From NCBI RefSeq assembly GCF_008370495.1, contig NZ_VTUX01000005.1, positions 186,001 to 250,000 on the forward strand: a stretch of DNA of 64,000 bases, written 5' to 3'. The number at the start of each line of letters is the position of its first letter. The first letter of the stretch is position 1. A program made the translations under genes and the position numbers. The DNA is from Pseudohalioglobus sediminis. Lineage in GTDB: Bacteria > Pseudomonadota > Gammaproteobacteria > Pseudomonadales > Halieaceae. This document shows, one piece after another, positions 1 through 64,000 of this stretch. The notes beneath the pieces are model-generated. The model saw only the letters and a program-made list of their open reading frames with translations. It made no database searches and had not been told where the DNA came from.

Positions 1-2
1 TT

Positions 3-770
3 CTAGGTTACCTGCTGCTCAATAGTGATAACCTTGCAGACGCACTGGAGACATACCTGCTCTGTGAGCGACACTTTTATGGTGTCAATTTCGCGGAGCT
101 ATCGCGAGATGATGCGGGTTGGACGCTCGCCTGGCCTGACCAGCTCGGCAATGATAACGCTGCGTTTGTGCAAGTCGGCTTGACGGCGCTGGTTACTTTT
201 TTTCGTCAGCGCTTCCCCGGGGGTTGTGACCTTTTGTCTGTCTCTCTGACCGGTGATGAGCCAGGCGACATCGCTACTTTTCAACGATTTTTCGGCTGCC
301 CAATCACGTTTAACTCAACGTATCCAGGGTTAACTTTTGATGCCGATACGATTCACCGGTCCAGCCTGGGGGGGCTGCCAGAAAACTTCCGTACGATGCG
401 CCAGCAACAGCAGATCGCGTTTTCCAGTGTGGCGGGTGCCGACGATCCTTTCCTGAAGTGCCTGCAATCGGTGTTGTTGAAGTCGATTCCAGAGGGTGGC
501 GCAACCCTGCCGAAAGTTGCTAAGGGAATGAATCTGTCCACCCGAACCTTACAACGCAGGCTGGTGGAATATAATCTGTCTTACCAGGCACTAGTTGATG
601 CTGTTCGAGAACAACTCGCCCGTCGCTATTTATCGCGGACTTCACTGATGCTGTCTGAAATTCCTTTTTTACTCGGTTACTCCGATCAAAGCGCATTCAA
701 TCGGGCGTTCAGGAATTGGACAGGTATGACACCAGGCCGATTCAGGCAACAGGAGAGAGCGGTTCTATGA
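3..770 (+). CDS. AraC-family transcriptional regulator (5' end cut by window edge)
   Basis: The reading frame is open from the first bases of the window, so the start lies outside; 255 residues are visible. The C-terminal ~90 residues hold the AraC double helix-turn-helix: a first HTH around LPKVAKGMNLSTRTLQRRL and a second with the family signature IPFLLGYSDQSAFNRAFRNW followed by TGMTPGRFR. The upstream part, visible from GYLLLNSDNLADALETYLL, resembles the arabinose-binding-type N-terminal domain (PF12625) of OruR/ArgR-like AraC regulators. It should be a cytoplasmic ligand-responsive DNA-binding protein. No ligand can be inferred. The next gene on the same strand starts about 300 bp downstream and may or may not be a target. 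Confidence 0.9.
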   Translation, partial: LGYLLLNSDNLADALETYLLCERHFYGVNFAELSRDDAGWTLAWPDQLGNDNAAFVQVGLTALVTFFRQRFPGGCDLLSVSLTGDEPGDIATFQRFFGCPITFNSTYPGLTFDADTIHRSSLGGLPENFRTMRQQQQIAFSSVAGADDPFLKCLQSVLLKSIPEGGATLPKVAKGMNLSTRTLQRRLVEYNLSYQALVDAVREQLARRYLSRTSLMLSEIPFLLGYSDQSAFNRAFRNWTGMTPGRFRQQERAVL

Positions 771-840
771 AAGCGGCTGCTGGCGAAGGTTAGCGTTGAG
801 GGCATGGTCTGAACTAAACCCTTGCTGGAAGCTTGCTTTA

Positions 841-884
841 CCAAATACCCTGAGACCTTCCGGGTTGGAGCAAATACCGTGAGA
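841..884. repeat. short direct repeat upstream of the DUF302 lipoprotein gene
   Basis: CCAAATACCCTGAGA (841-855) recurs as GCAAATACCGTGAGA (870-884) with two differences, start to start 29 bp. It lies in the ~300-bp gap between the AraC regulator and the lipoprotein gene. AraC-family proteins often bind direct repeats, so a regulatory site is possible. This is inference only. Nothing else in 771-1066 was recognised. Confidence 0.3.
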
Positions 885-1066
885 AAAAAGCTTTCTTCGT
901 TTCTCGCTCATACTTGGTGAAGGGCCATGAAAATAATTACCAAGGTAGTTTACTGTATTGATTGATGATGAATTCCACCAGTGCTGCGACGAGTCACCCT
1001 GACTGTTCACCGGTCTCTCGCTGCGTAACCAGGCTAATTTCCAATTTGACGCGTAAGGTCTGCAAT

Positions 1067-1969
1067 ATGAGTCAATACAGGCCTCTTCGCTTTTTGTTGG
1101 CAGTCGGCTTTGCTTTGGTCGTGGCGGGTTGCGGTAACCCGGAACCGATATCACCCGGGCGTTACCTCGAGACCGACCAGCTGGTGAGCCGGATCGATGA
1201 AAATCTGGCAGCCTCTGCCACGCTGTCAAAAATCGTCGACATTGACCACTCCCGCCTGGCTCAGGAAGCAGGTTCCTTCATGCCGCCGGCCAGAGTGCTT
1301 ATCTTCTCCGATGCGCAACTCGAGGCTGATCTGATTCAGCAAAACCCTCTGGTGGCTTTAGACCTACCGCTGAGGGTGCTCGCCTTTGAAGCCGTTTCGG
1401 ATGGCGCCAGCAAAATTATCTACAACAGCTTCGATTACTTGCTGTCCCGCTATCATCTCGATCCCGGTTCCTCGAGGGCGCTGAAAGCCAGATACATCGA
1501 GAATGTGGATGCTGCTATCAACGGCATTGAGCCAGAGGCTATTGCCGCATTCTCCAACGATGCAATGGACCCTGATGGAATCATTACCATCACCAGCCCC
1601 TATGGCTACGAAGAAACGATCGAACGGGTAACTGCCGCAATTAACGCGCAGAGCGATACTGTGCATTTCGGCACGGTAGATTTCCGGGCCAATGCACGTG
1701 AGCTGGGCATTGATATTGCCCCCGCCTATATGATCCTGTTCGGCGCCCCCGGGCCCGGAGGCAAGGCGATGGCAGAGGCTCCGACACTTGGCCTCGATGG
1801 ATTCTGTCAGAAGTTTCTGATCTGGGAGGGCGCCTCGGGACAAATAAAGCTTTCCTTCAACGACTTACTGGCGCTTGCCGACCGGCAAGGTACAAAGAAA
1901 GCGTTGGCCCTGCGCGTCATCAATTATCGACTTACCAAGACGTTTAGTGACGCTCTTGCAATTGAGTAA
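1067..1969 (+). CDS. lipoprotein with two DUF302 domains
   Basis: 300 aa. I chose the ATG at 1067, not the in-frame ATG at 962, because the protein then begins with a signal peptide (MSQYRPLRFLLAVGFALVVAGC) ending in a lipobox with Cys near residue 21. The first DUF302 copy spans about residues 30-120 and shows the family pattern VDIDH...AGSFMPPARVLIF...LDLPLRVLAFE. A second, more diverged copy (about 180-280) contains YEETIERVTAAI and ILFGAPGPGGKAM. DUF302 proteins have no settled biochemical role. This one should be anchored in an envelope membrane. It is a monocistronic gene converging on the ars operon. Confidence 0.8.
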   Translation: MSQYRPLRFLLAVGFALVVAGCGNPEPISPGRYLETDQLVSRIDENLAASATLSKIVDIDHSRLAQEAGSFMPPARVLIFSDAQLEADLIQQNPLVALDLPLRVLAFEAVSDGASKIIYNSFDYLLSRYHLDPGSSRALKARYIENVDAAINGIEPEAIAAFSNDAMDPDGIITITSPYGYEETIERVTAAINAQSDTVHFGTVDFRANARELGIDIAPAYMILFGAPGPGGKAMAEAPTLGLDGFCQKFLIWEGASGQIKLSFNDLLALADRQGTKKALALRVINYRLTKTFSDALAIE

Positions 1970-2093
1970 AACCTGCCGGCAGCTTAACAAGGTCGCACGT
2001 ATGGCGGGATCGCTTCGAGCCGGCCACGCGTCAATCTTGGGAGAAGACGGCCGCTCTGCCCTCTGCGCTCTCAACCACATTGATAGCGAACAC

Positions 2094-3317
2094 TCACTCA
2101 CCCGCTACCGGTTGCCGCGGCAGTACTAATGTTATCGTTGCCGATACTGCTATCAGCGTGGCGGATATCCACAAACACGCAGCCAGGCCTGAGACCTGGA
2201 ACACCCAGCCGGATAAGACGGTGCCGAATAGTCGACCCATCGCGTTAGCCATGTAATAGAAACCCACGTCCAGTGATACGCCCTCCTCGCTGGCGTAGCT
2301 GACGATGAGATAGCTGTGCAGGGCGGAATTGATGGCGAACAGTACGCCGAAAAGTAGCAGGCCGGCTAGCAGGCTGAGCGGAACGCCAAAGTTGAAGGAC
2401 AGGGCCAGGGCTATAGCCGCGGTGGCCAGTGCCAGCGCCGACGCCCACCAGAAGGCAGTGTGGCCATCGGGCACCCTGCCGCTAGGCCCGCTGGTAAACC
2501 TCGGCGCCAGGGATTGCACGAAACCGTAGCCGATGATCCAACAGGCCAGAAATGCGCCAACTGCCCAGTGGTCCCAGCCCATGGTTGCGGATAGATACAC
2601 GGGTAAAGCCACCACAAACCAGACATCCCTGGCTGCAAACAGGAACAGGCGCGCAGCGGACAAGCGGTTGACCGCTTCGCTTTTTGAGAACAGCTGGCTG
2701 AATTTGGGTTTTGCGGAAGACCTGCCGATGTCTTTTTTCAGCACCGACATGCTGAAAAGCCATACCATTGCCAGCACCGCCGCCATGGCAAACACGGCAC
2801 CGCGAAACCCCCAGGACGCCAGCATCAATCCGCCGAGAAAGAACCCCACCCCTTTCAAGGCATTTTTCGATCCCGTCAGCAGGGCCACCCAGCGGTACAG
2901 AGATCCCTGCGCATCCCGGGGCACCAATAACTTGATAAAGCTCTTGGCACTCATCTTGTTCAGGTCCTTGGCGATGCCCGACAAGGCCTGGGCGCCCATA
3001 ACCCAGGTTACCGTGAGGTAGGGCCCGGGAACCAACAGCATGGCGAGTGCGATCACCTGCAGCGCGAGGCCTGTGTTCATGGTCGCATTCAGGCCTATAC
3101 GCGCACCCAGCCAGCCGCCCACGAGATTGGTGACCACACCGAACACCTCGTAGAACAGGAACAGCATTGCCACTTGCAGTGGGCTGTACCCCAGTTGGTG
3201 GAAGTGCAGCACCACCAGCATGCGCAGCGCGCCATCGGTCAGGGTGAAGGCCCAGTAATTTCCCGTCACCAGCAGGTACTGGCGCACATCGGGTGACAGG
3301 GAGGAGAACCGCTTCAT
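2094..3317 (-). CDS. arsJ: ArsJ, organoarsenical (1-arseno-3-phosphoglycerate) efflux MFS permease
   Basis: 407 aa, about 12 hydrophobic segments, MFS fold. The segment GAQALSGIAKDLNKMSAKS and the N-terminal YLLVTGNYWAFTLTDGALRMLV are characteristic of ArsJ. In the known pathway GAPDH uses arsenate in place of phosphate to make 1-arseno-3-phosphoglycerate, and ArsJ exports it, after which it hydrolyses outside the cell. It starts 9 bp after the gap stop codon and is the last gene of arsR-acr3-gap-arsJ. The context strongly supports the call. Confidence 0.92.
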   Translation of the reverse strand: MKRFSSLSPDVRQYLLVTGNYWAFTLTDGALRMLVVLHFHQLGYSPLQVAMLFLFYEVFGVVTNLVGGWLGARIGLNATMNTGLALQVIALAMLLVPGPYLTVTWVMGAQALSGIAKDLNKMSAKSFIKLLVPRDAQGSLYRWVALLTGSKNALKGVGFFLGGLMLASWGFRGAVFAMAAVLAMVWLFSMSVLKKDIGRSSAKPKFSQLFSKSEAVNRLSAARLFLFAARDVWFVVALPVYLSATMGWDHWAVGAFLACWIIGYGFVQSLAPRFTSGPSGRVPDGHTAFWWASALALATAAIALALSFNFGVPLSLLAGLLLFGVLFAINSALHSYLIVSYASEEGVSLDVGFYYMANAMGRLFGTVLSGWVFQVSGLAACLWISATLIAVSATITLVLPRQPVAGE

Positions 3318-3326
3318 GGCCAGGCC

Positions 3327-4331
3327 TTATCCGCGACCGCTAACCAGCCGCAACAGTTCAACAGTCCGGTTCACGTATCCCCATTCATTGTCGTACCAGA
3401 GGTACAGCTTCACCTGGGTCTCATTGACCACCATGGTGGAAAGCGCGTCCACCACGCTGGACCTGGGATCGGTGCGATAGTCGATGGAGACCAGGGGCCT
3501 CTCCTCGTAGCCGAGGATGCCGGCGAGTTCTCCCTCGGCGGCACGCTGCAGCAGGCCGTTGACCTCCTCGACACTGGTGCTGCGCTGTACCTCAAAGACG
3601 CAGTCAGTTAACGACGCGTTCGCCAGTGGTACACGCACGGCGTGCCCGTTCAGCTTGCCCTTCAGCTCAGGAAAAATATGGGTTATTGCCGTTGCCGAGC
3701 CGGTGGTGGTGGGAATCAGGCTCATACCGCAGGCCCTGGCGCGACGCAGGTCCTTATGCGGCGCATCAAGTATGGTCTGGGTATTGGTGATGTCGTGGAT
3801 GGTCGTCATTGAACCGTGTTTGATGCCCAGCCCCTCGTGGATGACCTTCACCACCGGTGCCAGGCAATTGGTCGTACAGGACGCCGCGCTGACAATGGCA
3901 TGCCGCGCCGGGTCGAACAGGTGCTGGTTCACGCCCATCACCACATCAACCACGCCCTCTTCCTTGATTGGCGCCGTGACCACCACGCGTTGAACGCCCT
4001 GCTGCAGATAATCCTGTAGCGCGGCCTGAGTCTTGAACTTGCCGGACGCCTCGATAACCACGTCACAGCCAGACCAGTCTGTATCCGCAATTGCATGATT
4101 GCTGCTACAGACGATGCGCTGCCCATTGATCAACATGGTGTCACCTTCACTCGCCGCCTCGCTTGACCACTTACCGTGAACGGAGTCGAAGTTGAGCAGG
4201 TGCGCCATGGTCGCGGCGCCACCGGCGGGGTCATTCACCCTGGTAAACTGGAAATCGCTATCGCCCCATGCAGCGCGCAGCGTGAGTCGTCCCATGCGGC
4301 CGAAACCGTTGATTCCTACCTTTACCGGCAT
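3327..4331 (-). CDS. gap: glyceraldehyde-3-phosphate dehydrogenase of the ars operon
   Basis: 334 aa. The start was placed at [15 protein letters not shown] (4331), which has a good ribosome site (AGGAG, 7 nt upstream); an upstream ATG at 4397 would add 22 residues not expected for the family. The Rossmann motif [10 protein letters not shown] is at residues 7-16 and the catalytic cysteine is C152 in SCTTNC. Given its place between acr3 and arsJ, it most likely forms 1-arseno-3-phosphoglycerate from arsenate for export by ArsJ rather than serving central glycolysis. One base separates it from the acr3 stop codon, which suggests tight co-translation. Confidence 0.95.
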
Positions 4332-4332
4332 G

Positions 4333-5376
4333 CTAATTCTCCTGGAGGTTTTGCTGCGTCGTGTTAAACCAGCCCCTGCTGTTGTTGGCGATGGCAACCA
4401 GCGACAGCATCACGGGCACTTCCACCAGAACCCCCACCACCGTCGCCAGGGCTGCCCCCGAGTGCAGCCCGAACAGGGAAATGGCGACGGCGACCGCCAG
4501 TTCAAAGAAATTCGAGGTGCCGATAAGACAGGCCGGGGCGGCGATATTGTGAGGCAGTTTCAGGACCCTGGCGGCGCTGTAGGCAATAAAGAAAATGCCA
4601 TAGGTTTGCAGCAACAGGGGGATCGCGATCAACAGTATGGTCTGGGGTTGCGTGATAATGTTCTCTGCCTGGAAACCAAACAGCAGTACCACTGTTGCCA
4701 GCAGGCCGACGACCGACCAGGGTTTCAGCCTGCGGACAAACGCCTCCGTAGTGTGTCCGTCGCCCCGCTGTTCCAGGAAACGGCGGGTGGCAACACCGGC
4801 GACCAGTGGCAGCACCACATACAATACAACCGATAGCAGCAGGGTCTCCCACGGTACCTGGATATCACTCACGCCAAGCAGAAACGCGGCTATAGGCGCA
4901 AAAGCGAACACCATGATGATGTCGTTTACCGAGACCTGCACCAGCGTGTAGTTTGGATCCCCCTCCGTCAGCTGGCTCCAGACAAAGACCATGGCAGTAC
5001 ATGGCGCCACGCCGAGCAGTATCATCCCGGCGATGTATTCAGAGGCCGACTGTGGGTCAACCCAGGGCGCGAATACCACTCGGAAAAACAACCAGCCCAG
5101 CGCCGCCATGGTAAACGGCTTGATCAGCCAGTTGATGACCAGGGTTAGCACCAGGCCTTTGGGCCGCTTGCCGACATCCCTGACAGCGCTGAAATCAATC
5201 TGCACCATCATCGGGTAGATCATCACCCAGATAAAAACGGCGACGACGAGATTCACATGGGCATATTCCAGCCGTGCCACGATTGCAAAGGCCTCGGGTA
5301 CGGCATTACCGAGCAGTACCCCCGCGAGTATGCACAGGCCTACCCAGATACTGAGGTAGCGTTCGAATAATCCCAT
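4333..5376 (-). CDS. acr3: Acr3 arsenite efflux permease
   Basis: 347 aa with about ten membrane helices. The essential cysteine of the family is present in [13 protein letters not shown] (C126), and the conserved glutamate is in SNFFELAVA (E292). Acr3 expels arsenite using the proton motive force. It is the first gene after arsR, 44 bp downstream of it. No arsenate reductase (arsC) gene lies in this operon, so arsenite must come from outside or from a reductase encoded elsewhere, while arsenate is handled by Gap/ArsJ. Confidence 0.95.
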
Positions 5377-5420
5377 GACTTGCTCCCGGGTTTTGTAATC
5401 AACAGCGCGCCCCGTGGGGC

Positions 5421-5765
5421 CTAACAGCAGGCTTCCCGTCGCGCCGGGCGACTGCCCATCCGCTCCAGCGCGGCGAGATTGTCTCCAATTATTGTCTTGT
5501 TACTGGCCAGGGTTTCGGCGATCACCGCAGCGGCCCAGGGCTCGAGCTCAGGGTTGATGCGGTAGAACACCCACTGCCCCTGTCGCCTGTCGACAAGCAG
5601 GCCGCAATTGCGCAGCTGCGCCAGGTGACGGGATATCTTGGGCTGTATTTCGTCCAGCGCCCCGGTTAATTCACAGACGCAGAGTTCCTGTTCATGCTCG
5701 ATCAACATCAGGCAGCGCAAGCGGGTTGCGTCGGCCAGACACTTGTAGAACTGGACGGGGTTCAA
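5421..5765 (-). CDS. arsR: ArsR-family arsenic-responsive repressor
   Basis: 114 aa from a TTG start at 5765 ([19 protein letters not shown]). An in-frame ATG at 5861 would add 32 atypical residues and would sit inside the operator-like repeat, so the TTG is preferred. The winged-helix region includes the ArsR metal-site motif ELCVCEL (Cys at about 29 and 31). A further Cys pair closes the protein (REACC). It represses the operon until trivalent arsenic binds the cysteines. It is the first gene of arsR-acr3-gap-arsJ. Confidence 0.9.
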
Positions 5766-5843
5766 GAGGCCACCACCTGCCAGTGAGGCTGAGCGGATAC
5801 ACACATGCGGATTATCTCCCTGGTCGCGAGGTGTCGAGCAAAA

Positions 5844-5881
5844 ATATATGGAATAGAGCATATATCAGATTCCGTATATAT
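5844..5881 (-). promoter_or_regulatory. ars operon operator/promoter
   Basis: An inverted repeat ATATATGGAAT (5844-5854) / ATTCCGTATAT (5869-5879) with one mismatch and a 14-bp spacer lies about 80 bp upstream of the arsR start. On the minus strand a -35-like TTGATA overlaps the right arm and a -10-like TATGCT lies 16 bp later, between the arms. Repressor binding would therefore block the promoter. This is the usual arrangement for ArsR autoregulation. The assignment to ArsR is inferred from position. Confidence 0.6.
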
Positions 5882-6136
5882 CAAGTGGCGGCCTGGCTCC
5901 CGGTGCGTGTTGATCGCGGCACGCTGCTGCCAGGCTGCGGCGGGTCCCTGTGCTCCTCCAGTGCTGCGTATTTGTTATAGTAGCGCGCGGCGTCGGTGAA
6001 GGCGGATGCGTACGCCTGGCTTCGGCGAACGTGCACTCCACATCGCTGGAACAGCAGGCCATGGGATGCCGGCGTGCGCCTGCTGCTGAAACCTGCAATC
6101 AACCGGGCCCGCCAGCCCGCACCAGAGGATGAGTCA

Positions 6137-6469
6137 TTGGCATACGAGCTGACGGGAAAGATCAAACTACTCCAGGAACCCAAAACCTTTGACAGCGGTT
6201 TCACCAAACGTGAAATGGTGGTCATTGTCGAAGATGGCAAATATCCCCAGGAAATCAATCTGGAGTTCGTTCAGGACAAGGTCGCGTTACTGGACAATCT
6301 GCAGCCCGGGCAGGAAGTGACGGTATCGTTTGATATCCGCGGTCGCGAATACAACGGCCGCTATTTTAACAACCTGCAGGGCTGGAAGGTGGTCGTCGCT
6401 GGCGAACAGGCGGGCGCTGGTCCCGGACCTGCGCTTGCTGACGTGCCGGACGACGATATTCCTTTCTGA
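6137..6469 (+). CDS. DUF3127 domain protein
   Basis: 110 aa from the TTG at 6137, which has AGAGGA 7 nt upstream; the frame is open further upstream but that part is low in family features. The body LAYELTGKIKLLQEPKTFDSGFTKREMVV...YPQEINLEFVQDKVALLDNLQPGQEVTVSFDIRGREYNGRYFNNLQGWKV matches DUF3127, a small OB-fold-like family. The acidic tail DVPDDDIPF resembles the C-terminal tips of single-stranded DNA-binding proteins, which recruit partner proteins. A nucleic-acid role is therefore plausible but unproven. It is divergent from arsR. Confidence 0.75.
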   Translation: MAYELTGKIKLLQEPKTFDSGFTKREMVVIVEDGKYPQEINLEFVQDKVALLDNLQPGQEVTVSFDIRGREYNGRYFNNLQGWKVVVAGEQAGAGPGPALADVPDDDIPF

Positions 6470-6731
6470 GTAACTTTCCGCTGAAGATCGCTGGCGGCTT
6501 GCACCCGGCGAGCCCTTCCCCCTTGCCGATGGCGGGCACTTTTCCAGTGCCGGTGGCAGCAACTCGTCGCACTGGCGGGTGCATTCGTCGCCGCTGCCCC
6601 GCTATTGGCCGAATCACGGTTTCGCCCCTTACCGTTTTTTCCTAACTTAACTCCCAACACCGGCGCAGCGGGTGCTGAGCTGGCTGACAACACGGCAAGA
6701 AGCCGACAACATATGTGTAGGGAGAAATAGT

Positions 6732-7076
6732 ATGAAAAACATCATGATCAAGTCTGTCCTGACCGCTTCGGTACTGACCATGGCAGCGGCTGCGCCCCTG
6801 CATGCCAGCGCCGATGGCCTTACTGAAACCATCGTTCGAAGCAAGGCACTGCCGTCCGCGGCTGTGACCTTCCACCGCTCAGAGCTGGCTACGGTAGATG
6901 GTCGCAGGGCCGTCGTAAAACGCGTGGAAAGAGCGGCCGAACAGGTTTGTGGTGATCTGGACTACCGCAAGCTGGGCAGCCTGCGTCGTGCTGCGGACAA
7001 CCGGGAGTGCTATGACCGCGCTGTTGCACAGGCCATGGGCCAGATCGAGTCTGCGCAGGTGGCCAGTATCGACTGA
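6732..7076 (+). CDS. UrcA family protein
   Basis: 114 aa. It starts at 6732 behind GGAGAAAT. Residues 1-27 form a signal peptide ending around PLHASA, so the mature protein is periplasmic or secreted. The remaining ~85 residues fit the UrcA family: a strand VTFHRSELATVDGRRAVVKRV followed by AAEQVCGDL and RECYDRAVAQAM, with two conserved cysteines likely to form a disulfide. The family has no known function. The gene appears monocistronic, with a hairpin just downstream. Confidence 0.75.
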   Translation: MKNIMIKSVLTASVLTMAAAAPLHASADGLTETIVRSKALPSAAVTFHRSELATVDGRRAVVKRVERAAEQVCGDLDYRKLGSLRRAADNRECYDRAVAQAMGQIESAQVASID

Positions 7077-7117
7077 TGTACTTGCCGACCACTACAACCC
7101 CTGGTGGTGGTCAACTC

Positions 7118-7145
7118 GGGGCACTGCTTGCGGAGGCAGTGCCCC
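7118..7145 (+). terminator. hairpin downstream of urcA-like gene
   Basis: Perfect 10-bp inverted repeat GGGGCACTGC / GCAGTGCCCC with an 8-nt loop, followed only by TTT. It lies between the convergent UrcA-like gene and rmuC and probably ends transcription in one or both directions. The short T tract makes it a weak intrinsic terminator on sequence alone. Confidence 0.5.
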
Positions 7146-7269
7146 TTTACCTGGTTCACCATTTGAAGCTTTGAAGGGTATTGCAAGCATTTCGAAACCT
7201 GTCCAGCTCATGGATAGGCTTTACCGCTACTCGCAATCGGGTGATAGCGTGTGACTACTCACCGACAGG

Positions 7270-8772
7270 CTAGGATGCGCTATCCTCGTTGTTGATCACT
7301 TCCAGTTTTACCTTGTCGGCAGCGGCCTCTTCCTCTGCTGGCGCCGACTGTGCAAGCTCGATCGCTTCCAGCCGCTCCAGCTCGATATCGGCGTGTATCG
7401 GTTCCAGCTCGCCCAGGTTCTTGCTGGCCTTGCTGGACAGTTGTCGAAAGCGCTCCACCTTGCCATGCAGCCCCTGCTGTCCGGCCAGGCCCTTTACCGT
7501 CTGGTTGTAGTGATTGTTCGCTGACTTCAGTGTATTGCCCAGCTTTTGCAGTCGCTCTGCAACCAGGCAGACCTGGTTGTAGATCTCGCCCGCCCGGGTA
7601 CTGATTTCCCTGGCCTCACGGTTACTCTGGTCGATCATCCACAGGTTGGCAACGGTGCGCAGGATGGGCATCAACGTGGTGTGCGACACCATCACCACCT
7701 GCCTCTGGTAGCCGTAGTTGAACAGGTCGCGATTGTATTTCATGGCCTCGATGTAGGCGGGCTCGACCGGCATGAACATGAGCACGAAGTCGGGGCTGTC
7801 CAGCCCGGAGAGGTTGCTGTAGTCCTTGGAGGACAGGTCATCAATGTGGTGACGCACCGCCAGTGCATGGGCCTTGAGGGCGTCGGCGCGCTGTTCTTCT
7901 GTCTCGGCGGAAATCGCGCGCTCGTAGTCGACCAGGGATACCTTGCTGTCTATCACCAGGCACTTGTTGTCGGGTAGCTTGATGATAAAGTCAGGCAGGC
8001 GGCGTTTGCCCTCCGCATCGGTGTAGCTGGACTGGGCGTCGTAGTGATCTCCCGGTAACAGACCTGCGAGCTCCAGCGTGCGCTCCAGTTGTGCTTCACC
8101 CCAGTTGCCGGTGGTTTTCTTGTCGCCCTTCAGGGCCGTGGTGAGGTTGGTGGCCTGCGTGTTCATCTCCAGGCCAACTTCCAGCACCTTCTTGATTTCC
8201 GCTTCCAGTGCACTGTGACCCTTGACCGACTCGGTATGCACCTCGTTGATACGACTCTGGAAGCCGCTGATCTGCTCGCGGAAGGGCTTGAGCAGGGCCT
8301 CCAGCGAGTCTTTGCTGGTTGCGGTAAAGTGTTTGCCCTTGTCTTCAAAAATACGGTTGGCGAGCAGTTCGAATTCCTGCTTCAGGTTGTCCCTGGCTTC
8401 TTTCAGCAGTTTGAGCTGGTCCAGGTGTTGCTCCTCTCGCTCCTCCTGCTGCGTGTGCAGGCGCACGTGTTCACTGCGCAGGTCCTGGTAGCGCCGGTTC
8501 TGCTGTTCCGCCTCATCCTGCAGGCGCTGCAGTTGTTCCCCTTTTTCCTGCAGGCGGTATCGCAGTTGCTCCCGTTCCACTTCCAGGGCGGTCACTTCGC
8601 GGTTGGTCGTGGCCAGTTCGAGTTGCAGGCTTTCATTGTCTTGCTGGAATTGCTGGCGTAATTTCTCGCTGACGCCCTGCCCGCGCAAGATGCCAGCCAG
8701 CAGGCCGAAGACGAACCCGCCAAGCGCGATGGCGCCGAAAATAAGAAGTTGCTGGATTTGTGCGTCTGTCAT
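7270..8772 (-). CDS. rmuC: DNA recombination protein RmuC
   Basis: 500 aa. An N-terminal membrane segment (about residues 9-28, IFGAIALGGFVFGLLAGIL) is followed by a long coiled coil (about 30-130, rich in Gln/Glu/Arg). The conserved RmuC nuclease-like core follows, including GNWGEAQLERTLELAGL, DFIIKLPDNKCLVIDSKVSL and FVLMFMPVEPAYIEA. RmuC limits DNA inversions at short repeats and has a restriction-endonuclease-like fold with the D...(D/E)xK pattern seen here in VIDSKVS. The gene stands alone, upstream of the gmhB-glyS-glyQ block on the same strand. Confidence 0.95.
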   Translation of the reverse strand: MTDAQIQQLLIFGAIALGGFVFGLLAGILRGQGVSEKLRQQFQQDNESLQLELATTNREVTALEVEREQLRYRLQEKGEQLQRLQDEAEQQNRRYQDLRSEHVRLHTQQEEREEQHLDQLKLLKEARDNLKQEFELLANRIFEDKGKHFTATSKDSLEALLKPFREQISGFQSRINEVHTESVKGHSALEAEIKKVLEVGLEMNTQATNLTTALKGDKKTTGNWGEAQLERTLELAGLLPGDHYDAQSSYTDAEGKRRLPDFIIKLPDNKCLVIDSKVSLVDYERAISAETEEQRADALKAHALAVRHHIDDLSSKDYSNLSGLDSPDFVLMFMPVEPAYIEAMKYNRDLFNYGYQRQVVMVSHTTLMPILRTVANLWMIDQSNREAREISTRAGEIYNQVCLVAERLQKLGNTLKSANNHYNQTVKGLAGQQGLHGKVERFRQLSSKASKNLGELEPIHADIELERLEAIELAQSAPAEEEAAADKVKLEVINNEDSAS

Positions 8773-8874
8773 GCCCTGCCCCGTATGGTGTTGTTGCCAG
8801 TTTAAAGCAAACCGGGGCTACATAGCGGCATAAAAGTGAGCTGCATTCGCTCACCTGTCGTGTTTTCGCAGGGA

Positions 8875-9432
8875 TCAGTCGTTGAGAATAGCGCGGGTGA
8901 ACTCGGCCAGGTCATTGTAGACAGGCACTGATTGCGGGTCCCGCAGTGCCGCATTTCCCGCCTGCAGCTGTTGCAGGGTTGCTTCGCCTTTGCCGGTGAG
9001 CACGAGAACCGGCTGGCAATCGCGCGCCCTCGCCGCCTGCAGGTCTTTCAGGCTGTCGCCGACGAAGTAGCAGCCACTGACTGACTCCCCGGTTTCAGCG
9101 GCGATGGCATCGAGCAGGCCGGTGCCGGGTTTGCGGCAGGCACAGCCCTCGTCCGGCAGGTGCGGGCAGTAGAAAATACCGGTCACGGTACCGCCCTGCT
9201 CTTCTACCAACTGGCACAGGTGCTGGTGGATGGCTTCCAGGTCGTCAAGCGTGAAGTAGCCCCGGCTCAGCCCCGACTGGTTGGTGGCGATGACCACTCT
9301 AAAGCCGGCACGGCTCAGCCGGGCGATCGACTCCACACTCCCTTTGACAGGCTGCCAGTCAGCCAGGCTGCGAATATAGTTTTCCGAGTCGTGGTTGATA
9401 ACACCGTCCCGGTCCAGGATCAGCAGCGGCAT
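8875..9432 (-). CDS. gmhB: D-glycero-D-manno-heptose 1,7-bisphosphate 7-phosphatase
   Basis: 185 aa, HAD phosphatase of the histidinol-phosphatase/GmhB group. The nucleophile motif is LILDRDGVIN (residues 3-12), followed by VIATNQSGLSRG, and the family's zinc-binding cluster appears as CPHLPDEGCACRKPGTG. Motif IV is YFVGDSLKDLQAA. GmhB removes the 7-phosphate during ADP-heptose synthesis for the lipopolysaccharide core. It begins 2 bp after the glyS stop codon; the glyQ-glyS-gmhB order is common in gammaproteobacteria. Confidence 0.93.
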   Translation of the reverse strand: MPLLILDRDGVINHDSENYIRSLADWQPVKGSVESIARLSRAGFRVVIATNQSGLSRGYFTLDDLEAIHQHLCQLVEEQGGTVTGIFYCPHLPDEGCACRKPGTGLLDAIAAETGESVSGCYFVGDSLKDLQAARARDCQPVLVLTGKGEATLQQLQAGNAALRDPQSVPVYNDLAEFTRAILND

Positions 9433-9434
9433 GG

Positions 9435-11513
9435 CTACTTGCTGACTACCAGCTGGGAGATGTCCGCCACTGCAAGGAACTGGTCGCGCAACTGTTTGAG
9501 CAGGTTGAGCCGGTTATTGCGCAGCGCCTGGTCTTCGGCGTTAACCATCACATCATCAAAAAACTGGTCTACCGGCGCGCGCAAAGCGGCGAGGCTGGCC
9601 AGTGCCTCGCGGTATTCGGCCTGCTGCAGGTGGCCGTCGGCGACGGCAGACAGTGACTGAAGCTGCACCGCCAGGTCCTTCTCTGCTGCTTCAGCCAGTA
9701 AGTCAGTACTCACATTGCCAAAGGGGTGCGAGGGGTCGAGCTTACCCAGGATATTGGAGACGCGTTTGTTGGCAGCCGCGAGAGCGGTGGCCTCCGGCAA
9801 CTGGCTGAAGGCGTGCACGGCCAGGACCCTGCGCTGTATATCCAGGGGCCTGCTCAGCTTTTGGGCGGCCACGGCGCGGAATACTTCCACCGCGATGCCG
9901 TCTTCCTCGAACCATGCGCGGAAGCGTTCGATCATGTAATCCAGAACCTGCGCAACCGTGCCATCGGCCAGCACGCCGTCAGGGTATTGGCCGGCGGCGA
10001 GTTCAAGACAATCACGCAGATCAAGGTCCAGGCCTTTCTCCACGATGATGCGCAATACCGCCAGTGATGCCCGGCGCAGGGCGAAGGGGTCCTTGGAACC
10101 GGTCGGCGGTTGCCCAATACCAAATATGCCCACCAGCGTGTCGAGTCGATCTGCCAGGCCGAGGGCACAGGCCACGCCGCTCTGGGGCAGGCGGTCACCG
10201 GCGAACTTCGGCCAGTATTGCTGTGCGATAGCGGCGGCAACGTCCTCAGCCTCGCCATCGTGCAGTGCGTAGTAGGAGCCGGCGATGCCCTGCATGTCGG
10301 AAAACTCCAACACCATTTCCGTGACCAGGTCAGTCTTGGCCAGCAGTGCGGCGCGTTCCGCCTGCTCCACCGGGGCGCCGATTTTCAGGGCCAGCGCCCC
10401 CGCCAGCCGCTGTACGCGCCGGGTCTTGTCGGCGACAGTGCCCAGCTTCTGCTGGAACACCACGCTTTCGAGCTTCTGCACGCGCGCCGAAAGCGGTGTT
10501 TTCTTGTCGGTCTCGAAGAAAAATGCGGCATCGGCCAGGCGTGGACGGATAACCCGCTCATTGCCGGCAATGACCTGCACCGGGTCCTCGCTCTCGATAT
10601 TGCAAAGGGTAATGAAGTTAGGCTTGAGATTGCCTTCCTCATCGACCAGATGGAAGTACTTCTGGTGTTCCTTCATGGACGATACCAGCGCCTCGGCTGG
10701 TACTTCCAGGAAACGTTCTTCGAAGGAGCCGGTAAGCGCCACCGGCCACTCAACCAGCCCGGTTACCTCGTCGAGCAGGTCCGGATCGATTACCGCCCGG
10801 GCGTTAAGTGCGCTGGCTTCGACCTCGACCTGGTCGCGAATCATCTGCTGGCGCTGTTCAAAGCTGGCAACCACTTTGGCGTCGGCCAGCGCCTGCTCAT
10901 AGTCTTCCGGTTTTTCCAGCACGATGTCGCCGCTGGAGTGGAAGCGGTGACCCCGCGTTGTGTTGCCAGTGGGCAGGCCCAGTACCAGGCCATGATCGGC
11001 TTTTTCTCCCAGCATCGCCACGACCCAGTGTACCGGTCGCACAAACTCCACCCGGCTGGCGCCCCAGCGCATGCGCTTGGGTATTGGCAGTGCAGCGATG
11101 GCTTCGTGGATGATGTCATTCAGGCAATCGCTGGTGGCTACACCGGCTTCGGTTTTGCGCAGGCCCAGTCGCGCACCCTTGGGTGTATCGATAACCTCGA
11201 GCGCGTCCGCCTCCACGCCCTGCTTCCTGGCAAAGCCGGCAGCGGCCGGCGTCCAGTTACCGTCCTGGTCGCGGGCGCGATCCACGGGCGGGCCCAGCAC
11301 CTCTATGTCCTTGTCTGCGCCGCGCACCTGCACGGCAGCGATCTGCACCGCCAGCCTGCGCGGCGAGGCAAACCAGCGCACTTCACCGTGGCCGAGCTCG
11401 CGGCCGGCCAGACCGGTAACAATGCCGTCGCGAAAGGCCAGGCCCAGGGACTTCAGCGCTTTTGGGGGCAGCTCTTCAGTGCCCAGTTCAATCAGCAGGG
11501 TTTCTGTAGTCAT
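9435..11513 (-). CDS. glyS: glycyl-tRNA synthetase beta subunit
   Basis: 692 aa, normal length for GlyS. The opening LLIELGTEELPPKALKSLG and the segment RRGH-like TTRGHRFH are family hallmarks. The middle part has the HD-like region and the C-terminal anticodon-binding/DALR-like helices (residues ~570-690). It pairs with GlyQ as an alpha2beta2 enzyme that charges tRNA-Gly in the cytoplasm. It starts 3 bp after the glyQ stop codon, so the two subunits are translated together. Confidence 0.97.
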   Translation of the reverse strand: MTTETLLIELGTEELPPKALKSLGLAFRDGIVTGLAGRELGHGEVRWFASPRRLAVQIAAVQVRGADKDIEVLGPPVDRARDQDGNWTPAAAGFARKQGVEADALEVIDTPKGARLGLRKTEAGVATSDCLNDIIHEAIAALPIPKRMRWGASRVEFVRPVHWVVAMLGEKADHGLVLGLPTGNTTRGHRFHSSGDIVLEKPEDYEQALADAKVVASFEQRQQMIRDQVEVEASALNARAVIDPDLLDEVTGLVEWPVALTGSFEERFLEVPAEALVSSMKEHQKYFHLVDEEGNLKPNFITLCNIESEDPVQVIAGNERVIRPRLADAAFFFETDKKTPLSARVQKLESVVFQQKLGTVADKTRRVQRLAGALALKIGAPVEQAERAALLAKTDLVTEMVLEFSDMQGIAGSYYALHDGEAEDVAAAIAQQYWPKFAGDRLPQSGVACALGLADRLDTLVGIFGIGQPPTGSKDPFALRRASLAVLRIIVEKGLDLDLRDCLELAAGQYPDGVLADGTVAQVLDYMIERFRAWFEEDGIAVEVFRAVAAQKLSRPLDIQRRVLAVHAFSQLPEATALAAANKRVSNILGKLDPSHPFGNVSTDLLAEAAEKDLAVQLQSLSAVADGHLQQAEYREALASLAALRAPVDQFFDDVMVNAEDQALRNNRLNLLKQLRDQFLAVADISQLVVSK

Positions 11514-11516
11514 CTG

Positions 11517-12467
11517 TTACTTGGCCTCCGCCTGTATACGCTCCAGGACTTCTTCGCGGAGTGATTCGTCTGCGAGTGGGAAGCCCAGGGCCGCGCGCGC
11601 ATCGAAATATGCCTTGGCCACGGCGCGCGCCAGTGTGCGTACCCGCAGGATGAAGCGCTGGCGCTCGGTGACCGAGATCGCGTGGCGCGCATCCAGCAGG
11701 TTGAAGGTATGGGAAGCCTTCATCACCATCTCATAGGCGGGTAGCGGCAGGTTTTTCTCTACCAGCCGCAGAGCCTCTTTCTCGCAGTGATCGAAGAAGC
11801 TGAACAGTTGCTCCACGTCCGCTTCCTCGAAGTTGTAGCGCGACATCTCTACCTCGTTCTGGTGGAAGACATCGCCATAGGTCACGGTGCCCGATGGCCC
11901 GTCAGCCCATACCAGGTCGTAGATGCTGTCTGCGCCCTGCAGGTACATGGCGATACGTTCGATGCCGTAGGTGATTTCGCCGGTGACCGGGTAGCATTCG
12001 AGGCCGCCCGCCTGCTGGAAATAGGTGAACTGGGTGACCTCCATGCCGTTGAGCCACACCTCCCAGCCCAGTCCCCATGCGCCCAGTGTGGGTGACTCCC
12101 AGTTGTCTTCGACAAAGCGCACATCGTGTATGGCGGTATCAACACCCAGCGCCTGCAATGACTGCAGGTAGAGCTCCTGGAAGTCCGCCGGTGAGGGCTT
12201 CATGACAACCTGGAACTGGTAGTAGTGTTGCAGCCGGTTGGGGTTTTCGCCGTAGCGACCGTCTGTCGGGCGGCGGCTGGGTTGCACATAGGCGGCATTC
12301 CAGCTTTCAGGCCCGACCGCGCGCAGGAAAGTGGCCGGGTGGAATGTCCCCGCGCCCACTTCCATATCCAGGGGTTGCAGGACGACGCAGCCCTGGTCTG
12401 CCCAGAATTGCTGGAGCCTCAGGATAAGCTCCTGAAATGTAAGTAGTTTGTTCTGTGTATCAGCCAC
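11517..12467 (-). CDS. glyQ: glycyl-tRNA synthetase alpha subunit
   Basis: 316 aa from the GTG at 12467 ([19 protein letters not shown]), the usual GlyQ N-terminus; the frame extends upstream but only with non-family sequence that overlaps the promoter region. Catalytic class II motifs include [19 protein letters not shown] and [19 protein letters not shown]. It catalyses glycine activation and transfer together with GlyS. It is divergent from the lpxL-like gene, with a 91-bp shared promoter region. The ribosome site before the GTG is weak. Confidence 0.96.
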
Positions 12468-12558
12468 GTTGTGTCCGTGCGGTCGCTGCGAAGGGCGGCT
12501 ATTATACAGGCTCTTTTGGCGGCATAATACGCGCTTGGCCTGATTGTGAATTTCACCC

Positions 12559-13452
12559 ATGGATAGCTTCAAGGCAGCGCTTATCAAGCTGCTACTGCAT
12601 AGCTGCGCCCTGCTCCCCCTGTCCTGGGCGCGGGCGCTCGGCCGCGGTGCGGTGCGCCTGTACTGGCCCTTCGGCGGGCGCAGCCGCAAGGTTACCGAGC
12701 GCAATATACAACTCGCCTTCGCCCATCTCGAGCCCGCACAGCAGCAGGCCCTGGCCCGCCGCAGCCTCGGTGCCACCGGGGAACTGGCTGCTGAAATGGG
12801 CCATGTGTGGCTGCGTCCGTGGGACTATGTACAGGGTCTGGTAAAGTCGGTGGAGGGTGCGGAGCTGATCACCGCGGCACAGGCCGAGGGTCGAGGTGTT
12901 ATTGTGCTGGCGCCGCACATCGGCAACTGGGAGATTGTCGGCCTGCACCTGGGCATCCTGGGCAATACAGTCTCGCTCTACGAGCCACCGAAGCTCCAGG
13001 CCCTGGGGCCCCTGATTGAGCGCGCCCGGCAGCGCAGTGGTGCGACCCTGGTACCCACAGACAGTCGCGGCCTGGTGCGCCTGTTGAGGAGCGTAAAGGG
13101 TGGCGACATCTCGGGCATTCTGCCGGACCAGGCGCCGGGTGACGTAAACTCGGGCGAGAATGTGCCGTTTATGGACGTGCCCTGCTTTACGCCTACGCTC
13201 GCCAGTAACATGATTCGACGCACCGGGGCGCTGGCAGTTTTTGGCATGGCCGAGCGCGTCAGTGCGGGCTTCGCAGTGCGCTATTTTCCTGCCGAAGACG
13301 CGATCTATGACGAGGATGTGCTGGTTTCACTGGCGGCCATGAATCGCGGCGTTGAGCAGTGTGTTGCGCATTGCCCGGAACAGTACCAATGGGAGTACAA
13401 GCGTTTTCGCGTGCGCCCGAAGCAGGGGCCCGGTGTCTACGACGATCTGTGA
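12559..13452 (+). CDS. lpxL: LpxL/LpxM-type lipid A acyltransferase
   Basis: 297 aa, HtrB/LpxL family of lysophospholipid-acyltransferase-like enzymes. One N-terminal hydrophobic segment is followed by the HX4E-type active site [17 protein letters not shown] (about residues 115-131) and the downstream block [25 protein letters not shown]. It would add a secondary acyl chain to Kdo-lipid IVA at the inner membrane. LpxL versus LpxM, and chain length, cannot be decided from sequence. It lies upstream of djlA on the same strand. Confidence 0.85.
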
Positions 13453-13527
13453 TCGCGCGCCTGTTAACACAACCCTGAATCTCTGCGGCTGGCATCAGTG
13501 CGGCTGGCCCCAGTAAGGAGCTGTCAC

Positions 13528-14316
13528 TTGTTCTACGGAAAACTCATCGGCGGTGTTATTGGCCTGCTGGTTCTCGGGCCGATCGGGCTGATCCTGGGTG
13601 TGATTGTCGGCCACCTGTTTGATAACGGCTTGATGCAGACCCTGAAGTTTGCGTCACCCCAGAATATCGCTCGCATCAAGCAGAGCTTTTTCGAAACCAC
13701 GTTCCTCCTCTCCGGGTTCCTGGCCAAGGCGGATGGGCGGATTTCGGAACAGGAAATTGCCCACACTGAAGCCGTGTTCACGCAAATGGGGCTCAACGCT
13801 GAACAACGCAAGCGGGCGATCGAGTTTTTCCAACGCGGCGCGGCGGCGGATTTCCAGCCGGAACCTGCGGCAGCGGCCTTTATTGAAATAACCAGGGGCC
13901 AGCGCCAGCTGTGCCAGACACTGCTGTTCTTCCTGATCTCCCTGGCCCTTGCGGACCACCGGATAGACGATGCGGAGCAGGCCGCCCTGCAGCGCATTGC
14001 CACCCTGCTGGGGTTCAGCGCCGCCGAGCTGGCCCAGTTCCTGCGCATGGCACAGGCGCAGGATCATTTCCATGGCTCGGCCGGTTACGCCGCCCAGCCG
14101 GGTACCAGCCTGGAAGACGCCTACGAGGCGCTGGGGGTTTCGGCGGACGTGGACGACAAGGGCCTGAAACGCGCCTATCGCAAGTTGATGAGTGAGCACC
14201 ACCCGGACAAGCTGATCGCCCAGGGCGTGCCCGAGGATATGGTCAAACTGGCCACGGAGCGCTCGCAGGAGATCCAGGCGGCTTATGAAATGATCAAGAA
14301 GTCGCGTGGTGGTTAG
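13528..14316 (+). CDS. djlA: DnaJ-like co-chaperone DjlA
   Basis: 262 aa from the TTG at 13528, chosen because AAGGAG lies 7 nt upstream and the protein then begins FYGKLIGGVIGLLVLGPIG, the single GxxxG-type membrane helix of DjlA. The middle (about 55-175) is a TerB-like helical domain. The C-terminal ~70 residues are a J domain with the essential HPD in MSEHHPDKL. DjlA is an inner-membrane J protein that works with DnaK and has been linked to envelope stress signalling in E. coli. It is followed by the structured repeat at 14343. Confidence 0.93.
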   Translation: MFYGKLIGGVIGLLVLGPIGLILGVIVGHLFDNGLMQTLKFASPQNIARIKQSFFETTFLLSGFLAKADGRISEQEIAHTEAVFTQMGLNAEQRKRAIEFFQRGAAADFQPEPAAAAFIEITRGQRQLCQTLLFFLISLALADHRIDDAEQAALQRIATLLGFSAAELAQFLRMAQAQDHFHGSAGYAAQPGTSLEDAYEALGVSADVDDKGLKRAYRKLMSEHHPDKLIAQGVPEDMVKLATERSQEIQAAYEMIKKSRGG

Positions 14317-14342
14317 GTTGCGCCACGCTGGTTTCAGGATCA

Positions 14343-14558
14343 GCTAACCGGCCCTCCACCGGGCCATGCGTTCCGGCACGGCCACAAGCTCCGCCGCTTC
14401 TTGGGCCGCCGCGTAACTCGGGCAGCGGTTGCTGGGCGCAACCGCTAAGCGCCCTCAGACATCCACGGCGGAAAGCCCCCGGCGAATCGGCTGCGCAAAC
14501 AGCGGTGGCCTGATTGTTCCGGAACGCATGGCCCGGCGAAGGGCCTGCATACGTTAGC
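14343..14558. repeat. structured repeat element, copy A
   Basis: A ~216-bp element between the convergent djlA and trkH genes. Outer arms are GCTAAC (14343-14348)/GTTAGC (14553-14558) and a 27-nt stem 14350-14376/14519-14545 with two mismatches, including a perfect 16-bp pairing GGGCCATGCGTTCCGG. Inside are GGCCAC (14380-14385)/GTGGCC (14505-14510), a longer imperfect helix 14393-14405/14478-14491, and a hairpin AGCGGTTGC-tgggc-GCAACCGCT (14424-14446). The core from about 14385 to 14518 is clearly similar to copy B at 57444. The family is unknown to me. Strand is undetermined; it reads in the orientation of copy B on the + strand. Confidence 0.75.
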
Positions 14559-14638
14559 GATATCTATGGTGAGGCACAGCCTGGCGGCAATGGGCTCTCA
14601 TCGTAATGGAGTTCCACGGGCCGCGCTGGCAGAACCCC

Positions 14639-16087
14639 CTAGATCCGCCAGAACATCGGCGTGAATAACACCAGCAGGGTGAATACCTCGAGGCGTCCCA
14701 GCAGCATGGTGAAACAGAGAATACCCTTTGCGGTATCGCTTATAGAGGCGTAGTTAGCGGCCACTTCGCCCAGGCCGGGGCCGAGGTTGTTGATGGATGC
14801 CGCCACCGCAGAGAACGCTGTGGTGAAGTCCAGCCCGGTGGCCATCAACAGCAGCATGATGACGATAAAACAGGTGGTGTATACGGCAAAGAAACTCCAC
14901 ACCGCGCTCACCACTGACGCCTCCACGCGGCGCCTTCCGACCTTTAGCGGGATCACGGCATTGGGGTGCACCAGTTGTTTCAGCTCGCGCACGCCCTGCT
15001 TGTAGATCAGCATCAGGCGCATGGCTTTCATGCCGCCGCCGGTCGACCCCACGCAGCCTCCCATGAAGGAAAACATCAGCAGCATCACCGGGAGAAAGGA
15101 GGGCCAGTGGGCGAAATCCTGGGTCGCGAACCCTGTGGTGGTGGTGATGGAAACCGCCTGGAAAATACCGTGTACCACGCCGTCCGACGGCTGTAGCGTG
15201 CCGCTGAGGATGAGGTAGGTACAGGTGATGGCAATACAGATCAGTAATACGCCCGAGAAAAACCGTGTCTCGGAGTCCTTGCGATAGGGTGCGATGTTGC
15301 GCCGACGCCAGAAAATGAAATGCAGGCCGAAGTTGATCGCCGAGATATACATGAACAGGCTGCAAATCATCAAAATGGTGTTGCTGTCAAAGTAACCCAT
15401 GCTGGCGTCGTGGGTGGAGAAACCGCCAATGGCTACTGTCGACAGGGCGTGGGCAATGGCGTCGAAAGGGGTCATGCCTGCGGCCCAGTAGGCCAGCGCG
15501 CACACCGCCGTGAGCGTGATGTATACCGTGGCAAGCGCCTTGGCGGTCTCGGTAATGCGCGGGGTCAGCTTGCTGTCCTTGGATGGGCCCGGTGTTTCGG
15601 CCTTGTAGAGCTGCATGCCGCCGATGCCCAGCATGGGCAGCACCGCCACAGCGACCACGATGATGCCGATGCCGCCCATCCACTGCAGCAGCTGCCGGTA
15701 GATCAGGATTGACGCCGGCAGCGAATCCAGCCCCACGATTACCGTGGCTCCGGTGGTGGTCAGGCCGGATATAGACTCAAAAATCGCTTCCGTTGTGGTC
15801 AGCTGCAGGCTCTCGGTGAGTATGAAAGGCAGTGACCCGAACAAACCGAGGACGGTCCAGAACAGGGAGGTAATGAGAAATCCGTCGCGAATACGCAGCT
15901 CGTGCCGGGCGTGCATCACCGGTACCCAGATGGCGAGCCCGGAGAAGAAGGTAATGCCCAGGGCTGACAGGAAGCCATCTGCCGTGTTGTCTTCGGCGAT
16001 CAGCGCCGTCACCAGCGGTATCAGCATGGTGCTCGAAAACAGCATCAGCAGGATGCCAAGTATGCGCAGTGAGACCGAGATATGCAT
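14639..16087 (-). CDS. trkH: Trk potassium transporter membrane subunit TrkH
   Basis: 482 aa, about ten to twelve membrane helices arranged as four M1-P-M2 repeats. Pore-loop signatures include ISGLTTTGATV and STVAIGGFSTHD, with SITTTTGFAT in a third repeat. TrkH is the K+-translocating subunit of the Trk uptake system in the inner membrane. It follows trkA by 3 bp, so channel and regulatory subunit are co-expressed. Length is normal for the family. Confidence 0.96.
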   Translation of the reverse strand: MHISVSLRILGILLMLFSSTMLIPLVTALIAEDNTADGFLSALGITFFSGLAIWVPVMHARHELRIRDGFLITSLFWTVLGLFGSLPFILTESLQLTTTEAIFESISGLTTTGATVIVGLDSLPASILIYRQLLQWMGGIGIIVVAVAVLPMLGIGGMQLYKAETPGPSKDSKLTPRITETAKALATVYITLTAVCALAYWAAGMTPFDAIAHALSTVAIGGFSTHDASMGYFDSNTILMICSLFMYISAINFGLHFIFWRRRNIAPYRKDSETRFFSGVLLICIAITCTYLILSGTLQPSDGVVHGIFQAVSITTTTGFATQDFAHWPSFLPVMLLMFSFMGGCVGSTGGGMKAMRLMLIYKQGVRELKQLVHPNAVIPLKVGRRRVEASVVSAVWSFFAVYTTCFIVIMLLLMATGLDFTTAFSAVAASINNLGPGLGEVAANYASISDTAKGILCFTMLLGRLEVFTLLVLFTPMFWRI

Positions 16088-16090
16088 CGA

Positions 16091-17464
16091 TCAGAAGAAC
16101 CCGAAGCCCACGGCGAAGAGTTTTTCCACCGCGTTGATCTTGCGCTGGTCCACCAGGAACAGGATAACGTGGTCGTCGGTCTCCACCACGACGTGGCTGT
16201 GGGCGATGAGCACCTCTTCCCCGCGCACGATGGCACCAATGGTCACGCCGTCCGGCAGGGTGATTTCATCCAATCGTCGCCCCACCACTTTGGAGGAATG
16301 GGGGTCGCCGTGGGCGGTGACCTCGATAGCCTCCGCCGCGCCCCGGCGCAGTGAGTGCACATTGCTGATGTCGCCTTTGCGCACATGTGTCAGCAGGCTG
16401 CCGATGGTGATCTGCTGTGGGGAGATCGCGATATCGATTTCATCACCAACCAGTTCGGCGTAGGCCGGATTGGTAATCAGCGTGATCACTTTCTTGGCGC
16501 CCATGCGCTTGGCCAGCATCGACATCATGATGTTGGATTCATCGTTATTGGTCAGGGCACAGAACACGTCGTTGGCTTCGATGTTCTCCTGCGCCAGCAG
16601 CTGTGGTTCAGAGGCGCTGCCATTCAGGACAATGGTGTGGCGCAGCCGTTCCGACAGGATGCGGCAGCGCTTGTAGGATTGCTCGATCACCTTGACCTGG
16701 TACTTGCTTTCTATCGATTGCGCCAGCGTGGCGCCGATGTTGCCGCCGCCGGCGATCATGACCCGCTTGTAGGGCTTGTCGACGCGGCGCAGTTCGGACA
16801 TCACCGCGCGTATATTCTCCCTGGCGGCAATGAAGAACACCTCGTCGTCTACTTCGACCACGGTGTCGCCTTCGGGGATGATCGGGCGATCCTGGCGGAA
16901 GATAGCCGCGACCCGGGTGTCCACCTTGGGCATATGCGTGCGGATTTCCTGCAGTTCATGCCCCACGATGGGACCGCCGTGGTAGGCCCGCACCGCGACC
17001 AGCTGTACCCGCCCCTCCGCGAAGTCCAGGACCTGCAGTGCACCGGGGTTGGCGATCAACTGCTCAATATTCTTGGTGACCAGTTGCTCCGGGCCGATGA
17101 TTACATCCACCGGGACATGATCGCGGTTGAACAGCTGCTCCTGGTGGGCAAGGTAGTTGGGCGAGCGCACGCGCGAAATCTTCGTGGGTGTGTTGAACAG
17201 GGTGTGGGCAACCTGGCAGGCCATCATGTTGATCTCATCGGAGTTGGTTACCGCGATGAGCATGTCGGCGTCTTCGGCGCCGGCCTTGAACAGGGTGTTG
17301 GGGTGGGAGGCGCCACCGGCCACAGTGCCGATATCCAGCCGGTCCTGGAGGGCCCGCAGTTTGCTGCCGTCGGTGTCGACGACAATAATATCGTTCTGCT
17401 CATTGGCCAGGTGCTCGGCCAGTGTGCCACCGACCTGGCCGGCTCCCAGAATTATGATCTTCAT
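16091..17464 (-). CDS. trkA: Trk system regulatory subunit TrkA
   Basis: 457 aa with the duplicated RCK layout. Two NAD-binding folds begin at [20 protein letters not shown] and, around residue 232, at [14 protein letters not shown]. Each is followed by a TrkA-C domain (about 140-225 and 370-457). TrkA is the peripheral nucleotide-binding ring that gates TrkH. It lies between rsmB upstream and trkH downstream on the minus strand; the def-fmt-rsmB-trkA order matches that of E. coli. Confidence 0.97.
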
Positions 17465-17561
17465 TGCTTGCGGGCTCAGCTAACTATCGGGAAACAATAA
17501 AGAAAAGCCCTGCACATTGTAAGGGCCGCCGCAGGGAATAGTGCACAAAGCACGGTCCCGG

Positions 17562-18854
17562 TCAGCGTTTCTGCAGGCGGGCAAAAAACAGTCCGTCGGG
17601 GCCGCCCTCGCGGGGCAGCAGCTGTCTGCCGCAGCGGACTTTCTCGCCCCAGGGCGCATCGGTATCCAGCAGCAGGGCGTCATCGCGCTGGCCGAGGAAG
17701 GTCGCGATGGCTTCGCTGTTTTCCAGTTCGAGTATGGAACAGGTCACGTACAGCAGCAGGCCGCCGGGTTTCAGCAGCGGCCAGAGACCGTGCAGGATGT
17801 CCACCTGCTGCGCGCCCATGGCCGCAATATCCTGTTTCCGCCGCAGCAGCTTGATATCGGGATGGCGCCGGATCACACCACTGGCACTGCATGGCGCGTC
17901 AACCAGCACATGGTCAAAGCCCGCGTGGGGCAGGTCTGCGATCGGGCTTGCGGCGTCCATGGTCAGCAGTTCAGCCTGCAGCGACAGTCGCTGCAGGTTT
18001 TCCTGCACGCGCTGCAAACGCGTGGCATCCACGTCCGCAGCGACCACTTCGCCGACTTCAGGATAGCGCTCCAGTAAATGGCAGGTCTTGCCCCCCGGGG
18101 CGGCACAGGCGTCGAGTACGCGGTCCCCCGGGCGCACCGGCAGCAGGGAAGCCGCCAGCTGCGCGGCTTCGTCCTGCACGCTGGCCAGGCCTTCGCCGAA
18201 ACCCGGGATGTCTGCCACATCCATCGGCCTGTGCAGGTACACCGCCTCGGCAGACAGCGCCCCGGCCTGGGCCTCAATACCCTTCTCCGCCAGTAATTGC
18301 AGGTAGGCCTCGCGCTGGATTTGCCTGCTGTTTACACGCAGTGTCAGCGGCGGCTGGCTGTTGTTCGCGGCAATGATCTGCTGCTGGTGTGCTGGCCATT
18401 GCGTGCCGATAGCGCGATACAGCCACGCCGGGTGGGCTGCACGGGCGGCCTCGTCAAGCCCGGCAACCAGCTCGTCCCGTTCGCGCAGGAAGCGGCGCAA
18501 CACCGCGTTACACAAACCCTTGCTCCAGGGTTTTTTCAGCGCACGGGTGGCGGCTACTGTCGCCGAGACGGCAGCGTGATCCGGTATGCGTGTGTCTTCC
18601 AGCTGGTACAGGCCGCACAACAACAGGCCCTGTACATCCCGGTCCTTGTCGCGCAGTGGCTTGTCCAGCAACTGGCGCAGTATGGCCTGCAACCGGGGTG
18701 CCTGGCGCAGGGTTCCGTAGCACAGCTGTTGCAGCAGGCCGCGATCACGCGCTGCCACCGTGTCCAGCGCGGCTGGCAGTACCTGGTTCAGTGACTTGCC
18801 TGCCATGACTTCGGCCAGCAGGCGGGCGGCGGCGGCGCGGGTATCCAGCGCCAT
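17562..18854 (-). CDS. rsmB: 16S rRNA (cytosine-967-C5)-methyltransferase RsmB
   Basis: 430 aa. The N-terminal ~140 residues form a NusB-like RNA-binding domain (TRAAAARLLAEVMAGKSLNQVL, LLQQLCYGTLR). The C-terminal Rossmann methyltransferase has the SAM motif DRVLDACAAPGGKTCHLLE, motif IV VDAPCSASGVIRRHPDIK with the conserved Pro-Cys, and motif VI LLYVTCSILELENSE with the catalytic Cys. It methylates C967 of 16S rRNA. Its start codon overlaps the fmt stop codon by one base. Confidence 0.96.
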   Translation of the reverse strand: MALDTRAAAARLLAEVMAGKSLNQVLPAALDTVAARDRGLLQQLCYGTLRQAPRLQAILRQLLDKPLRDKDRDVQGLLLCGLYQLEDTRIPDHAAVSATVAATRALKKPWSKGLCNAVLRRFLRERDELVAGLDEAARAAHPAWLYRAIGTQWPAHQQQIIAANNSQPPLTLRVNSRQIQREAYLQLLAEKGIEAQAGALSAEAVYLHRPMDVADIPGFGEGLASVQDEAAQLAASLLPVRPGDRVLDACAAPGGKTCHLLERYPEVGEVVAADVDATRLQRVQENLQRLSLQAELLTMDAASPIADLPHAGFDHVLVDAPCSASGVIRRHPDIKLLRRKQDIAAMGAQQVDILHGLWPLLKPGGLLLYVTCSILELENSEAIATFLGQRDDALLLDTDAPWGEKVRCGRQLLPREGGPDGLFFARLQKR

Positions 18855-19816
18855 TATTCAGCGCTTACCGGGGAGGCGAAGCGGGTGCCGGGGGTGAGCA
18901 TGTCGGCATTGCCGTTGAGGACTTCGGCGACCTCCATTGGTCTCGACCCCGGCAGTTGCAGCTGCTCGATGAGTAGCTGGCCTTCGCCACAGCTAACCAG
19001 AATGCCGTCGCGCCCGGCTTGCAGAATGGTGCCGGGTGGTTCGGGTAGCGGCGCGGTGCCGGCGGGCCGGGCGCGCCAGATCTTGACGCGTTTGTCCTGC
19101 AGGTGGGTGAAACAGATCGGGAAAGGGTTGAAGGCGCGGATACAGCGGTCCAGTTCCACTGCGGGTCGGCTCCAGTCTACGGCGGCCTCTGATTTGAGTA
19201 TCTTGTCGGCATAGGTGGCCGCGTCGTCATCCTGCTGTACTGCCCGCGCCTGCCAGCCGGGCAGGTCCGCGAGTACCTCGCACAGCAGCGGTGCGCCCAG
19301 CTCGGCCAGGGTATCATGCAGGCTGGCGCTGGTTGTTTGCGGTGCGATTTCGCAGCGCGCGCTGGCCAGCATGTCTCCGGTATCCAGGCCCTCATCCATC
19401 TGCATGATGGTAATGCCGGATTCGCTGTCACCCGCTTCAATCGCTCGTTGTATCGGCGCAGCCCCGCGCCAGCGCGGCAGCAGGGAGGCGTGGACATTGA
19501 TACACCCGAGGCGGGGCGCCTGCAGCACGGCCGCGGGCAGGATCAGGCCATAGGCCACGACCACCAGTGCATCGGCCTGCAGTGCGGCCAGCTCTTTCTG
19601 GGCTTCGGTATCGCGCAGGGAGGCGGGTTGCAATACCGGGATGCCGGCCGCTTCCGCCATGACCTTTACCGGGCTGGCCTGCAGTTTCTTGCCCCGGCCA
19701 GCGGGCCTGTCGGGCTGCGTGTAGACGCCGACTAGTTGGTGCTCACTATCAATGAGAGCGCTGAGATGTGTGGCGGCAAAGTGGGGTGTGCCGGCGAAGA
19801 TGAGTTTTAGTGGCAT
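18854..19816 (-). CDS. fmt: methionyl-tRNA formyltransferase
   Basis: 320 aa. The N-terminal formyltransferase domain carries the SLLPRWRGAAPIQRAI active-site stretch (about residues 112-127) with the invariant Asn/His environment in CINVHASLLP, and the C-terminal OB-like domain starts near residue 210. It formylates the initiator Met-tRNA. It lies between def (6 bp upstream) and rsmB on the minus strand, which pairs formylation with deformylation in one operon. Confidence 0.97.
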   Translation of the reverse strand: MPLKLIFAGTPHFAATHLSALIDSEHQLVGVYTQPDRPAGRGKKLQASPVKVMAEAAGIPVLQPASLRDTEAQKELAALQADALVVVAYGLILPAAVLQAPRLGCINVHASLLPRWRGAAPIQRAIEAGDSESGITIMQMDEGLDTGDMLASARCEIAPQTTSASLHDTLAELGAPLLCEVLADLPGWQARAVQQDDDAATYADKILKSEAAVDWSRPAVELDRCIRAFNPFPICFTHLQDKRVKIWRARPAGTAPLPEPPGTILQAGRDGILVSCGEGQLLIEQLQLPGSRPMEVAEVLNGNADMLTPGTRFASPVSAE

Positions 19817-19822
19817 CGCGAA

Positions 19823-20329
19823 TCAGGCTCTGCGGCGCTGGTCTTTCTCCAGCTTCTTGCGAATACGATTGCGCTTCAGGGGGGACAGGTAATCGACGAA
19901 CAGTTTCCCGTCGAGATGATCGATCTCGTGTTGCAGGCAGATCGCCAGCAGGCCGTCCAGTTCCTCGGTGCGGCTCTCCCCTGCCCGGTCCAGTGAGGTC
20001 ACGCGGATACGCTGGGGGCGCTCAACTGTCTCATAGAAGCCCGGCACGGAAAGGCAGCCCTCGTCGTATTGCCCCAGTTCCGGATCCAGCACTTCCACTT
20101 CCGGATTGATGAACACGCGCGGCTCGTCGTGCTGTTCAGAGATGTCGATCACCAGAATGCGTTCGTGCACATTGACCTGTGTGGCTGCGAGGCCGATACC
20201 GGGTGCTGCGTACATGGTTTCAAACATGTCATCGATGAGCGCGCGGTGCGCGTCTGTCACCGTGGCCACGGGTTTGGCCACGGTGCGCAACCGGGGGTCG
20301 GGGAATTCCAGTATGTCCAGTACAGCCAT
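19823..20329 (-). CDS. def: peptide deformylase
   Basis: 168 aa from the ATG at 20329 ([21 protein letters not shown]), the standard family N-terminus; a much longer upstream extension in the same frame is not family-like. All three metal-site motifs are present: [19 protein letters not shown] and QHEIDHLDG. It removes the formyl group from nascent proteins using Fe2+. It is the first gene of def-fmt-rsmB-trkA-trkH and is divergent from the LysM gene. Confidence 0.97.
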
Positions 20330-20604
20330 GTCGTACGGTGCTCTTTTAAGAAGTTTCAGGGGCCGCCACCAGGTGCGGGAAAAGTAACTTTTTGGCTTGC
20401 CAGCGGCAGATCGCGGCAGCACACTGTAGGCTATTATACTGTCTGGGAATAAGGGGTGCCCAGTGGTGGCTTGCAGGCTTGCCGCCCGGGTGATTGTCCC
20501 AGACAGGCATCGCCAGCGGGTTAAAGCCGGCCCACTGGGGTGTTTGTGTCGGTATCGGGTAGATAGCCGGCAGCGCATAAAAATGGCCAGGCAGGGACGG
20601 AAAA

Positions 20605-21636
20605 ATGAAAATAAGGTCACTTTCTATCGGGTTGCTTTGGGCTTCGCTGGTGTTCAGCGCATGCCTCCAGGCAGCGGTGGCACTCAAGGAAGACGTACCC
20701 GAGACATATATCGTCCAGAAGGGCGACACCCTCTGGGGCATCTCCGGGATGTACTTGCAGGAGCCCTGGCTGTGGCCTGAACTGTGGGACGTGAACCCCC
20801 AGATAGACAACCCGCACCTGATTTATCCCGGTGATGAACTGTACCTGGTCTGGGTGGACGGCCAGCCACGCCTGCGCTTGCGTCGTGGCCGTGACGTCAA
20901 GCTTGATCCCAGCATGCGCGTGACACCCCTTGACCTGGCGATACCGCTTATCCCGCTGGACCAGATCGGGGCATTCCTGTTGCGCCACCGCATCCTGGCT
21001 GCGGATGACATTAACAACTCTGCCTATATTGTCTCCGGAGACAAAGGCCACCTGATCAGCGCCCCGGGCGACATTGTCTATGGCCGCGGACCCTTCCCCG
21101 ATGGTGAGCGCACCTACGGCATTTACCGCGCCGGTGACACCTACCGCGACCCGATCACCGAAGAGCTGCTGGGTTACCAGGCCCAGGATATCGGCAACGC
21201 CAAGCTGCTCAGCTCCAACAAGGCCAAGGTAACCGAGCTGGAGATCAACCGTGTCACCGAGGAAGTACGGGTCACGGATCGCCTGCTGCCAATGGATGAG
21301 CGCGTGATCGATGCCACCTTCCATCCACGTGCCCCGGAAGTCGAGATTGAAGATGGCTTTATGATTGCTGTCGACGGCGGTGTCACCCAGATCGGTACCA
21401 CCGACATCGTGGTGCTCAACAAGGGCCTGCGTGATGGTGTGGAAGTAGGCCATGTGCTGGCTATCTACCAGTCAGGTGAGCTGGTGTTCGACCAGGTGGC
21501 CCAGGAAAACGTGTTGTTGCCTGATGTCCGCGCCGGCCTGGCGATGGTATTTGAGTCCTTCGAGAAGGCGAGTTACGCGCTGGTTTTGAAGTCAAATAGG
21601 CCGTTAAAGGTGCTCGACAAGGTCAAGAACCCCTGA
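20605..21636 (+). CDS. LysM-domain envelope protein
   Basis: 343 aa. A signal peptide of about 24 residues ([20 protein letters not shown]...) is followed by one LysM module (about 33-78: [17 protein letters not shown]...[19 protein letters not shown]). The remaining ~260 residues form the conserved COG1652-type C-terminal part. It should bind peptidoglycan in the periplasm. It lies upstream of dprA and divergent from def, the same arrangement as in many gammaproteobacteria. A lipid-modified cysteine (SACLQA) is possible but the lipobox is poor. Confidence 0.88.
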
Positions 21637-21645
21637 TTCACTAAT

Positions 21646-21670
21646 ACGGTATCGCAGGAAGCGATACCGT
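21646..21670. repeat. perfect hairpin between LysM gene and dprA
   Basis: ACGGTATCGC (21646-21655) and GCGATACCGT (21661-21670) form an uninterrupted 10-bp inverted repeat with the 5-nt loop AGGAA. There is no T tract, so it is not a clear intrinsic terminator. It may be a weak terminator, an RNA processing site or a protein site. Confidence 0.55.
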
Positions 21671-21737
21671 GCGGGTGCGCGGCAGCCCTGCTGTCGCCCC
21701 GGACGGCAACCCACGGACACCACGTCAAGGATGATGT

Positions 21738-22643
21738 ATGAGTGTTGCCGATATACAGGCTGCCCTGGAGGCAGTCGGCGCTGATGTTATTCCCCTTGCG
21801 GACCCCCGCTATCCGCCGCTCCTGAAAACCATAAATGATCCCCCGCAACGGCTATACGTGCGCGGCGACCCCTCGCTGCTGCAAAGGCCGCAGCTGGCTA
21901 TGGTGGGCGCGCGGCGCGCCACCGCGGTCGGCCTGAAGCTGGCGCGGGAGATTGCCAGTGCCCTCGCCCGCGCCGGACTGGGAGTTTGCAGCGGCCTGGC
22001 ACTGGGAATTGACGGCGCCGCCCACCAGGGGGCGCTGGCGGTGGGCGGGCCGACCATTGCGGTGCTGGGTACCGGCATTGACCAGCTCTATCCACGGCGG
22101 CACCGGTCACTGGGGGAAGACGTTGCCGCGCGGGGCTGCCTGGTCAGCGAATTTCCGCCGGGTATGCCCGCCCTGCCAGCCAACTTTCCGCAGCGCAATC
22201 GCATCATCAGTGGGCTTTCCCTAGGCGTGCTGGTGGTGGAGGCCGCGCTGCCAAGCGGTTCCCTGATTACTGCCAATACGGGCGCGCAACAGGGCCGGGA
22301 GGTATTTGCCCTGCCCTGGTCGGTCGCCCACAAGGGGGGCGCGGGGTGCCTGCAGCTGATTCGTGACGGCGCCAAGATGGTGCTCAGTGTGGAAGACATC
22401 CTGGAAGAACTGCAGTCCCTGTACGATCTGCAATTGTCATTGTCGCTGGAGTCGGCCGGGGACGAGGAACCCGCTGCGGACCAGCCGCAGATACTGGACT
22501 ATGTCGGGTACGAGGCTGTTAGTGTGGACCAGTTGGTCGCCGCCAGCGGCGTGGCGGCGGGAGAGCTGCTGGCGCAGTTATCCGCGCTGGAAATGCGCGG
22601 CCTGGTAGCCCGTTGTCCCGGCGGCTATGCCCGCACCCGCTAG
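21738..22643 (+). CDS. dprA: DNA-processing protein DprA (short form)
   Basis: 301 aa. The Rossmann core typical of DprA is intact: ADPRYPPLLKTINDPPQRLYVRG, VGARRATAVG, GLALGIDGAAHQGAL, FPQRNRIISGLS and SGSLITA. The C-terminal winged-helix DML1-like domain is present (VSVDQLVAASGVAAGELLAQL). DprA loads RecA on incoming single-stranded DNA during transformation. The N-terminal SAM-like domain of about 70 residues found in most family members is missing: an in-frame stop lies 6 bp upstream of the ATG and only 101 bp separate it from the previous gene. Confidence 0.93.
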   Translation: MSVADIQAALEAVGADVIPLADPRYPPLLKTINDPPQRLYVRGDPSLLQRPQLAMVGARRATAVGLKLAREIASALARAGLGVCSGLALGIDGAAHQGALAVGGPTIAVLGTGIDQLYPRRHRSLGEDVAARGCLVSEFPPGMPALPANFPQRNRIISGLSLGVLVVEAALPSGSLITANTGAQQGREVFALPWSVAHKGGAGCLQLIRDGAKMVLSVEDILEELQSLYDLQLSLSLESAGDEEPAADQPQILDYVGYEAVSVDQLVAASGVAAGELLAQLSALEMRGLVARCPGGYARTR

Positions 22644-22731
22644 CGCAACCCAGCTTGCCAAGCCCGGGGGCTTTGTATACATTCGCGCTGACCCGGCAGC
22701 AGCCAGCATCGCCACCTGAGGAGAACTTGCC

Positions 22732-23298
22732 CTGGCCTACCAACCATCCAGTTTGCGTTTGCGCGCGGCCGCCAGCGCCCTGCAGGCAGGGGGTGTGGTT
22801 GCCTGTCCCACGGAAGCGGTGTGGGGTTTGTCCTGCGATCCCGAGAACGATGAGGCTGTTGCACGCGTGCTGCAGCTCAAGGGGCGTCCGGTGGAGAAAG
22901 GCCTGATCCTGGTTGCTGCCAGCGTGAGCCAGTTGGGGTTCCTGATTTCCGAATTGCCCGCTGACCAGCGGCAGTTGCTTGACGATTCCTGGCCGGGCCC
23001 CAACACCTGGCTGGTGCCGCACCGGAACCGTGTCCAGCCGTGGATTCATGGCGCCTTCGATACCGTTGCGGTGAGGGTGAGCAGCCACCCTGTGGTACGT
23101 TCGCTTTGCCGGGCTTTCGGCGGGCCCCTGGTCTCCACTTCGGCGAACCCGGCCGGTGCGCAACCCGCTCGCTGCGGGTTTCAGGTGCTGCGTTATTTCG
23201 GCGGTGAACTCGATGGCCTGCTGCCCGGAGCCGTGGGCGCCGCCGGCCGCCCGAGCCAGATTCGGGACCTGAAGACGGGGCGCGTCATTCGCGCCTGA
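22732..23298 (+). CDS. tsaC: threonylcarbamoyl-AMP synthase (TsaC/YrdC type)
   Basis: 188 aa if it starts at the CTG at 22732, or 181 aa from the TTG at 22753. No ATG or GTG is available in frame. GAGGAG sits 8 nt before the CTG but 29 nt before the TTG, which favours the CTG. The YrdC fold shows VVACPTEAVWGLSCDP, LKGRPVEKGLILVAA and SANPAGAQ. It makes threonylcarbamoyl-AMP from Thr, bicarbonate and ATP for the t6A37 tRNA modification. It lies between dprA and hemF. Confidence 0.93.
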   Translation: MAYQPSSLRLRAAASALQAGGVVACPTEAVWGLSCDPENDEAVARVLQLKGRPVEKGLILVAASVSQLGFLISELPADQRQLLDDSWPGPNTWLVPHRNRVQPWIHGAFDTVAVRVSSHPVVRSLCRAFGGPLVSTSANPAGAQPARCGFQVLRYFGGELDGLLPGAVGAAGRPSQIRDLKTGRVIRA

Positions 23299-23331
23299 GC
23301 GCCTATTGTTAGCCTGCGCGAGTGCGTATAA

Positions 23332-24273
<942 letters not shown>

Positions 24274-24275
24274 GT

Positions 24276-25112
24276 GTGACCAGCCAGGACAAGTACGCTG
24301 TATTTGGAAACCCCATCAAGCACAGCAAATCACCGGCGATTCATGCCGCGTTTGCCAGCCAGTGTGGGCAGTCGATGCAATACCGCGCAGTGCGCGTGGA
24401 AACCGGCGATTTTGAACGTGCGGCGAGTAATTTTTTCGCCGGCGGCGGCAAGGGCCTCAATATCACCATGCCCTTTAAGGAAGATGCGTTCCGTTTTGCC
24501 GGGCGGCTCAGCGAGCGCGCCCAGCGCGCGGGAGCGGTGAATACCCTCACCCTGGCGGACGACGGCGTTATCGAAGGTGACACCACTGATGGTGTCGGGC
24601 TGGTCAGGGACATGGTGGCCAACCTCGGCTGGATGGTGCAGGGGCGACAGGTGCTGATTATCGGCGCTGGCGGCGCGGTGCGAGGGGTGCTGGAACCATT
24701 GTTGCGTGAGCGCCCCGGCTTGTTGGTGATTGTTAATCGCACGGCGGCGCGCGCGGAGCAACTGGCGACGGTTTTTTCAGACCTGGGTCCGGTGGAGGGC
24801 GGTGGCTACGGGATTATCGGCGCGCGCCAGTTTGACCTGGTGATTAACGCCAGCGGTGCCGGACTCGCCGGGGAACTGCCCGACCTGCCCAGCTCTGTGC
24901 TGACCGAGCGCAGTTGTTGCTACGACATGGTGTACGGCCCTGAACCCACCCCTTTTATGCGCTGGGCTGCCCACCACGCTGCCTGGGCTGTGTCGGATGG
25001 GCTCGGCATGCTGGTAGAACAGGCCGCGCAATCGTTTTATATCTGGCGTGGGCAACGGCCGGAAACGCAGTCGGTTATTGCCCGGATTCGCCAGTCGATG
25101 GAGTCGGCCTGA
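24276..25112 (+). CDS. aroE: shikimate dehydrogenase
   Basis: 278 aa from a GTG at 24276. The substrate site is GNPIKHSKSPAIH (residues 11-23) and GLNITMPFKEDAF, where Lys is the catalytic residue. The NADP-binding loop is GAGGAVRGVLEPLL and the adenosine-phosphate-binding NRT follows. The usual NATSAG is replaced by NASGAG, a mild variant. It reduces 3-dehydroshikimate in aromatic amino acid synthesis. It is paired with hemF, as in many gammaproteobacteria. Confidence 0.96.
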   Translation: MTSQDKYAVFGNPIKHSKSPAIHAAFASQCGQSMQYRAVRVETGDFERAASNFFAGGGKGLNITMPFKEDAFRFAGRLSERAQRAGAVNTLTLADDGVIEGDTTDGVGLVRDMVANLGWMVQGRQVLIIGAGGAVRGVLEPLLRERPGLLVIVNRTAARAEQLATVFSDLGPVEGGGYGIIGARQFDLVINASGAGLAGELPDLPSSVLTERSCCYDMVYGPEPTPFMRWAAHHAAWAVSDGLGMLVEQAAQSFYIWRGQRPETQSVIARIRQSMESA

Positions 25113-25146
25113 TAACGCCCCGCTACGCCTGGTAGCTGCGCCAGGG

Positions 25147-25710
25147 TCAGCTGTCACGCTCCAGTTCCGCTATATGCTGGTCTTTGAGTTTTACGTAGTT
25201 GCCGGCTACGTAGGTGAAATAATCCATCTCTTTCTGGCTCAGCTCACGTCGCTCCCGCACGGGACTGCCCGCGTATAAGTAGCCGCTGCGAAGGCGCTTG
25301 CCGGGCGTCACCAGGGCACCCGCGGCGATAACAACATCACTTTCTACCACGGCACCGTCCATTACAATTGCGCCCATACCCACCAGCACCCGGTCCCCTA
25401 CCGTACAGCCATGCAGCATTGCACCGTGCCCGATGGTGACATCAGCGCCAATGTGCAGGGGGTAGCCTTCCGGGTTGTAGGGTCCGGCGTGGGTAATATG
25501 CAGTACGCTGTTGTCCTGCACGCTGGTGCGCGCTCCTACCGTGATGCAGTGCATGTCGCCGCGTACGGCAACCTGTGGCCAGATGGAAACATCGTCAGCC
25601 AGGGTGACATCGCCCAGCACCACCGCACTGGGGTCGATCAGCACGCGCTCACCTAGCCGTGGTGTGCTGGCGCCGAAGGAGCGCAGGCTGCCTTTTGTGT
25701 AGTGCTTCAC
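25147..25710 (-). CDS. gamma-class carbonic anhydrase-like hexapeptide protein (YrdA type)
   Basis: 187 aa from the GTG at 25710, which has GGAGAG 6 nt upstream; a longer in-frame ATG at 25800 would run into the divergent zinc-protein gene. It forms a left-handed beta helix from hexapeptide repeats (DPSAVVLGDVTLADDVSIWPQVAVRGD). Three candidate metal histidines occur in DNSVLHITHAG and IGHGAMLHGC. The family is called gamma-carbonic anhydrase or YrdA; catalytic activity of this member is unproven. Its position beside aroE matches the E. coli yrdA neighbourhood. Confidence 0.9.
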   Translation of the reverse strand: MKHYTKGSLRSFGASTPRLGERVLIDPSAVVLGDVTLADDVSIWPQVAVRGDMHCITVGARTSVQDNSVLHITHAGPYNPEGYPLHIGADVTIGHGAMLHGCTVGDRVLVGMGAIVMDGAVVESDVVIAAGALVTPGKRLRSGYLYAGSPVRERRELSQKEMDYFTYVAGNYVKLKDQHIAELERDS

Positions 25711-25775
25711 GTATTTCTCTCCATGCCAGATCAGGCTGCTACAATAGCCATCCTGTTCACCAGTGACCAGCTCGG

Positions 25776-26036
25776 ATGACCATGAAAAGCCCCCCCGCAA
25801 ACCGCCGCCGGTTTATCGCCGGTGCTGTCTGTCCCCGTTGTGGTGAGATGGACAAGATTATCGTCGACATGGATACCCAGACCAGAGAATGTGTCGCCTG
25901 TGACTTCAGTGAGGCGCGCCCGCAAGACGGGGGCGTGCAGGAGTTGCCGACGCGCGTCAGCCGTGCCGCAGCGCGCCGTGTAGAAACCCCGGCAGAAACG
26001 GTAACCTTGATCGACCCCCGTAAAAAGGAAGACTAG
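25776..26036 (+). CDS. yheV: YheV-like putative zinc-binding protein (DUF2387)
   Basis: 86 aa. The N-terminal half carries RRFIAGAVCPRCGEMDKIIV...RECVACDFSE, a pair of CxxC knuckles typical of TIGR02443/YheV, likely binding one zinc. The C-terminal half is low-complexity and charged. A second ATG two codons on is equally possible. Function is unknown. Its stop codon overlaps that of the convergent gene: TAG on both strands is read from the same CTAG. Confidence 0.85.
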   Translation: MTMKSPPANRRRFIAGAVCPRCGEMDKIIVDMDTQTRECVACDFSEARPQDGGVQELPTRVSRAAARRVETPAETVTLIDPRKKED

Positions 26037-26665
26037 GAGGCGAGGCGCAACCGGATGGCCGTGTTGGCGTCGGTCAGCGAGTGGCTCGAGACCAGCGCCG
26101 TTGCACTGGACTCCACCCCGGGCAGCGCCTTCACTCGCGACCAGACATATTCTTTTTCCAGGTGCTGCGCCGCCGTAAATTGCACCAGGTGCTCCAGGCG
26201 GGTGGCAAAGTCATCGCCCAGCAGGTAGTGCACGATCAGGTTGGCTTCCGTCATATCCAGCGGCAGTAGCGGCCGTTGCAGATGGCGTATATGGTGATCG
26301 TTTACTTCCTCCAGCAGGCGATGGGCGAGAAATGATTCATCCAGCAGCGCTTCCAGGCCCCCGTCATCTGGCAACTCGTCCGGCGGACGCAGGAAATAGT
26401 CCTCTGCCATGTGCAGGAAAGGCGCGGCATAGTCGAAAAATCCCAGACGCTTGCTGACCGCGGTCACCAGGTTCAGGCTTCCGGGTACGCTTTCGGTGTA
26501 GTTGACGACAAACGTCATCAGGGCGTCGACAGGGTCGGGCTCTGGCAGTAACAGTTTTTCCCGTAAGGCTGGCAGGCGCTGGGTGAGTAGCTGGCGAAAG
26601 GCGCCCGTTGCGCGCTCGTGTTCGAGTGCGGCGTCGATGACTGTCCTGATGCCCGCTATGGTCAT
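26033..26665 (-). CDS. conserved-looking protein of unknown function
   Basis: 210 aa, no signal peptide or membrane segment, predicted mostly helical. I do not recognise a family. Visible features are LPALREKLLLPEPDPVDALMTFVVNYTESVPG near residues 30-60 and an acidic patch PPDELPDDGGLEALLDESF. It looks coding because base composition at third positions matches neighbours and the stop is shared neatly with the convergent zinc-protein gene. The ribosome site before the ATG is weak. The gene lies downstream of the MATE transporter's opposite end with no shared operon. Confidence 0.7.
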   Translation of the reverse strand: MTIAGIRTVIDAALEHERATGAFRQLLTQRLPALREKLLLPEPDPVDALMTFVVNYTESVPGSLNLVTAVSKRLGFFDYAAPFLHMAEDYFLRPPDELPDDGGLEALLDESFLAHRLLEEVNDHHIRHLQRPLLPLDMTEANLIVHYLLGDDFATRLEHLVQFTAAQHLEKEYVWSRVKALPGVESSATALVSSHSLTDANTAIRLRLAS

Positions 26666-26755
26666 GTTGTCGCCCGGCTTGGCTGGTGGGCCCTGGGGGT
26701 TAGAATTCAGGCTAGTACAAACAGGCGAATTAGCTAGGCCTGGCGCAAGGAGTAT

Positions 26756-28090
26756 TCACTCGCCCCGGGCCGATAGCCACTGCTGACTCCGGCTGAGGCG
26801 CACGAAACAGTAGCCCAGGGTGACGCCGCGGGCGAGGTTGAAGGCGGTAAATGCCAACCACAGTCCATGGTTGCCGAGGCCCTGGGTGGCGTACCACAGG
26901 GGCAGGTAAACCAGCACTACGCTGCACAGCATGGTAGTCATCATGTGGCGGGTTTCCGAAGCGCCGATAAAAACGCCGTCCAGGAGGTAACTGGGGCCGG
27001 CCGCCAGTGGCAGTATGATCAGCCACGGGAAGAATCGCAGCATAAGTTCCTTAACAGAATCCAGGCTAGTGAGCAGGTTTGCCAGCGGCCCCTGTAGCAA
27101 CAGCAGGGCCGCGCTCATCAGCGCTGCGGCGAGCAGTGTCCACAGCGCGCAGCGCCTCACGGCGAAGTAAAATCCGCCCAGGTCACGGGCTCCCAGTTTT
27201 TGTCCGCACAGGCCCTCCGCGGCGAAGGCAAAGCCATCCATGCCATAGGCGGCCATCATCAGCAGCTGGATCATGAGGGTATTGGCGGCCAGGGTTTCGC
27301 TGCCGAAATTCTCGCTCTGGGCGGTAAAAAAGGCCAGGCTGAACAACAGGCTCAAAGTGCGCACGAATAGATGGCGGTTGCTTTGCAGCAGTTGTTTGTA
27401 AGCACTTACATTGTTTAAGTCGCTTACAAGAAGGGCAGTATCAATCACGGGAAGCTGTCGCCAAACGGCAAAGAGCGCGATGGCGCAGCCCAGGTACTCG
27501 GCGATGACCGTGGCCAGGGCCGCGCCGTCGCTATTCAGCCCCAGCCCCATGACCAGCCAGAAATCCAGCAGGATGTTGGCGCCATTGGTGGTGATTACGA
27601 TCAGCATCGGCCAACGCGTGTTCTGCCTGCCGATAAACCACCCGATGACGGTGTAGGTAACCAGTACGGCAGGTGCGCTGAAAATGCGGATATTGGCGTA
27701 GGACGCTGCCAGTCCCTGCAACGAGGCATCTGGCGACATCAGTGCCAGTCCCGCCTGCAACAGGGGCCGGTGGAGCAGCAGCACCAGTGCGGCAATAGCC
27801 AGCGCCAGGGCTCCCGACCGCGCGAGTACCAATACAGAACCATACCCGTCGCCGGCGCCCTCCGCGCGGGCCACCAGGCCGGTGGTACCCATGCGCAGAA
27901 AGCTGAATCCCCAGTAGAGGAAGGAGAGCAGCGCCGCGCCGATGGCTACCGCGCCCAGATAAACACTGTTATCGAGGTGGCCCAGTATGGCTGAGTCAAC
28001 CAGCCCCAATAAAGGTATGGAGATATTGGCCAGAATGGCCGGCCAGGCTATGCCCCAGATTTTGTGGTCCAGTTGTTTATTGGCTTCCAT
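26756..28090 (-). CDS. dinF: MATE-family multidrug exporter (DinF-like)
   Basis: 444 aa, about 12 membrane helices in two homologous halves. The N-terminus KIWGIAWPAILANISIPLLGLVDSAILGHL is typical of the DinF branch of MATE transporters, with YLGAVAIGAALLSFLYWGFSFLRMGTTGLVAR following. Such proteins exchange Na+ or H+ for cationic compounds at the inner membrane. The substrate is unknown. An AT-rich patch with short palindromes (about 27396-27430) lies inside the gene. Confidence 0.88.
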   Translation of the reverse strand: MEANKQLDHKIWGIAWPAILANISIPLLGLVDSAILGHLDNSVYLGAVAIGAALLSFLYWGFSFLRMGTTGLVARAEGAGDGYGSVLVLARSGALALAIAALVLLLHRPLLQAGLALMSPDASLQGLAASYANIRIFSAPAVLVTYTVIGWFIGRQNTRWPMLIVITTNGANILLDFWLVMGLGLNSDGAALATVIAEYLGCAIALFAVWRQLPVIDTALLVSDLNNVSAYKQLLQSNRHLFVRTLSLLFSLAFFTAQSENFGSETLAANTLMIQLLMMAAYGMDGFAFAAEGLCGQKLGARDLGGFYFAVRRCALWTLLAAALMSAALLLLQGPLANLLTSLDSVKELMLRFFPWLIILPLAAGPSYLLDGVFIGASETRHMMTTMLCSVVLVYLPLWYATQGLGNHGLWLAFTAFNLARGVTLGYCFVRLSRSQQWLSARGE

Positions 28091-28170
28091 ATATTGATCA
28101 TCTGGGCAGGGAGATGCCGGAGAGGCCGCGCCACAACAGGCGTGAGCGCATTCCAGTGGGCACTAAATAC

Positions 28171-28199
28171 TTGGGAATTGTCAATGACTGCGGTTATAC
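28171..28199 (+). promoter_or_regulatory. candidate sigma-70 promoter of the cox operon
   Basis: TTGGGA (28171-28176), a 17-bp spacer and TTATAC (28194-28199) lie ~210 bp before coxB in the 320-bp gap after the divergent MATE gene. This leaves an untranslated leader of about 200 nt. I saw no known riboswitch or terminator in the leader. Confidence 0.45.
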
Positions 28200-28410
28200 T
28201 TTCGGCGTTTTGTCGGGTGCGTCGGATTGTCGCACTCCCAGGCAAATACAGTCAGCCGGTAATCCATACCCTGTCTGCACGCGCGCCCTCCCCGACCCGG
28301 GGTAATCAGGGCGTTTCCTGCTGGATTAAGAGTCCAAAGCAGGGAGCGGGCCAGAGGATAAAAAAACCGGCTGTGGGGAATCTAATCACAAAGTAATGGA
28401 GACACGGGAA

Positions 28411-29556
28411 ATGTGTTTTGAAGCGAAGCGGCTGTTCAGGCTCGCGCTCGGTCCTGTGCTGATGCTGGTAAGTGCGGTTGCCCTGGCGGCCGGCGGCGAG
28501 GTCAATCAGGTCAACATGTCACCTGGCGTGACAGAGGTCAGCCAGGAAATCTACAGCCTGCACATGATCATCCTCGGCATCTGCACCATCATCGGTATCG
28601 GCGTATTCGGGGTGATGTTTTACTCAATTTACGCCCACCGCAAGTCCAGGGGCCATGAGCCCGCGACCTTCCACGAGAGCACCAAGGTGGAGATTGCCTG
28701 GACTATTATCCCCTTCTTCATTCTGATCGGCATGGCTTTTCCAGCCACGTCGACCCTGCTGGACATCTACGACAACGACGACGCCGAGATGGACGTGTTG
28801 ATCACCGGCTACCAGTGGAAGTGGAAATACGAGTACCTGAACGAGCAGGGCGAGAACGTCAGCTTCTTCAGTAACCTGCGCACCAGCCAGAGCGAAATTT
28901 ACAATACCGAGCAGAAAGGCGAACACTACCTGCTGGAAGTGGATGAGCCCCTGGTTTTGCCCGCTGATACCAAGGTGCGCTTCCTGGTAACCGCGAACGA
29001 TGTTATCCACTCCTGGTGGGTGCCCGAACTGGCGGTCAAGAAAGATGCCATTCCCGGTTTCATCAATGAAGCCTGGACGCGCACTACCGTGGAAGGTGTC
29101 TACCGTGGCCAGTGTGCCGAACTGTGTGGCAAGGATCACGGCTTCATGCCCATCGTGGTGAACGTGGTGAGCAAGGACGAGTACAACGAGTGGCTGGGTA
29201 CCAAGCAGTCCGAGGCGGCGCAGATCAAAGAGCTGATGGCGCAGACCTTCACACTCGATGAGCTGATGGAGCGCGGCAAGGCGGTCTACGACCGTAATTG
29301 CCTTGCCTGCCACGGCGCCGGCGGTGAAGGCGGTGTGGGTACCGCGATTGCCGGCAGTGCTATTGCCACCGGCGAACTGGGCGGTCACCTCGATATCGGT
29401 GTGAACGGCGTACCCGGCACAGCCATGCAGGCATTCGGCGGACAGTTGAACGACGTTGATATGGCGGCGGTAATCACTTACCAACGCAATGCTTTCGGCA
29501 ACAATATGGGCGATATGGTACAGCCCATTGACGTATTCAACTTCAAGAAAGGCTAA
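28411..29556 (+). CDS. coxB: cytochrome c oxidase subunit II with fused cytochrome c domain
   Basis: 381 aa from the ATG at 28411 (GGAG 9 nt upstream); an ATG 15 bp earlier lacks a ribosome site. After a signal peptide (ending near VALAAGG) come two membrane helices (about 48-73 and 96-116). The CuA domain follows, with H200, C235, C239, H243 and M246 in GQCAELCGKDHGFM. A C-terminal cytochrome c domain carries CLACH at 297-301, so this is a caa3-like subunit II. It accepts electrons from soluble cytochrome c. It is the first gene of coxB-coxA-ctaG-coxC. Confidence 0.96.
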   Translation: MCFEAKRLFRLALGPVLMLVSAVALAAGGEVNQVNMSPGVTEVSQEIYSLHMIILGICTIIGIGVFGVMFYSIYAHRKSRGHEPATFHESTKVEIAWTIIPFFILIGMAFPATSTLLDIYDNDDAEMDVLITGYQWKWKYEYLNEQGENVSFFSNLRTSQSEIYNTEQKGEHYLLEVDEPLVLPADTKVRFLVTANDVIHSWWVPELAVKKDAIPGFINEAWTRTTVEGVYRGQCAELCGKDHGFMPIVVNVVSKDEYNEWLGTKQSEAAQIKELMAQTFTLDELMERGKAVYDRNCLACHGAGGEGGVGTAIAGSAIATGELGGHLDIGVNGVPGTAMQAFGGQLNDVDMAAVITYQRNAFGNNMGDMVQPIDVFNFKKG

Positions 29557-29571
29557 TCGGAGGAGTTAACG

Positions 29572-31152
29572 ATGGGAGATCATCATCACGGCCCTGCGAA
29601 GGGTATCAGCCGGTGGCTTTTCACCACCAACCATAAAGACATCGGAACCATGTACCTGTGGTTCTCGTTTGCCATGTTTATTCTTGGCGGCGCCTTTGCC
29701 ATGATCATTCGTGCCGAGCTGTTCCAGCCCGGCATGCAACTGGTAGACCCCGCCTTCTTCAACCAGATGACCACCTTGCACGGCCTGGTCATGGTATTCG
29801 GGGCGATCATGCCCTCCTTCGTTGGTCTGGCCAACTGGATGATCCCGATGATGATCGGTGCTCCGGACATGGCCCTGCCACGCATGAACAACTGGAGTTT
29901 CTGGATTCTGCCACCTGCGTTCCTGCTGCTGGCCTCTACCCTGTTCATGGAAGGCGGTGCGCCGGCCTTTGGCTGGACCTTCTATGCGCCACTGTCCACC
30001 ACCTATGCGCCGCCGTCGGTGACCATCTTCATTTTCTGCATCCACGTGTTGGGTCTGTCCTCGATCATGGGCTCTATCAATATCATCGCCACGGTGATGA
30101 ACATGCGCGCTCCGGGCATGACCTACATGAAGATGCCGCTGTTCGTCTGGACCTGGTTGATCACTGCCTTCCTGCTGGTTGCAGTGATGCCGGTGCTGGC
30201 CGGGGCGGTTACGATGATGCTGATGGATATTCACTTCGGCACCAGCTTCTTCTCCGCGGCGGGTGGCGGTGACCCGGTACTGTTCCAGCATATTTTCTGG
30301 TTCTTCGGGCACCCCGAGGTGTACATCATCATCCTGCCCGCATTCGGTGTGGTCTCGCAGATTATCCCGGCCTTCTCGCGCAAGCCGCTGTTCGGTTACG
30401 ACTCCATGGTCTATGCCACCGCGTCGATCGCGTTCCTGTCATTCATTGTCTGGGCACACCACATGTACACCGTGGGTATGCCGATCGCGGGTGAGCTGTT
30501 CTTCATGTATGCCACCATGCTGATTGCCGTGCCTACCGGCGTGAAAGTGTTTAACTGGATTTCTACCATGTGGCGTGGCGCCCTGACCTTCGAGACGCCA
30601 ATGCTGTTCTGCATGGGCTTCCTGGTGCTGTTCACCATCGGTGGTTTCACCGGGCTGATGCTGTCCATTGCGCCGTCTGATTTCCAGTACCACGATTCCT
30701 ACTTCGTGGTTGCCCACTTCCACTATGTAATGGTTGCGGGTGCGGTGTTCTCCATGACGGCTGCGGTGTACTACTGGCTGCCGAAGTGGTGTGGCCGCAT
30801 GTATAACGAGACCATGGGCAAGACCCACTTCTGGATCTCGTTCATCGGCTTCAACCTGACCTTCTTCCCGCAGCACTTTGTGGGACTGGCAGGCATGCCG
30901 CGCCGTATTCCGGATTACGCCCTGCAGTTCGCAGACTTCAATATGATGTCTTCTATCGGCGCCTTCATTTATGGCGCTTCGCAGATACTGTTCCTGTACA
31001 ACGTGATTGCCACCATCGTGTCCGGCAAGCCGACGTCAGAAGAGAAAGTATGGGACGGTGCAGAAGGCCTGGAGTGGACGGTACCGACACCGGCGCCCTA
31101 CCACACCTTTGAAACACCGCCGAAAATTGATCCGGCGCATGCACATTCCTGA
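29572..31152 (+). CDS. coxA: cytochrome c oxidase subunit I
   Basis: 526 aa, twelve membrane helices. Haem and CuB ligands are visible: TLHGLVMVFG (low-spin haem His), HPEVYIIILPAFG (CuB His and the Tyr cross-link), WAHHMYTVGM (CuB His pair) and HDSYFVVAHFHYVM (haem a3 and a ligands). The PEVY motif and D/K-channel residues place it in type A haem-copper oxidases, which normally use haem A. A strong ribosome site (GGAGG) sits 15 bp after coxB. Confidence 0.98.
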   Translation: MGDHHHGPAKGISRWLFTTNHKDIGTMYLWFSFAMFILGGAFAMIIRAELFQPGMQLVDPAFFNQMTTLHGLVMVFGAIMPSFVGLANWMIPMMIGAPDMALPRMNNWSFWILPPAFLLLASTLFMEGGAPAFGWTFYAPLSTTYAPPSVTIFIFCIHVLGLSSIMGSINIIATVMNMRAPGMTYMKMPLFVWTWLITAFLLVAVMPVLAGAVTMMLMDIHFGTSFFSAAGGGDPVLFQHIFWFFGHPEVYIIILPAFGVVSQIIPAFSRKPLFGYDSMVYATASIAFLSFIVWAHHMYTVGMPIAGELFFMYATMLIAVPTGVKVFNWISTMWRGALTFETPMLFCMGFLVLFTIGGFTGLMLSIAPSDFQYHDSYFVVAHFHYVMVAGAVFSMTAAVYYWLPKWCGRMYNETMGKTHFWISFIGFNLTFFPQHFVGLAGMPRRIPDYALQFADFNMMSSIGAFIYGASQILFLYNVIATIVSGKPTSEEKVWDGAEGLEWTVPTPAPYHTFETPPKIDPAHAHS

Positions 31153-31166
31153 GAGGAGGTAGGACA

Positions 31167-31724
31167 GTGATCCGGCTTAGCGCAAACCCGACCATCGATA
31201 CCGTCGTCAAACTGGCGACGGTAGCGGTGGGCATGTTCGCGTTCGTATTTGTGGTGATGGTGCCGCTGTACGATGTGCTTTGCGATGCCCTGGGCATCAA
31301 CGGCAAGACCTCCGGCGAAGCGTACACCTCGGTCCAGGCCGGGGTGGACGAGAGCCGGGAGATCACGATCCAGTTTGTAGCTACCAACAACGAAGGTATG
31401 CCCTGGGAGTTCGGCCCCAGTGTAACCATGATGAAGGTGCACCCGGGAGCGGTAAACGATACGGTGTTCCACGCCCGCAACCCGCTACCTGATGCCATGA
31501 TTGCGCAGGCGATACCCAGCGTATCTCCGGCCAGGGCTGCAGAGTATTTCCACAAGACCGAGTGTTTCTGCTTCAACCATCAACCGCTGCAGGGTGACAG
31601 CGCAGCGGAGATGCCACTGCAGTTTATCGTGGACCAGGACCTGCCTCGGGATATCCGCACGATCACGCTGTCCTACACGATTTTTGATGTAACAGATATG
31701 GTGGGCGGCGTAGCCGCACGCTGA
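31167..31724 (+). CDS. ctaG: cytochrome c oxidase assembly protein CtaG (Cox11)
   Basis: 185 aa from a GTG with AGGAGG upstream. One N-terminal membrane helix (about residues 10-35) is followed by a periplasmic beta domain. The copper site is KTECFCFNHQPL with the Cys-Phe-Cys motif. It delivers copper to the CuB centre of subunit I. It sits between coxA and coxC, the standard order in this type of operon. Confidence 0.95.
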   Translation: MIRLSANPTIDTVVKLATVAVGMFAFVFVVMVPLYDVLCDALGINGKTSGEAYTSVQAGVDESREITIQFVATNNEGMPWEFGPSVTMMKVHPGAVNDTVFHARNPLPDAMIAQAIPSVSPARAAEYFHKTECFCFNHQPLQGDSAAEMPLQFIVDQDLPRDIRTITLSYTIFDVTDMVGGVAAR

Positions 31725-31764
31725 GGCGCAGGTGGGGGAGCCTGCGAACTAACGGAGAAATAAA

Positions 31765-32733
31765 ATGAGTAATCCGACCTCTACCGAGTACGAAAAGTAT
31801 TACGTACCTGAGCAGAGCAAAATGGCAGTAATGGCCACCATTGGCCTGATCCTGTCCATTTTTGGCGCCGCCAGCGTCATGAACGACAAGACTTTCGGTG
31901 ACGGCATCACCAGTGGTTCATGGACCATTCTGATCGTCGGCCTGTTCTGGTTTATGGCGGTACTGTTTGCCTGGTTCCGCCAGGCGATCAGGGAAAACAT
32001 CGCCGGCATGAATAGCGCCCAGCTCAAGAAGTCCTACGTGCTGGGCATGTTCTGGTTTATCTTTTCTGAAGTGATGTTCTTCTTCGCTTTCTTCGGCGCC
32101 CTGTTTTATGTGCGCACCCTGGTAGGCCCCTGGCTTGCTGGTGAAGGTGAAGGCGGCCGCATGAACGGGTTGCTTTGGGAGGGGTTTGAATACAACTGGC
32201 CCATGGCGCTGACACCCCAAGAGGCTGTCGGGGGCGCAGCGAGCCAGCCTATTGCCAATAATGGCTCTTTCACTTCAGCTGAAACCACCATGGCTTTTTC
32301 TGATGCAGCTGCCTGGTACAAGTGGTTGCCGCTTTGGAACACCATCATCCTGCTGTCATCCAGCTTTACCTGCCACCTGGCTCATATGGGTATCCTCGAT
32401 GGCAACAAGAAGAAGTTCAACCTGTGGCTTGGCATCACCGTTGCCCTGGGCTTTATCTTCATTTGCGTGCAGTTTTATGAGTACTACGAGGCCTATGCGC
32501 ACTTCGGCCTGACGCTGAACTCCGGCATCTATGGCTCGACGTTCTTCATGCTGACAGGATTCCACGGGTTCCACGTGTTCATGGGTATGACCATGCTGGC
32601 GATCCAGCTGATGCGCAGCCTGAAGGGGCATTTCACCGCAGATGATCACTTCGGTTTCGAAGCGTCGAGTTGGTACTGGCACTTTGTGGACGTGGTCTGG
32701 GTGTTCCTGTTCCTGTTTGTTTATATTCTGTAG
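31765..32733 (+). CDS. coxC: cytochrome c oxidase subunit III
   Basis: 322 aa, about seven membrane helices. Family parts include SEVMFFFAFFGALFYVRTLVGPWL and the closing GFHGFHVFMGMTMLAIQ and SSWYWHFVDVVWVFLFLFVYIL. It is longer than the minimal subunit III because of a Gly/Ser-rich loop of about 60 residues between helices (around residues 127-185), a form seen in other gammaproteobacterial CoxC proteins. Subunit III stabilises the catalytic core. It is the last gene before the palindromic repeat at 32754. Confidence 0.96.
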   Translation: MSNPTSTEYEKYYVPEQSKMAVMATIGLILSIFGAASVMNDKTFGDGITSGSWTILIVGLFWFMAVLFAWFRQAIRENIAGMNSAQLKKSYVLGMFWFIFSEVMFFFAFFGALFYVRTLVGPWLAGEGEGGRMNGLLWEGFEYNWPMALTPQEAVGGAASQPIANNGSFTSAETTMAFSDAAAWYKWLPLWNTIILLSSSFTCHLAHMGILDGNKKKFNLWLGITVALGFIFICVQFYEYYEAYAHFGLTLNSGIYGSTFFMLTGFHGFHVFMGMTMLAIQLMRSLKGHFTADDHFGFEASSWYWHFVDVVWVFLFLFVYIL

Positions 32734-32753
32734 CGGTAACGGCTAGACGATAA

Positions 32754-32827
32754 CGTCATCCCCGCGCAGGCGGGGATCCAGTGACCGTTGAAAGTCACCC
32801 TGGATCCCCGCCTGCGCGGGGATGACG
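32754..32827. repeat. REP-like palindromic element after coxC
   Basis: A 28-bp perfectly paired stem (32754-32781 with 32800-32827; arm begins CGTCATCCCCGCGCAGGCGG) encloses an 18-nt loop that itself contains GTGAC/GTCAC. The CGTCATCCCCGC...GGGGATCCA wording resembles a dispersed palindrome found in many proteobacterial genomes. It lies between coxC and the convergent DUF2909 gene and can act as a bidirectional terminator. No second copy was seen in this window. Confidence 0.85.
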
Positions 32828-32949
32828 CGTCTTGGGGGTGGTGATTCGGGCAGTTAGCGCCCGACCCCGGGAGAGTAACGGAAGTGTATCGCTGGCGATG
32901 ATTCGTCAGCGGCGGGAATAGCGCGGGGTCGCGGTTGCGAGTGCAATGC

Positions 32950-33204
32950 CTATTCTTTTTCGGGTGCTTTGCCAGACATGGGTATGGGCCCGCCATCCCA
33001 CGGGTTGCGGTGGCCCAGTTGTCCGCTGGCGACACCGTAAATGATCAGCCCCATAAGGGTGACAGCCAGCGTCAGGCGCACGCCAAGGGAATGAAAGGTA
33101 CGGCGCTTGGTTTTATCCCCCTGATCCAGCATCAGGTAGTAAAATCCGCTTCCCAGGCTGGCCACCAGGGCCAGCATCAGGATGACGATCAAAGCTTTTA
33201 ACAA
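32950..33204 (-). CDS. DUF2909 two-helix membrane protein
   Basis: 84 aa from a TTG at 33204 with AGAGG 7 nt upstream; the frame runs much further upstream only as an antisense shadow of surf1. It has two membrane helices (about 1-22, LLKALIVILMLALVASLGSGFYYLML; and about 42-63) separated by a basic loop GDKTKRRTFHSLGVR. DUF2909 genes typically accompany cox operons and are thought to help oxidase assembly, but the role is not established. It is on the opposite strand to the flanking cox genes. Confidence 0.85.
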   Translation of the reverse strand: MLKALIVILMLALVASLGSGFYYLMLDQGDKTKRRTFHSLGVRLTLAVTLMGLIIYGVASGQLGHRNPWDGGPIPMSGKAPEKE

Positions 33205-33288
33205 GGGAATACCTCTGGTGTTGAACCCGCGGGCTTGGGCCCAGTATAAACCAGACCGGGGTCGCAGGCTCGCGACAAAAGGACGTCT

Positions 33289-34050
33289 ATGACCCGGCGT
33301 CTGGAATTTGATTTTGAATGGCGCATCACCCTGTTCACGCTGTTGATGCTGCCGTTGCTGATCTCCCTCGGCTTCTGGCAGATGCAGCGTGCTGAGGACA
33401 AGCGGTCGCTGGCCATGGCCTATGAGTCGCAGCAGGCCCGCGCACCTGCCCCTGCGTCGGTGCTCCGCGAGGAGCCCGCAGCCGCCCTCGCCTACCGGCC
33501 GATCGAACTGCACGGCAGTTATCGCCCCGGTGAGTATTTCCTGCTCGATAACCGCATGTGGCAGGGTAAGTACGGCAACCAGGTAGTCGCTGTGTTCGAC
33601 CTGGTGGATGGTGGCACGGCACTGGTGAACCGGGGCTGGGTGCCGGCAGATCCCAGCCGGCAGCGGGCTACAGAAGTCCCGGAAGTCGGCGGCGAAGTGC
33701 GTATCACCGGGCACGTCTATGTCGCGCCGGGTGACCCCTACCTGCTGGCGGACGAAACGCTGGCAGCCGGCTGGCCCAAGCAGATTCAGGCCGTGGAAAT
33801 GGATAAAATTGCCGTCGCGCTGGGTCAGCAAGGGCAAGACCTGTTCCCCTACCCCGTGCGCATCGATGCGGGCCAGGCGGGGACACTGGCAGTGGACTGG
33901 CAGGTAATCAATGTCAGTCCGGAGAAGCATATTGGTTATGCCGTGCAGTGGTTCACCATGGCCGCCGTACTGGCATTGATTTACCTGCTTAGGAGCAGCA
34001 ACATCTGGGCGCTGCTGCGGGGCAGTCGTTCTGGCAAGAGTGATTTATGA
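33289..34050 (+). CDS. SURF1-family oxidase assembly protein
   Basis: 253 aa with one helix near each end (about residues 13-30, LFTLLMLPLLISLGFWQMQR, and about 215-240). Family motifs are the N-terminal GFWQMQRAEDK, LDNRMWQGKYGNQVV and LVNRGWVPADPSRQ. SURF1 binds haem and assists its insertion into subunit I of cytochrome c oxidase. Its stop codon overlaps the next start (ATGA), so it is translationally coupled to the thioredoxin-like gene. Confidence 0.93.
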   Translation: MTRRLEFDFEWRITLFTLLMLPLLISLGFWQMQRAEDKRSLAMAYESQQARAPAPASVLREEPAAALAYRPIELHGSYRPGEYFLLDNRMWQGKYGNQVVAVFDLVDGGTALVNRGWVPADPSRQRATEVPEVGGEVRITGHVYVAPGDPYLLADETLAAGWPKQIQAVEMDKIAVALGQQGQDLFPYPVRIDAGQAGTLAVDWQVINVSPEKHIGYAVQWFTMAAVLALIYLLRSSNIWALLRGSRSGKSDL

Positions 34051-34706
34051 GTGATGACAAGCAGACCAGGAACAATCGTCTGGTCCTTCTGACGATCGCC
34101 GGTATACCGCTGACCATGATTCTGGCGGCCACCTGGTTATGGTATTTCGTGATCAATGGTGACCTCGACCTGGTAGGCGCTCTCGGCACCGCCAACCAGG
34201 GCACGCTGATCCAGCCGCCGCGACAGCTGGATGACGTGGCCCTGCGCGAGGATACAGGCGCGGTGATCAAGTATGCCGACCTGCCGCGCAAGTGGACCCT
34301 GGCAGTGGCCAACCTTGGCCCCGACTGTGACACCGCCTGTGAGCGCAACCTTTATCTCACCCGGCAGATCCACATGGCCATGGGCAAGGAATTCAATCGT
34401 ATTGATCGGCTGTATCTCAGTGAGAGCGCGCCGGCGGACTCGCGCCTGGCGGTAACGGAAATGAGTGACCAGCGCCCCGCTACGGCCGGTTTCAACGAGT
34501 TTCTCGCCATCGAGCACCGCGGCCTGCTGGCCCTGACCCTGGCGCCCGGCAGCTATACTTCCCTGTTTCCTGAACAACTGGCGGACGACAGCACCTGGTT
34601 CCTGATTGATCCTGCCGGTTGGGTGATGATGTCCTACAATGGCGACATTCATTACAAGGATGTGATCTCCGACCTCAAGTTCCTGTTGAAGAACTCCAGT
34701 GAGTAA
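34047..34706 (+). CDS. membrane-anchored thioredoxin-fold protein of the cox cluster
   Basis: 219 aa. An N-terminal membrane helix (about residues 13-34) precedes a periplasmic domain with the layout of SCO/thioredoxin-like proteins, including [29 protein letters not shown] CxxxC pair stands where SCO proteins bind copper. The equivalent gene in pseudomonads also lies between surf1 and the haem-modifying genes, with no assigned function. A copper- or thiol-handling role in oxidase assembly is likely by context only. Its end overlaps the start of ctaB. Confidence 0.75.
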
Positions 34707-35613
34707 TTTCGCCATGGCAGATGTACAGCAAACCGAAAAAGCCACCTGGCGCGACTACAAGGAGCTGACCAAGCCCAACGTGGTGTTGCTGATGATTCTC
34801 TGCTCCGCCATCGGCATGTTCATGGCGGTACCAGGGATGGTGCCCCTGGATGTCCTGATACTGGGGAACCTGGGTATTGCCATGTGCGCGGGGGCGGCTG
34901 CCGCCGTGAATCACCTGGTTGACCAGCGCGTGGACCAGCAAATGACGCGGACGCACAACCGACCAGTGGCGACCGGTCGTGTCAGCAACGCGCATGCGGC
35001 GGTATTTGCCCTGGTGATGGGTGGCCTGGGCATGATTATCCTGGTGGTGTTTATCAATTCGCTTACCGCCTGGTTAACCCTGGCGTCGCTGGTGGGATAC
35101 GCCTTCATTTACACCATGTTCCTCAAGCGCGCCACACCGCAGAATATTGTTATTGGCGGGCTCGCTGGTGCGGCCCCTCCCCTGCTCGGCTGGACCGCCG
35201 TCACCGGCGAAATCCACGGGCACGCCCTCCTCCTGGTGTTGATAATTTTCGCCTGGACCCCGCCGCACTTCTGGGCCCTGGCCATTCACCGCCGTGAAGA
35301 ATACGCGGCCGTGGGCATACCCATGCTGCCGGTGACCCACGGCGTGGCATTCACCAAGCTGCAGATACTGCTGTATACCATCATCATGTTCCTGATCACC
35401 CTGCTACCGTACGCCACGCGCATGAGCGGCCCACTGTACCTGCTTGGCGCCGTTGTGCTCGGCGGTGGCTTTCTCTACTGGGCAATCGAACTCATGCGTG
35501 GAAAGAATCCAGGTGCCCCCATGGAGACCTTCAAGTATTCCATCATTTACCTCATGGCCCTGTTCGTGGTCATGCTGGTTGATCACTACCTGTTTCCGGT
35601 GAGTACCCTATGA
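34699..35613 (+). CDS. ctaB: protohaem IX farnesyltransferase (haem O synthase)
   Basis: 304 aa from the GTG at 34699 (overlapping the previous gene) or 299 aa from the ATG at 34714. UbiA-type prenyltransferase with about nine helices. Motifs are [19 protein letters not shown] (first Asp-rich site, with the DxxxDxxMxRTxxRP pattern) and the second site near VTGEIHG. It converts haem B to haem O. Unusually, the haem A synthase gene (ctaA), which often precedes it in this cluster, is absent. Confidence 0.96.
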
Positions 35614-36284
35614 CTGCCAACACAGACCCGCGCGCGAGCCAGTCGCGCAATATCAAGCTGACGGTCGCCCTGATCCTGCTGTTTATGACCGTCATCGTCG
35701 CCGGTTTCGTCTATCGAATCCAGCAACCGCGAGTAATGACGGTGACTGAAATGAAGGCAAATGGCCTTTATTTGCTGGAAACGCCGAGAAATTTCGGGGA
35801 AATAAAGCTGGTAGACCACCATGGCAAGCTATTTGATCGCGCTCGCTTTGAAGGCCAATGGAGCCTGGTGTTCTTCGGATTTACCTACTGTCCGGATATC
35901 TGCCCGACCACCATGTCCTTCCTCGACCAGTTCATGTCGGATCTGGAGGGTACGGAAGCAGAGGACACCCAGGTGGTGATGGTGTCGGTGGATCCGGCAC
36001 GCGATACAGTGGAAAAACTCGCCGAATATGTGCCGTTTTTCAACGCTGATTTTGTGGGTGTGACCGGCGAATTCCTGGATATACACCGCTTTGCCACAGC
36101 CCTGAACACGCCGTTTCGCAAGGTCCCGGGGCAGGATGAGAACTACCTGGTGGACCACAGTGCCAATGTGGTACTAATTAATCCTCGAGGTGACTATCAC
36201 GGCTTTTTCAAGACCCCGCTCGATCAGGCAAAAATGAAAGTAACCTATCGATCTGCGCGGGTGCTCTGGGATAAGGCCCAATAA
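35610..36284 (+). CDS. SCO1/SenC copper chaperone
   Basis: 224 aa. A membrane helix at about residues 14-35 anchors a periplasmic thioredoxin fold with the copper-binding [20 protein letters not shown] (CxxxC). The third ligand His is in [23 protein letters not shown]1 metallates the CuA site of subunit II. It starts within the ctaB stop codon (ATGA overlap) and ends the operon. Confidence 0.94.
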
Positions 36285-36298
36285 TAGGGCCTTTACGG

Positions 36299-36318
36299 CT
36301 TAGTAAGCGCTTACTAAG
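36299..36318. repeat. 20-bp perfect palindrome at a stop codon
   Basis: CTTAGTAAGCGCTTACTAAG is completely self-complementary. It covers the last codons and stop of the small minus-strand gene and lies 15 bp after the SCO1 stop, between convergent genes. It could act as a bidirectional terminator part or a protein site. Confidence 0.7.
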
Positions 36319-36608
36319 GTATCTTCTGAGGACAGGCTTTTCGCAGTCTGCTCTGGCTCCTGGGCATACAGGTTGCGGCCGAGGAACGCGCTCAGCTGTT
36401 GGGCAATATCCTCTGTCACGGCGCTGAGGATATCGCCGATCTCGTACTGCGTCTGGTATTGGCTGGCGCCATAGCCCACGTTGTCGAGGGCAGAACCCTC
36501 CGCGCCCGCAGAGGCGATGGCGTCAACGCCGGTGTATTCGGCGGCCATGACGGCGGGGCCGGCTGACAGGGCAACGGCGGCCAGGGCGGTTGTTGCGATC
36601 GTTTTCAT
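36300..36608 (-). CDS. small exported protein of unknown function
   Basis: 102 aa. GGAG lies 8 nt before the ATG. Residues 1-22 are a clear signal peptide (MKTIATTALAAVALSAGPAVMA-AEY), so the protein is exported. The mature part is acidic, Ala/Gly/Ser-rich at first and then helical (IGDILSAVTEDIAQQLSAFLGRNLYAQEPEQ). No cysteine and no membrane segment are present. I do not recognise the family. It stands alone between sco1 and polA; an imperfect inverted repeat GTTACCG/CGGTAAC (36629-36652) lies just upstream. Confidence 0.7.
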   Translation of the reverse strand: MKTIATTALAAVALSAGPAVMAAEYTGVDAIASAGAEGSALDNVGYGASQYQTQYEIGDILSAVTEDIAQQLSAFLGRNLYAQEPEQTAKSLSSEDTLVSAY

Positions 36609-36959
36609 TTTGCGTACTCCGATAAATTGTTACCGTTAGTTACGGCGGTAACACACAGTCGGATCATTCACCAGCTCGGGAGGGGCAGGGCGCGGCTTAC
36701 TATTCGTTAAATGCTGGTAAGGCACCGCTATTGTGCAGCCTTTTTCGCTTATCTGTTGCTATCGCGTGGTGTCGAGGGGCGCTATTATCGAACGCATGGT
36801 GCAGGTAACACCGGGCTTCAACAGCGGTGCAGCCCGCCGACAGTTGGCCCGCTGCGTGGCAATTTACGGCGGGATCGGCTTTAATCCGGGGTATATCGGT
36901 ATCGGCGCCAACACGGGCGGCGATGCATTCTTTCCGTTCTGTTTCTGATTATTGACCCT
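36609..36959. other. 351-bp intergenic region upstream of polA
   Basis: It holds the promoter side of the small exported protein (minus) and of polA (plus). A short open frame at 36733-36948 is present, but it has no ribosome site and no family features, so I do not call it. Apart from the GTTACCG/CGGTAAC inverted repeat nothing specific is seen. Confidence 0.5.
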
Positions 36960-39674
36960 ATGTCCAAGCAAAGTGCGCCCATCGTTCTTGTCGATGGCTC
37001 CTCCTATGTCTTCCGCGCTTTCCACGCGTTACCCATGCTGACCACCTCCGATGGCACCCATACCGGGGCCGTGCGCGGGGTGGTCAGTATGCTGCGCAAG
37101 CTGGTGAGCCAGTATCCGGATTCGCCGGTAGTCGCGGTATTCGATGCCAAGGGCAAAACCTTTCGCAGTGACATCTACCCCGAGTACAAGGCACACAGAC
37201 CGCCCATGCCGGATGAACTGCGCGAGCAGATCGAACCCATACACGCCATCGTACAGGCCATGGGTCTGCCATTTCTTTGCGTGGAAGGTGTCGAAGCGGA
37301 CGATGTCATAGGCACGCTCGCACGCCAGGCCAGCGAGCAGGGCAGGGACGTGGTGGTCTCCACCGGTGACAAAGACATGGTGCAGCTGGTGGATAAGCAC
37401 ACCACGCTGGTCAACACCATGACCGATTCGGTGATGGATGAAGCGGCGGTTGAGGAAAAGTACGGTTTTCCGCCGCGCCTGTTCGTGGACTTTCTGGCAT
37501 TGATGGGGGACAAGGCTGACAACATTCCCGGTGTTGCCGGTGTGGGCGAGAAGACGGCCCTGGGCCTGATAAAGGGCCTCGGTGGGCTCGATGATATCTA
37601 CGCTGCGCTCGACAAGGTGGCCGAGCTGTCGTTCCGCGGGGCCAAGACCCTGGCGCCGAAACTGGAGGCCGAGAAGGACAATGCGTTTTTGTCGCAGGAG
37701 TTGGCGACCATCAAGACCGATGTGGATCTGGAGCTGGCGCCGGACACGCTTGCCAACGCCGACCCGGACCAGCAGGCCCTTGTCGACTGGTTCACGCGCA
37801 TGGAATTTCGCGGCTGGCTGGAAGAGTTGCTGGGGGAGGGGGAGGCGCCGTCCGTGGAGCAGCCCGAGCTGGACCACGACATCGTCACGGACCAGGCCAC
37901 CCTGGATGGCTGGCTTGAAAAGCTCAAGCAGGCCGAGCTGTTTGCCTTTGACACCGAAACCACCAGCCTCAACTACATGGAAGCGCAAATAGTCGGCGTG
38001 TCCTTCGCGGTGGAGGCGGGCAGTGCGGCCTATGTGCCCCTGGCCCATGACTACCTGGGGGCTCCGGAGCAGTTGGACCGGGACGCGGTACTGGCCCAGC
38101 TGAAGCCGCTGCTGGAGGATCCGCAGCGGTTCAAGGTGGGGCAGAACCTGAAATATGATGCCAGCGTGCTGGCCAACCATGGTATCCAGCTGCGCGGCAT
38201 TCGCTTTGACACCATGCTCGAGTCTTATGTGCTGGATTCCACCGCGACACGTCATGACATGGACAGCCTGGCCCTCAAGTACCTGGGCCACGGTACCATT
38301 CATTACGAGGACGTTGCCGGCAAGGGCGCCAAGCAGCTCACCTTCAACCAGGTCAGGGTAGAGGAGGCCGGGCCCTACGCAGCCGAGGATGCCGATGTCA
38401 CACTGCGGCTGCACCAGGCGCTGTGGCCGAAGCTGGCCGCCGAAACAAGCCTGGTGTCTGTATTCGATAGTATCGAAATGCCGCTGGTACCGGTGCTCTC
38501 AAAAATAGAACGACAGGGCGCCCTGGTGTCCACTGAGCTGTTGCACCGCCAGAGCGGCGAGCTGGGCCAGCGCATGGAGCAACTTAAATCCGAGGCCTAT
38601 GATCTGGCGGGCCAGGAATTCAACCTCGGGTCTCCCAAGCAGCTCGGTGAAATACTGTTTGAAAAGCTGCAGCTACCGATTATCAAGAAGACGCCCAAAG
38701 GCGCGCCCAGTACGGCAGAGGATGTACTGCAGGAGCTGGCGCTGGATTACCCGCTGCCCAAGCTGCTGCTTGAGTACCGCAGCCTGTCAAAGCTGAAATC
38801 CACTTACACCGACAAGTTGCCGGAGATGGTGAACCCGCAGACCGGACGCGTCCACACCTCCTATCACCAGGCGGTGGCTGCCACCGGCCGCTTGTCCTCG
38901 TCTGATCCCAACCTGCAGAACATTCCCATTCGCACCCAGGAAGGGCGCCGTATCCGGCAGGCGTTTATTGCTCCCGAAGGTTACCGAATCGTGGCCGCCG
39001 ACTATTCACAGATTGAGTTGCGTATCATGGCGCACCTGTCGGACGACCCCGGCCTGTTAACCGCGTTTCGCGGCGGCCAGGACGTGCACCGGGCCACGGC
39101 GGCAGAGGTGTTTGAAATCGACGTGGAAGAGGTTAACGCCGAGCAGCGCCGCAAGGCCAAGGCCATCAACTTTGGCCTGATCTACGGTATGTCTGCTTTC
39201 GGCCTCGCCAAACAGTTACACCTTGGCCGCAACGAGGCGCAGGAATATATAGACCGTTATTTTGATCGCTATCCCGGGGTTGCGGATTACATGGATCGCA
39301 CCCGCGCCGTGGCAAAAGAACAGGGCTACGTGGAGACCCTGTTTGGCCGCCGCCTGTACCTGCCTGAAATCAATGCACGCAACAAGATGCGCGTGCAGGC
39401 CGCAGAGCGCACTGCGATTAATGCTCCGATGCAGGGCACGGCAGCAGACATCATCAAGCGCGCCATGCTGACAGTGGATGAATGGCTGGAGCAGGGTGGG
39501 GCGGACGCGCGCATGATCATGCAGGTACATGACGAACTGGTGCTGGAAGTCGCCAGCGCAGAGGTCGACGCGGTCAGTGGGGAATTGTGCCGGCTGATGT
39601 CGAACGCGGCTGAACTATCGGTGCCCTTGCTGGTGGAGGCGGGCGTAGGGGACAACTGGGACGAGGCGCACTAG
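36960..39674 (+). CDS. polA: DNA polymerase I
   Basis: 904 aa, full-length three-domain enzyme. The 5'-3' exonuclease (about 1-300) shows [15 protein letters not shown] and [15 protein letters not shown]. The 3'-5' exonuclease is active by motif, with [11 protein letters not shown] (DxE, about residue 330) and later Asp residues. The polymerase palm includes [19 protein letters not shown], the O-helix [19 protein letters not shown] and the catalytic VHDELVLEV. It fills gaps in repair and removes RNA primers. It is monocistronic. Confidence 0.98.
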
Positions 39675-39724
39675 CCCGGTAACAACTGCGCAACGCAACG
39701 GACGCGCGTTGTTAGCTCGCATGT

Positions 39725-40546
39725 TCACTGTTGCTGCCACTTCCGGGGATCCACCCGGTAGTACTCGGCAAGCTCCTCGAACAATTCAGGCCGCAAGCGC
39801 TGCAACTCCTGCGGGCGCTCGAAAAATGTCTCGGTGGCCACGGCGAAAAACTCCGCCGGATTGGTAGCACCGTAAGTGTCCATAAGGGTCTTGCGGCCAA
39901 GCAGGGAGCGAGTGCGCAGGTCTTCAAAATTGTCGCTGAACACCCGGGCCCAGGATTGGTAGCTGTTGCGGCGCAGTGGCGGCGCACCGTTGGTAGACCC
40001 GGATAGACCGTCCAGTTGGTGGGCGAACTCGTGTAGTACCACGTTGTGGCCATCGCTGAAGTCGGAGGCGCCTTTTTCGACATCGTCCCAGGACAGGATG
40101 ACCTTGCCGTTGCTCCAGGATTCGCCCAGCAGGTGGTTGTCCTGGGTTGCGAGCGTCCCGTTCTCAAGCATCTGTTCGCGCTCCACGCGAAAACCCGTGG
40201 GGTATACCAGGATCGACATCAGCTTGGGGTAGACGCTCCCACCCTGGTTGAGCACCAGCAGGCAGGCATGGCCGGCGATGGTAAGGCGTATTTCGTCGGT
40301 GATCTCCAGGCCGGCACAGCCATAGAAGGTCTTTTCTGCCAGGAACAGGTTTATGAGTTGGTGAAGCTGTTGTCGCTCTTCGTCGGAGAGGGCGCCATAG
40401 GGGGGCAGATTGCGGTCCAGGATGTCGCGCCAGGCCCCGGGGAAGGCCCGGCGGCGAATGAGCTTGTCGCGCCAGAAAGTCTGGAACACAAACAGCCCGA
40501 GGCCGGCAGCACAAATCAGCAAAAAAACAGTCGTAACAGTGTCCAT
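39725..40546 (-). CDS. mtfA: MtfA-family zinc metallopeptidase
   Basis: 273 aa. An N-terminal hydrophobic segment (about residues 5-23, TTVFLLICAAGLGLFVFQ) could anchor it, a feature absent from E. coli MtfA. The peptidase motif HEFAH is at residues 172-176 and the downstream metal-ligand Glu lies in EFFAVATETFFERP. In E. coli MtfA is a peptidase that binds the Mlc repressor. The gene separates polA from the small RNA candidate, on the opposite strand. Confidence 0.9.
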   Translation of the reverse strand: MDTVTTVFLLICAAGLGLFVFQTFWRDKLIRRRAFPGAWRDILDRNLPPYGALSDEERQQLHQLINLFLAEKTFYGCAGLEITDEIRLTIAGHACLLVLNQGGSVYPKLMSILVYPTGFRVEREQMLENGTLATQDNHLLGESWSNGKVILSWDDVEKGASDFSDGHNVVLHEFAHQLDGLSGSTNGAPPLRRNSYQSWARVFSDNFEDLRTRSLLGRKTLMDTYGATNPAEFFAVATETFFERPQELQRLRPELFEELAEYYRVDPRKWQQQ

Positions 40547-40565
40547 AAAATTTTTCGACGCGGGT

Positions 40566-40592
40566 GAACTTTCGCCACTATGGCCAGTCAGA
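40566..40592 (+). promoter_or_regulatory. sigma-E/AlgU-type promoter of the candidate small RNA
   Basis: GAACTT (40566-40571), a 16-nt spacer and TCAGA (40588-40592) match the extracytoplasmic stress sigma factor pattern GAACTT-N16/17-TCnnA. It points to the right, away from mtfA, with a start site expected near 40598. Confidence 0.65.
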
Positions 40593-40597
40593 GTCTA

Positions 40598-40718
40598 CGT
40601 AGCAAGTGCTACTATCCCTTTGAAGGTCTGTCTCCATGGGCCTTCACGAGCAAGTCTCTTTCCCCAGAGACCCTAGGTGTCCCGGTTGCCTTCCCCTAGA
40701 GGCAACCGGGTTTTTTTT
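40598..40718 (+). ncRNA. candidate trans-acting small RNA (ErsA/Spot 42 neighbourhood)
   Basis: A ~121-nt transcript is predicted from the stress-type promoter to the terminator. It folds as GTAGC-AAGT-GCTAC (40599-40612), TGAAGG/CCTTCA (40621-40626/40641-40646), GTCTCT-ttcccc-AGAGAC (40654-40671) and the terminator stem. The loops of the last two hairpins both show UUCCCC, a C-rich stretch able to pair with Shine-Dalgarno sequences. In Pseudomonas the AlgU-dependent sRNA ErsA lies between polA and engB, and Spot 42 lies next to polA in enterobacteria. This is the same neighbourhood with mtfA inserted. Homology to either is not shown by sequence alone. Confidence 0.6.
40681..40718 (+). terminator. 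strong intrinsic terminator of the candidate small RNA
   Basis: CCCGGTTGCC (40681-40690), loop TTCCCCTAGA, GGCAACCGGG (40701-40710) and eight T residues (40711-40718). There is no rightward gene before it, so it must end a non-coding transcript. Confidence 0.9.
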
Positions 40719-40737
40719 ATGTACAGGATGTACGGTA

Positions 40738-40920
40738 CGTCCCCGGGAGGCAGGAGTGCCTGCCCCGCTTTACCGGGTATGCCGGAGGGGACGCGGTCCG
40801 AAGGTGAGCACGTCCCAGGGCTGACGACTTTGCAACGCCGGCAAACGGGCTCGACGGGGCAATGAGTCCTGGGCTTGGAAGGCCAAGATACTCACCCTGG
40901 ACCCATTGCCCCGTCGAGCC
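40738..40920. repeat. palindrome-rich intergenic segment before engB end
   Basis: Two nested palindromes follow the small RNA. The first has CGTCCCC...GGGGACG arms around the hairpin GGCAGG-agtg-CCTGCC. The second has perfect 17-bp arms GGCTCGACGGGGCAATG (40848-40864) and CATTGCCCCGTCGAGCC (40904-40920), with CTTGG/CCAAG and nearly paired GTCCTGGG/CCCTGGAC inside. Open frames here lack ribosome sites and family features, so the region is treated as non-coding. It may be a bidirectional terminator or a folded repeat. Nothing is recognised from 40921 to the engB stop. Confidence 0.6.
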
Positions 40921-41050
40921 TTGGACCATTGAGCGTGGGTTCAGTTGGAAGTGGCCTTGCCCATAATGAAGCGGCCTCGAAGCGCCAGGGTACTCGCGCT
41001 AAGTCCGCTGCTCATGCCCGCGAACCTTGGTGCGCCTTGTTGTTATCGCC

Positions 41051-41713
41051 CTACACTTCCTCGATTTCCTCATCCTCGTAGACGCTCGCATCCGTCAGCC
41101 AGCCATCAAGCACTTCGATCAGCTGTTCGTGCCCGCTGTGTTTCAGTGCTGAAAACAGCTGTACGCTGACCAGCTCCTGGTGTGGTTTCATGGCCTTGCG
41201 CACCGCGAGCAGGCTGTTGTTGGCCGGGCCTTTTTTCAGCTTGTCTGCCTTGGTCAGCAGGATATGCACGGGCATATGCGCCGCCATTGCCCAGTTCAGC
41301 ATTTGTTCATCGAAGGGTTGCATTGGGTGGCGCACATCCATTAGCAGAATCATGCCGCGCAGGGACTGTCGCTTGGCCAGGTAATTTTCCAGCTGGCGGG
41401 TCCACTCCTTCTTCACACTGACCGGCACTTTCGCGAAACCGTACCCCGGCAGGTCCACCAGGCGTTGGCTGGGCGACAGCTCGAAGAAGTTGAGCAGCTG
41501 GGTCCTGCCGGGGGTCTTGGACGTCTTGGCGAGTTTTTTATTGTTCGTCAAGCTATTGATTGCACTGGATTTTCCTGCGTTTGATCGGCCTGCGAAGGCG
41601 ACCTCCCAGCCTTCATCCGGCGGGCACTGGCTGAACTTCGCGGCGCTGGTGAGGAAGGTCGCACGGCGATAATCCGGGGCGGCGGGGGTGAGTGTTTGAT
41701 CCGGGTCAGTCAT
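41051..41713 (-). CDS. engB: ribosome biogenesis GTPase EngB (YihA/YsxC)
   Basis: 220 aa from the ATG at 41713 ([10 protein letters not shown]); an ATG 48 bp upstream would add non-family residues and overlap the cytochrome promoter. The GTPase motifs are G1 [17 protein letters not shown]3 DLPGYG and G4 LLTKADKL. EngB helps assemble the 50S subunit. It is divergent from the cytochrome c genes and lies near polA, as in pseudomonads. Confidence 0.96.
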
Positions 41714-41750
41714 TGTGCGGTATTGCCTTTTTAGGTGTGGGCATCTCGTA

Positions 41751-41756
41751 TATAAT
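41751..41756 (+). promoter_or_regulatory. -10 element of the cytochrome c5 gene
   Basis: A consensus TATAAT lies ~75 bp before the cytochrome ATG in the gap shared with engB. No good -35 sits at standard spacing (TTGCCT is 22 bp away), so the promoter may need an activator. Confidence 0.45.
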
Positions 41757-41829
41757 GCCACAGCTTTTTTCGCCTGTTATCAAATGCTTGCGAGGCGTAG
41801 GCGCCTCGAAACCAACCGAGAGGTCTCTC

Positions 41830-42123
41830 ATGAAGAAGATTTTTGCTGCTGCCCTGATGCTGGTTGCCACTGGTGCCATGGCTGAAGTCGATATGGACAA
41901 GTACAACAAGAGCTGTGCTGTCTGCCACGCCACTGGCGCTGCCAATGCGCCCAAGACCGGCGACGTCGCCGCCTGGGAGCCGCGCATTGCCAAGGGTATG
42001 GACGCGCTGGTCGCTTCCGTGAGCAACGGTATGAACGCCATGCCGCCCAAGGGTATGTGCTTCGACTGCTCCGATGAAGATTACAAGGCCCTGATCGAGT
42101 ACATGGCCAAGCCCGCTGAATAA
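41830..42123 (+). CDS. periplasmic monohaem cytochrome c5
   Basis: 97 aa from the ATG at 41830. A signal peptide (MKKIFAAALMLVATGAMA) precedes a small class I cytochrome with the haem site SCAVCH and the Met ligand in GMNAMPPKGMCFDC. The second Cys pair (CFDC) near the C-terminus is typical of cytochrome c5. It is a likely electron carrier to terminal oxidases. Cytochrome c4 follows 35 bp downstream. Confidence 0.92.
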   Translation: MKKIFAAALMLVATGAMAEVDMDKYNKSCAVCHATGAANAPKTGDVAAWEPRIAKGMDALVASVSNGMNAMPPKGMCFDCSDEDYKALIEYMAKPAE

Positions 42124-42158
42124 GCCGGTCCACTCTGTTAGCTAATTCTGGAACCATC

Positions 42159-42782
42159 ATGAAGAAAGTAGTAATCCTGGCCAGCCTGTTGATGGGCTGC
42201 AGCCAATTTGTAGCCGCCCAGACAGGCGACGCTGCCGCAGGAGAGGCGTTGACCGCCACTTGCGCGGCCTGTCATGGCGCCGACGGCAACAGTGCCGCGC
42301 CCACGTTTCCCAAGCTCGCCGGCCTCGGTGAGAAATACCTGCTGAAGCAGTTGAAAGACATCCGCGACGGTGCTCGCCCGGTGCCCACCATGGTGGGGCA
42401 GGTAGACAACATGTCTGACCAGGACCTGGCCAATATTGCGGCCTACTACGACGCCCAGCCGCGCTCCGGTGGCCAGGCAGATCCCGCCCTGGTTGAACTT
42501 GGCGAAAAGATCTACCGCGCCGGCGTTGCCGAGCGCAAGGTCGCGGCCTGTGCCGGTTGCCACTCACCCCAGGGCAAGGGTAACGCTCCGGCTGGATTCC
42601 CGCCCCTGGCCGGTCAGCATGCAGACTACATCGCTGCCCAGCTCAAGGCCTATCGCAAGGGCTATGAGGATGAATCGGGTCGTACCAACGACGGTGACAG
42701 CATGATCATGCGCACCAACGCATTCGGGCTCTCTGATAAAGAGATCGAAGCGGTGGCCAGTTACGCCTCTGGCCTGAAGTAA
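42159..42782 (+). CDS. dihaem cytochrome c4
   Basis: 207 aa. A signal peptide of about 20 residues is followed by two homologous cytochrome domains with CAACH (about residue 35) and CAGCH (about residue 131). Met ligands are in the PTMVGQV and SMIMRTNAF regions. Cytochrome c4 passes electrons to cytochrome oxidases and is often found beside cytochrome c5, engB and dsbA in pseudomonads, as here. It is followed by a clear terminator. Confidence 0.94.
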   Translation: MKKVVILASLLMGCSQFVAAQTGDAAAGEALTATCAACHGADGNSAAPTFPKLAGLGEKYLLKQLKDIRDGARPVPTMVGQVDNMSDQDLANIAAYYDAQPRSGGQADPALVELGEKIYRAGVAERKVAACAGCHSPQGKGNAPAGFPPLAGQHADYIAAQLKAYRKGYEDESGRTNDGDSMIMRTNAFGLSDKEIEAVASYASGLK

Positions 42783-42801
42783 GCGTTACGCATCGCGAGA
42801 G

Positions 42802-42827
42802 AGGTGGCAGTGCGCCACCTTTTTTTT
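42802..42827 (+). terminator. intrinsic terminator after cytochrome c4
   Basis: AGGTGGC (42802-42808), short loop, GCCACCT (42814-42820) and a run of eight T. Confidence 0.9.
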
Positions 42828-42896
42828 ATCCAGAGCGAACATCCGCCCATCATAGCTGTCATAAAAGGGTGATTTTTTAGAAGGAGAATGTTCACC

Positions 42897-43529
42897 ATGT
42901 TCAAGCGTGTCCTGCTGACCCTGACCGTATTGTTGTTGCCCCTCGCGGCGCAAGCGGAAGAAACCTATGTTGCCGGAAAGCACTACGACGTTATCAATCC
43001 TGCGATTCGCACTGCCGAGTCCGGCAAGATTGAGGCGGCCGAGTTCTTCTGGTACGGCTGCGGCCACTGTTATACCTTTGAGCCAGTGCTGGCCAAGTGG
43101 AAGACAACGCTCGCGGATGACGTGGTCTTTCGCGGCATACCCGCCATGTGGGGCGGGGCGATGGAGCTGCACGCCAAGGCCTATTACGCCGCACGGGCGC
43201 TGGGGGTAGAAGAGAAAATGGACCAGGCCATCTTTCAGGCACTGAACGTCGACCGCAAACCCCTGCGTTCCGAGGATGAGATTGCCGAGCTGTTTGCCGA
43301 GCACGGTGTATCCAAGGACGATTTTTTCAAGGCCTACAATTCCTTTGGCGTCAGCAGCCAGGTGCGCCAGGCTGATGCGACCGCGCGCGCTGCCAAGATC
43401 ACTGGCACCCCGGCAATGATGGTCAACGGCAAGTACCTGATCGGTCCGCGCAAGGCGGGTAGCACGGCGAATATGCTCAAGATCGCTGAGTTCCTGATCG
43501 AGAAAGAGCGCGCGGCAGCCGGCAGCTGA
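42897..43529 (+). CDS. dsbA: DsbA-type thiol:disulfide oxidoreductase with CGHC active site
   Basis: 210 aa from the ATG at 42897, 10 nt after AAGGAG; the in-frame ATG at 42888 is too close to that site. A signal peptide (FKRVLLTLTVLLLPLAAQA) leads to a periplasmic DsbA fold. The active site is FFWYGCGHCYTFEP (C55-G-H-C58) and the cis-proline loop is TGTPAMMVNG. Canonical DsbA has CPHC; CGHC is the protein disulfide isomerase form and should alter the redox potential. It is flanked by terminators on both sides, so it is monocistronic. Confidence 0.94.
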   Translation: MFKRVLLTLTVLLLPLAAQAEETYVAGKHYDVINPAIRTAESGKIEAAEFFWYGCGHCYTFEPVLAKWKTTLADDVVFRGIPAMWGGAMELHAKAYYAARALGVEEKMDQAIFQALNVDRKPLRSEDEIAELFAEHGVSKDDFFKAYNSFGVSSQVRQADATARAAKITGTPAMMVNGKYLIGPRKAGSTANMLKIAEFLIEKERAAAGS

Positions 43530-43550
43530 TCCGACGCCAACGCCCCAGGA

Positions 43551-43575
43551 ACCCGGCCCTGCGCCGGGTTTTTTT
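43551..43575 (+). terminator. intrinsic terminator after dsbA
   Basis: ACCCGGC (43551-43557), 5-nt loop, GCCGGGT (43563-43569) and a run of seven T. Confidence 0.9.
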
Positions 43576-43613
43576 ATGCCCGCATTTTCGCGCCGCTGGC
43601 CCCTCCCGCGGGA

Positions 43614-44621
43614 CTATATTTGCAACCACTCCGGCACGGGCAGGCCCTTGTTCTGCAGGAACACAGGGTTGAACAGTTTGCTCTGGTAGCGAGTGCCATA
43701 GTCACAGAGTATGGTCACGATGGTGTGGCCCGGACCCAGCTCTTCGGCGAGGCGCACGGCACCGGCGATGTTCAGTCCCGAGGAGCCACCCAGGCACAGG
43801 CCTTCATTGCGCAGCAGGTCGAATACGTAGGGCAGGGCCTCGGTATCGTCAATCTGGAAAGCGGCATCAACTTCCGCAGCGGCAATATTGTCGGTGATAT
43901 GGTTGATGCCCACGCCTTCAATAATCGACGAGCCCTCGCTGGGCTGGAGTTCACCGCGGGTGTAATGACTGTACAGCGAGGCCCCGTTTGGATCGGCAAT
44001 GCCGATTTTTATTTCCGGGTTTTTACCTTTCAGTGTGCTGGACACCCCGGCAAGAGTGCCGCCGGTGCCCACTGCGCAAATGAACCCGTCTACCTTGCCA
44101 TCTGTCTGTTCCCAGATCTCCGTGCCGGTGGTGCGCGCGTGGATCTCGCGATTTGCCGGGTTATCGAACTGCCGGGCCCAGATGGCGCCGTGCTCTTCTT
44201 TGCGGGCAAATTTTTCCGCCAGGCGTGCGGCGGTATGCACGTAGTGGTTGGGGTCGGCATAGGAGGTGGCTGCGACCAGGTGCAGGTCGGCGCCGAGCAA
44301 CTCCAGCGAATCGATTTTCTCCTTGCTCTGGGTCACCGGCATTACCACGGTGCTTTTGTAACCCAGCGCATTGGCCAGCAGTGTTAGTCCGATGCCGGTA
44401 TTACCGGCAGTGCCTTCGACGACTCGACCACCCGGTTGCAATTCCCCGGCAGCTTCCGCTGCGCGAATAATGCCGAGGGCGGTACGATCCTTCACCGAGC
44501 CGCCTGGATTGAGGAATTCGGCCTTGCCCAGAATCGTACACCCGGTTTTTTCCGATACCTGCTTGAGGTGTAACAGGGGGGTGTTGCCAATCAGTTGGGT
44601 GACATCAGCAGCGGTGTGCAC
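43614..44621 (-). CDS. PLP-dependent cysteine synthase family protein
   Basis: 335 aa from the GTG at 44621, which has GGAG 8 nt upstream. It opens VHTAADVTQLIGNTPLL. The PLP lysine is in NPGGSVKDRTAL, the substrate loop is EGTAGNTGIGL, and the phosphate-binding glycine loop is GTGGTLAG. It would form cysteine from O-acetylserine and sulfide, or act as a cystathionine beta-synthase-like enzyme. TAGNTG in place of the TSGNTG of CysK puts it nearer the eukaryote-like cysteine synthase branch. It is monocistronic. Confidence 0.88.
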   Translation of the reverse strand: MHTAADVTQLIGNTPLLHLKQVSEKTGCTILGKAEFLNPGGSVKDRTALGIIRAAEAAGELQPGGRVVEGTAGNTGIGLTLLANALGYKSTVVMPVTQSKEKIDSLELLGADLHLVAATSYADPNHYVHTAARLAEKFARKEEHGAIWARQFDNPANREIHARTTGTEIWEQTDGKVDGFICAVGTGGTLAGVSSTLKGKNPEIKIGIADPNGASLYSHYTRGELQPSEGSSIIEGVGINHITDNIAAAEVDAAFQIDDTEALPYVFDLLRNEGLCLGGSSGLNIAGAVRLAEELGPGHTIVTILCDYGTRYQSKLFNPVFLQNKGLPVPEWLQI

Positions 44622-44675
44622 GCGGTGTTCTCCGGGACAAATGCCCGCAGAGTATGCCACAGTCGCTGCCCCCGG

Positions 44676-45875
44676 TCAGGCTTGCGGGATGCGCCGCACG
44701 TAGACGCGCAGCGCCAGTGCCAGGCCGCACAGCGTGAAGGCAACCATGGATGCCAGCATTGGCTGTGGCGTGTCTTCCAGCAGCACGCCGACCAGGGCCG
44801 TACCCAGGGCGGACAGACCCATCTGCAGGAAACCGAGCAGTGCCGAGGCGGTGCCGGCGATATGCGGAAAGGGCGCCATGGCGATGGCCATCGCATGCGG
44901 CAACACCAGCCCCATGCCAATCGCGTAGCAGCTCATTGGTAGCATCAGTACCCAGATATTGGTTGGAAACTGAGTGTGTGCCAGCCACATCACAACTGCC
45001 GTAGCGACACACAGGGCATTCCCCACCAGCATCGTTCTCCTGGAATCCCAGCGACTGGCCAGACGTGCACTGATGGCGCTGCCGGCCATGTAGCCGGCCA
45101 CGGTACTGAGAAAAATGAAGCCGAAATACTGCACCGGCACGCCCAGCATGTCGATGTAGACGAAGCTGGAAGAGGACAGGTAGGCCATCAGGCCGCTGTA
45201 GACCAGTGCGCTGGCCACGGTGACGGAAAGAAAGGACGGATCCATCACCAGCTCTGCGTAGTTACGGACAATGCTTACCGGGTGCAGGCTCTGCCGCTGC
45301 GGCAGCGACTCCGGCAGATAGACCTGCAGCAGCACCACCATCAGTGCACCGTAGACAGCCAGGAACAGGAAGATCACCGGCCACGGCAAGACCAGTAGCA
45401 CGAAGCCGCCGATGGTCGGGGCTACGGCAGGCCCGAGGGCCATCAGCATGGCGATCAGTGACAGGGCCCGGGCCGCGCGGCGAGGGCCGAAGATGTCCCG
45501 GGTTACCGTGCGCGCCAGGGTAGGGCCTACGCAGGCACCAATGCCCTGCAGAAAGCGAAACAGCAGCAGCTCCTCGATCGTGGATGATTGCGCACAGCCC
45601 AGGCAGGCGGCAACGAAGATCAGGGTGCCGCCGCCGAGTATCGGCTTGCGGCCAAAGCGGTCGGCCAGTGGGCCACAGATCAGGTGGAAGACGGCGAAGC
45701 CCGTGAGGTAGGCGCTCAGCGTGAGATGCATTTGCGCTATATCGGTGTCCAGGGCGCGCATCATCAGTGGCATGGCCGGCAGGTACATGTCCACGCTGAG
45801 CGGGCCCAGCGCCACCAGCGCCGCCAACAGGGCCAGCAGCCAGGGAGATTCGGGTTTGAGGTATCGGCTGGCCAT
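44676..45875 (-). CDS. Bcr/CflA-family drug-resistance MFS transporter
   Basis: 399 aa with 12 predicted membrane helices. The N-terminal LGPLSVDMYLPAMPLM and the loop motif ADRFGRKPILGGG, together with RFLQGIGACVGPTLARTVTRDIFG, are the markers of the Bcr/CflA branch of DHA1 exporters. It probably extrudes drugs or a metabolite by proton antiport. The substrate is not predictable. It lies between the cysteine synthase and the broken SDR gene on the same strand. Confidence 0.9.
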   Translation of the reverse strand: MASRYLKPESPWLLALLAALVALGPLSVDMYLPAMPLMMRALDTDIAQMHLTLSAYLTGFAVFHLICGPLADRFGRKPILGGGTLIFVAACLGCAQSSTIEELLLFRFLQGIGACVGPTLARTVTRDIFGPRRAARALSLIAMLMALGPAVAPTIGGFVLLVLPWPVIFLFLAVYGALMVVLLQVYLPESLPQRQSLHPVSIVRNYAELVMDPSFLSVTVASALVYSGLMAYLSSSSFVYIDMLGVPVQYFGFIFLSTVAGYMAGSAISARLASRWDSRRTMLVGNALCVATAVVMWLAHTQFPTNIWVLMLPMSCYAIGMGLVLPHAMAIAMAPFPHIAGTASALLGFLQMGLSALGTALVGVLLEDTPQPMLASMVAFTLCGLALALRVYVRRIPQA

Positions 45876-45914
45876 GGGCGGGGCAGGGTAGCCGATGGCC
45901 AGCTCGATGAAAAG

Positions 45915-46688
45915 CTACTTCTCGAAGTTCATTACCGTCTTCCACCAGAGGCCCGGCGCCAGCGTGCGCCACCGGTACAGCCATTTTGCCGGGCCGGGAT
46001 AGATGATATCGCGATTGCGGGCCACGCCCTTTTCAATAGCGTCGATAATCTTGTCCGGTTGCGCCAGACGGCCTTTTTCGCGGGCTTCTTTGATGCTTCC
46101 CGGAGAGTCGGTATTGAGCGTCTGTTCCATCAGTGGCGTATCTACCGCCGGCGGGCAGACCAGGTGCACGCGTACCCCGGTGTCACGAATTTCGTTCTGC
46201 AGTACTTCGGCGTAGGCATTTACCGCCGCCTTGGTGGCGCAATAGGCCCCCATTTTTGGCACCAGGGCGACTCCTGCGATCTAGCCAAACACGATGATGC
46301 GGCCATGCCCGCGAGCCTGCATACCCGGCAACACGGCACGACACAGGTAAGTGGTACCGAAGAAGTTAACGCGGAACAGTTTTTCCATGTTCTCGTGGCT
46401 GTGGTCCGCCAGCGCATAAGCCGGCATCAGGGCCGCGGCGTGCACCAGCAATTCAACCGGGCCCAAGTCGGCTTCCACCTCAGCGACCCTGGCGGTGACC
46501 GCTTCCTGGTCGGCGATGTCACAGTGGAACGCGGTGATGTTGTCTGCGTCCGCAGTCTGGCGCAGCCCTGCTTCGTTGACATCGAAAATCGCCACTTTCG
46601 CGCCGGACGCGGCCAGCCGCCGGGCAAATATCTGGCCCATTCCGCTTGCACCCCCGGTGACCAGTGCCACTTTACCCGCTGCTATCAT
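45915..46688 (-). pseudogene. short-chain dehydrogenase/reductase interrupted by an amber codon
   Basis: The 257-codon frame reads as one SDR apart from a TAG at codon 136 (46281-46283). The N-terminal part has the cofactor motif TGGASGMGQIFARRLA (from residue 10) and DIADQEAV. The C-terminal part carries the catalytic GAYCATKAAV. The TAG replaces the residue 13 positions before the catalytic Tyr, which in SDRs is the catalytic Ser (family pattern xS-I-A-G). One base change from TCG explains it. There is no frameshift. Either the gene is recently inactivated or the base call is wrong. Confidence 0.85.
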
Positions 46689-46791
46689 TGTCCTGTGCCC
46701 AATATCAATGCCCAGGACGCAGCCTGGCCTCGCCGGAGGCCGGCCGCAAGCGCCTGTGCGGCCACCACGGCTGGCCTGTTTTGGCGTCGGT

Positions 46792-47286
46792 TCACTGTCT
46801 CAGCACGGTGTCGTCGTCAATGTGTTCCAGCGGTAGTTCTGTGCGCAGCACCACGCGGCGCAATTCGAAACTGGATTGCACGCCGGTGACCCCGGGAATG
46901 CGGGTCAGGCGGCCCAGCAGGAAGCGCTCGTAGTATTCCATGTCGGCTACCACCGCCTTGAGCAGGTAGTCCGCAGACTGGCCGGTTACCACCGAGCACT
47001 CCATCACTTCCGGGTAGGTTGCCACTTCCTGTTCGAAGGCCTCGAAACGGTCCGGGGTGTGGCGGTCCATGGCGATACCGATGTAGGCGGTCAGCTTGAG
47101 ACCCAGCATCGACTGGTCGAGCAGGGTCACGTGGCCCTTGATCAGGCCGGACTCCTCGAGTCGCTTCACCCGCCTGGAACAGGGGGTCGGGGAGAGACCG
47201 ACGAGCTCGGCCAGTTCCAGGTTGCTGATGCGTGCATTGCGCTGCATGGCCTTGAGTATCTTGCGGTCGGTGCGATCGAGTTTCAT
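46792..47286 (-). CDS. Lrp/AsnC-family transcriptional regulator
   Basis: 164 aa. The N-terminal winged helix (about 1-60) has LDRTDRKILKAMQRNARISNLELAELVGLSPTPCSRRVKRLEESGLI, and the C-terminal RAM ligand-binding fold follows (about 65-155). The length and sequence are close to leucine-responsive Lrp. It is divergent from leuA across a 313-bp AT-rich gap. An amino-acid-sensing role linked to leuA is plausible by position. Confidence 0.92.
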   Translation of the reverse strand: MKLDRTDRKILKAMQRNARISNLELAELVGLSPTPCSRRVKRLEESGLIKGHVTLLDQSMLGLKLTAYIGIAMDRHTPDRFEAFEQEVATYPEVMECSVVTGQSADYLLKAVVADMEYYERFLLGRLTRIPGVTGVQSSFELRRVVLRTELPLEHIDDDTVLRQ

Positions 47287-47599
47287 GACGGGGTTCCCTG
47301 TGCCGGATGCGCTATCAGCAGATGCTCTAGCAGAGAATGCTGCCTATATGTGACTGTCACGCAATAATTATCTATTTATTACATATATTAAAGGGATGTA
47401 TTGCAAAAATAAGGCATTATTGCGCGATATTTGCAGTCAATCACCCAATGCGGCTGGCTATACTATGGGTCTGGCTGACTTTACACCTGCCGGAATGCCG
47501 CTCTGGTCTTACCCTGACTGGCGCGCTGTGCGCAGACCTCACGAGGGTCGCACCCGCAGGTGACAGCCACCTAATTACACCAACACATTGGGATAGGTC
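47287..47599. promoter_or_regulatory. lrp-like/leuA divergent control region
   Basis: The 313-bp gap is AT-rich in its left half (about 47350-47430), unlike the GC-rich surroundings, and contains GCAATAAT (47361-47368) and ATTATTGC (47416-47423) as separated inverted arms. Lrp-type regulators favour such DNA. From 47448 an open frame of 51 codons, rich in Leu, overlaps the leuA start (ATGA), but it has no visible ribosome site. No terminator-type attenuator was seen. Confidence 0.4.
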
Positions 47600-49273
47600 A
47601 TGAGTCAATTCGATCACAGCAAGTACAAGGCGTTTGCGCCCATCAACAAGCGTGACCGGCGCTGGCCGGACAAGGTCATCGATAAGGCGCCGGTTTGGTG
47701 CAGCGTCGACTTGCGCGATGGTAACCAGGCACTGATTGAGCCCATGACCGCGAGGCAGAAAAGCCGCCTCTGGGACCAGCTGGTAAAAGTCGGCTTCAAG
47801 GAGATCGAGGTGGGCTTCCCCTCGGCTTCGAGTCATGACTACGATTTCGTGCGTGAGTTGATCGAGAACGACCGCATCCCCGAGGACGTCACCATCCAGG
47901 TCCTGGTGCAGGCGCGCAAGGAGCTGATTGAGAAGACCTTCGAGGCCCTGAAAGGCGCGCGCCGGGCGGTTGTTCACGTCTACAACTCGACCTCCACGGT
48001 GCAGCGTGAACAGGTGTTCGGCCTGGATCGACAGGGAATTATTGATATCGCGGTTAACGGCGCGCAACTGGTGCAGGAATGCGCCGAGCGCTACCCGGAG
48101 ACCGAATGGGTATTTGAATACTCGCCGGAAAGCTTTACCGGCACCGAACTCGATTTTGCCGTTGAGGTGTGTAACGCCGTCACCGCGGTGTGGCAGCCCA
48201 CGCCGGAGAAGCCGGTGATTATCAACCTGCCAGCGACGGTGGAAATGAGTACTCCCAATGTCTACGCCGACCAGATTGAATGGTTCTGCGACAACGTGGA
48301 GAACCGCGACAGCCTGCTGATTTCGCTGCACACGCACAATGACCGCGGCTGTGCCGTGGCGGCTGCAGAGCTGGGTGTAATGGCCGGTGCGGACCGTGTC
48401 GAAGGTACGCTGATGGGCAATGGCGAGCGCACTGGGAACATGGACGTGGTCACCATGGCCATGAATCTCTACAGCCAGGGGGTGGACCCCAAGCTCAACC
48501 TCGCCAACATGGATGAGATCATCCAGACCGTCAAGGCTTGCACGCAGCTGCCGGTGCATCCCCGCCACCCCTGGGCCGGCGAACTGGTGTTCACCGCGTT
48601 TTCCGGCAGTCACCAGGACGCCATCAAGAAGTGCCTGTCGCGGCGGGACGAACGCCAGCCCTGGGAGGTGGCTTACCTGCCTATCGATCCGGCGGACATC
48701 GGCCGCTCCTACCAGGAGGTTATCCGCATCAACAGCCAGTCGGGCAAGGGTGGTATCGCCTATGTACTGGAAAGGGATTACGGCTACGAGTTGCCGCGCT
48801 GGCTGCAGATCGATTTCAGCACGGCAGTGCAGGCCTTTGCCGAGGAGAGCGAGTCCGAGGTGGGGTCGGAGCAGATTTATGATCTGTTCCAGAAAACCTA
48901 TCTCAACGGCGAGGGGCGTTGGCAGCTGGGTAATTACAATGTCAGCCGCGAGGACCACGTCGACAGGTTCCAGGCTGAGCTGAACCGTGGTGGTGCCAGG
49001 GAGACCATATCCGGCACGGGCAATGGCGTGGTCGCGGCGTTTGTCGACGCCATGGAAACTTTTACCGGTAAGCAGATTGTGCTGGTGGAGTACAACGAGC
49101 ATGCGTTGAGCCAGAGCGCCGATGCCGAGGCGGTGTGTTACATTCAGCTGAATATCGGCGGTGAGCGCTACTGCGGTTGCGGCCGCAGTCACGACATCGT
49201 GCAGGCATCACTGGACGGCATCCTGCGAGCCATCAACAAATCCGCCGCGGGCGAGCAGCACGCCGCGGCCTGA
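47600..49273 (+). CDS. leuA: 2-isopropylmalate synthase
   Basis: 557 aa, the long LeuA type. The TIM-barrel signature is SVDLRDGNQALIEPMT near residue 38 and the metal ligands are in SLHTHNDRGCAVAAAELG. The C-terminal ~130 residues form the leucine-binding regulatory domain (VGSEQIYDLFQKTYLNGEGRWQLGNYNV). It condenses 2-ketoisovalerate with acetyl-CoA as the first step of leucine synthesis. It is monocistronic and divergent from the Lrp-like gene. Confidence 0.97.
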   Translation: MSQFDHSKYKAFAPINKRDRRWPDKVIDKAPVWCSVDLRDGNQALIEPMTARQKSRLWDQLVKVGFKEIEVGFPSASSHDYDFVRELIENDRIPEDVTIQVLVQARKELIEKTFEALKGARRAVVHVYNSTSTVQREQVFGLDRQGIIDIAVNGAQLVQECAERYPETEWVFEYSPESFTGTELDFAVEVCNAVTAVWQPTPEKPVIINLPATVEMSTPNVYADQIEWFCDNVENRDSLLISLHTHNDRGCAVAAAELGVMAGADRVEGTLMGNGERTGNMDVVTMAMNLYSQGVDPKLNLANMDEIIQTVKACTQLPVHPRHPWAGELVFTAFSGSHQDAIKKCLSRRDERQPWEVAYLPIDPADIGRSYQEVIRINSQSGKGGIAYVLERDYGYELPRWLQIDFSTAVQAFAEESESEVGSEQIYDLFQKTYLNGEGRWQLGNYNVSREDHVDRFQAELNRGGARETISGTGNGVVAAFVDAMETFTGKQIVLVEYNEHALSQSADAEAVCYIQLNIGGERYCGCGRSHDIVQASLDGILRAINKSAAGEQHAAA

Positions 49274-49360
49274 TGCCGTGAAGCCCGGGCGTCGCCCGTA
49301 CGCGACCCGCTAGCCGGTGCCGGCTGCGGGGCTGGACGGAGCATCTGCTAGACTGCCGGC

Positions 49361-50047
49361 ATGAACGTCAGGATCGTCGCATTACTGGCAGCGCTGGTGC
49401 CTTTTCTCGCGGTGCACGCAACCTATCTGGTAGCGGCAAGCCACGGCGTTGTGGACTGGTGTACCCCTTATCTGGACAGCTGCACCTCGATCAGTGCCAC
49501 CGGACGTAAACCCCCGGCAAGTTACCTTTTCCGCGCAACGATGCTGCCCTCGGCGGTGATCATGATGGCCTACTGGTGGCTCAACCATACCTGGCTTGCC
49601 GCGTTACACGCCCGGGCCGGCAGCGAGCGACAGCATGCCAACCACTGGATGCTTGTTCTGGGAGTGCTGGCCTGTATCGGCCTGATCCTTTACGTCACGG
49701 TACTGGGTGAGCGGGGCGATGCCTGGGCCACGCAGCGCCGGGTGGGCACTGTGCTGTTCTTTTCGTTTACTTTCATGGCCCAGTTACTGCTACTGTCGCA
49801 ACTGCGTCGCCTGCAGGTGGCGGGAGTGCGCCCCGGGGTGCTGGCGTACATGGGCTGGGCCTGTGGAACCTTGCTCGCCGTCGGTGTTCTTACCGTGGTG
49901 CTGCAAGCCTGGGACGAAGCCTGGTATGAAACCGTGGAGGACGCCTTTGAGTGGGTCCTGACCCTGTTGCTGCAGAGCAATTTCCTGGCCGGTTATTTCG
50001 TCTGGCGCCAGGCCGGCTGGAAACTGGTAGTCAAAGAGAGAGATTAG
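49361..50047 (+). CDS. six-helix membrane protein (Frag1/DRAM/Sfk1-like)
   Basis: 228 aa with about six membrane helices (first at 4-26). The first extracytoplasmic loop HGVVDWCTPYLDSCTSISATGRKPPASYLFRA resembles the Frag1/DRAM/Sfk1 family pattern of a Ser/Asp/Gly loop followed by an F..R helix start. The family call is tentative. Two Cys in this loop could form a disulfide. It is followed immediately by the PLP-enzyme gene (1 bp gap), so the two are likely one operon. Confidence 0.65.
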   Translation: MNVRIVALLAALVPFLAVHATYLVAASHGVVDWCTPYLDSCTSISATGRKPPASYLFRATMLPSAVIMMAYWWLNHTWLAALHARAGSERQHANHWMLVLGVLACIGLILYVTVLGERGDAWATQRRVGTVLFFSFTFMAQLLLLSQLRRLQVAGVRPGVLAYMGWACGTLLAVGVLTVVLQAWDEAWYETVEDAFEWVLTLLLQSNFLAGYFVWRQAGWKLVVKERD

Positions 50048-50048
50048 G

Positions 50049-50993
50049 ATGGTTGGACCCGGTTTAGAGGACATTAAGGCCGCTCGCGAGCGTATCGCCG
50101 CCGCTGTGCACGAGACGCCGGTGATGCAAAGCGGGCAACTCGACGCTCATGTCGGTGCCAGTGTCTTTTTCAAGTGCGAACACCTGCAGAAGGTGGGCGC
50201 GTTCAAGGCGCGTGGCGCCAGCAACGCCATATTCGCCTTGGAGGAAGCTGCGGCGGCAGCGGGTGTTGCCACCCACTCCTCAGGCAATCACGGCGCAGCG
50301 CTGGCGATGGCTGCGCGGGCCAGGGGCATTCCTGCCTACGTGGTGATGCCCGACAACGCACCGGCGGTAAAAAAAGCGGCAGTAGCTGGTTACGGCGCCG
50401 AGATCATTTCCTGTGCTCCCACCCTGGCTGCGCGCGAATCGACCCTGGCAGCCGTGGTGGAAAAGACCGGCGCTGCTGTCGTACATCCCTACAACGATGC
50501 GCGGGTCATCGCCGGGCAGGGTACCGCGACCCTCGAGTTTTTGGAGCAGGTGCCGGACCTGGACGTGATAGTGGTGCCGGTCGGTGGCGGTGGGCTGCTC
50601 GCCGGTACGGCCCTGGCGGCAAAAGGCATGCGGGAGCGTATCGAGGTGGTGGCGGTAGAACCGGCTGGAGCCGACGACGCCTTTCGTTCCTTTGGGCTGG
50701 GCGAGTTGCAGCCGCAGAACAACCCGGACACGATCGCCGATGGCTTGCGCGCCAGCCTCGGTGAACTCAACTTCGATATTATCCGTAACCATGTAGACAC
50801 CATCCTGACGGTACCCGACCCGGTAATCGTGCAGGCCATGCAACTGCAGTGGACACGCATGAAACAGGTCGTCGAGCCATCTGGCGCAGTGAGCTTTGCC
50901 GGACTGCTGGAACATCCCGAGCGTTTTCGGGGTCGCCGGGTCGGCGTGATCATCAGTGGCGGTAACGTGGATCTTGATAATCTGCCCTGGTAG
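50049..50993 (+). CDS. threonine/serine dehydratase or racemase family PLP enzyme
   Basis: 314 aa, fold-type II PLP enzyme without a C-terminal ACT regulatory domain. The PLP lysine is in KCEHLQKVGAFKARGA, the substrate loop is SSGNHGAALA, the phosphate loop is VGGGGLLAG, and SGGNVD closes the domain. It may deaminate threonine/serine or racemise serine; sequence alone does not separate these. The absence of a regulatory domain argues against the biosynthetic IlvA form. ilvD lies nearby but on the other strand. Confidence 0.88.
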   Translation: MVGPGLEDIKAARERIAAAVHETPVMQSGQLDAHVGASVFFKCEHLQKVGAFKARGASNAIFALEEAAAAAGVATHSSGNHGAALAMAARARGIPAYVVMPDNAPAVKKAAVAGYGAEIISCAPTLAARESTLAAVVEKTGAAVVHPYNDARVIAGQGTATLEFLEQVPDLDVIVVPVGGGGLLAGTALAAKGMRERIEVVAVEPAGADDAFRSFGLGELQPQNNPDTIADGLRASLGELNFDIIRNHVDTILTVPDPVIVQAMQLQWTRMKQVVEPSGAVSFAGLLEHPERFRGRRVGVIISGGNVDLDNLPW

Positions 50994-51016
50994 GCGGCAG
51001 AGGAGGGCAGGGAACG

Positions 51017-51868
51017 ATGGCACGCAACGCTCGCAATGCTATGCTGATCATACTGTTGCTCCTGGTAACCGGGTGTAGCAGCACCACCTTTGTTTACAAT
51101 CGCCTGGATTTCATCATTCCCTGGTATGTCGGCAAGTACGTCGACCTTGAGCGGCCGCAGAAACAGTTCCTCGCACAGCAGCTGGACCCCTTCCTCGCCT
51201 GGCACCGCAGTGAAGAACTGCCCGCCTACCTGCTGATTCTGGAAGATACGCAGCAGCGTCTTGACGGCAAGCTGGAAGCCGCGGATATCGAGGACCTGGT
51301 CGGGGAGCTGGAGCGGGCCTGGTTGCGCACTGAAGCGCGCGGGCTGGAGTGGATGATAGCCCTGGGGGAACAGCTGTCTGTCGAACAGATGCAGGAATTC
51401 ATCGCGGAGCTGCGCGAAAAGCAGGAAGAATACGAAGAGGAGTACCTCACGCGCAGTGATGAGGAGTACCGCGAGGACGCCTACGACAACCTCAAGGACT
51501 CTACCCAGGACTACCTCGGTCGCCTGGACTGGGGCCAGCGCGGCATCTACGAAGACGCCGCCGCACAGTTACGACGTTCTGACGCCGCCTGGTTGCGCGA
51601 GCGCGCTGCCTGGCTGGACCGCCTGGAGTCGATCCTGCTGCGTGAAACGGACTGGCAACAGGCGTTGCGCAACAGCTTGCGGGAGCGTGAGCAGACGACT
51701 TCTGCGGAGTACCAGGCGATCTATGAGCACAATGCGCAGGTGCTGTATGCAGCATTGGCACAGGTGCTCAATTCACGCAGTGAAAAACAGGACCGGCGGC
51801 TGCGCGGCAAGCTGGACGACCTGCGCGAGGACCTTGAAGAGCTGATCGGGCAGGCGCCAGCGGCTTGA
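51017..51868 (+). CDS. DUF6279 family lipoprotein
   Basis: 283 aa. The signal peptide ends in a lipobox (LLLVTGC, Cys about residue 20), so it is a lipoprotein. The rest is helical and highly charged, with SSTTFVYNRLDFIIPWYVGKYVDLERPQK marking the family and a coiled-coil-like region LREKQEEYEEEYLTRSDEEYRED. The molecular function is unknown. It lies 23 bp after the PLP enzyme and is the last gene of this strand block, converging on ilvD. Confidence 0.85.
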   Translation: MARNARNAMLIILLLLVTGCSSTTFVYNRLDFIIPWYVGKYVDLERPQKQFLAQQLDPFLAWHRSEELPAYLLILEDTQQRLDGKLEAADIEDLVGELERAWLRTEARGLEWMIALGEQLSVEQMQEFIAELREKQEEYEEEYLTRSDEEYREDAYDNLKDSTQDYLGRLDWGQRGIYEDAAAQLRRSDAAWLRERAAWLDRLESILLRETDWQQALRNSLREREQTTSAEYQAIYEHNAQVLYAALAQVLNSRSEKQDRRLRGKLDDLREDLEELIGQAPAA

Positions 51869-51874
51869 CCTCAG

Positions 51875-51890
51875 CGCCTGCACGCAGGCG
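51875..51890. terminator. short hairpin between lipoprotein gene and ilvD
   Basis: CGCCTGC (51875-51881) and GCAGGCG (51884-51890) form a tight stem with almost no loop between two convergent genes. There is no T tract of note. Confidence 0.35.
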
Positions 51891-51891
51891 T

Positions 51892-53736
51892 TCAATCCAG
51901 CAGTGACAAATCCCGCACTGCGCCCTTGTCTGCGCTGGTGACCATGCTGGCATATACCTTGAGCGCCGGTGTGACCTTGCGCGGCCGCGGGGCGGCGGGC
52001 TTCCACGCCTGCTCACCTTTCGCCTCCATCGCGTCGCGTCGCGTGGCGAGTTCTGCGTCCGAAAGCTTTACGTTGATGCTGCGATTGGGGATGTCGATTT
52101 CAATGATGTCACCATCTTCAACCAGCGCGATGGCGCCGCCCGCAGCGGCCTCGGGTGAGGCGTGGCCGATAGACAGCCCCGAGGTGCCGCCCGAAAAGCG
52201 ACCGTCGGTGAGCAGGGCACAGGCCTTGCCCAGCCCCTTTGACTTGATATAACTGGTCGGGTAGAGCATTTCCTGCATGCCGGGCCCACCGCGTGGGCCC
52301 TCGTAGCGCACGATGACCACATCCCCGGCCTGGACCCGGTCGTTGAGAATGTCGTCCACCGCCGCTTCCTGGCTCTCGCAAACGTGCGCCGGCCCTGAAA
52401 ACACGAGAATGGATTCGTCCACGCCGGAGGTTTTCACCACGCAGCCGTCCTCGGCGATATTGCCGGTGAGCACGGCGAGTCCGCCCTCCAGCGAGTAGGC
52501 ATTCTCCAGTGAACGGATGCAGCCGCCGCTGCGGTCGTCGTCCAGGCTGGGCCAGCGCGTGTCCTGGCTGAAGGCGGTCTGGGAGGGCACGCCCGCCGGC
52601 CCTGCACTGAAAAATTTGCGTACGTCCGCATCCTGGGTGCGCACGATATCCCACTGGTCCAGGGCCTCGCCCAGGGTCCTGCTGTGCACGGTGGGGCAGT
52701 TGGTGTGCAGCAGGCCGGCGCGATCGAGTTCGCCGAGGATTCCCATAATCCCGCCGGCGCGGTGTACATCTTCCATGTGGTACAGCGGGGTATTCGGCGC
52801 CACCTTGCACAGCTGCGGGATCTTGCGCGACAGACGGTCGATGTCGGTCATGGTGAAATCCAGCTCCGCTTCCTGCGCCGCAGCGAGCAGGTGGAGAATG
52901 GTATTGGTAGAACCACCCATGGCGATGTCCAGGCTCATGGCGTTTTCAAAGGCTTCAAACGAGCCAATGTTGCGGGGCAATACCGATTCGTCATCCTGCT
53001 CGTAATAGCGTTTACACAGGTCGACGATGAGGCGGCCAGCGCGCAGAAACAGCTGTTCGCGATCCGCGTGAGTCGCCAGCGTGGAGCCATTACCGGGCAG
53101 CGACAGGCCCAGGGCCTCCGTCAGGCAATTCATGGAGTTAGCCGTGAACATGCCGGAACAGGAGCCGCAGGTGGGACAGGCGGAGCGTTCGTACTCGGCG
53201 ACGGTTTCGTCGTCGGCACTGTCATCAACGGCGATGACCATGGCATCAACCAGATCCAGTTTGTGTTCCGAGAGCCTGGTCTTGCCCGCTTCCATGGGGC
53301 CGCCGGAGACAAACACCACCGGTATATTCAGGCGCATGGCGGCGTTGAGCATTCCCGGGGTGATCTTGTCGCAGTTGGAAATACACACCATGGCATCGGC
53401 GCAGTGCGCGTTGACCATGTATTCGACCGAGTCCGAGATGATGTCGCGCGAGGGCAGGCTGTAGAGCATGCCGTCGTGGCCCATGGCGATACCATCGTCC
53501 ACGGCGATGGTGTTGAATTCCTTGGCGACACCGCCGGCGGCCTCGATCTCGCGGGCAACCAGCTGGCCCAGGTCCTTGAGATGCACGTGACCCGGCACGA
53601 ACTGGGTAAAGGAATTGACCACCGCAATGATGGGCTTTTCGAAATCACCATCCTGCATGCCGGTGGCGCGCCACAGGGCGCGGGCGCCGGCCATATTGCG
53701 GCCGGCGGTGGAGGTCTTGGAGCGATATTGAGGCAT
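51892..53736 (-). CDS. ilvD: dihydroxy-acid dehydratase
   Basis: 614 aa, normal length. Iron-sulfur cluster cysteines are in [13 protein letters not shown] and [18 protein letters not shown]. The conserved [18 protein letters not shown] is at the N-terminus and [19 protein letters not shown] near the C-terminus. It dehydrates dihydroxy acids in valine and isoleucine synthesis, upstream of the substrate that LeuA uses. It is monocistronic. Confidence 0.97.
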
Positions 53737-53811
53737 GATACTGTCCGTGTTGCTGGCCCGGGTCGGTGACTACAGGGCGGGTAAAAAATCAGGCACGGAG
53801 GATAGCAAAAA

Positions 53812-54834
53812 TCACTGTGCTGCGCTTTCGCCGATTACAATGGCCTCGCCCACCCTGATGTGTCGATAGGCGCTACCAAACAACTGTTCCGCGCGGGCGA
53901 TGACTTCGTCACTGCTGTCGTGCGGGCTAACACCGATCACCCGGGGTTGGTATTGCTGCAGCATGGCGAGCTGGCGATCGACCTCCGCCGCGGACAGGGG
54001 CGACAACAGGCCCTCTCCGGAGGCCAGTTGCCGCTGCACATCGACCGGCCCGAGCCTGATCCTGCCCTCGGGAACGGGGAAGTGCAGGCCGCCGATGATG
54101 CCGTACAGTGGGGCTTCGAACAGGTCGTCATAGCGCTTGAGCAGGTTCGGTACCGGTTGGTGCCCACAGGCCACGATGATGACGCCGCCCAGACCTTCTA
54201 CCATTACCACCAGTGAGTGTTCCTCGATCCAGCCGATGGCCAGCTGCCGGCCTATGCTGCCGGTTGAGGCGAGTCCGGTGCTGCCGATTCCGGGGCCGAT
54301 TGCCATTGGCTGCTCCGCGGTGATGGGCGTCATCCCGGGATAGCTCATGCTGCCGGGCACGATCAGTTGCGTTCGCGGGTTGGGGAAGGGTTTCTGTTCA
54401 GCGCCAAGCGAGAAGGTGTTGTTGTTCTGCCAGTTGAGTCCGCCAACGTGGTCCAGGTGATTGTGCGAAATAAATACGGTATCGATGGACTCCAGTTCAA
54501 CGCCCAGCGTCGCCATATTCCGCTCCAGTGCCGAGGGCCTGATACCGCGACTGTTCTGGCCCACGTCGTACAGGATGCGCTGGCTGTCCGTTTCCACAAG
54601 GTAGGAGATACCCACTTCGGTTAGCAGGTCCGGGCGCGCACTTCGGTATTCGAGCAGGGGCAAAATGCGCAGGGAGCGGGTTGAGCCGATGTCCGGCAGC
54701 GGCGCGGGTTTGAACTGCGCAAACAGGCGAACGGCCCGCTCGCGACCCTGTTGTTGTGTATGCAGATACCAGCCACCGGATACCAACAGCAGGATGAGCA
54801 ATAGCGAAAGGATTGTGACAAGTCTACGTTTCAA
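53812..54834 (-). CDS. membrane-anchored metallo-beta-lactamase-fold hydrolase (COG1237-like)
   Basis: 340 aa. One N-terminal helix (about residues 6-26) probably anchors it facing the periplasm. The metal motif is FISHNHLDHVGGL, followed by a second region with GGVIIVACGHQPVPNLLKRY and GGLHFPVPEGR, as in COG1237 hydrolases related to a methanopterin-pathway synthase. The substrate is unknown. It lies 4 bp before the porin gene end on the same strand, so it is probably co-transcribed downstream of the porin. Confidence 0.85.
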   Translation of the reverse strand: MKRRLVTILSLLLILLLVSGGWYLHTQQQGRERAVRLFAQFKPAPLPDIGSTRSLRILPLLEYRSARPDLLTEVGISYLVETDSQRILYDVGQNSRGIRPSALERNMATLGVELESIDTVFISHNHLDHVGGLNWQNNNTFSLGAEQKPFPNPRTQLIVPGSMSYPGMTPITAEQPMAIGPGIGSTGLASTGSIGRQLAIGWIEEHSLVVMVEGLGGVIIVACGHQPVPNLLKRYDDLFEAPLYGIIGGLHFPVPEGRIRLGPVDVQRQLASGEGLLSPLSAAEVDRQLAMLQQYQPRVIGVSPHDSSDEVIARAEQLFGSAYRHIRVGEAIVIGESAAQ

Positions 54835-54838
54835 ATTA

Positions 54839-55963
54839 TCACCATGAAATTCGCAGGCCGGTGCCGATGCCCCAGCCGCGGTAGCGACCGCCGTCTCCAG
54901 CGCGGTCCTTCAGCTCGGCGAACTGCAGGCCTGATTGCAACTTGAGCTTGTGGCCGTAAAAGAACAGGTTAAAGCCCAGGTAAAGTTCGTCGTACTGGTC
55001 GCCGCGGCCGTCCACGATTTCGTTCTCGTAGCGACCGAGGCGAACTCCGTTGGCTTCATCGCTGTCAATATAGGTATAGCGTACTACCAGTTGTACTAGC
55101 TCGGATACGTTGTAAAACGGCATTATCGTCACGCCGCTGATATCGCTCTGGCCCATATATCCGCGACCGGATCCCAGGTCTGTCCATAGCCCCCAATCGC
55201 CATCTTCCCACTGCGCCGACAGGGTGGTCACGTTGGACAGGTCGCGGGTGTTGGCGTTTTCGTCGCGCTCGTTATAGACATAGTCGAGGCGCACCAGTGC
55301 GCGGTCGATGCCCAAAGCCTGCGCAAAGTCGTAGCCGGCTGAGGTCAGGGTGAAGATGCCGGCGTCGAACTTGCTGAACTCATCATTGCCGTCGCTGGAA
55401 AAAACGCCCACCCGGTAGGTCCAGTTGTTGTCGAGCGCGCCCTTGATACTGGCGCCGGTGAAATATTCTGCGGTGAACCAGAGGTTGTTGGTGAGATTGT
55501 TGCGCTGCAGGGTCAGTAGCTTCTTGGATGAGGTGGCGCCATCCAGTGTGAAGCCCGCTGAGTGCTTCAGCAGCCGCAGGTCGCGCGCCTTGTCCGGCTG
55601 CCAGCCGATATAGGCGTCGGTCAGGCGGGAGTACCAGTCGTGGTGCGATTCATTGAGGTCAAAGTCGGCTTCCAGCTGGGCCATCCAGTCGTTGCTGAAC
55701 CCGGCCGTGAAGCCAAAGCGGAAGCGGCGCCAGTTGATATCTTCGAAGTCGCCTTCATCAGCATCGAAGTAACTGGCGTCAGCCTGCAGGCGGCCACTTA
55801 AGGCGATACGCCTCAGCGGCCCCTGTTCCGAGGTGTAGAAAGTGGCGTGCTGCCAGATCTCCTGGTAGCGCTCGTCTGCAGCGCTCGCCAGCGGCACGCA
55901 GCCGGTGAACAACAGTAGCAATGAAAACTGCAGTGCCCGGTGCAATGTGCTGGTCCGCTGCAA
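54839..55963 (-). CDS. OprO/OprP-like porin
   Basis: 374 aa from a TTG at 55963 (GGGGAG 9 nt upstream); a GTG at 55990 is an alternative. A signal peptide ends near PLASA-ADE. The mature part is an outer-membrane barrel with alternating strands, the phosphate-selective porin-type FDADEGDFEDINWRRFRFGFTAGFSNDWMAQLEADFDL, and the C-terminal terminal strand ending in Trp (GTGLRISW). It lets small anions or other solutes pass. Substrate choice cannot be read from sequence. It overlaps no gene and follows argA on the same strand. Confidence 0.85.
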   Translation of the reverse strand: MQRTSTLHRALQFSLLLLFTGCVPLASAADERYQEIWQHATFYTSEQGPLRRIALSGRLQADASYFDADEGDFEDINWRRFRFGFTAGFSNDWMAQLEADFDLNESHHDWYSRLTDAYIGWQPDKARDLRLLKHSAGFTLDGATSSKKLLTLQRNNLTNNLWFTAEYFTGASIKGALDNNWTYRVGVFSSDGNDEFSKFDAGIFTLTSAGYDFAQALGIDRALVRLDYVYNERDENANTRDLSNVTTLSAQWEDGDWGLWTDLGSGRGYMGQSDISGVTIMPFYNVSELVQLVVRYTYIDSDEANGVRLGRYENEIVDGRGDQYDELYLGFNLFFYGHKLKLQSGLQFAELKDRAGDGGRYRGWGIGTGLRISW

Positions 55964-56021
55964 TGTCCTGCTCTCCCCCTGGTAGCTCACGGCCTGCCCC
56001 TGCCCATTCGGCTGCAAGCCG

Positions 56022-57338
56022 CTAGAGCTCCTTGAAAAATACCTTGGAGCTGCGCTGCAGGTTGTACAGCGCCTGCTTGCGTTCCGGCAATTGATCGCGC
56101 TGCGCCTCGGCAAAGCCCTGTTCAAGGAACCAGTGCGCCGTTTGTGTGCTGAGCACGAATACCCTGTCCAGGCCAAAGCCCATGGCCTCCTGTTCGAGCT
56201 CCTGCAACAGGCGTTTCGCCCTGTTGCCTCCGCGGTAGTCCGGGTGGGTCACGATGCAGGCCAGCTCGCCGCAGCCGTCTTCAGGGAAGGGGTATAACGC
56301 GGCGCAGGCGATGATGCGGCCATCGCGCTCCAGTACGCGGAACAGGTCGATTTCCTGCTCCAGCAACTCCCGTGAGCGTTTCAGCAGGATACCCTCCTGC
56401 TCCAGCGGCTCGATCAGTTCAATGATGCCGCCCACATCGTCGATGTCGGCGCGCCGTGATTTCTCATAGTCACTGGCCGACACCAGGGTGCCGCTGCCGT
56501 CATGGGTGAAGAGTTCTTCCAGCAGCGCACAGTCATCGCGATAGCTGAGCACGTGACAACGGGGCACGCCCTCACGGCAAGCCTGCCGGGCGGTGTGAAT
56601 CAGGTCGGCCTGCTCGGCATCGTCCGGGCTGAGCTCGTCGAGTTCTCCCACGGCAAGCTGGTGAATCAGCTCTGCACTATCGTCAACGATACCTTTCTCC
56701 GCACCGAACAGGATCAACTTGTCGGCGCAGATCGCCGCAGCACAACTTACCGCGACATCTTCCAGTGCCAGGTTGAAGATTTCGCCGGTAGGGGAGTACC
56801 CCAGCGGTGACAGCAGCACGATAGAATCGTCCTGCAGCTGGCGGTGAATGCCCTCGGAATCGACGCGGCGCACCTTGCCGGTGTGCAGGAAGTCCACGCC
56901 GCCCACCACGCCGATCGGCCTGGCGGTGACGAAATTGCCGGAGCACACGCGCATCTGTGATCCCTGCATTGGGGAATTGGGCAGGCCCATGGATAACAGC
57001 GCTTCGATCTGTGCCCGCAGCGATCCGGCGGCATCCTTCACGTGTTCCAGCGCAGCGGTATCAGTGATGCGCACATCCTGGTGAAAACCGGTCTCCAGGC
57101 CCGCAGTTTCCAGCCGCTGGGCGATTTGCGGGCGCGCGCCGTGGATCAGTACCAGCTTCACGCCCAGGCTTTTCAGCAGGGCGATGTCATGAATGATGTT
57201 GGGGAAGTTTTCGTGTTGCGCCACCTCGCCCCCCAACATCAGCACGAAGGTCTTGCCCCGGTGCAGGTTGATGTAGGGTGCGGTGTTCCTGAACCAGCGG
57301 ATGTGGGACCGGCCTGGCGTTGTCACGTTGTTGTCCAA
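56022..57338 (-). CDS. argA: N-acetylglutamate synthase
   Basis: 438 aa. The start is the TTG at 57338 or the GTG at 57326; neither has a strong ribosome site. The N-terminal amino-acid-kinase-like domain (about 1-290) begins RWFRNTAPYINLHRGKTFVLMLGGE and contains ALLKSLGVKLVLIHGARPQI. The C-terminal GNAT domain has IVTHPDYRGGNRAKRLLQELEQEA. It is the first, arginine-inhibited step of arginine synthesis. It is downstream of argE by a 388-bp gap that contains the structured repeat. Confidence 0.96.
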   Translation of the reverse strand: MDNNVTTPGRSHIRWFRNTAPYINLHRGKTFVLMLGGEVAQHENFPNIIHDIALLKSLGVKLVLIHGARPQIAQRLETAGLETGFHQDVRITDTAALEHVKDAAGSLRAQIEALLSMGLPNSPMQGSQMRVCSGNFVTARPIGVVGGVDFLHTGKVRRVDSEGIHRQLQDDSIVLLSPLGYSPTGEIFNLALEDVAVSCAAAICADKLILFGAEKGIVDDSAELIHQLAVGELDELSPDDAEQADLIHTARQACREGVPRCHVLSYRDDCALLEELFTHDGSGTLVSASDYEKSRRADIDDVGGIIELIEPLEQEGILLKRSRELLEQEIDLFRVLERDGRIIACAALYPFPEDGCGELACIVTHPDYRGGNRAKRLLQELEQEAMGFGLDRVFVLSTQTAHWFLEQGFAEAQRDQLPERKQALYNLQRSSKVFFKEL

Positions 57339-57443
57339 CTTGTTGATTAATAGCGGATTATCAAGGTTACCGAAGTCCGGGCAGTTTACCTAATGGCAAT
57401 TTTGCACAAGCCTGATGAGGCGGGGTGTTTTTTGGCGGGCGCC

Positions 57444-57639
57444 GGTCCGTCGGCGGGGGGATACCCTGTCAACGACCGCAAGCTCCGTCGCGTTTTCGGG
57501 CCGCTGCGTAACTCGGCAACGGTTGCTGCTCGCAACCGTTAAGCGGCCTCAGACATCCACAGCGGACTGCCCCCGGAAACGCGACTGCGCAAAATGCGGC
57601 GGCCTGATTGTTGCCAGGGTATCCCCCCGCCAACGGCCC
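57444..57639. repeat. structured repeat element, copy B
   Basis: A ~196-bp element between argA and argE. The outer helix 57444-57473/57610-57639 has 27 of 30 positions paired, including GGCGGGGGGATACCCTG/CAGGGTATCCCCCCGCC. Inside are GACCGC/GCGGCC (57474-57479/57599-57604), a 14-bp helix GTCGCGTTTTCGGG (57487-57500)/CCCGGAAACGCGAC (57572-57585) with one G-T, CCGCT/AGCGG, and the hairpin AACGGTTGC-tgctc-GCAACCGTT (57518-57540). The core, with CTCAGACATCCAC and GCCTGATTGTT unchanged, aligns to copy A at 14343. The outer helix is different in sequence but still paired. The rest of 57339-57726 holds nothing recognised. Confidence 0.75.
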
Positions 57640-57726
57640 TCGTTACTTGCTTGAAGCGAAAGGGAAACGGTTGCATCCGGGCGGAAAGCCGGCCGGGCCA
57701 AAAGGCATGGAGCTGTTACGAGAGAA

Positions 57727-58878
57727 TCACAGGCAATAATGCCGAATAAACTGTTCCAGCAGGGCGATGCACGGTTTGATCTGATCCAGCGGCATAAACT
57801 CGTCCGGCTGGTGGGCCTGGTCGATAGAGCCCGGCCCCATGACGATGGTCTGCATGCCCAGCTGCTGCAGGAACGGGGCCTCGGTGGCGAAAGCCACGGC
57901 GATGGCGCTGTGGCCGGTGAGCTTCTCCGCCAGTTGTACCAGTTCGCTGTCCGCGCTTTCTTCAAACGGTGACACATCCTGGATCAGCGACCGCAGCTCA
58001 ATGTCCAGGCCGCGCTGCTGCCCGACCAGGGCCAGGCGCTGGCGAATATCCTCGCGCACCTCGGCGTTGTCACCACCGGGGGTCATGCGCAGGTCGAAAT
58101 GCAGCTCACTTTGCCCACAGATGCGATTGGGGCTGTCGCCGCCGTGGATATGACCCAGGTTGAGTGTCGGGTAGGCCACCTCAAATAGCGGATTGCTGTA
58201 GCGCTCGGCCATTTCGGCGCGGAAGTTGACCAGGTCACCCATGACCGCGTGCATCCCCTCCAGCGCATTGTTACCCAGCGCAGGGTTGGAGGAGTGGCCA
58301 GACTGCCCGTTGATGTGCACCGCCTCCATCATGATGCCCTTGTGCATGCGCACCGGCACCAGGGAGGTGGGTTCGCCGATGATGGCCGCACGCGCTTTCG
58401 GCCGGCCGGCGGCAGCCAGCGCCCGGGCCCCGTTCATGGAGCTCTCCTCGTCGGCGGTGGCCAGCAGAATCAGTGGCTGTTGCAGTTCGACGTCGGTAAA
58501 GCTGGTTGCGGCGGCCAGCGCCAGTGGGAAAAACCCCTTCATGTCGGTGCTGCCAAGACCGTAAAGGCGGTTGTCACGTTCGCTCAGCGCCAGCGGGTCG
58601 CTCTGCCAGCGGCCTTCGTCAAAGGGCACCGTATCGGTGTGTCCCGCCAGCACCAGGCCGCCGGGACCGCTGCCGCGGGTGGCAATCAGGTTGGCTTTGT
58701 TGCCGCCCGGGTTGACCTCCTGGATTTCCGTGGAGAAACCCATGCCGGACAGCCACCCGGCCAGCAGGTCGATGACACCGCGATTGCCCTGGTCCCACGC
58801 CGGATCGGTGGAGCTCACCGAGGCCGTGCCGACCAGTTGTGTGAGTTGTTCGATGATGCGTTGTTCGATGCTAGGCAT
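57727..58878 (-). CDS. argE: acetylornithine deacetylase
   Basis: 383 aa, M20 metallopeptidase family. Metal-binding motifs are LAGHTDTVPFDEGRW, YGLGSTDMKGFF and ATADEESSMNGARAL; the dimerisation domain starts near residue 180. It releases ornithine from N-acetylornithine in the linear arginine pathway. It pairs functionally with argA downstream, which supports the assignment over other M20 enzymes. Confidence 0.94.
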   Translation of the reverse strand: MPSIEQRIIEQLTQLVGTASVSSTDPAWDQGNRGVIDLLAGWLSGMGFSTEIQEVNPGGNKANLIATRGSGPGGLVLAGHTDTVPFDEGRWQSDPLALSERDNRLYGLGSTDMKGFFPLALAAATSFTDVELQQPLILLATADEESSMNGARALAAAGRPKARAAIIGEPTSLVPVRMHKGIMMEAVHINGQSGHSSNPALGNNALEGMHAVMGDLVNFRAEMAERYSNPLFEVAYPTLNLGHIHGGDSPNRICGQSELHFDLRMTPGGDNAEVREDIRQRLALVGQQRGLDIELRSLIQDVSPFEESADSELVQLAEKLTGHSAIAVAFATEAPFLQQLGMQTIVMGPGSIDQAHQPDEFMPLDQIKPCIALLEQFIRHYCL

Positions 58879-59023
58879 GTGCTCTCGGCCACTGTGACAA
58901 GTGATTGGGCTGCAACAGCAGAACCCCGCGATGACACCTTGTCACTGCAGGAGGGGAGCGCCTAGTGTAGTCGTTGCGCGGCCGGACTGCGAACGCTGCC
59001 CGTTACCGCGCTTTGAGCCTGAA

Positions 59024-60304
59024 TCAGGGGTTGAATATACCCTTGAACAGGAAGAAGAAGAGAATCGCCAGGCCGGCGCCGGCGGGCAGGGTAATGATCC
59101 ATGACATGAAGATGTTGCCGATCACCCGCAAATTGAGCGCGGCGATGCCGCGGGCAAAGCCGACACCGAGTACAGCGCCCACCAGGGTGTGGGTTGTCGA
59201 TATCGGCAGACCGGTTGCCGAGGCCAGTACCACGGTCGCGGCCGCACCCAGCTCCGCAGCAAAACCGCGACTGGGGGTGAGTTCGGTGATCTTGCGGCCC
59301 ACGGTGGTAATCACTTTCCAGCCATAGGTGGCCAGGCCGATGACAATACCCAGCGCACCGACCAGCAGGATCCACCAGGGCATGGCGGACTTGGCCGCAA
59401 TTTCACCACCGGACTGCACGGTGCTGGCGATGGCGGCCAGCGGACCAACCGCATTGGCCACGTCGTTGGAGCCGTGGGCAAAGGCCATGGAGCAGGCGGT
59501 GAATACCATCAACACAGCGAATACGCGTTCCACGCTGCCAAAGCGGTTTTCGTGGTCGCGGTCGTCCTTGATGTTGCGCAGTAGCAGCGCACCGAAGCCG
59601 GCAACCAGCAGTCCAGCCAGGGCCGCGATTGGCAGGGCATTGGCAAACTTGCTGCCGAGGCCAAGATCGAAGTCTATTCCCACGTGCTTGAGACCCTTCA
59701 GCAAGGTGACCATGCAGATCATGAAGCCGACCATCCACATGTACACCGGGATGAACTTCTTGGCCCTGTTGAACGGGTCCTCCGTGTCCAGGATCAACTT
59801 CTTCACGCTGATAAACAGGCCGAAGGAGATCGTGCCCGCGAGCACGGGCGACACCACCCAGGAAGCGACAATGCCGCCCACCTTGCCCCAGTGGACCGCA
59901 TCCATGGAGATGCCAACCGAGGCAAAGCCGACAATTGCGCCGACGATAGAGTGGGTAGTGGAGACGGGCCAGCCTTTCATGCTCGCTATCAGCAGCCAGG
60001 TGCCCGCCGCCAGCAGTGCCGACATCATGCCGTACACCATCAGCTGGGGCTCGTCTTCCATGACTGCCGGGTCAATGATGCCTTTGCGTATCGTGGATGT
60101 GACCTCCCCGCCGGCGAGATAGGCGCCGAGGAACTCGAAAATCATGGCGATGAGGATCGCCTGCTTGATGGTCAACGCGCGCGAACCCACCGAGGTTCCC
60201 ATGGCGTTGGCGACGTCGTTGGCACCGATGCCCCAGGCCATAAAGAAGCCGAACATGCATGCCATGATCAGGAAGATAGTGCCGTACTGGGCGATAATTT
60301 CCAT
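59024..60304 (-). CDS. pit: Pit-family inorganic phosphate transporter
   Basis: 426 aa with about 11-12 membrane helices. The duplicated family signature GANDVANAMGTSVGS (about residue 28) and GSNDVANAVGPLAAI (about 280) marks a PiT symporter, with STTHSIVGAIVG and STTHTLVGAVLG as the second repeated pair. It imports phosphate with a cation. It follows the DUF47 gene by 17 bp on the minus strand, the usual PiT-DUF47 pair. Confidence 0.95.
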   Translation of the reverse strand: MEIIAQYGTIFLIMACMFGFFMAWGIGANDVANAMGTSVGSRALTIKQAILIAMIFEFLGAYLAGGEVTSTIRKGIIDPAVMEDEPQLMVYGMMSALLAAGTWLLIASMKGWPVSTTHSIVGAIVGFASVGISMDAVHWGKVGGIVASWVVSPVLAGTISFGLFISVKKLILDTEDPFNRAKKFIPVYMWMVGFMICMVTLLKGLKHVGIDFDLGLGSKFANALPIAALAGLLVAGFGALLLRNIKDDRDHENRFGSVERVFAVLMVFTACSMAFAHGSNDVANAVGPLAAIASTVQSGGEIAAKSAMPWWILLVGALGIVIGLATYGWKVITTVGRKITELTPSRGFAAELGAAATVVLASATGLPISTTHTLVGAVLGVGFARGIAALNLRVIGNIFMSWIITLPAGAGLAILFFFLFKGIFNP

Positions 60305-60321
60305 GCTTGGACCCCCCTCTC

Positions 60322-61002
60322 TTATTTGGCCAACAGGATTTGCAGGCGGTCGCCCACGCTTTCAGCGCTGTCTGCCAGGGTGCCCAGCAGCGCCATAGCG
60401 CGGTAATAGAACATCACATCGACAGGGGGCAGTTCACTTTCCAGGCGGAAAAGTTTGCGACGCAGGGTGAACTGTTGTTTGTCGGTACTGCGTTCGAGTT
60501 TGTCGAGTTCCTTGAGCATGGCTTCAACGCGTTTCACTTCCAGTCCGGTGAAGCCTACTTCCAGCAGTTCGTCCAGCTCCTGAATGGCAGCCAGCGCGTT
60601 CTGGCAGCAGGCCACGCAGGTAGCGGTCAGATCCATAACCGCAGGCAACAACTTGTCGGGGAAACGCAGGTCCCGGCCCATGACGATGCTGGAAAAATCC
60701 TTGGCGGTATTGGCTACCTGGTCCTGGATGGTCACCAGTCCCAGCAGGTCGGAGCGGGGCACGGGAAGGAACAGGCTCTTGGGCAGGTGGCGGCGCACCG
60801 AGCGCTTCAGCTTGTCGGCCTCTTTTTCCGCGGCGTTGATCGCCTTGTGGATTTCCTTGGCCCGGGTCCAGTCGTTGTCCGCCGCGGCCTGGATTAGCTC
60901 AGGTAAATGTTCAGCCGCCTCGGTGGCGATCTGCATGTGTTCCTGAATCGGGCCGATAGGTGAGCGCCCGAACAAATTGCCCAGAGGATTTCTGCTGGCC
61001 AT
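60322..61002 (-). CDS. DUF47/TIGR00153 PhoU-like protein
   Basis: 226 aa, all-helical, PhoU-like four-helix fold. The opening NPLGNLFGRSPIGPIQEHMQIATEAAEHLPEL and EADKLKRSVRRHLPKSLFLPVPRSDLL are typical. Proteins of this family sit beside Pit transporters and probably regulate them. It is the first gene of the pair and carries the candidate Pho-box promoter upstream. Confidence 0.92.
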   Translation of the reverse strand: MASRNPLGNLFGRSPIGPIQEHMQIATEAAEHLPELIQAAADNDWTRAKEIHKAINAAEKEADKLKRSVRRHLPKSLFLPVPRSDLLGLVTIQDQVANTAKDFSSIVMGRDLRFPDKLLPAVMDLTATCVACCQNALAAIQELDELLEVGFTGLEVKRVEAMLKELDKLERSTDKQQFTLRRKLFRLESELPPVDVMFYYRAMALLGTLADSAESVGDRLQILLAK

Positions 61003-61040
61003 GTCTTATTCTCCAGTTATGGGAGGCGATGCAGGCACGC

Positions 61041-61093
61041 ATTGTAGGTAGCATGCGCGAGTTTGTCACAAAAGCTTCACATATCTGACACAT
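61041..61093 (-). promoter_or_regulatory. Pho-box-like direct repeats and promoter of DUF47-pit
   Basis: Read on the minus strand, three 7-mers with an 11-bp period stand in a row: TGTGTCA-gata-TGTGAAG-cttt-TGTGACA. They are followed 16-18 bp later by a -10-like TACAAT (61041-61046). PhoB boxes are 11-bp-period repeats of a TGTCA-bearing 7-mer with AT-rich 4-bp spacers. The match is partial, but the genes served are phosphate uptake genes. Confidence 0.5.
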
Positions 61094-61224
61094 TTCACCA
61101 TGACCCACATCAAGAGGTGCGTGTGTCGACCCTGTGCTAGCATAGCGGGCCAGTGTTGAGGGCTGCCCCTGGAAGGGCGGTGGCGCAGGGGCGCGGGGCC
61201 TGGCGGAACATTCGGGGAGAAAAA

Positions 61225-62973
61225 ATGGAGCATCGCCTTGAGCTGGCGCCACTGACGCATCAATTGCACAGTGACGGTCGATTGAGTGATGAGGATCTGG
61301 CCAGGGTAGCCCAGAACGCACACGTTAAGGTGCATCCCCTGATCTACCTCGCTGAACAGCGCATTGCCGATCGGGCGCGGCCGGGCCACGTCCTGGACAT
61401 GGACGCATTGCTGGCCTGGCTTAGTGAGCAGACCAGCCAGCCCGCCTACGAGATTGACCCGCTCAAGATCAACGTTACTGCCGTGGCGGAGGTGATGTCC
61501 CAGGCCTTTGCCGAGCGTCATCGTATCCTCGCGGTGGAAGTTCACGACGACGAGGTGTGGATCGCCTCCGCAGAGCCGTATATCAATGCCTGGGAGGGCA
61601 ACCTGGAGCACGTGTTGCGCAAGCGCATCCGTCGGGTGCTGGCAGATCCCCGGGACATTGCCCGCCATACTGCCGAGTTCTACAACATGGCTGGCTCGGT
61701 GCGCGGCGCACGCGGCACCGAACGCCTGGAGGCGCGACCGGGCACCAACAACCTGGAGCAGATGCTGGAACTCGGCTCGATGAATGAGCCGGACGCCAAC
61801 GACCAGCATATCGTCAATATCGTTGACTGGCTTCTGCAATACGCCTTCGAGCAGCGCGCCAGTGACATCCATATCGAGCCGCGGCGGGATGTGGGCAACG
61901 TGCGTTTTCGTATCGACGGGGTTCTGCACAGCGTGTACGAATTGCCACAGCAGGTGGGCGCAGCAGTGACCAGCCGCATCAAGATTCTGGGTCGCATGGA
62001 CGTGGCGGAGAAACGCCGACCCCAGGATGGTCGCCTGAAAACGCGCACCCCGGAGGGCAACGAGGTGGAGTTGCGCCTGGCCACGCTGCCCACGGCTTTC
62101 GGCGAAAAACTGGTCATGCGCATCTTCGACCCGGACGTGCTGCAGAAGAGTTTCCAGCAACTTGGCCTGGCCGAGGATGACCTCGACCGTTGGCACCAGA
62201 TGACGAGTATGGGCAACGGCATCGTGCTGGTCACGGGGCCGACCGGTTCGGGTAAAACCACGACGCTGTACTCGACGCTGCGCCAGCTGGCCACCTCCGA
62301 GGTCAACGTGTGTACCATTGAGGATCCAATCGAAATGATGGAGCCTGCCTTCAACCAGATGCAGGTCAATCACGGCATCGAGCTGGATTTTGCCTCTGGC
62401 GTGCGCGCATTGATGCGCCAGGACCCGGATATCATCATGATCGGTGAGATACGTGACCTGGAGACCGCCAACATGGCGGTACAGGCGGCTTTGACTGGCC
62501 ACCTGGTGCTGTCCACCCTGCACACCAACGATTCCCCGAGCTCGCTGTCGCGGTTGCTGGAACTGGGCGTGCCGGCCTATCTGATCAAGGCCACGGTCCG
62601 CGGCGTCATGTCACAGCGCCTGGTGCGTATGCTCTGTACCCATTGCAAGACGACCGAGCCGCTGGATCATGACGCCTGGCAGCAGCTGACCTCGCCCTGG
62701 CGGGTGGAGGCGCCGCAGGAAGTGGCGCGACCGGTCGGCTGCAAAGCCTGTCGCAACACCGGTTACATGGGCCGCCAGGGCATCTATGAGGTACTGGTTA
62801 ACAGCCCCGCGATCCAGGCCGAAATTCATACACAGCTGGAAACCAGCAGCATTCGCGAGCGCGCCATGAGCGAAGGTATGCGGACGCTGCGCCTGTCGGG
62901 CGCTACTCGCGTCGCCCGTGGCCAAACCACCATAGAGGAAGTGATGCGGGTGGCGCCGGTTCTCGAAGCCTGA
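61225..62973 (+). CDS. GspE/PilB-type secretion or pilus assembly ATPase
   Basis: 582 aa from the ATG at 61225 with GGGGAG upstream. An N-terminal MshEN-like region (about 1-130) may bind c-di-GMP or partners. The catalytic domain has ASDIHIEPRRD, Walker A GPTGSGKTTTLYSTL (about 338-352), Asp box, Walker B PDIIMIGEIRD (about 399) and the His box. A tetracysteine zinc site CTHCK...CKACR (about 471-508) is intact. It powers a type II secretion system or type IV pilus-like machine. It is an orphan here, with no gspF or pilin nearby. Confidence 0.9.
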   Translation: MEHRLELAPLTHQLHSDGRLSDEDLARVAQNAHVKVHPLIYLAEQRIADRARPGHVLDMDALLAWLSEQTSQPAYEIDPLKINVTAVAEVMSQAFAERHRILAVEVHDDEVWIASAEPYINAWEGNLEHVLRKRIRRVLADPRDIARHTAEFYNMAGSVRGARGTERLEARPGTNNLEQMLELGSMNEPDANDQHIVNIVDWLLQYAFEQRASDIHIEPRRDVGNVRFRIDGVLHSVYELPQQVGAAVTSRIKILGRMDVAEKRRPQDGRLKTRTPEGNEVELRLATLPTAFGEKLVMRIFDPDVLQKSFQQLGLAEDDLDRWHQMTSMGNGIVLVTGPTGSGKTTTLYSTLRQLATSEVNVCTIEDPIEMMEPAFNQMQVNHGIELDFASGVRALMRQDPDIIMIGEIRDLETANMAVQAALTGHLVLSTLHTNDSPSSLSRLLELGVPAYLIKATVRGVMSQRLVRMLCTHCKTTEPLDHDAWQQLTSPWRVEAPQEVARPVGCKACRNTGYMGRQGIYEVLVNSPAIQAEIHTQLETSSIRERAMSEGMRTLRLSGATRVARGQTTIEEVMRVAPVLEA

Positions 62974-62996
62974 GCCTGCCGTTAAAGATCGTCGAT

Positions 62997-64000
62997 ATGA
63001 GTTTGAGTACAGTCCCGTTACCCGAACCCCTGGCCGCCCAGGCCGACGTTGCATGGAGCAACATCCTGGAGCGCGCCAGCGCGCCCGGTGCCCAGGCCCT
63101 GCAGGACGCCGTGGCGCCGGCACCGCTGGCGTCACAAGTTGCGCGCATGCTTGCCTGTAGCCCGTTTGTTTCCGATCTCGCGCGGCGCAAGCCCGCCCTG
63201 CTGCTTGAGCTGCTGACCAGCGGTGAGTTGCAGGCAACCCTGCCGGAAGCGCAGTTTCGCGAAGGCTTGCGTGGGCAGCTGGAGGCCGAGGGTGCGGAAC
63301 TGTCATCCGTGCTGCGACGTTACCGACAACGTCACATGTTGCGTATTGTCTGGCGCGATTTTTGCCGCCTGGCAGATACTCTGGAAACGGTGCGCGACAC
63401 GTCACTGCTCGCCGAGGCCTGCATCGGCGAGGCCTTGCGTGTTAGCCAGCAGGCGCTGGAGCGGCGCTTTGGCACACCCATCGGCAAACGCAGCGGGCGG
63501 CCGCAACAGCTGATAGTGCTGGCCATGGGCAAGCTGGGCGCCAGGGAACTGAACGTGTCGTCAGATATCGACCTGATTTTTGCCTTCCCCGAGGCAGGGT
63601 ACACCGACAGCGAAAAACGCCCGATCAGCAATGAGGAATTTTTCACCAAGGTAGGTCAGGGCGTGATCGCAGCGCTGGACCAGATTACCCCCGAAGGCTT
63701 CGTTTTTCGCGTGGACATGCGCCTGCGTCCGTATGGCGAAAGCGGTGCGCTGGTGCACAACTTCACTGCGCTGGAGGAGTACTACCAGGACCAGGGGCGC
63801 GACTGGGAGCGTTATGCCCTGATCAAGGCTAACCCGGTTACTGGCGATGCCGACTGCGCCGCAGAGCTGATGCTGAGCCTGCGCCCCTTTATCTATCGAC
63901 GTTATGTGGATTTCGGGGTTATCGAAAGTCTGCGCGGCATGAAGCAGATGATCACGGCGGAAGTTCGTCGCCGCGGGTTGGAGGACAACGTCAAGCTGGG
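62997..64000 (+). CDS. glnE: bifunctional glutamine synthetase adenylyltransferase/deadenylase (3' end cut by window edge)
   Basis: 334 codons are visible from the ATG at 62997 and the frame is open to the window end; full GlnE is about 950 residues. The first nucleotidyltransferase domain has the active-site pattern AMGKLGARELNVSSDIDLIFAF, with the two catalytic Asp in SDIDL. The following VFRVDMRLRPYGESGALVHNF and EEYYQDQGRDWERYALIKAN are strongly family-like. It adds or removes AMP on glutamine synthetase in response to the PII protein. It lies 23 bp after the ATPase gene. Confidence 0.96.
   Translation, partial: MSLSTVPLPEPLAAQADVAWSNILERASAPGAQALQDAVAPAPLASQVARMLACSPFVSDLARRKPALLLELLTSGELQATLPEAQFREGLRGQLEAEGAELSSVLRRYRQRHMLRIVWRDFCRLADTLETVRDTSLLAEACIGEALRVSQQALERRFGTPIGKRSGRPQQLIVLAMGKLGARELNVSSDIDLIFAFPEAGYTDSEKRPISNEEFFTKVGQGVIAALDQITPEGFVFRVDMRLRPYGESGALVHNFTALEEYYQDQGRDWERYALIKANPVTGDADCAAELMLSLRPFIYRRYVDFGVIESLRGMKQMITAEVRRRGLEDNVKL

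What the first reader, a model, noticed from the sequence alone, without database searches (positions are those of the whole stretch)
14343..14558. Copy A of an unrecognised structured element shared with 57444-57639
Two intergenic elements 43 kb apart share a core (CAAGCTCCG, GCGTAACTCGG, CTCAGACATCCAC, GCGCAAA, GGCCTGATTGTT), roughly three-quarters identical by eye. Their flanking sequences do not match, but each forms its own outer helix (A: 16 bp perfect inside a 27-nt arm; B: 27 of 30 paired). Internal helices also change on both sides together: hairpin A24-T46, G25-C45 in A is A-T, A-T in B; the second helix shows A-T in A and G-C in B. Paired change without sequence conservation is the mark of selected folding. 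Copy A lies between convergent djlA and trkH.
Basis: partly seen in the sequence, partly recalled or inferred. Interest (0 to 1): 0.85.

Follow-up and report, generated by a model that had tools for sequence, protein, structure and literature searches.

The report
Dispersed antisense hairpins at gene tails
The two look-alike stretches are members of a large family, not found in the RNA family library, of long hairpin elements that mostly sit just past the ends of genes in marine bacteria, keep their fold while their stem letters change, and appear to spread around genomes by an unknown route.

Summary
Copies A (14350-14545) and B (57444-57639) belong to a family with five copies in this genome and matches in 39 of 140 genomes of its taxonomic family, 37 of 390 sampled from its order and 13 of 369 from its class. 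No Rfam family reaches its cut-off. On 50 selected cores 28 of 34 pairs covary. Outer stems (median 27 pairs) differ between most copies but stay paired. On the strand that is minus for A and B, odd pairs are G-T 160, A-C 45, so that strand folds. Its 3' end points at a gene tail in 132 of 170 copies, median 44.5 nt from the stop; close neighbours diverge in 41 of 44 pairs. No promoter or U-tract signal. Close copies share the core far more than the outer arms. Best reading: a non-autonomous, REP/BIME-like dispersed hairpin, sharing a niche with TwoAYGGAY, recognised as one strand (RNA or ssDNA). The enzyme is unknown: no model match in the 30 Y1 transposase loci examined. Main rival: a barrier to antisense transcription.

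The parts
14350..14545 (-). Copy A, whole element (outer stem plus core); C at 14349 and T at 14546 flank it
   Evidence: sequence; model match G000:C19:200378-200518; outer stem 25 of 27 Watson-Crick
14350..14376 (-). Copy A outer arm next to the djlA tail (3' arm of the functional minus strand)
14378..14518 (-). Copy A conserved core (inner variable stem and apical domain)
14519..14545 (-). Copy A outer arm on the trkH side (5' arm of the functional minus strand)
57444..57639 (-). Copy B, whole element; C at 57443 and T at 57640 flank it
   Evidence: sequence; G000:C19:243472-243612
57444..57471 (-). Copy B outer arm (3' arm of the functional strand)
57472..57612 (-). Copy B conserved core
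57613..57639 (-). Copy B outer arm (5' arm of the functional strand)
13498..14316 (+). djlA; its stop codon lies 33 nt before copy A
   Evidence: NF006948, 279.9 bits
14639..16087 (-). trkH, convergent with djlA
56022..57338 (-). argA-like amino-acid N-acetyltransferase, downstream of copy B on the minus strand
57727..58878 (-). argE-like acetylornithine deacetylase, upstream of copy B on the minus strand

Best explanation
The stretches are copies of a non-autonomous dispersed hairpin element, REP/BIME-like in its way of life but a distinct family. Shown: one strand (minus for A and B) folds into a rod made of a copy-specific outer stem, a conserved junction (AAYCAGGCC..GGCCGT), an inner variable stem and a conserved apical domain. 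Shown: copies are multiple, patchy between species, sometimes tandem or decayed, and mostly placed with their 3' end toward a gene tail. Read from the alignment, not tested: a YGAG/CGAG tandem-GA motif in the apical domain. Inferred: a factor acting in trans recognises this single-strand fold and spreads or homogenises the core, while the outer arms only have to pair and so drift fast. Inferred: the preference for gene tails comes from where insertion is tolerated or targeted. Not shown: the enzyme, and whether the recognised strand is RNA or single-stranded DNA.
For: Five copies at unrelated loci in one genome. Matches in 39 of 140 family genomes, 16 of 28 genera. Site A: both flanking genes found in all 7 other genomes of the genus, no listed model match between them. 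Site B: both flanks found in 6 of 7 (in G030 on separate contigs; in G025 one flank only), no listed match there. Five tandem copies of period 178 in G026. Haliea relatives show intact, decayed and internally deleted versions in one gap, one species with only a terminator-like hairpin there and one with a Y1 transposase gene and GTAG repeats there. 24 copy pairs with core identity at least 0.88 and unrelated flanks: mean core 0.90, inner-stem strand 0.84, outer arm 0.60; arm below inner stem in 23 of 24. Strand bias G-T 160 against A-C 45, and 33 against 8 in the core. No promoter or U-tract.
Against: No enzyme is tied to it: 0 model matches in the 30 Y1 loci fetched (of 45 Y1 matches listed), and this genome has no reverse transcriptase match. 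The tail-facing orientation (132 of 170) is stronger than I would expect of a mobile element and could mean a host role. A 3.6-fold G-T excess is easier to explain for RNA than for DNA. The one clean-looking empty site belongs to a different hairpin and cannot tell insertion from deletion. Gene conversion between old sites could also homogenise cores.
Confidence: 0.48

Rival explanations
1. A host-used RNA barrier. Antisense transcripts coming toward a gene tail (read-through from a convergent gene, or backward transcription from a nearby promoter) fold the element just before they reach the gene, and are stopped or degraded there.
For: 3' end faces a gene tail in 132 of 170 copies, median 44.5 nt from the stop; divergent neighbours 41 of 44; G-U bias on exactly that strand; one copy faces a tRNA gene tail.
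Against: U-tract after the stem in only 3 of 176. A terminator-like hairpin, read by eye, persists beside the elements in Haliea. In 52 of 167 copies the called gene on the 5' side reads away from the element. Sites turn over and decay. Copy B itself breaks the rule (between codirectional argE and argA).
Confidence: 0.27
2. A trans-acting sRNA or CsrA sponge, as proposed for TwoAYGGAY.
For: A TwoAYGGAY-type hairpin occupies the djlA-trkH gap of G030 (41.7 bits, cut-off 43); among matches listed, 11 of 13 neighbour pairs diverge (my count); PMC4333381 argues that TwoAYGGAY binds CsrA (passage read).
Against: No promoter signal. The GGA of the apical domain is not kept: the pair at columns 59-112 is C-G in 26 and G-C in 19 of 50 cores. 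The fold is an unbranched rod, not two AYGGAY hairpins.
Confidence: 0.1
3. A REP element of a TnpA-REP (RAYT) system in the strict sense.
For: Inverted pairs, intergenic, hairpin. Y1 transposase match in 21 of 39 element-bearing genomes against 12 of 101 others (my count; Fisher p 7e-7). C and T flank the element on the other strand in most copies, and REP cleavage is at C|T (PMC8266576, passages read).
Against: No GTAG motif beside it; about 190 nt, not about 40; no model match in 30 Y1 loci. Genome size and completeness confound the co-occurrence.
Confidence: 0.1
4. Ordinary terminators, chance palindromes or alignment artefact.
For: GC-rich genomes hold many inverted repeats.
Against: Conserved core across genera, covariation, hardly any U-tract, null arm pairing far lower.
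Confidence: 0.02

Closest known systems
TwoAYGGAY RNA (Rfam RF01731)
   Same: Poorly conserved long outer stem, several copies per genome, found in the djlA-trkH gap of G030 (41.7 bits, curated cut-off 43), listed neighbours mostly divergent; one mixed pair with our element in G025 (TwoAYGGAY match 39.4 bits, under the cut-off).
   Different: Core is two hairpins with AYGGAY loops; ours is an unbranched rod. The four RF01731 matches of this genome and its five copies do not overlap.
REP/BIME sequences with TnpA-REP
   Same: Intergenic palindromes, inverted pairs, tandem copies, no gene inside.
   Different: REPs are short, carry a 5' GTAG motif and have been described beside the tnpA-REP gene (PMC8266576, passages read); ours are about 190 nt with copy-specific stems and were not found in the 30 Y1 loci examined.
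Stem-loop repeat families of bacterial genomes (PMC2267715; only the search listing and start of abstract seen)
   Same: Repeated intergenic sequences able to fold.
   Different: That work builds on an analysis of 40 genomes; I did not check whether any of its families is this one.

Membership tests
TwoAYGGAY (RF01731) | Match to the Rfam covariance model | tested here: not met
   No RF01731 match over the cut-off in the window; none for copy A at E up to 5
TwoAYGGAY (RF01731) | Two hairpins with AYGGAY loops | tested here: not met
   Unbranched model; commonest apical loop C(GCA)G
TwoAYGGAY (RF01731) | Variable outer stem | tested here: met
TwoAYGGAY (RF01731) | CsrA binding (proposed) | not testable with these tools
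   needs a binding assay
REP/BIME with TnpA-REP | GTAG-type tetranucleotide 5' of the hairpin | tested here: not met
   Flank profile of 174 copies shows A|GG..CC|G on the functional strand, no GTAG on either side
REP/BIME with TnpA-REP | Copies beside the tnpA-REP gene | tested here: not met
   0 matches at E up to 1 in 30 Y1 loci, of 45 Y1 matches listed; the Y1 match of this genome (C23) was not among the 30, but none of the five copies lies on that contig
REP/BIME with TnpA-REP | Inverted pairs | tested here: met
   41 of 44 neighbour pairs divergent
Retron or group II intron | Reverse transcriptase in the genome | tested here: not met
   No RVT_1 match in G000; 22 of 140 family genomes have one
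Intrinsic terminator | U-tract after the hairpin | tested here: not met
   T-run of 4 or more within 15 nt: 3 of 176 on the functional strand, 9 of 176 on the other
Any curated Rfam RNA family | Match at the gathering score | tested here: not met
   0 in the window and 0 in 20 loci with relatives

The most novel reading that the evidence does not exclude
A mobile element whose mobile part is a single-strand fold with copy-specific arms: the core is copied or homogenised as a unit while each copy keeps or rapidly rebuilds its own long, nearly perfectly paired outer stem, and insertion is steered to the antisense side of gene tails. TwoAYGGAY would then be a second lineage of the same class, and both would belong to a large unrecognised class of tail-facing antisense hairpins.
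Probability: 0.2. Interest if true: 0.85.

Novelty: new variant of a known kind. Interest (0 to 1): 0.62.

Why it matters
It adds a structured element family that Rfam 15 does not hold, with copies in records named Halieaceae, Spongiibacteraceae and Pseudohongiella and weaker matches in Nitrosomonadales MAGs. Its geometry (antisense, facing a gene tail, neighbours diverging) and strand-specific pairing give a sharp, testable question: what recognises one strand of these rods? It also suggests that TwoAYGGAY, so far discussed as a candidate CsrA sponge, may be a dispersed element of the same niche.

Tried and rejected
REPtron reading: no model match in 30 Y1 loci. Reverse-transcriptase route: none in this genome; 10 of 39 element-bearing against 12 of 101 other genomes have a match (my count). 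Promoter-driven sRNA: the promoter score of the 5' flank equals shuffles (p 0.50) and the other flank (174 copies). Terminator: no U-tract. Plasmid or phage carriage: no match for one core (L044) in either collection. Rfam miRNA-type hits lie far under their cut-offs and look like generic long-hairpin matches. The idea that outer arms are captured from the insertion site: some paralogues share arms (L273 and L274), so arms can travel with the core; B and the C22 copy share 91% of the core but arms only at 0.50-0.59, near the random 0.45. The motif hit at C11:772288 is not the element. PMC9788540 (Alcanivorax sRNAs, passages read) gave nothing on this family. Papers: in the listings I saw no description of this family; two searches returned none; most subscription papers are not held.

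Rows dropped. Alignment A3 holds 50 of 69 distinct copies: length outliers, L060 and L072, sequences 88% or more alike and four more (L037, L055, two of L052) were left out, which favours clean pairing; 8 of the 34 pairs were added by me after looking at the same alignment. One search used 69 of 89 matches (18 double-fetched, 2 tandem copies left out). The 252 hits entered left out 9 of 127 matches and 6 of 71 (partial, truncated or weak); 54 of the 252 fell out as duplicates or too near a locus end, leaving 198; 22 of 198 had outer-stem score under 20 and were left out of stem and context counts. Gene context used a crude open-frame caller; 40 of 176 copies overlapped a called frame by more than 60 nt. 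The list is cut short. The scan used an exact apical motif; 90 of its 94 stretches had an R2 match at E 0.001 or better; L121, L139, L147 and L187 did not, so the Acidobacteria and Microbacterium records are not supported.

Full report
1. What is there. Copies A and B are at the stated places. BLAST of A finds four other copies in the genome: C11:636 kb, C19:243 kb (B), C2:66 kb and C22:85 kb, at 81-83% identity.

2. Spread. A model of the five cores (R1) matches 39 of 140 genomes of the family, 16 of 28 genera. A second model on 50 cores of the functional strand (R2) matches 37 of 390 genomes sampled from the order, 15 of 143 genera, and 13 of 369 from the class; of those 13 one is this genome and the other 12 are weak (34-59 bits). 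A pattern scan of named genomes gives 94 stretches, 90 with an R2 match: among the names Haliea, Halioglobus, Parahaliea, Pseudohaliea, Chromatocurvus, Mangrovimicrobium, Seongchinamella, Litorivivens and Pseudohongiella, and three weaker ones labelled Gallionella or Nitrosomonadales (48-55 bits). Rfam: none at cut-off in the window or in 20 loci with relatives.

3. Fold. On 50 selected cores, 96.1% of cells in a 34-pair structure are paired; 28 pairs change on both sides somewhere; 317 double-changed cells against 80.7 in shuffles and at most 78 in slid controls. Twenty-six pairs come from RNAalifold, eight I added by hand; choosing on the same alignment favours percentage paired. The outer stems, not part of that model, were aligned with a score that treats G-T and A-C alike: 198 distinct copies, 176 with score 20 or more, median 27 pairs. 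On the strand that is minus for A and B the odd pairs are 160 G-T, 45 A-C and 172 other, against 4581 Watson-Crick. The core gives 33 G-U and 8 A-C. The folded strand is therefore that strand, as RNA or as single-stranded DNA. Of 179 cores whose apical region was located, at least 122 end in a C(GNA)G loop (102 GCA, 11 GTA, 7 GAA, 2 GGA), a loop recalled as very stable in DNA and acceptable in RNA; it does not decide the matter.

4. Place. The 3'-side gene runs toward the element (tail to tail) in 132 of 170 copies with a called gene there, at median 44.5 nt (5th-95th percentile 5.6-172); neighbours within 700 bp diverge in 41 of 44 cases, two are minus-minus, one plus-plus. One copy faces the tail of a tRNA gene (L273). 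Copy A fits (33 nt from the djlA stop to the stem base). Copy B does not: it lies between codirectional argE and argA. The base reads A|GG...CC|G on the functional strand in most of 174 copies (A 72%, G 72%); I see no other clear flank motif, no promoter signal and no U-tract.

5. Turnover. The flanks of A were both found in the other 7 genomes of the genus, those of B in 6 (in G030 on separate contigs), and no listed R1 match lies between them. In the djlA-trkH gap, which I read in four of the seven, G030 holds a TwoAYGGAY-type hairpin (41.7 bits against a cut-off of 43); G031 holds two long hairpins that Rfam does not match at E 0.05 and that I read as similar by eye; G029 has none and reads as if one of the G031 hairpins were absent precisely; G027 has a short gap without one. 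In Haliea one gap holds two or three elements in G017, two in G018 and G020, one plus an internal deletion derivative in G019, a decayed one with a masked stretch in G022, only a terminator-like hairpin in G024, and a Y1 transposase gene with GTAG repeats in G021 (G023 breaks there). G026 has five tandem copies.

6. Core against arms. In 24 pairs with core identity at least 0.88 and unrelated flanks, the mean is 0.90 for the core, 0.84 for one inner-stem strand and 0.60 for the outer arms; random arms score 0.45, sd 0.08, by the same best-shift measure. Some paralogues share arms (L273 and L274), some show scattered compensatory or wobble changes (the G336 group), and B and the C22 copy share 91% of the core but hardly the arms. 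Gene conversion of cores between older sites, or copying of the element followed by fast drift of arms, would both give this.

7. Mechanism. The pattern fits a non-autonomous dispersed hairpin recognised as one strand by a trans-acting factor. The factor is not identified: Y1 transposases co-occur (21 of 39 against 12 of 101), but none of the 30 Y1 loci examined, of 45 listed, carries a match, and this genome has no reverse transcriptase match. The alternative, a barrier to antisense transcription, explains the orientation best but not the lack of termination signals, the decay and the species turnover. I put the first at 0.48 and the second at 0.27.

8. Known relatives. TwoAYGGAY (listed in Weinberg et al. 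2010, PMC2864571, passages read; proposed as CsrA-binding in PMC4333381, passage read) shares outer stem, niche and pair geometry (11 of 13 neighbour pairs listed diverge, my count; that list is of matches at E 0.001 or better, 29 of 140 genomes, many under the cut-off) and forms one mixed pair with our element (G025), but has a different core. REP elements share the way of life but not GTAG, size or gene association (PMC8266576, passages read). I file it under neither.

Noticed in passing
L057 (G026:C12:194580-195430): Five tandem copies of the element with period 178; inner copies lose the matching left arm.
   Followed up: partly
L324 (G021:C18:22900-24800): Y1 transposase gene with many GTAG-type repeats occupies the convergent gap that holds our elements in other Haliea.
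   Followed up: partly
L081, L082 (djlA-trkH gap of G030 and G031): Different long-stem hairpins, one of TwoAYGGAY type, occupy the gap that holds copy A here.
   Followed up: partly
L326 (G019:C11): Second element reduced to one arm by a deletion that fits short CGGG repeats.
   Followed up: partly
L229-L236 (G501, G305, G401, G485, G263, G259, G382, G325): Shorter forms (81-113 nt); three of the eight match only the inner stem and apical part of the model, and several lie close to other long hairpins.
   Followed up: no
G000:C19:92216-92348, C18:323822, C21:117737, C21:359142: This genome also carries four TwoAYGGAY matches, one over the Rfam cut-off.
   Followed up: no
L182:2581-3720 (G017:C8): About 405 bp holding an element pair appears tandemly repeated, giving a chimeric middle copy with an N in the record.
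   Followed up: no
L176, L184, L209: Weaker matches (48-55 bits) in Gallionella/Nitrosomonadales MAGs; ancient, transferred or mis-binned.
   Followed up: no
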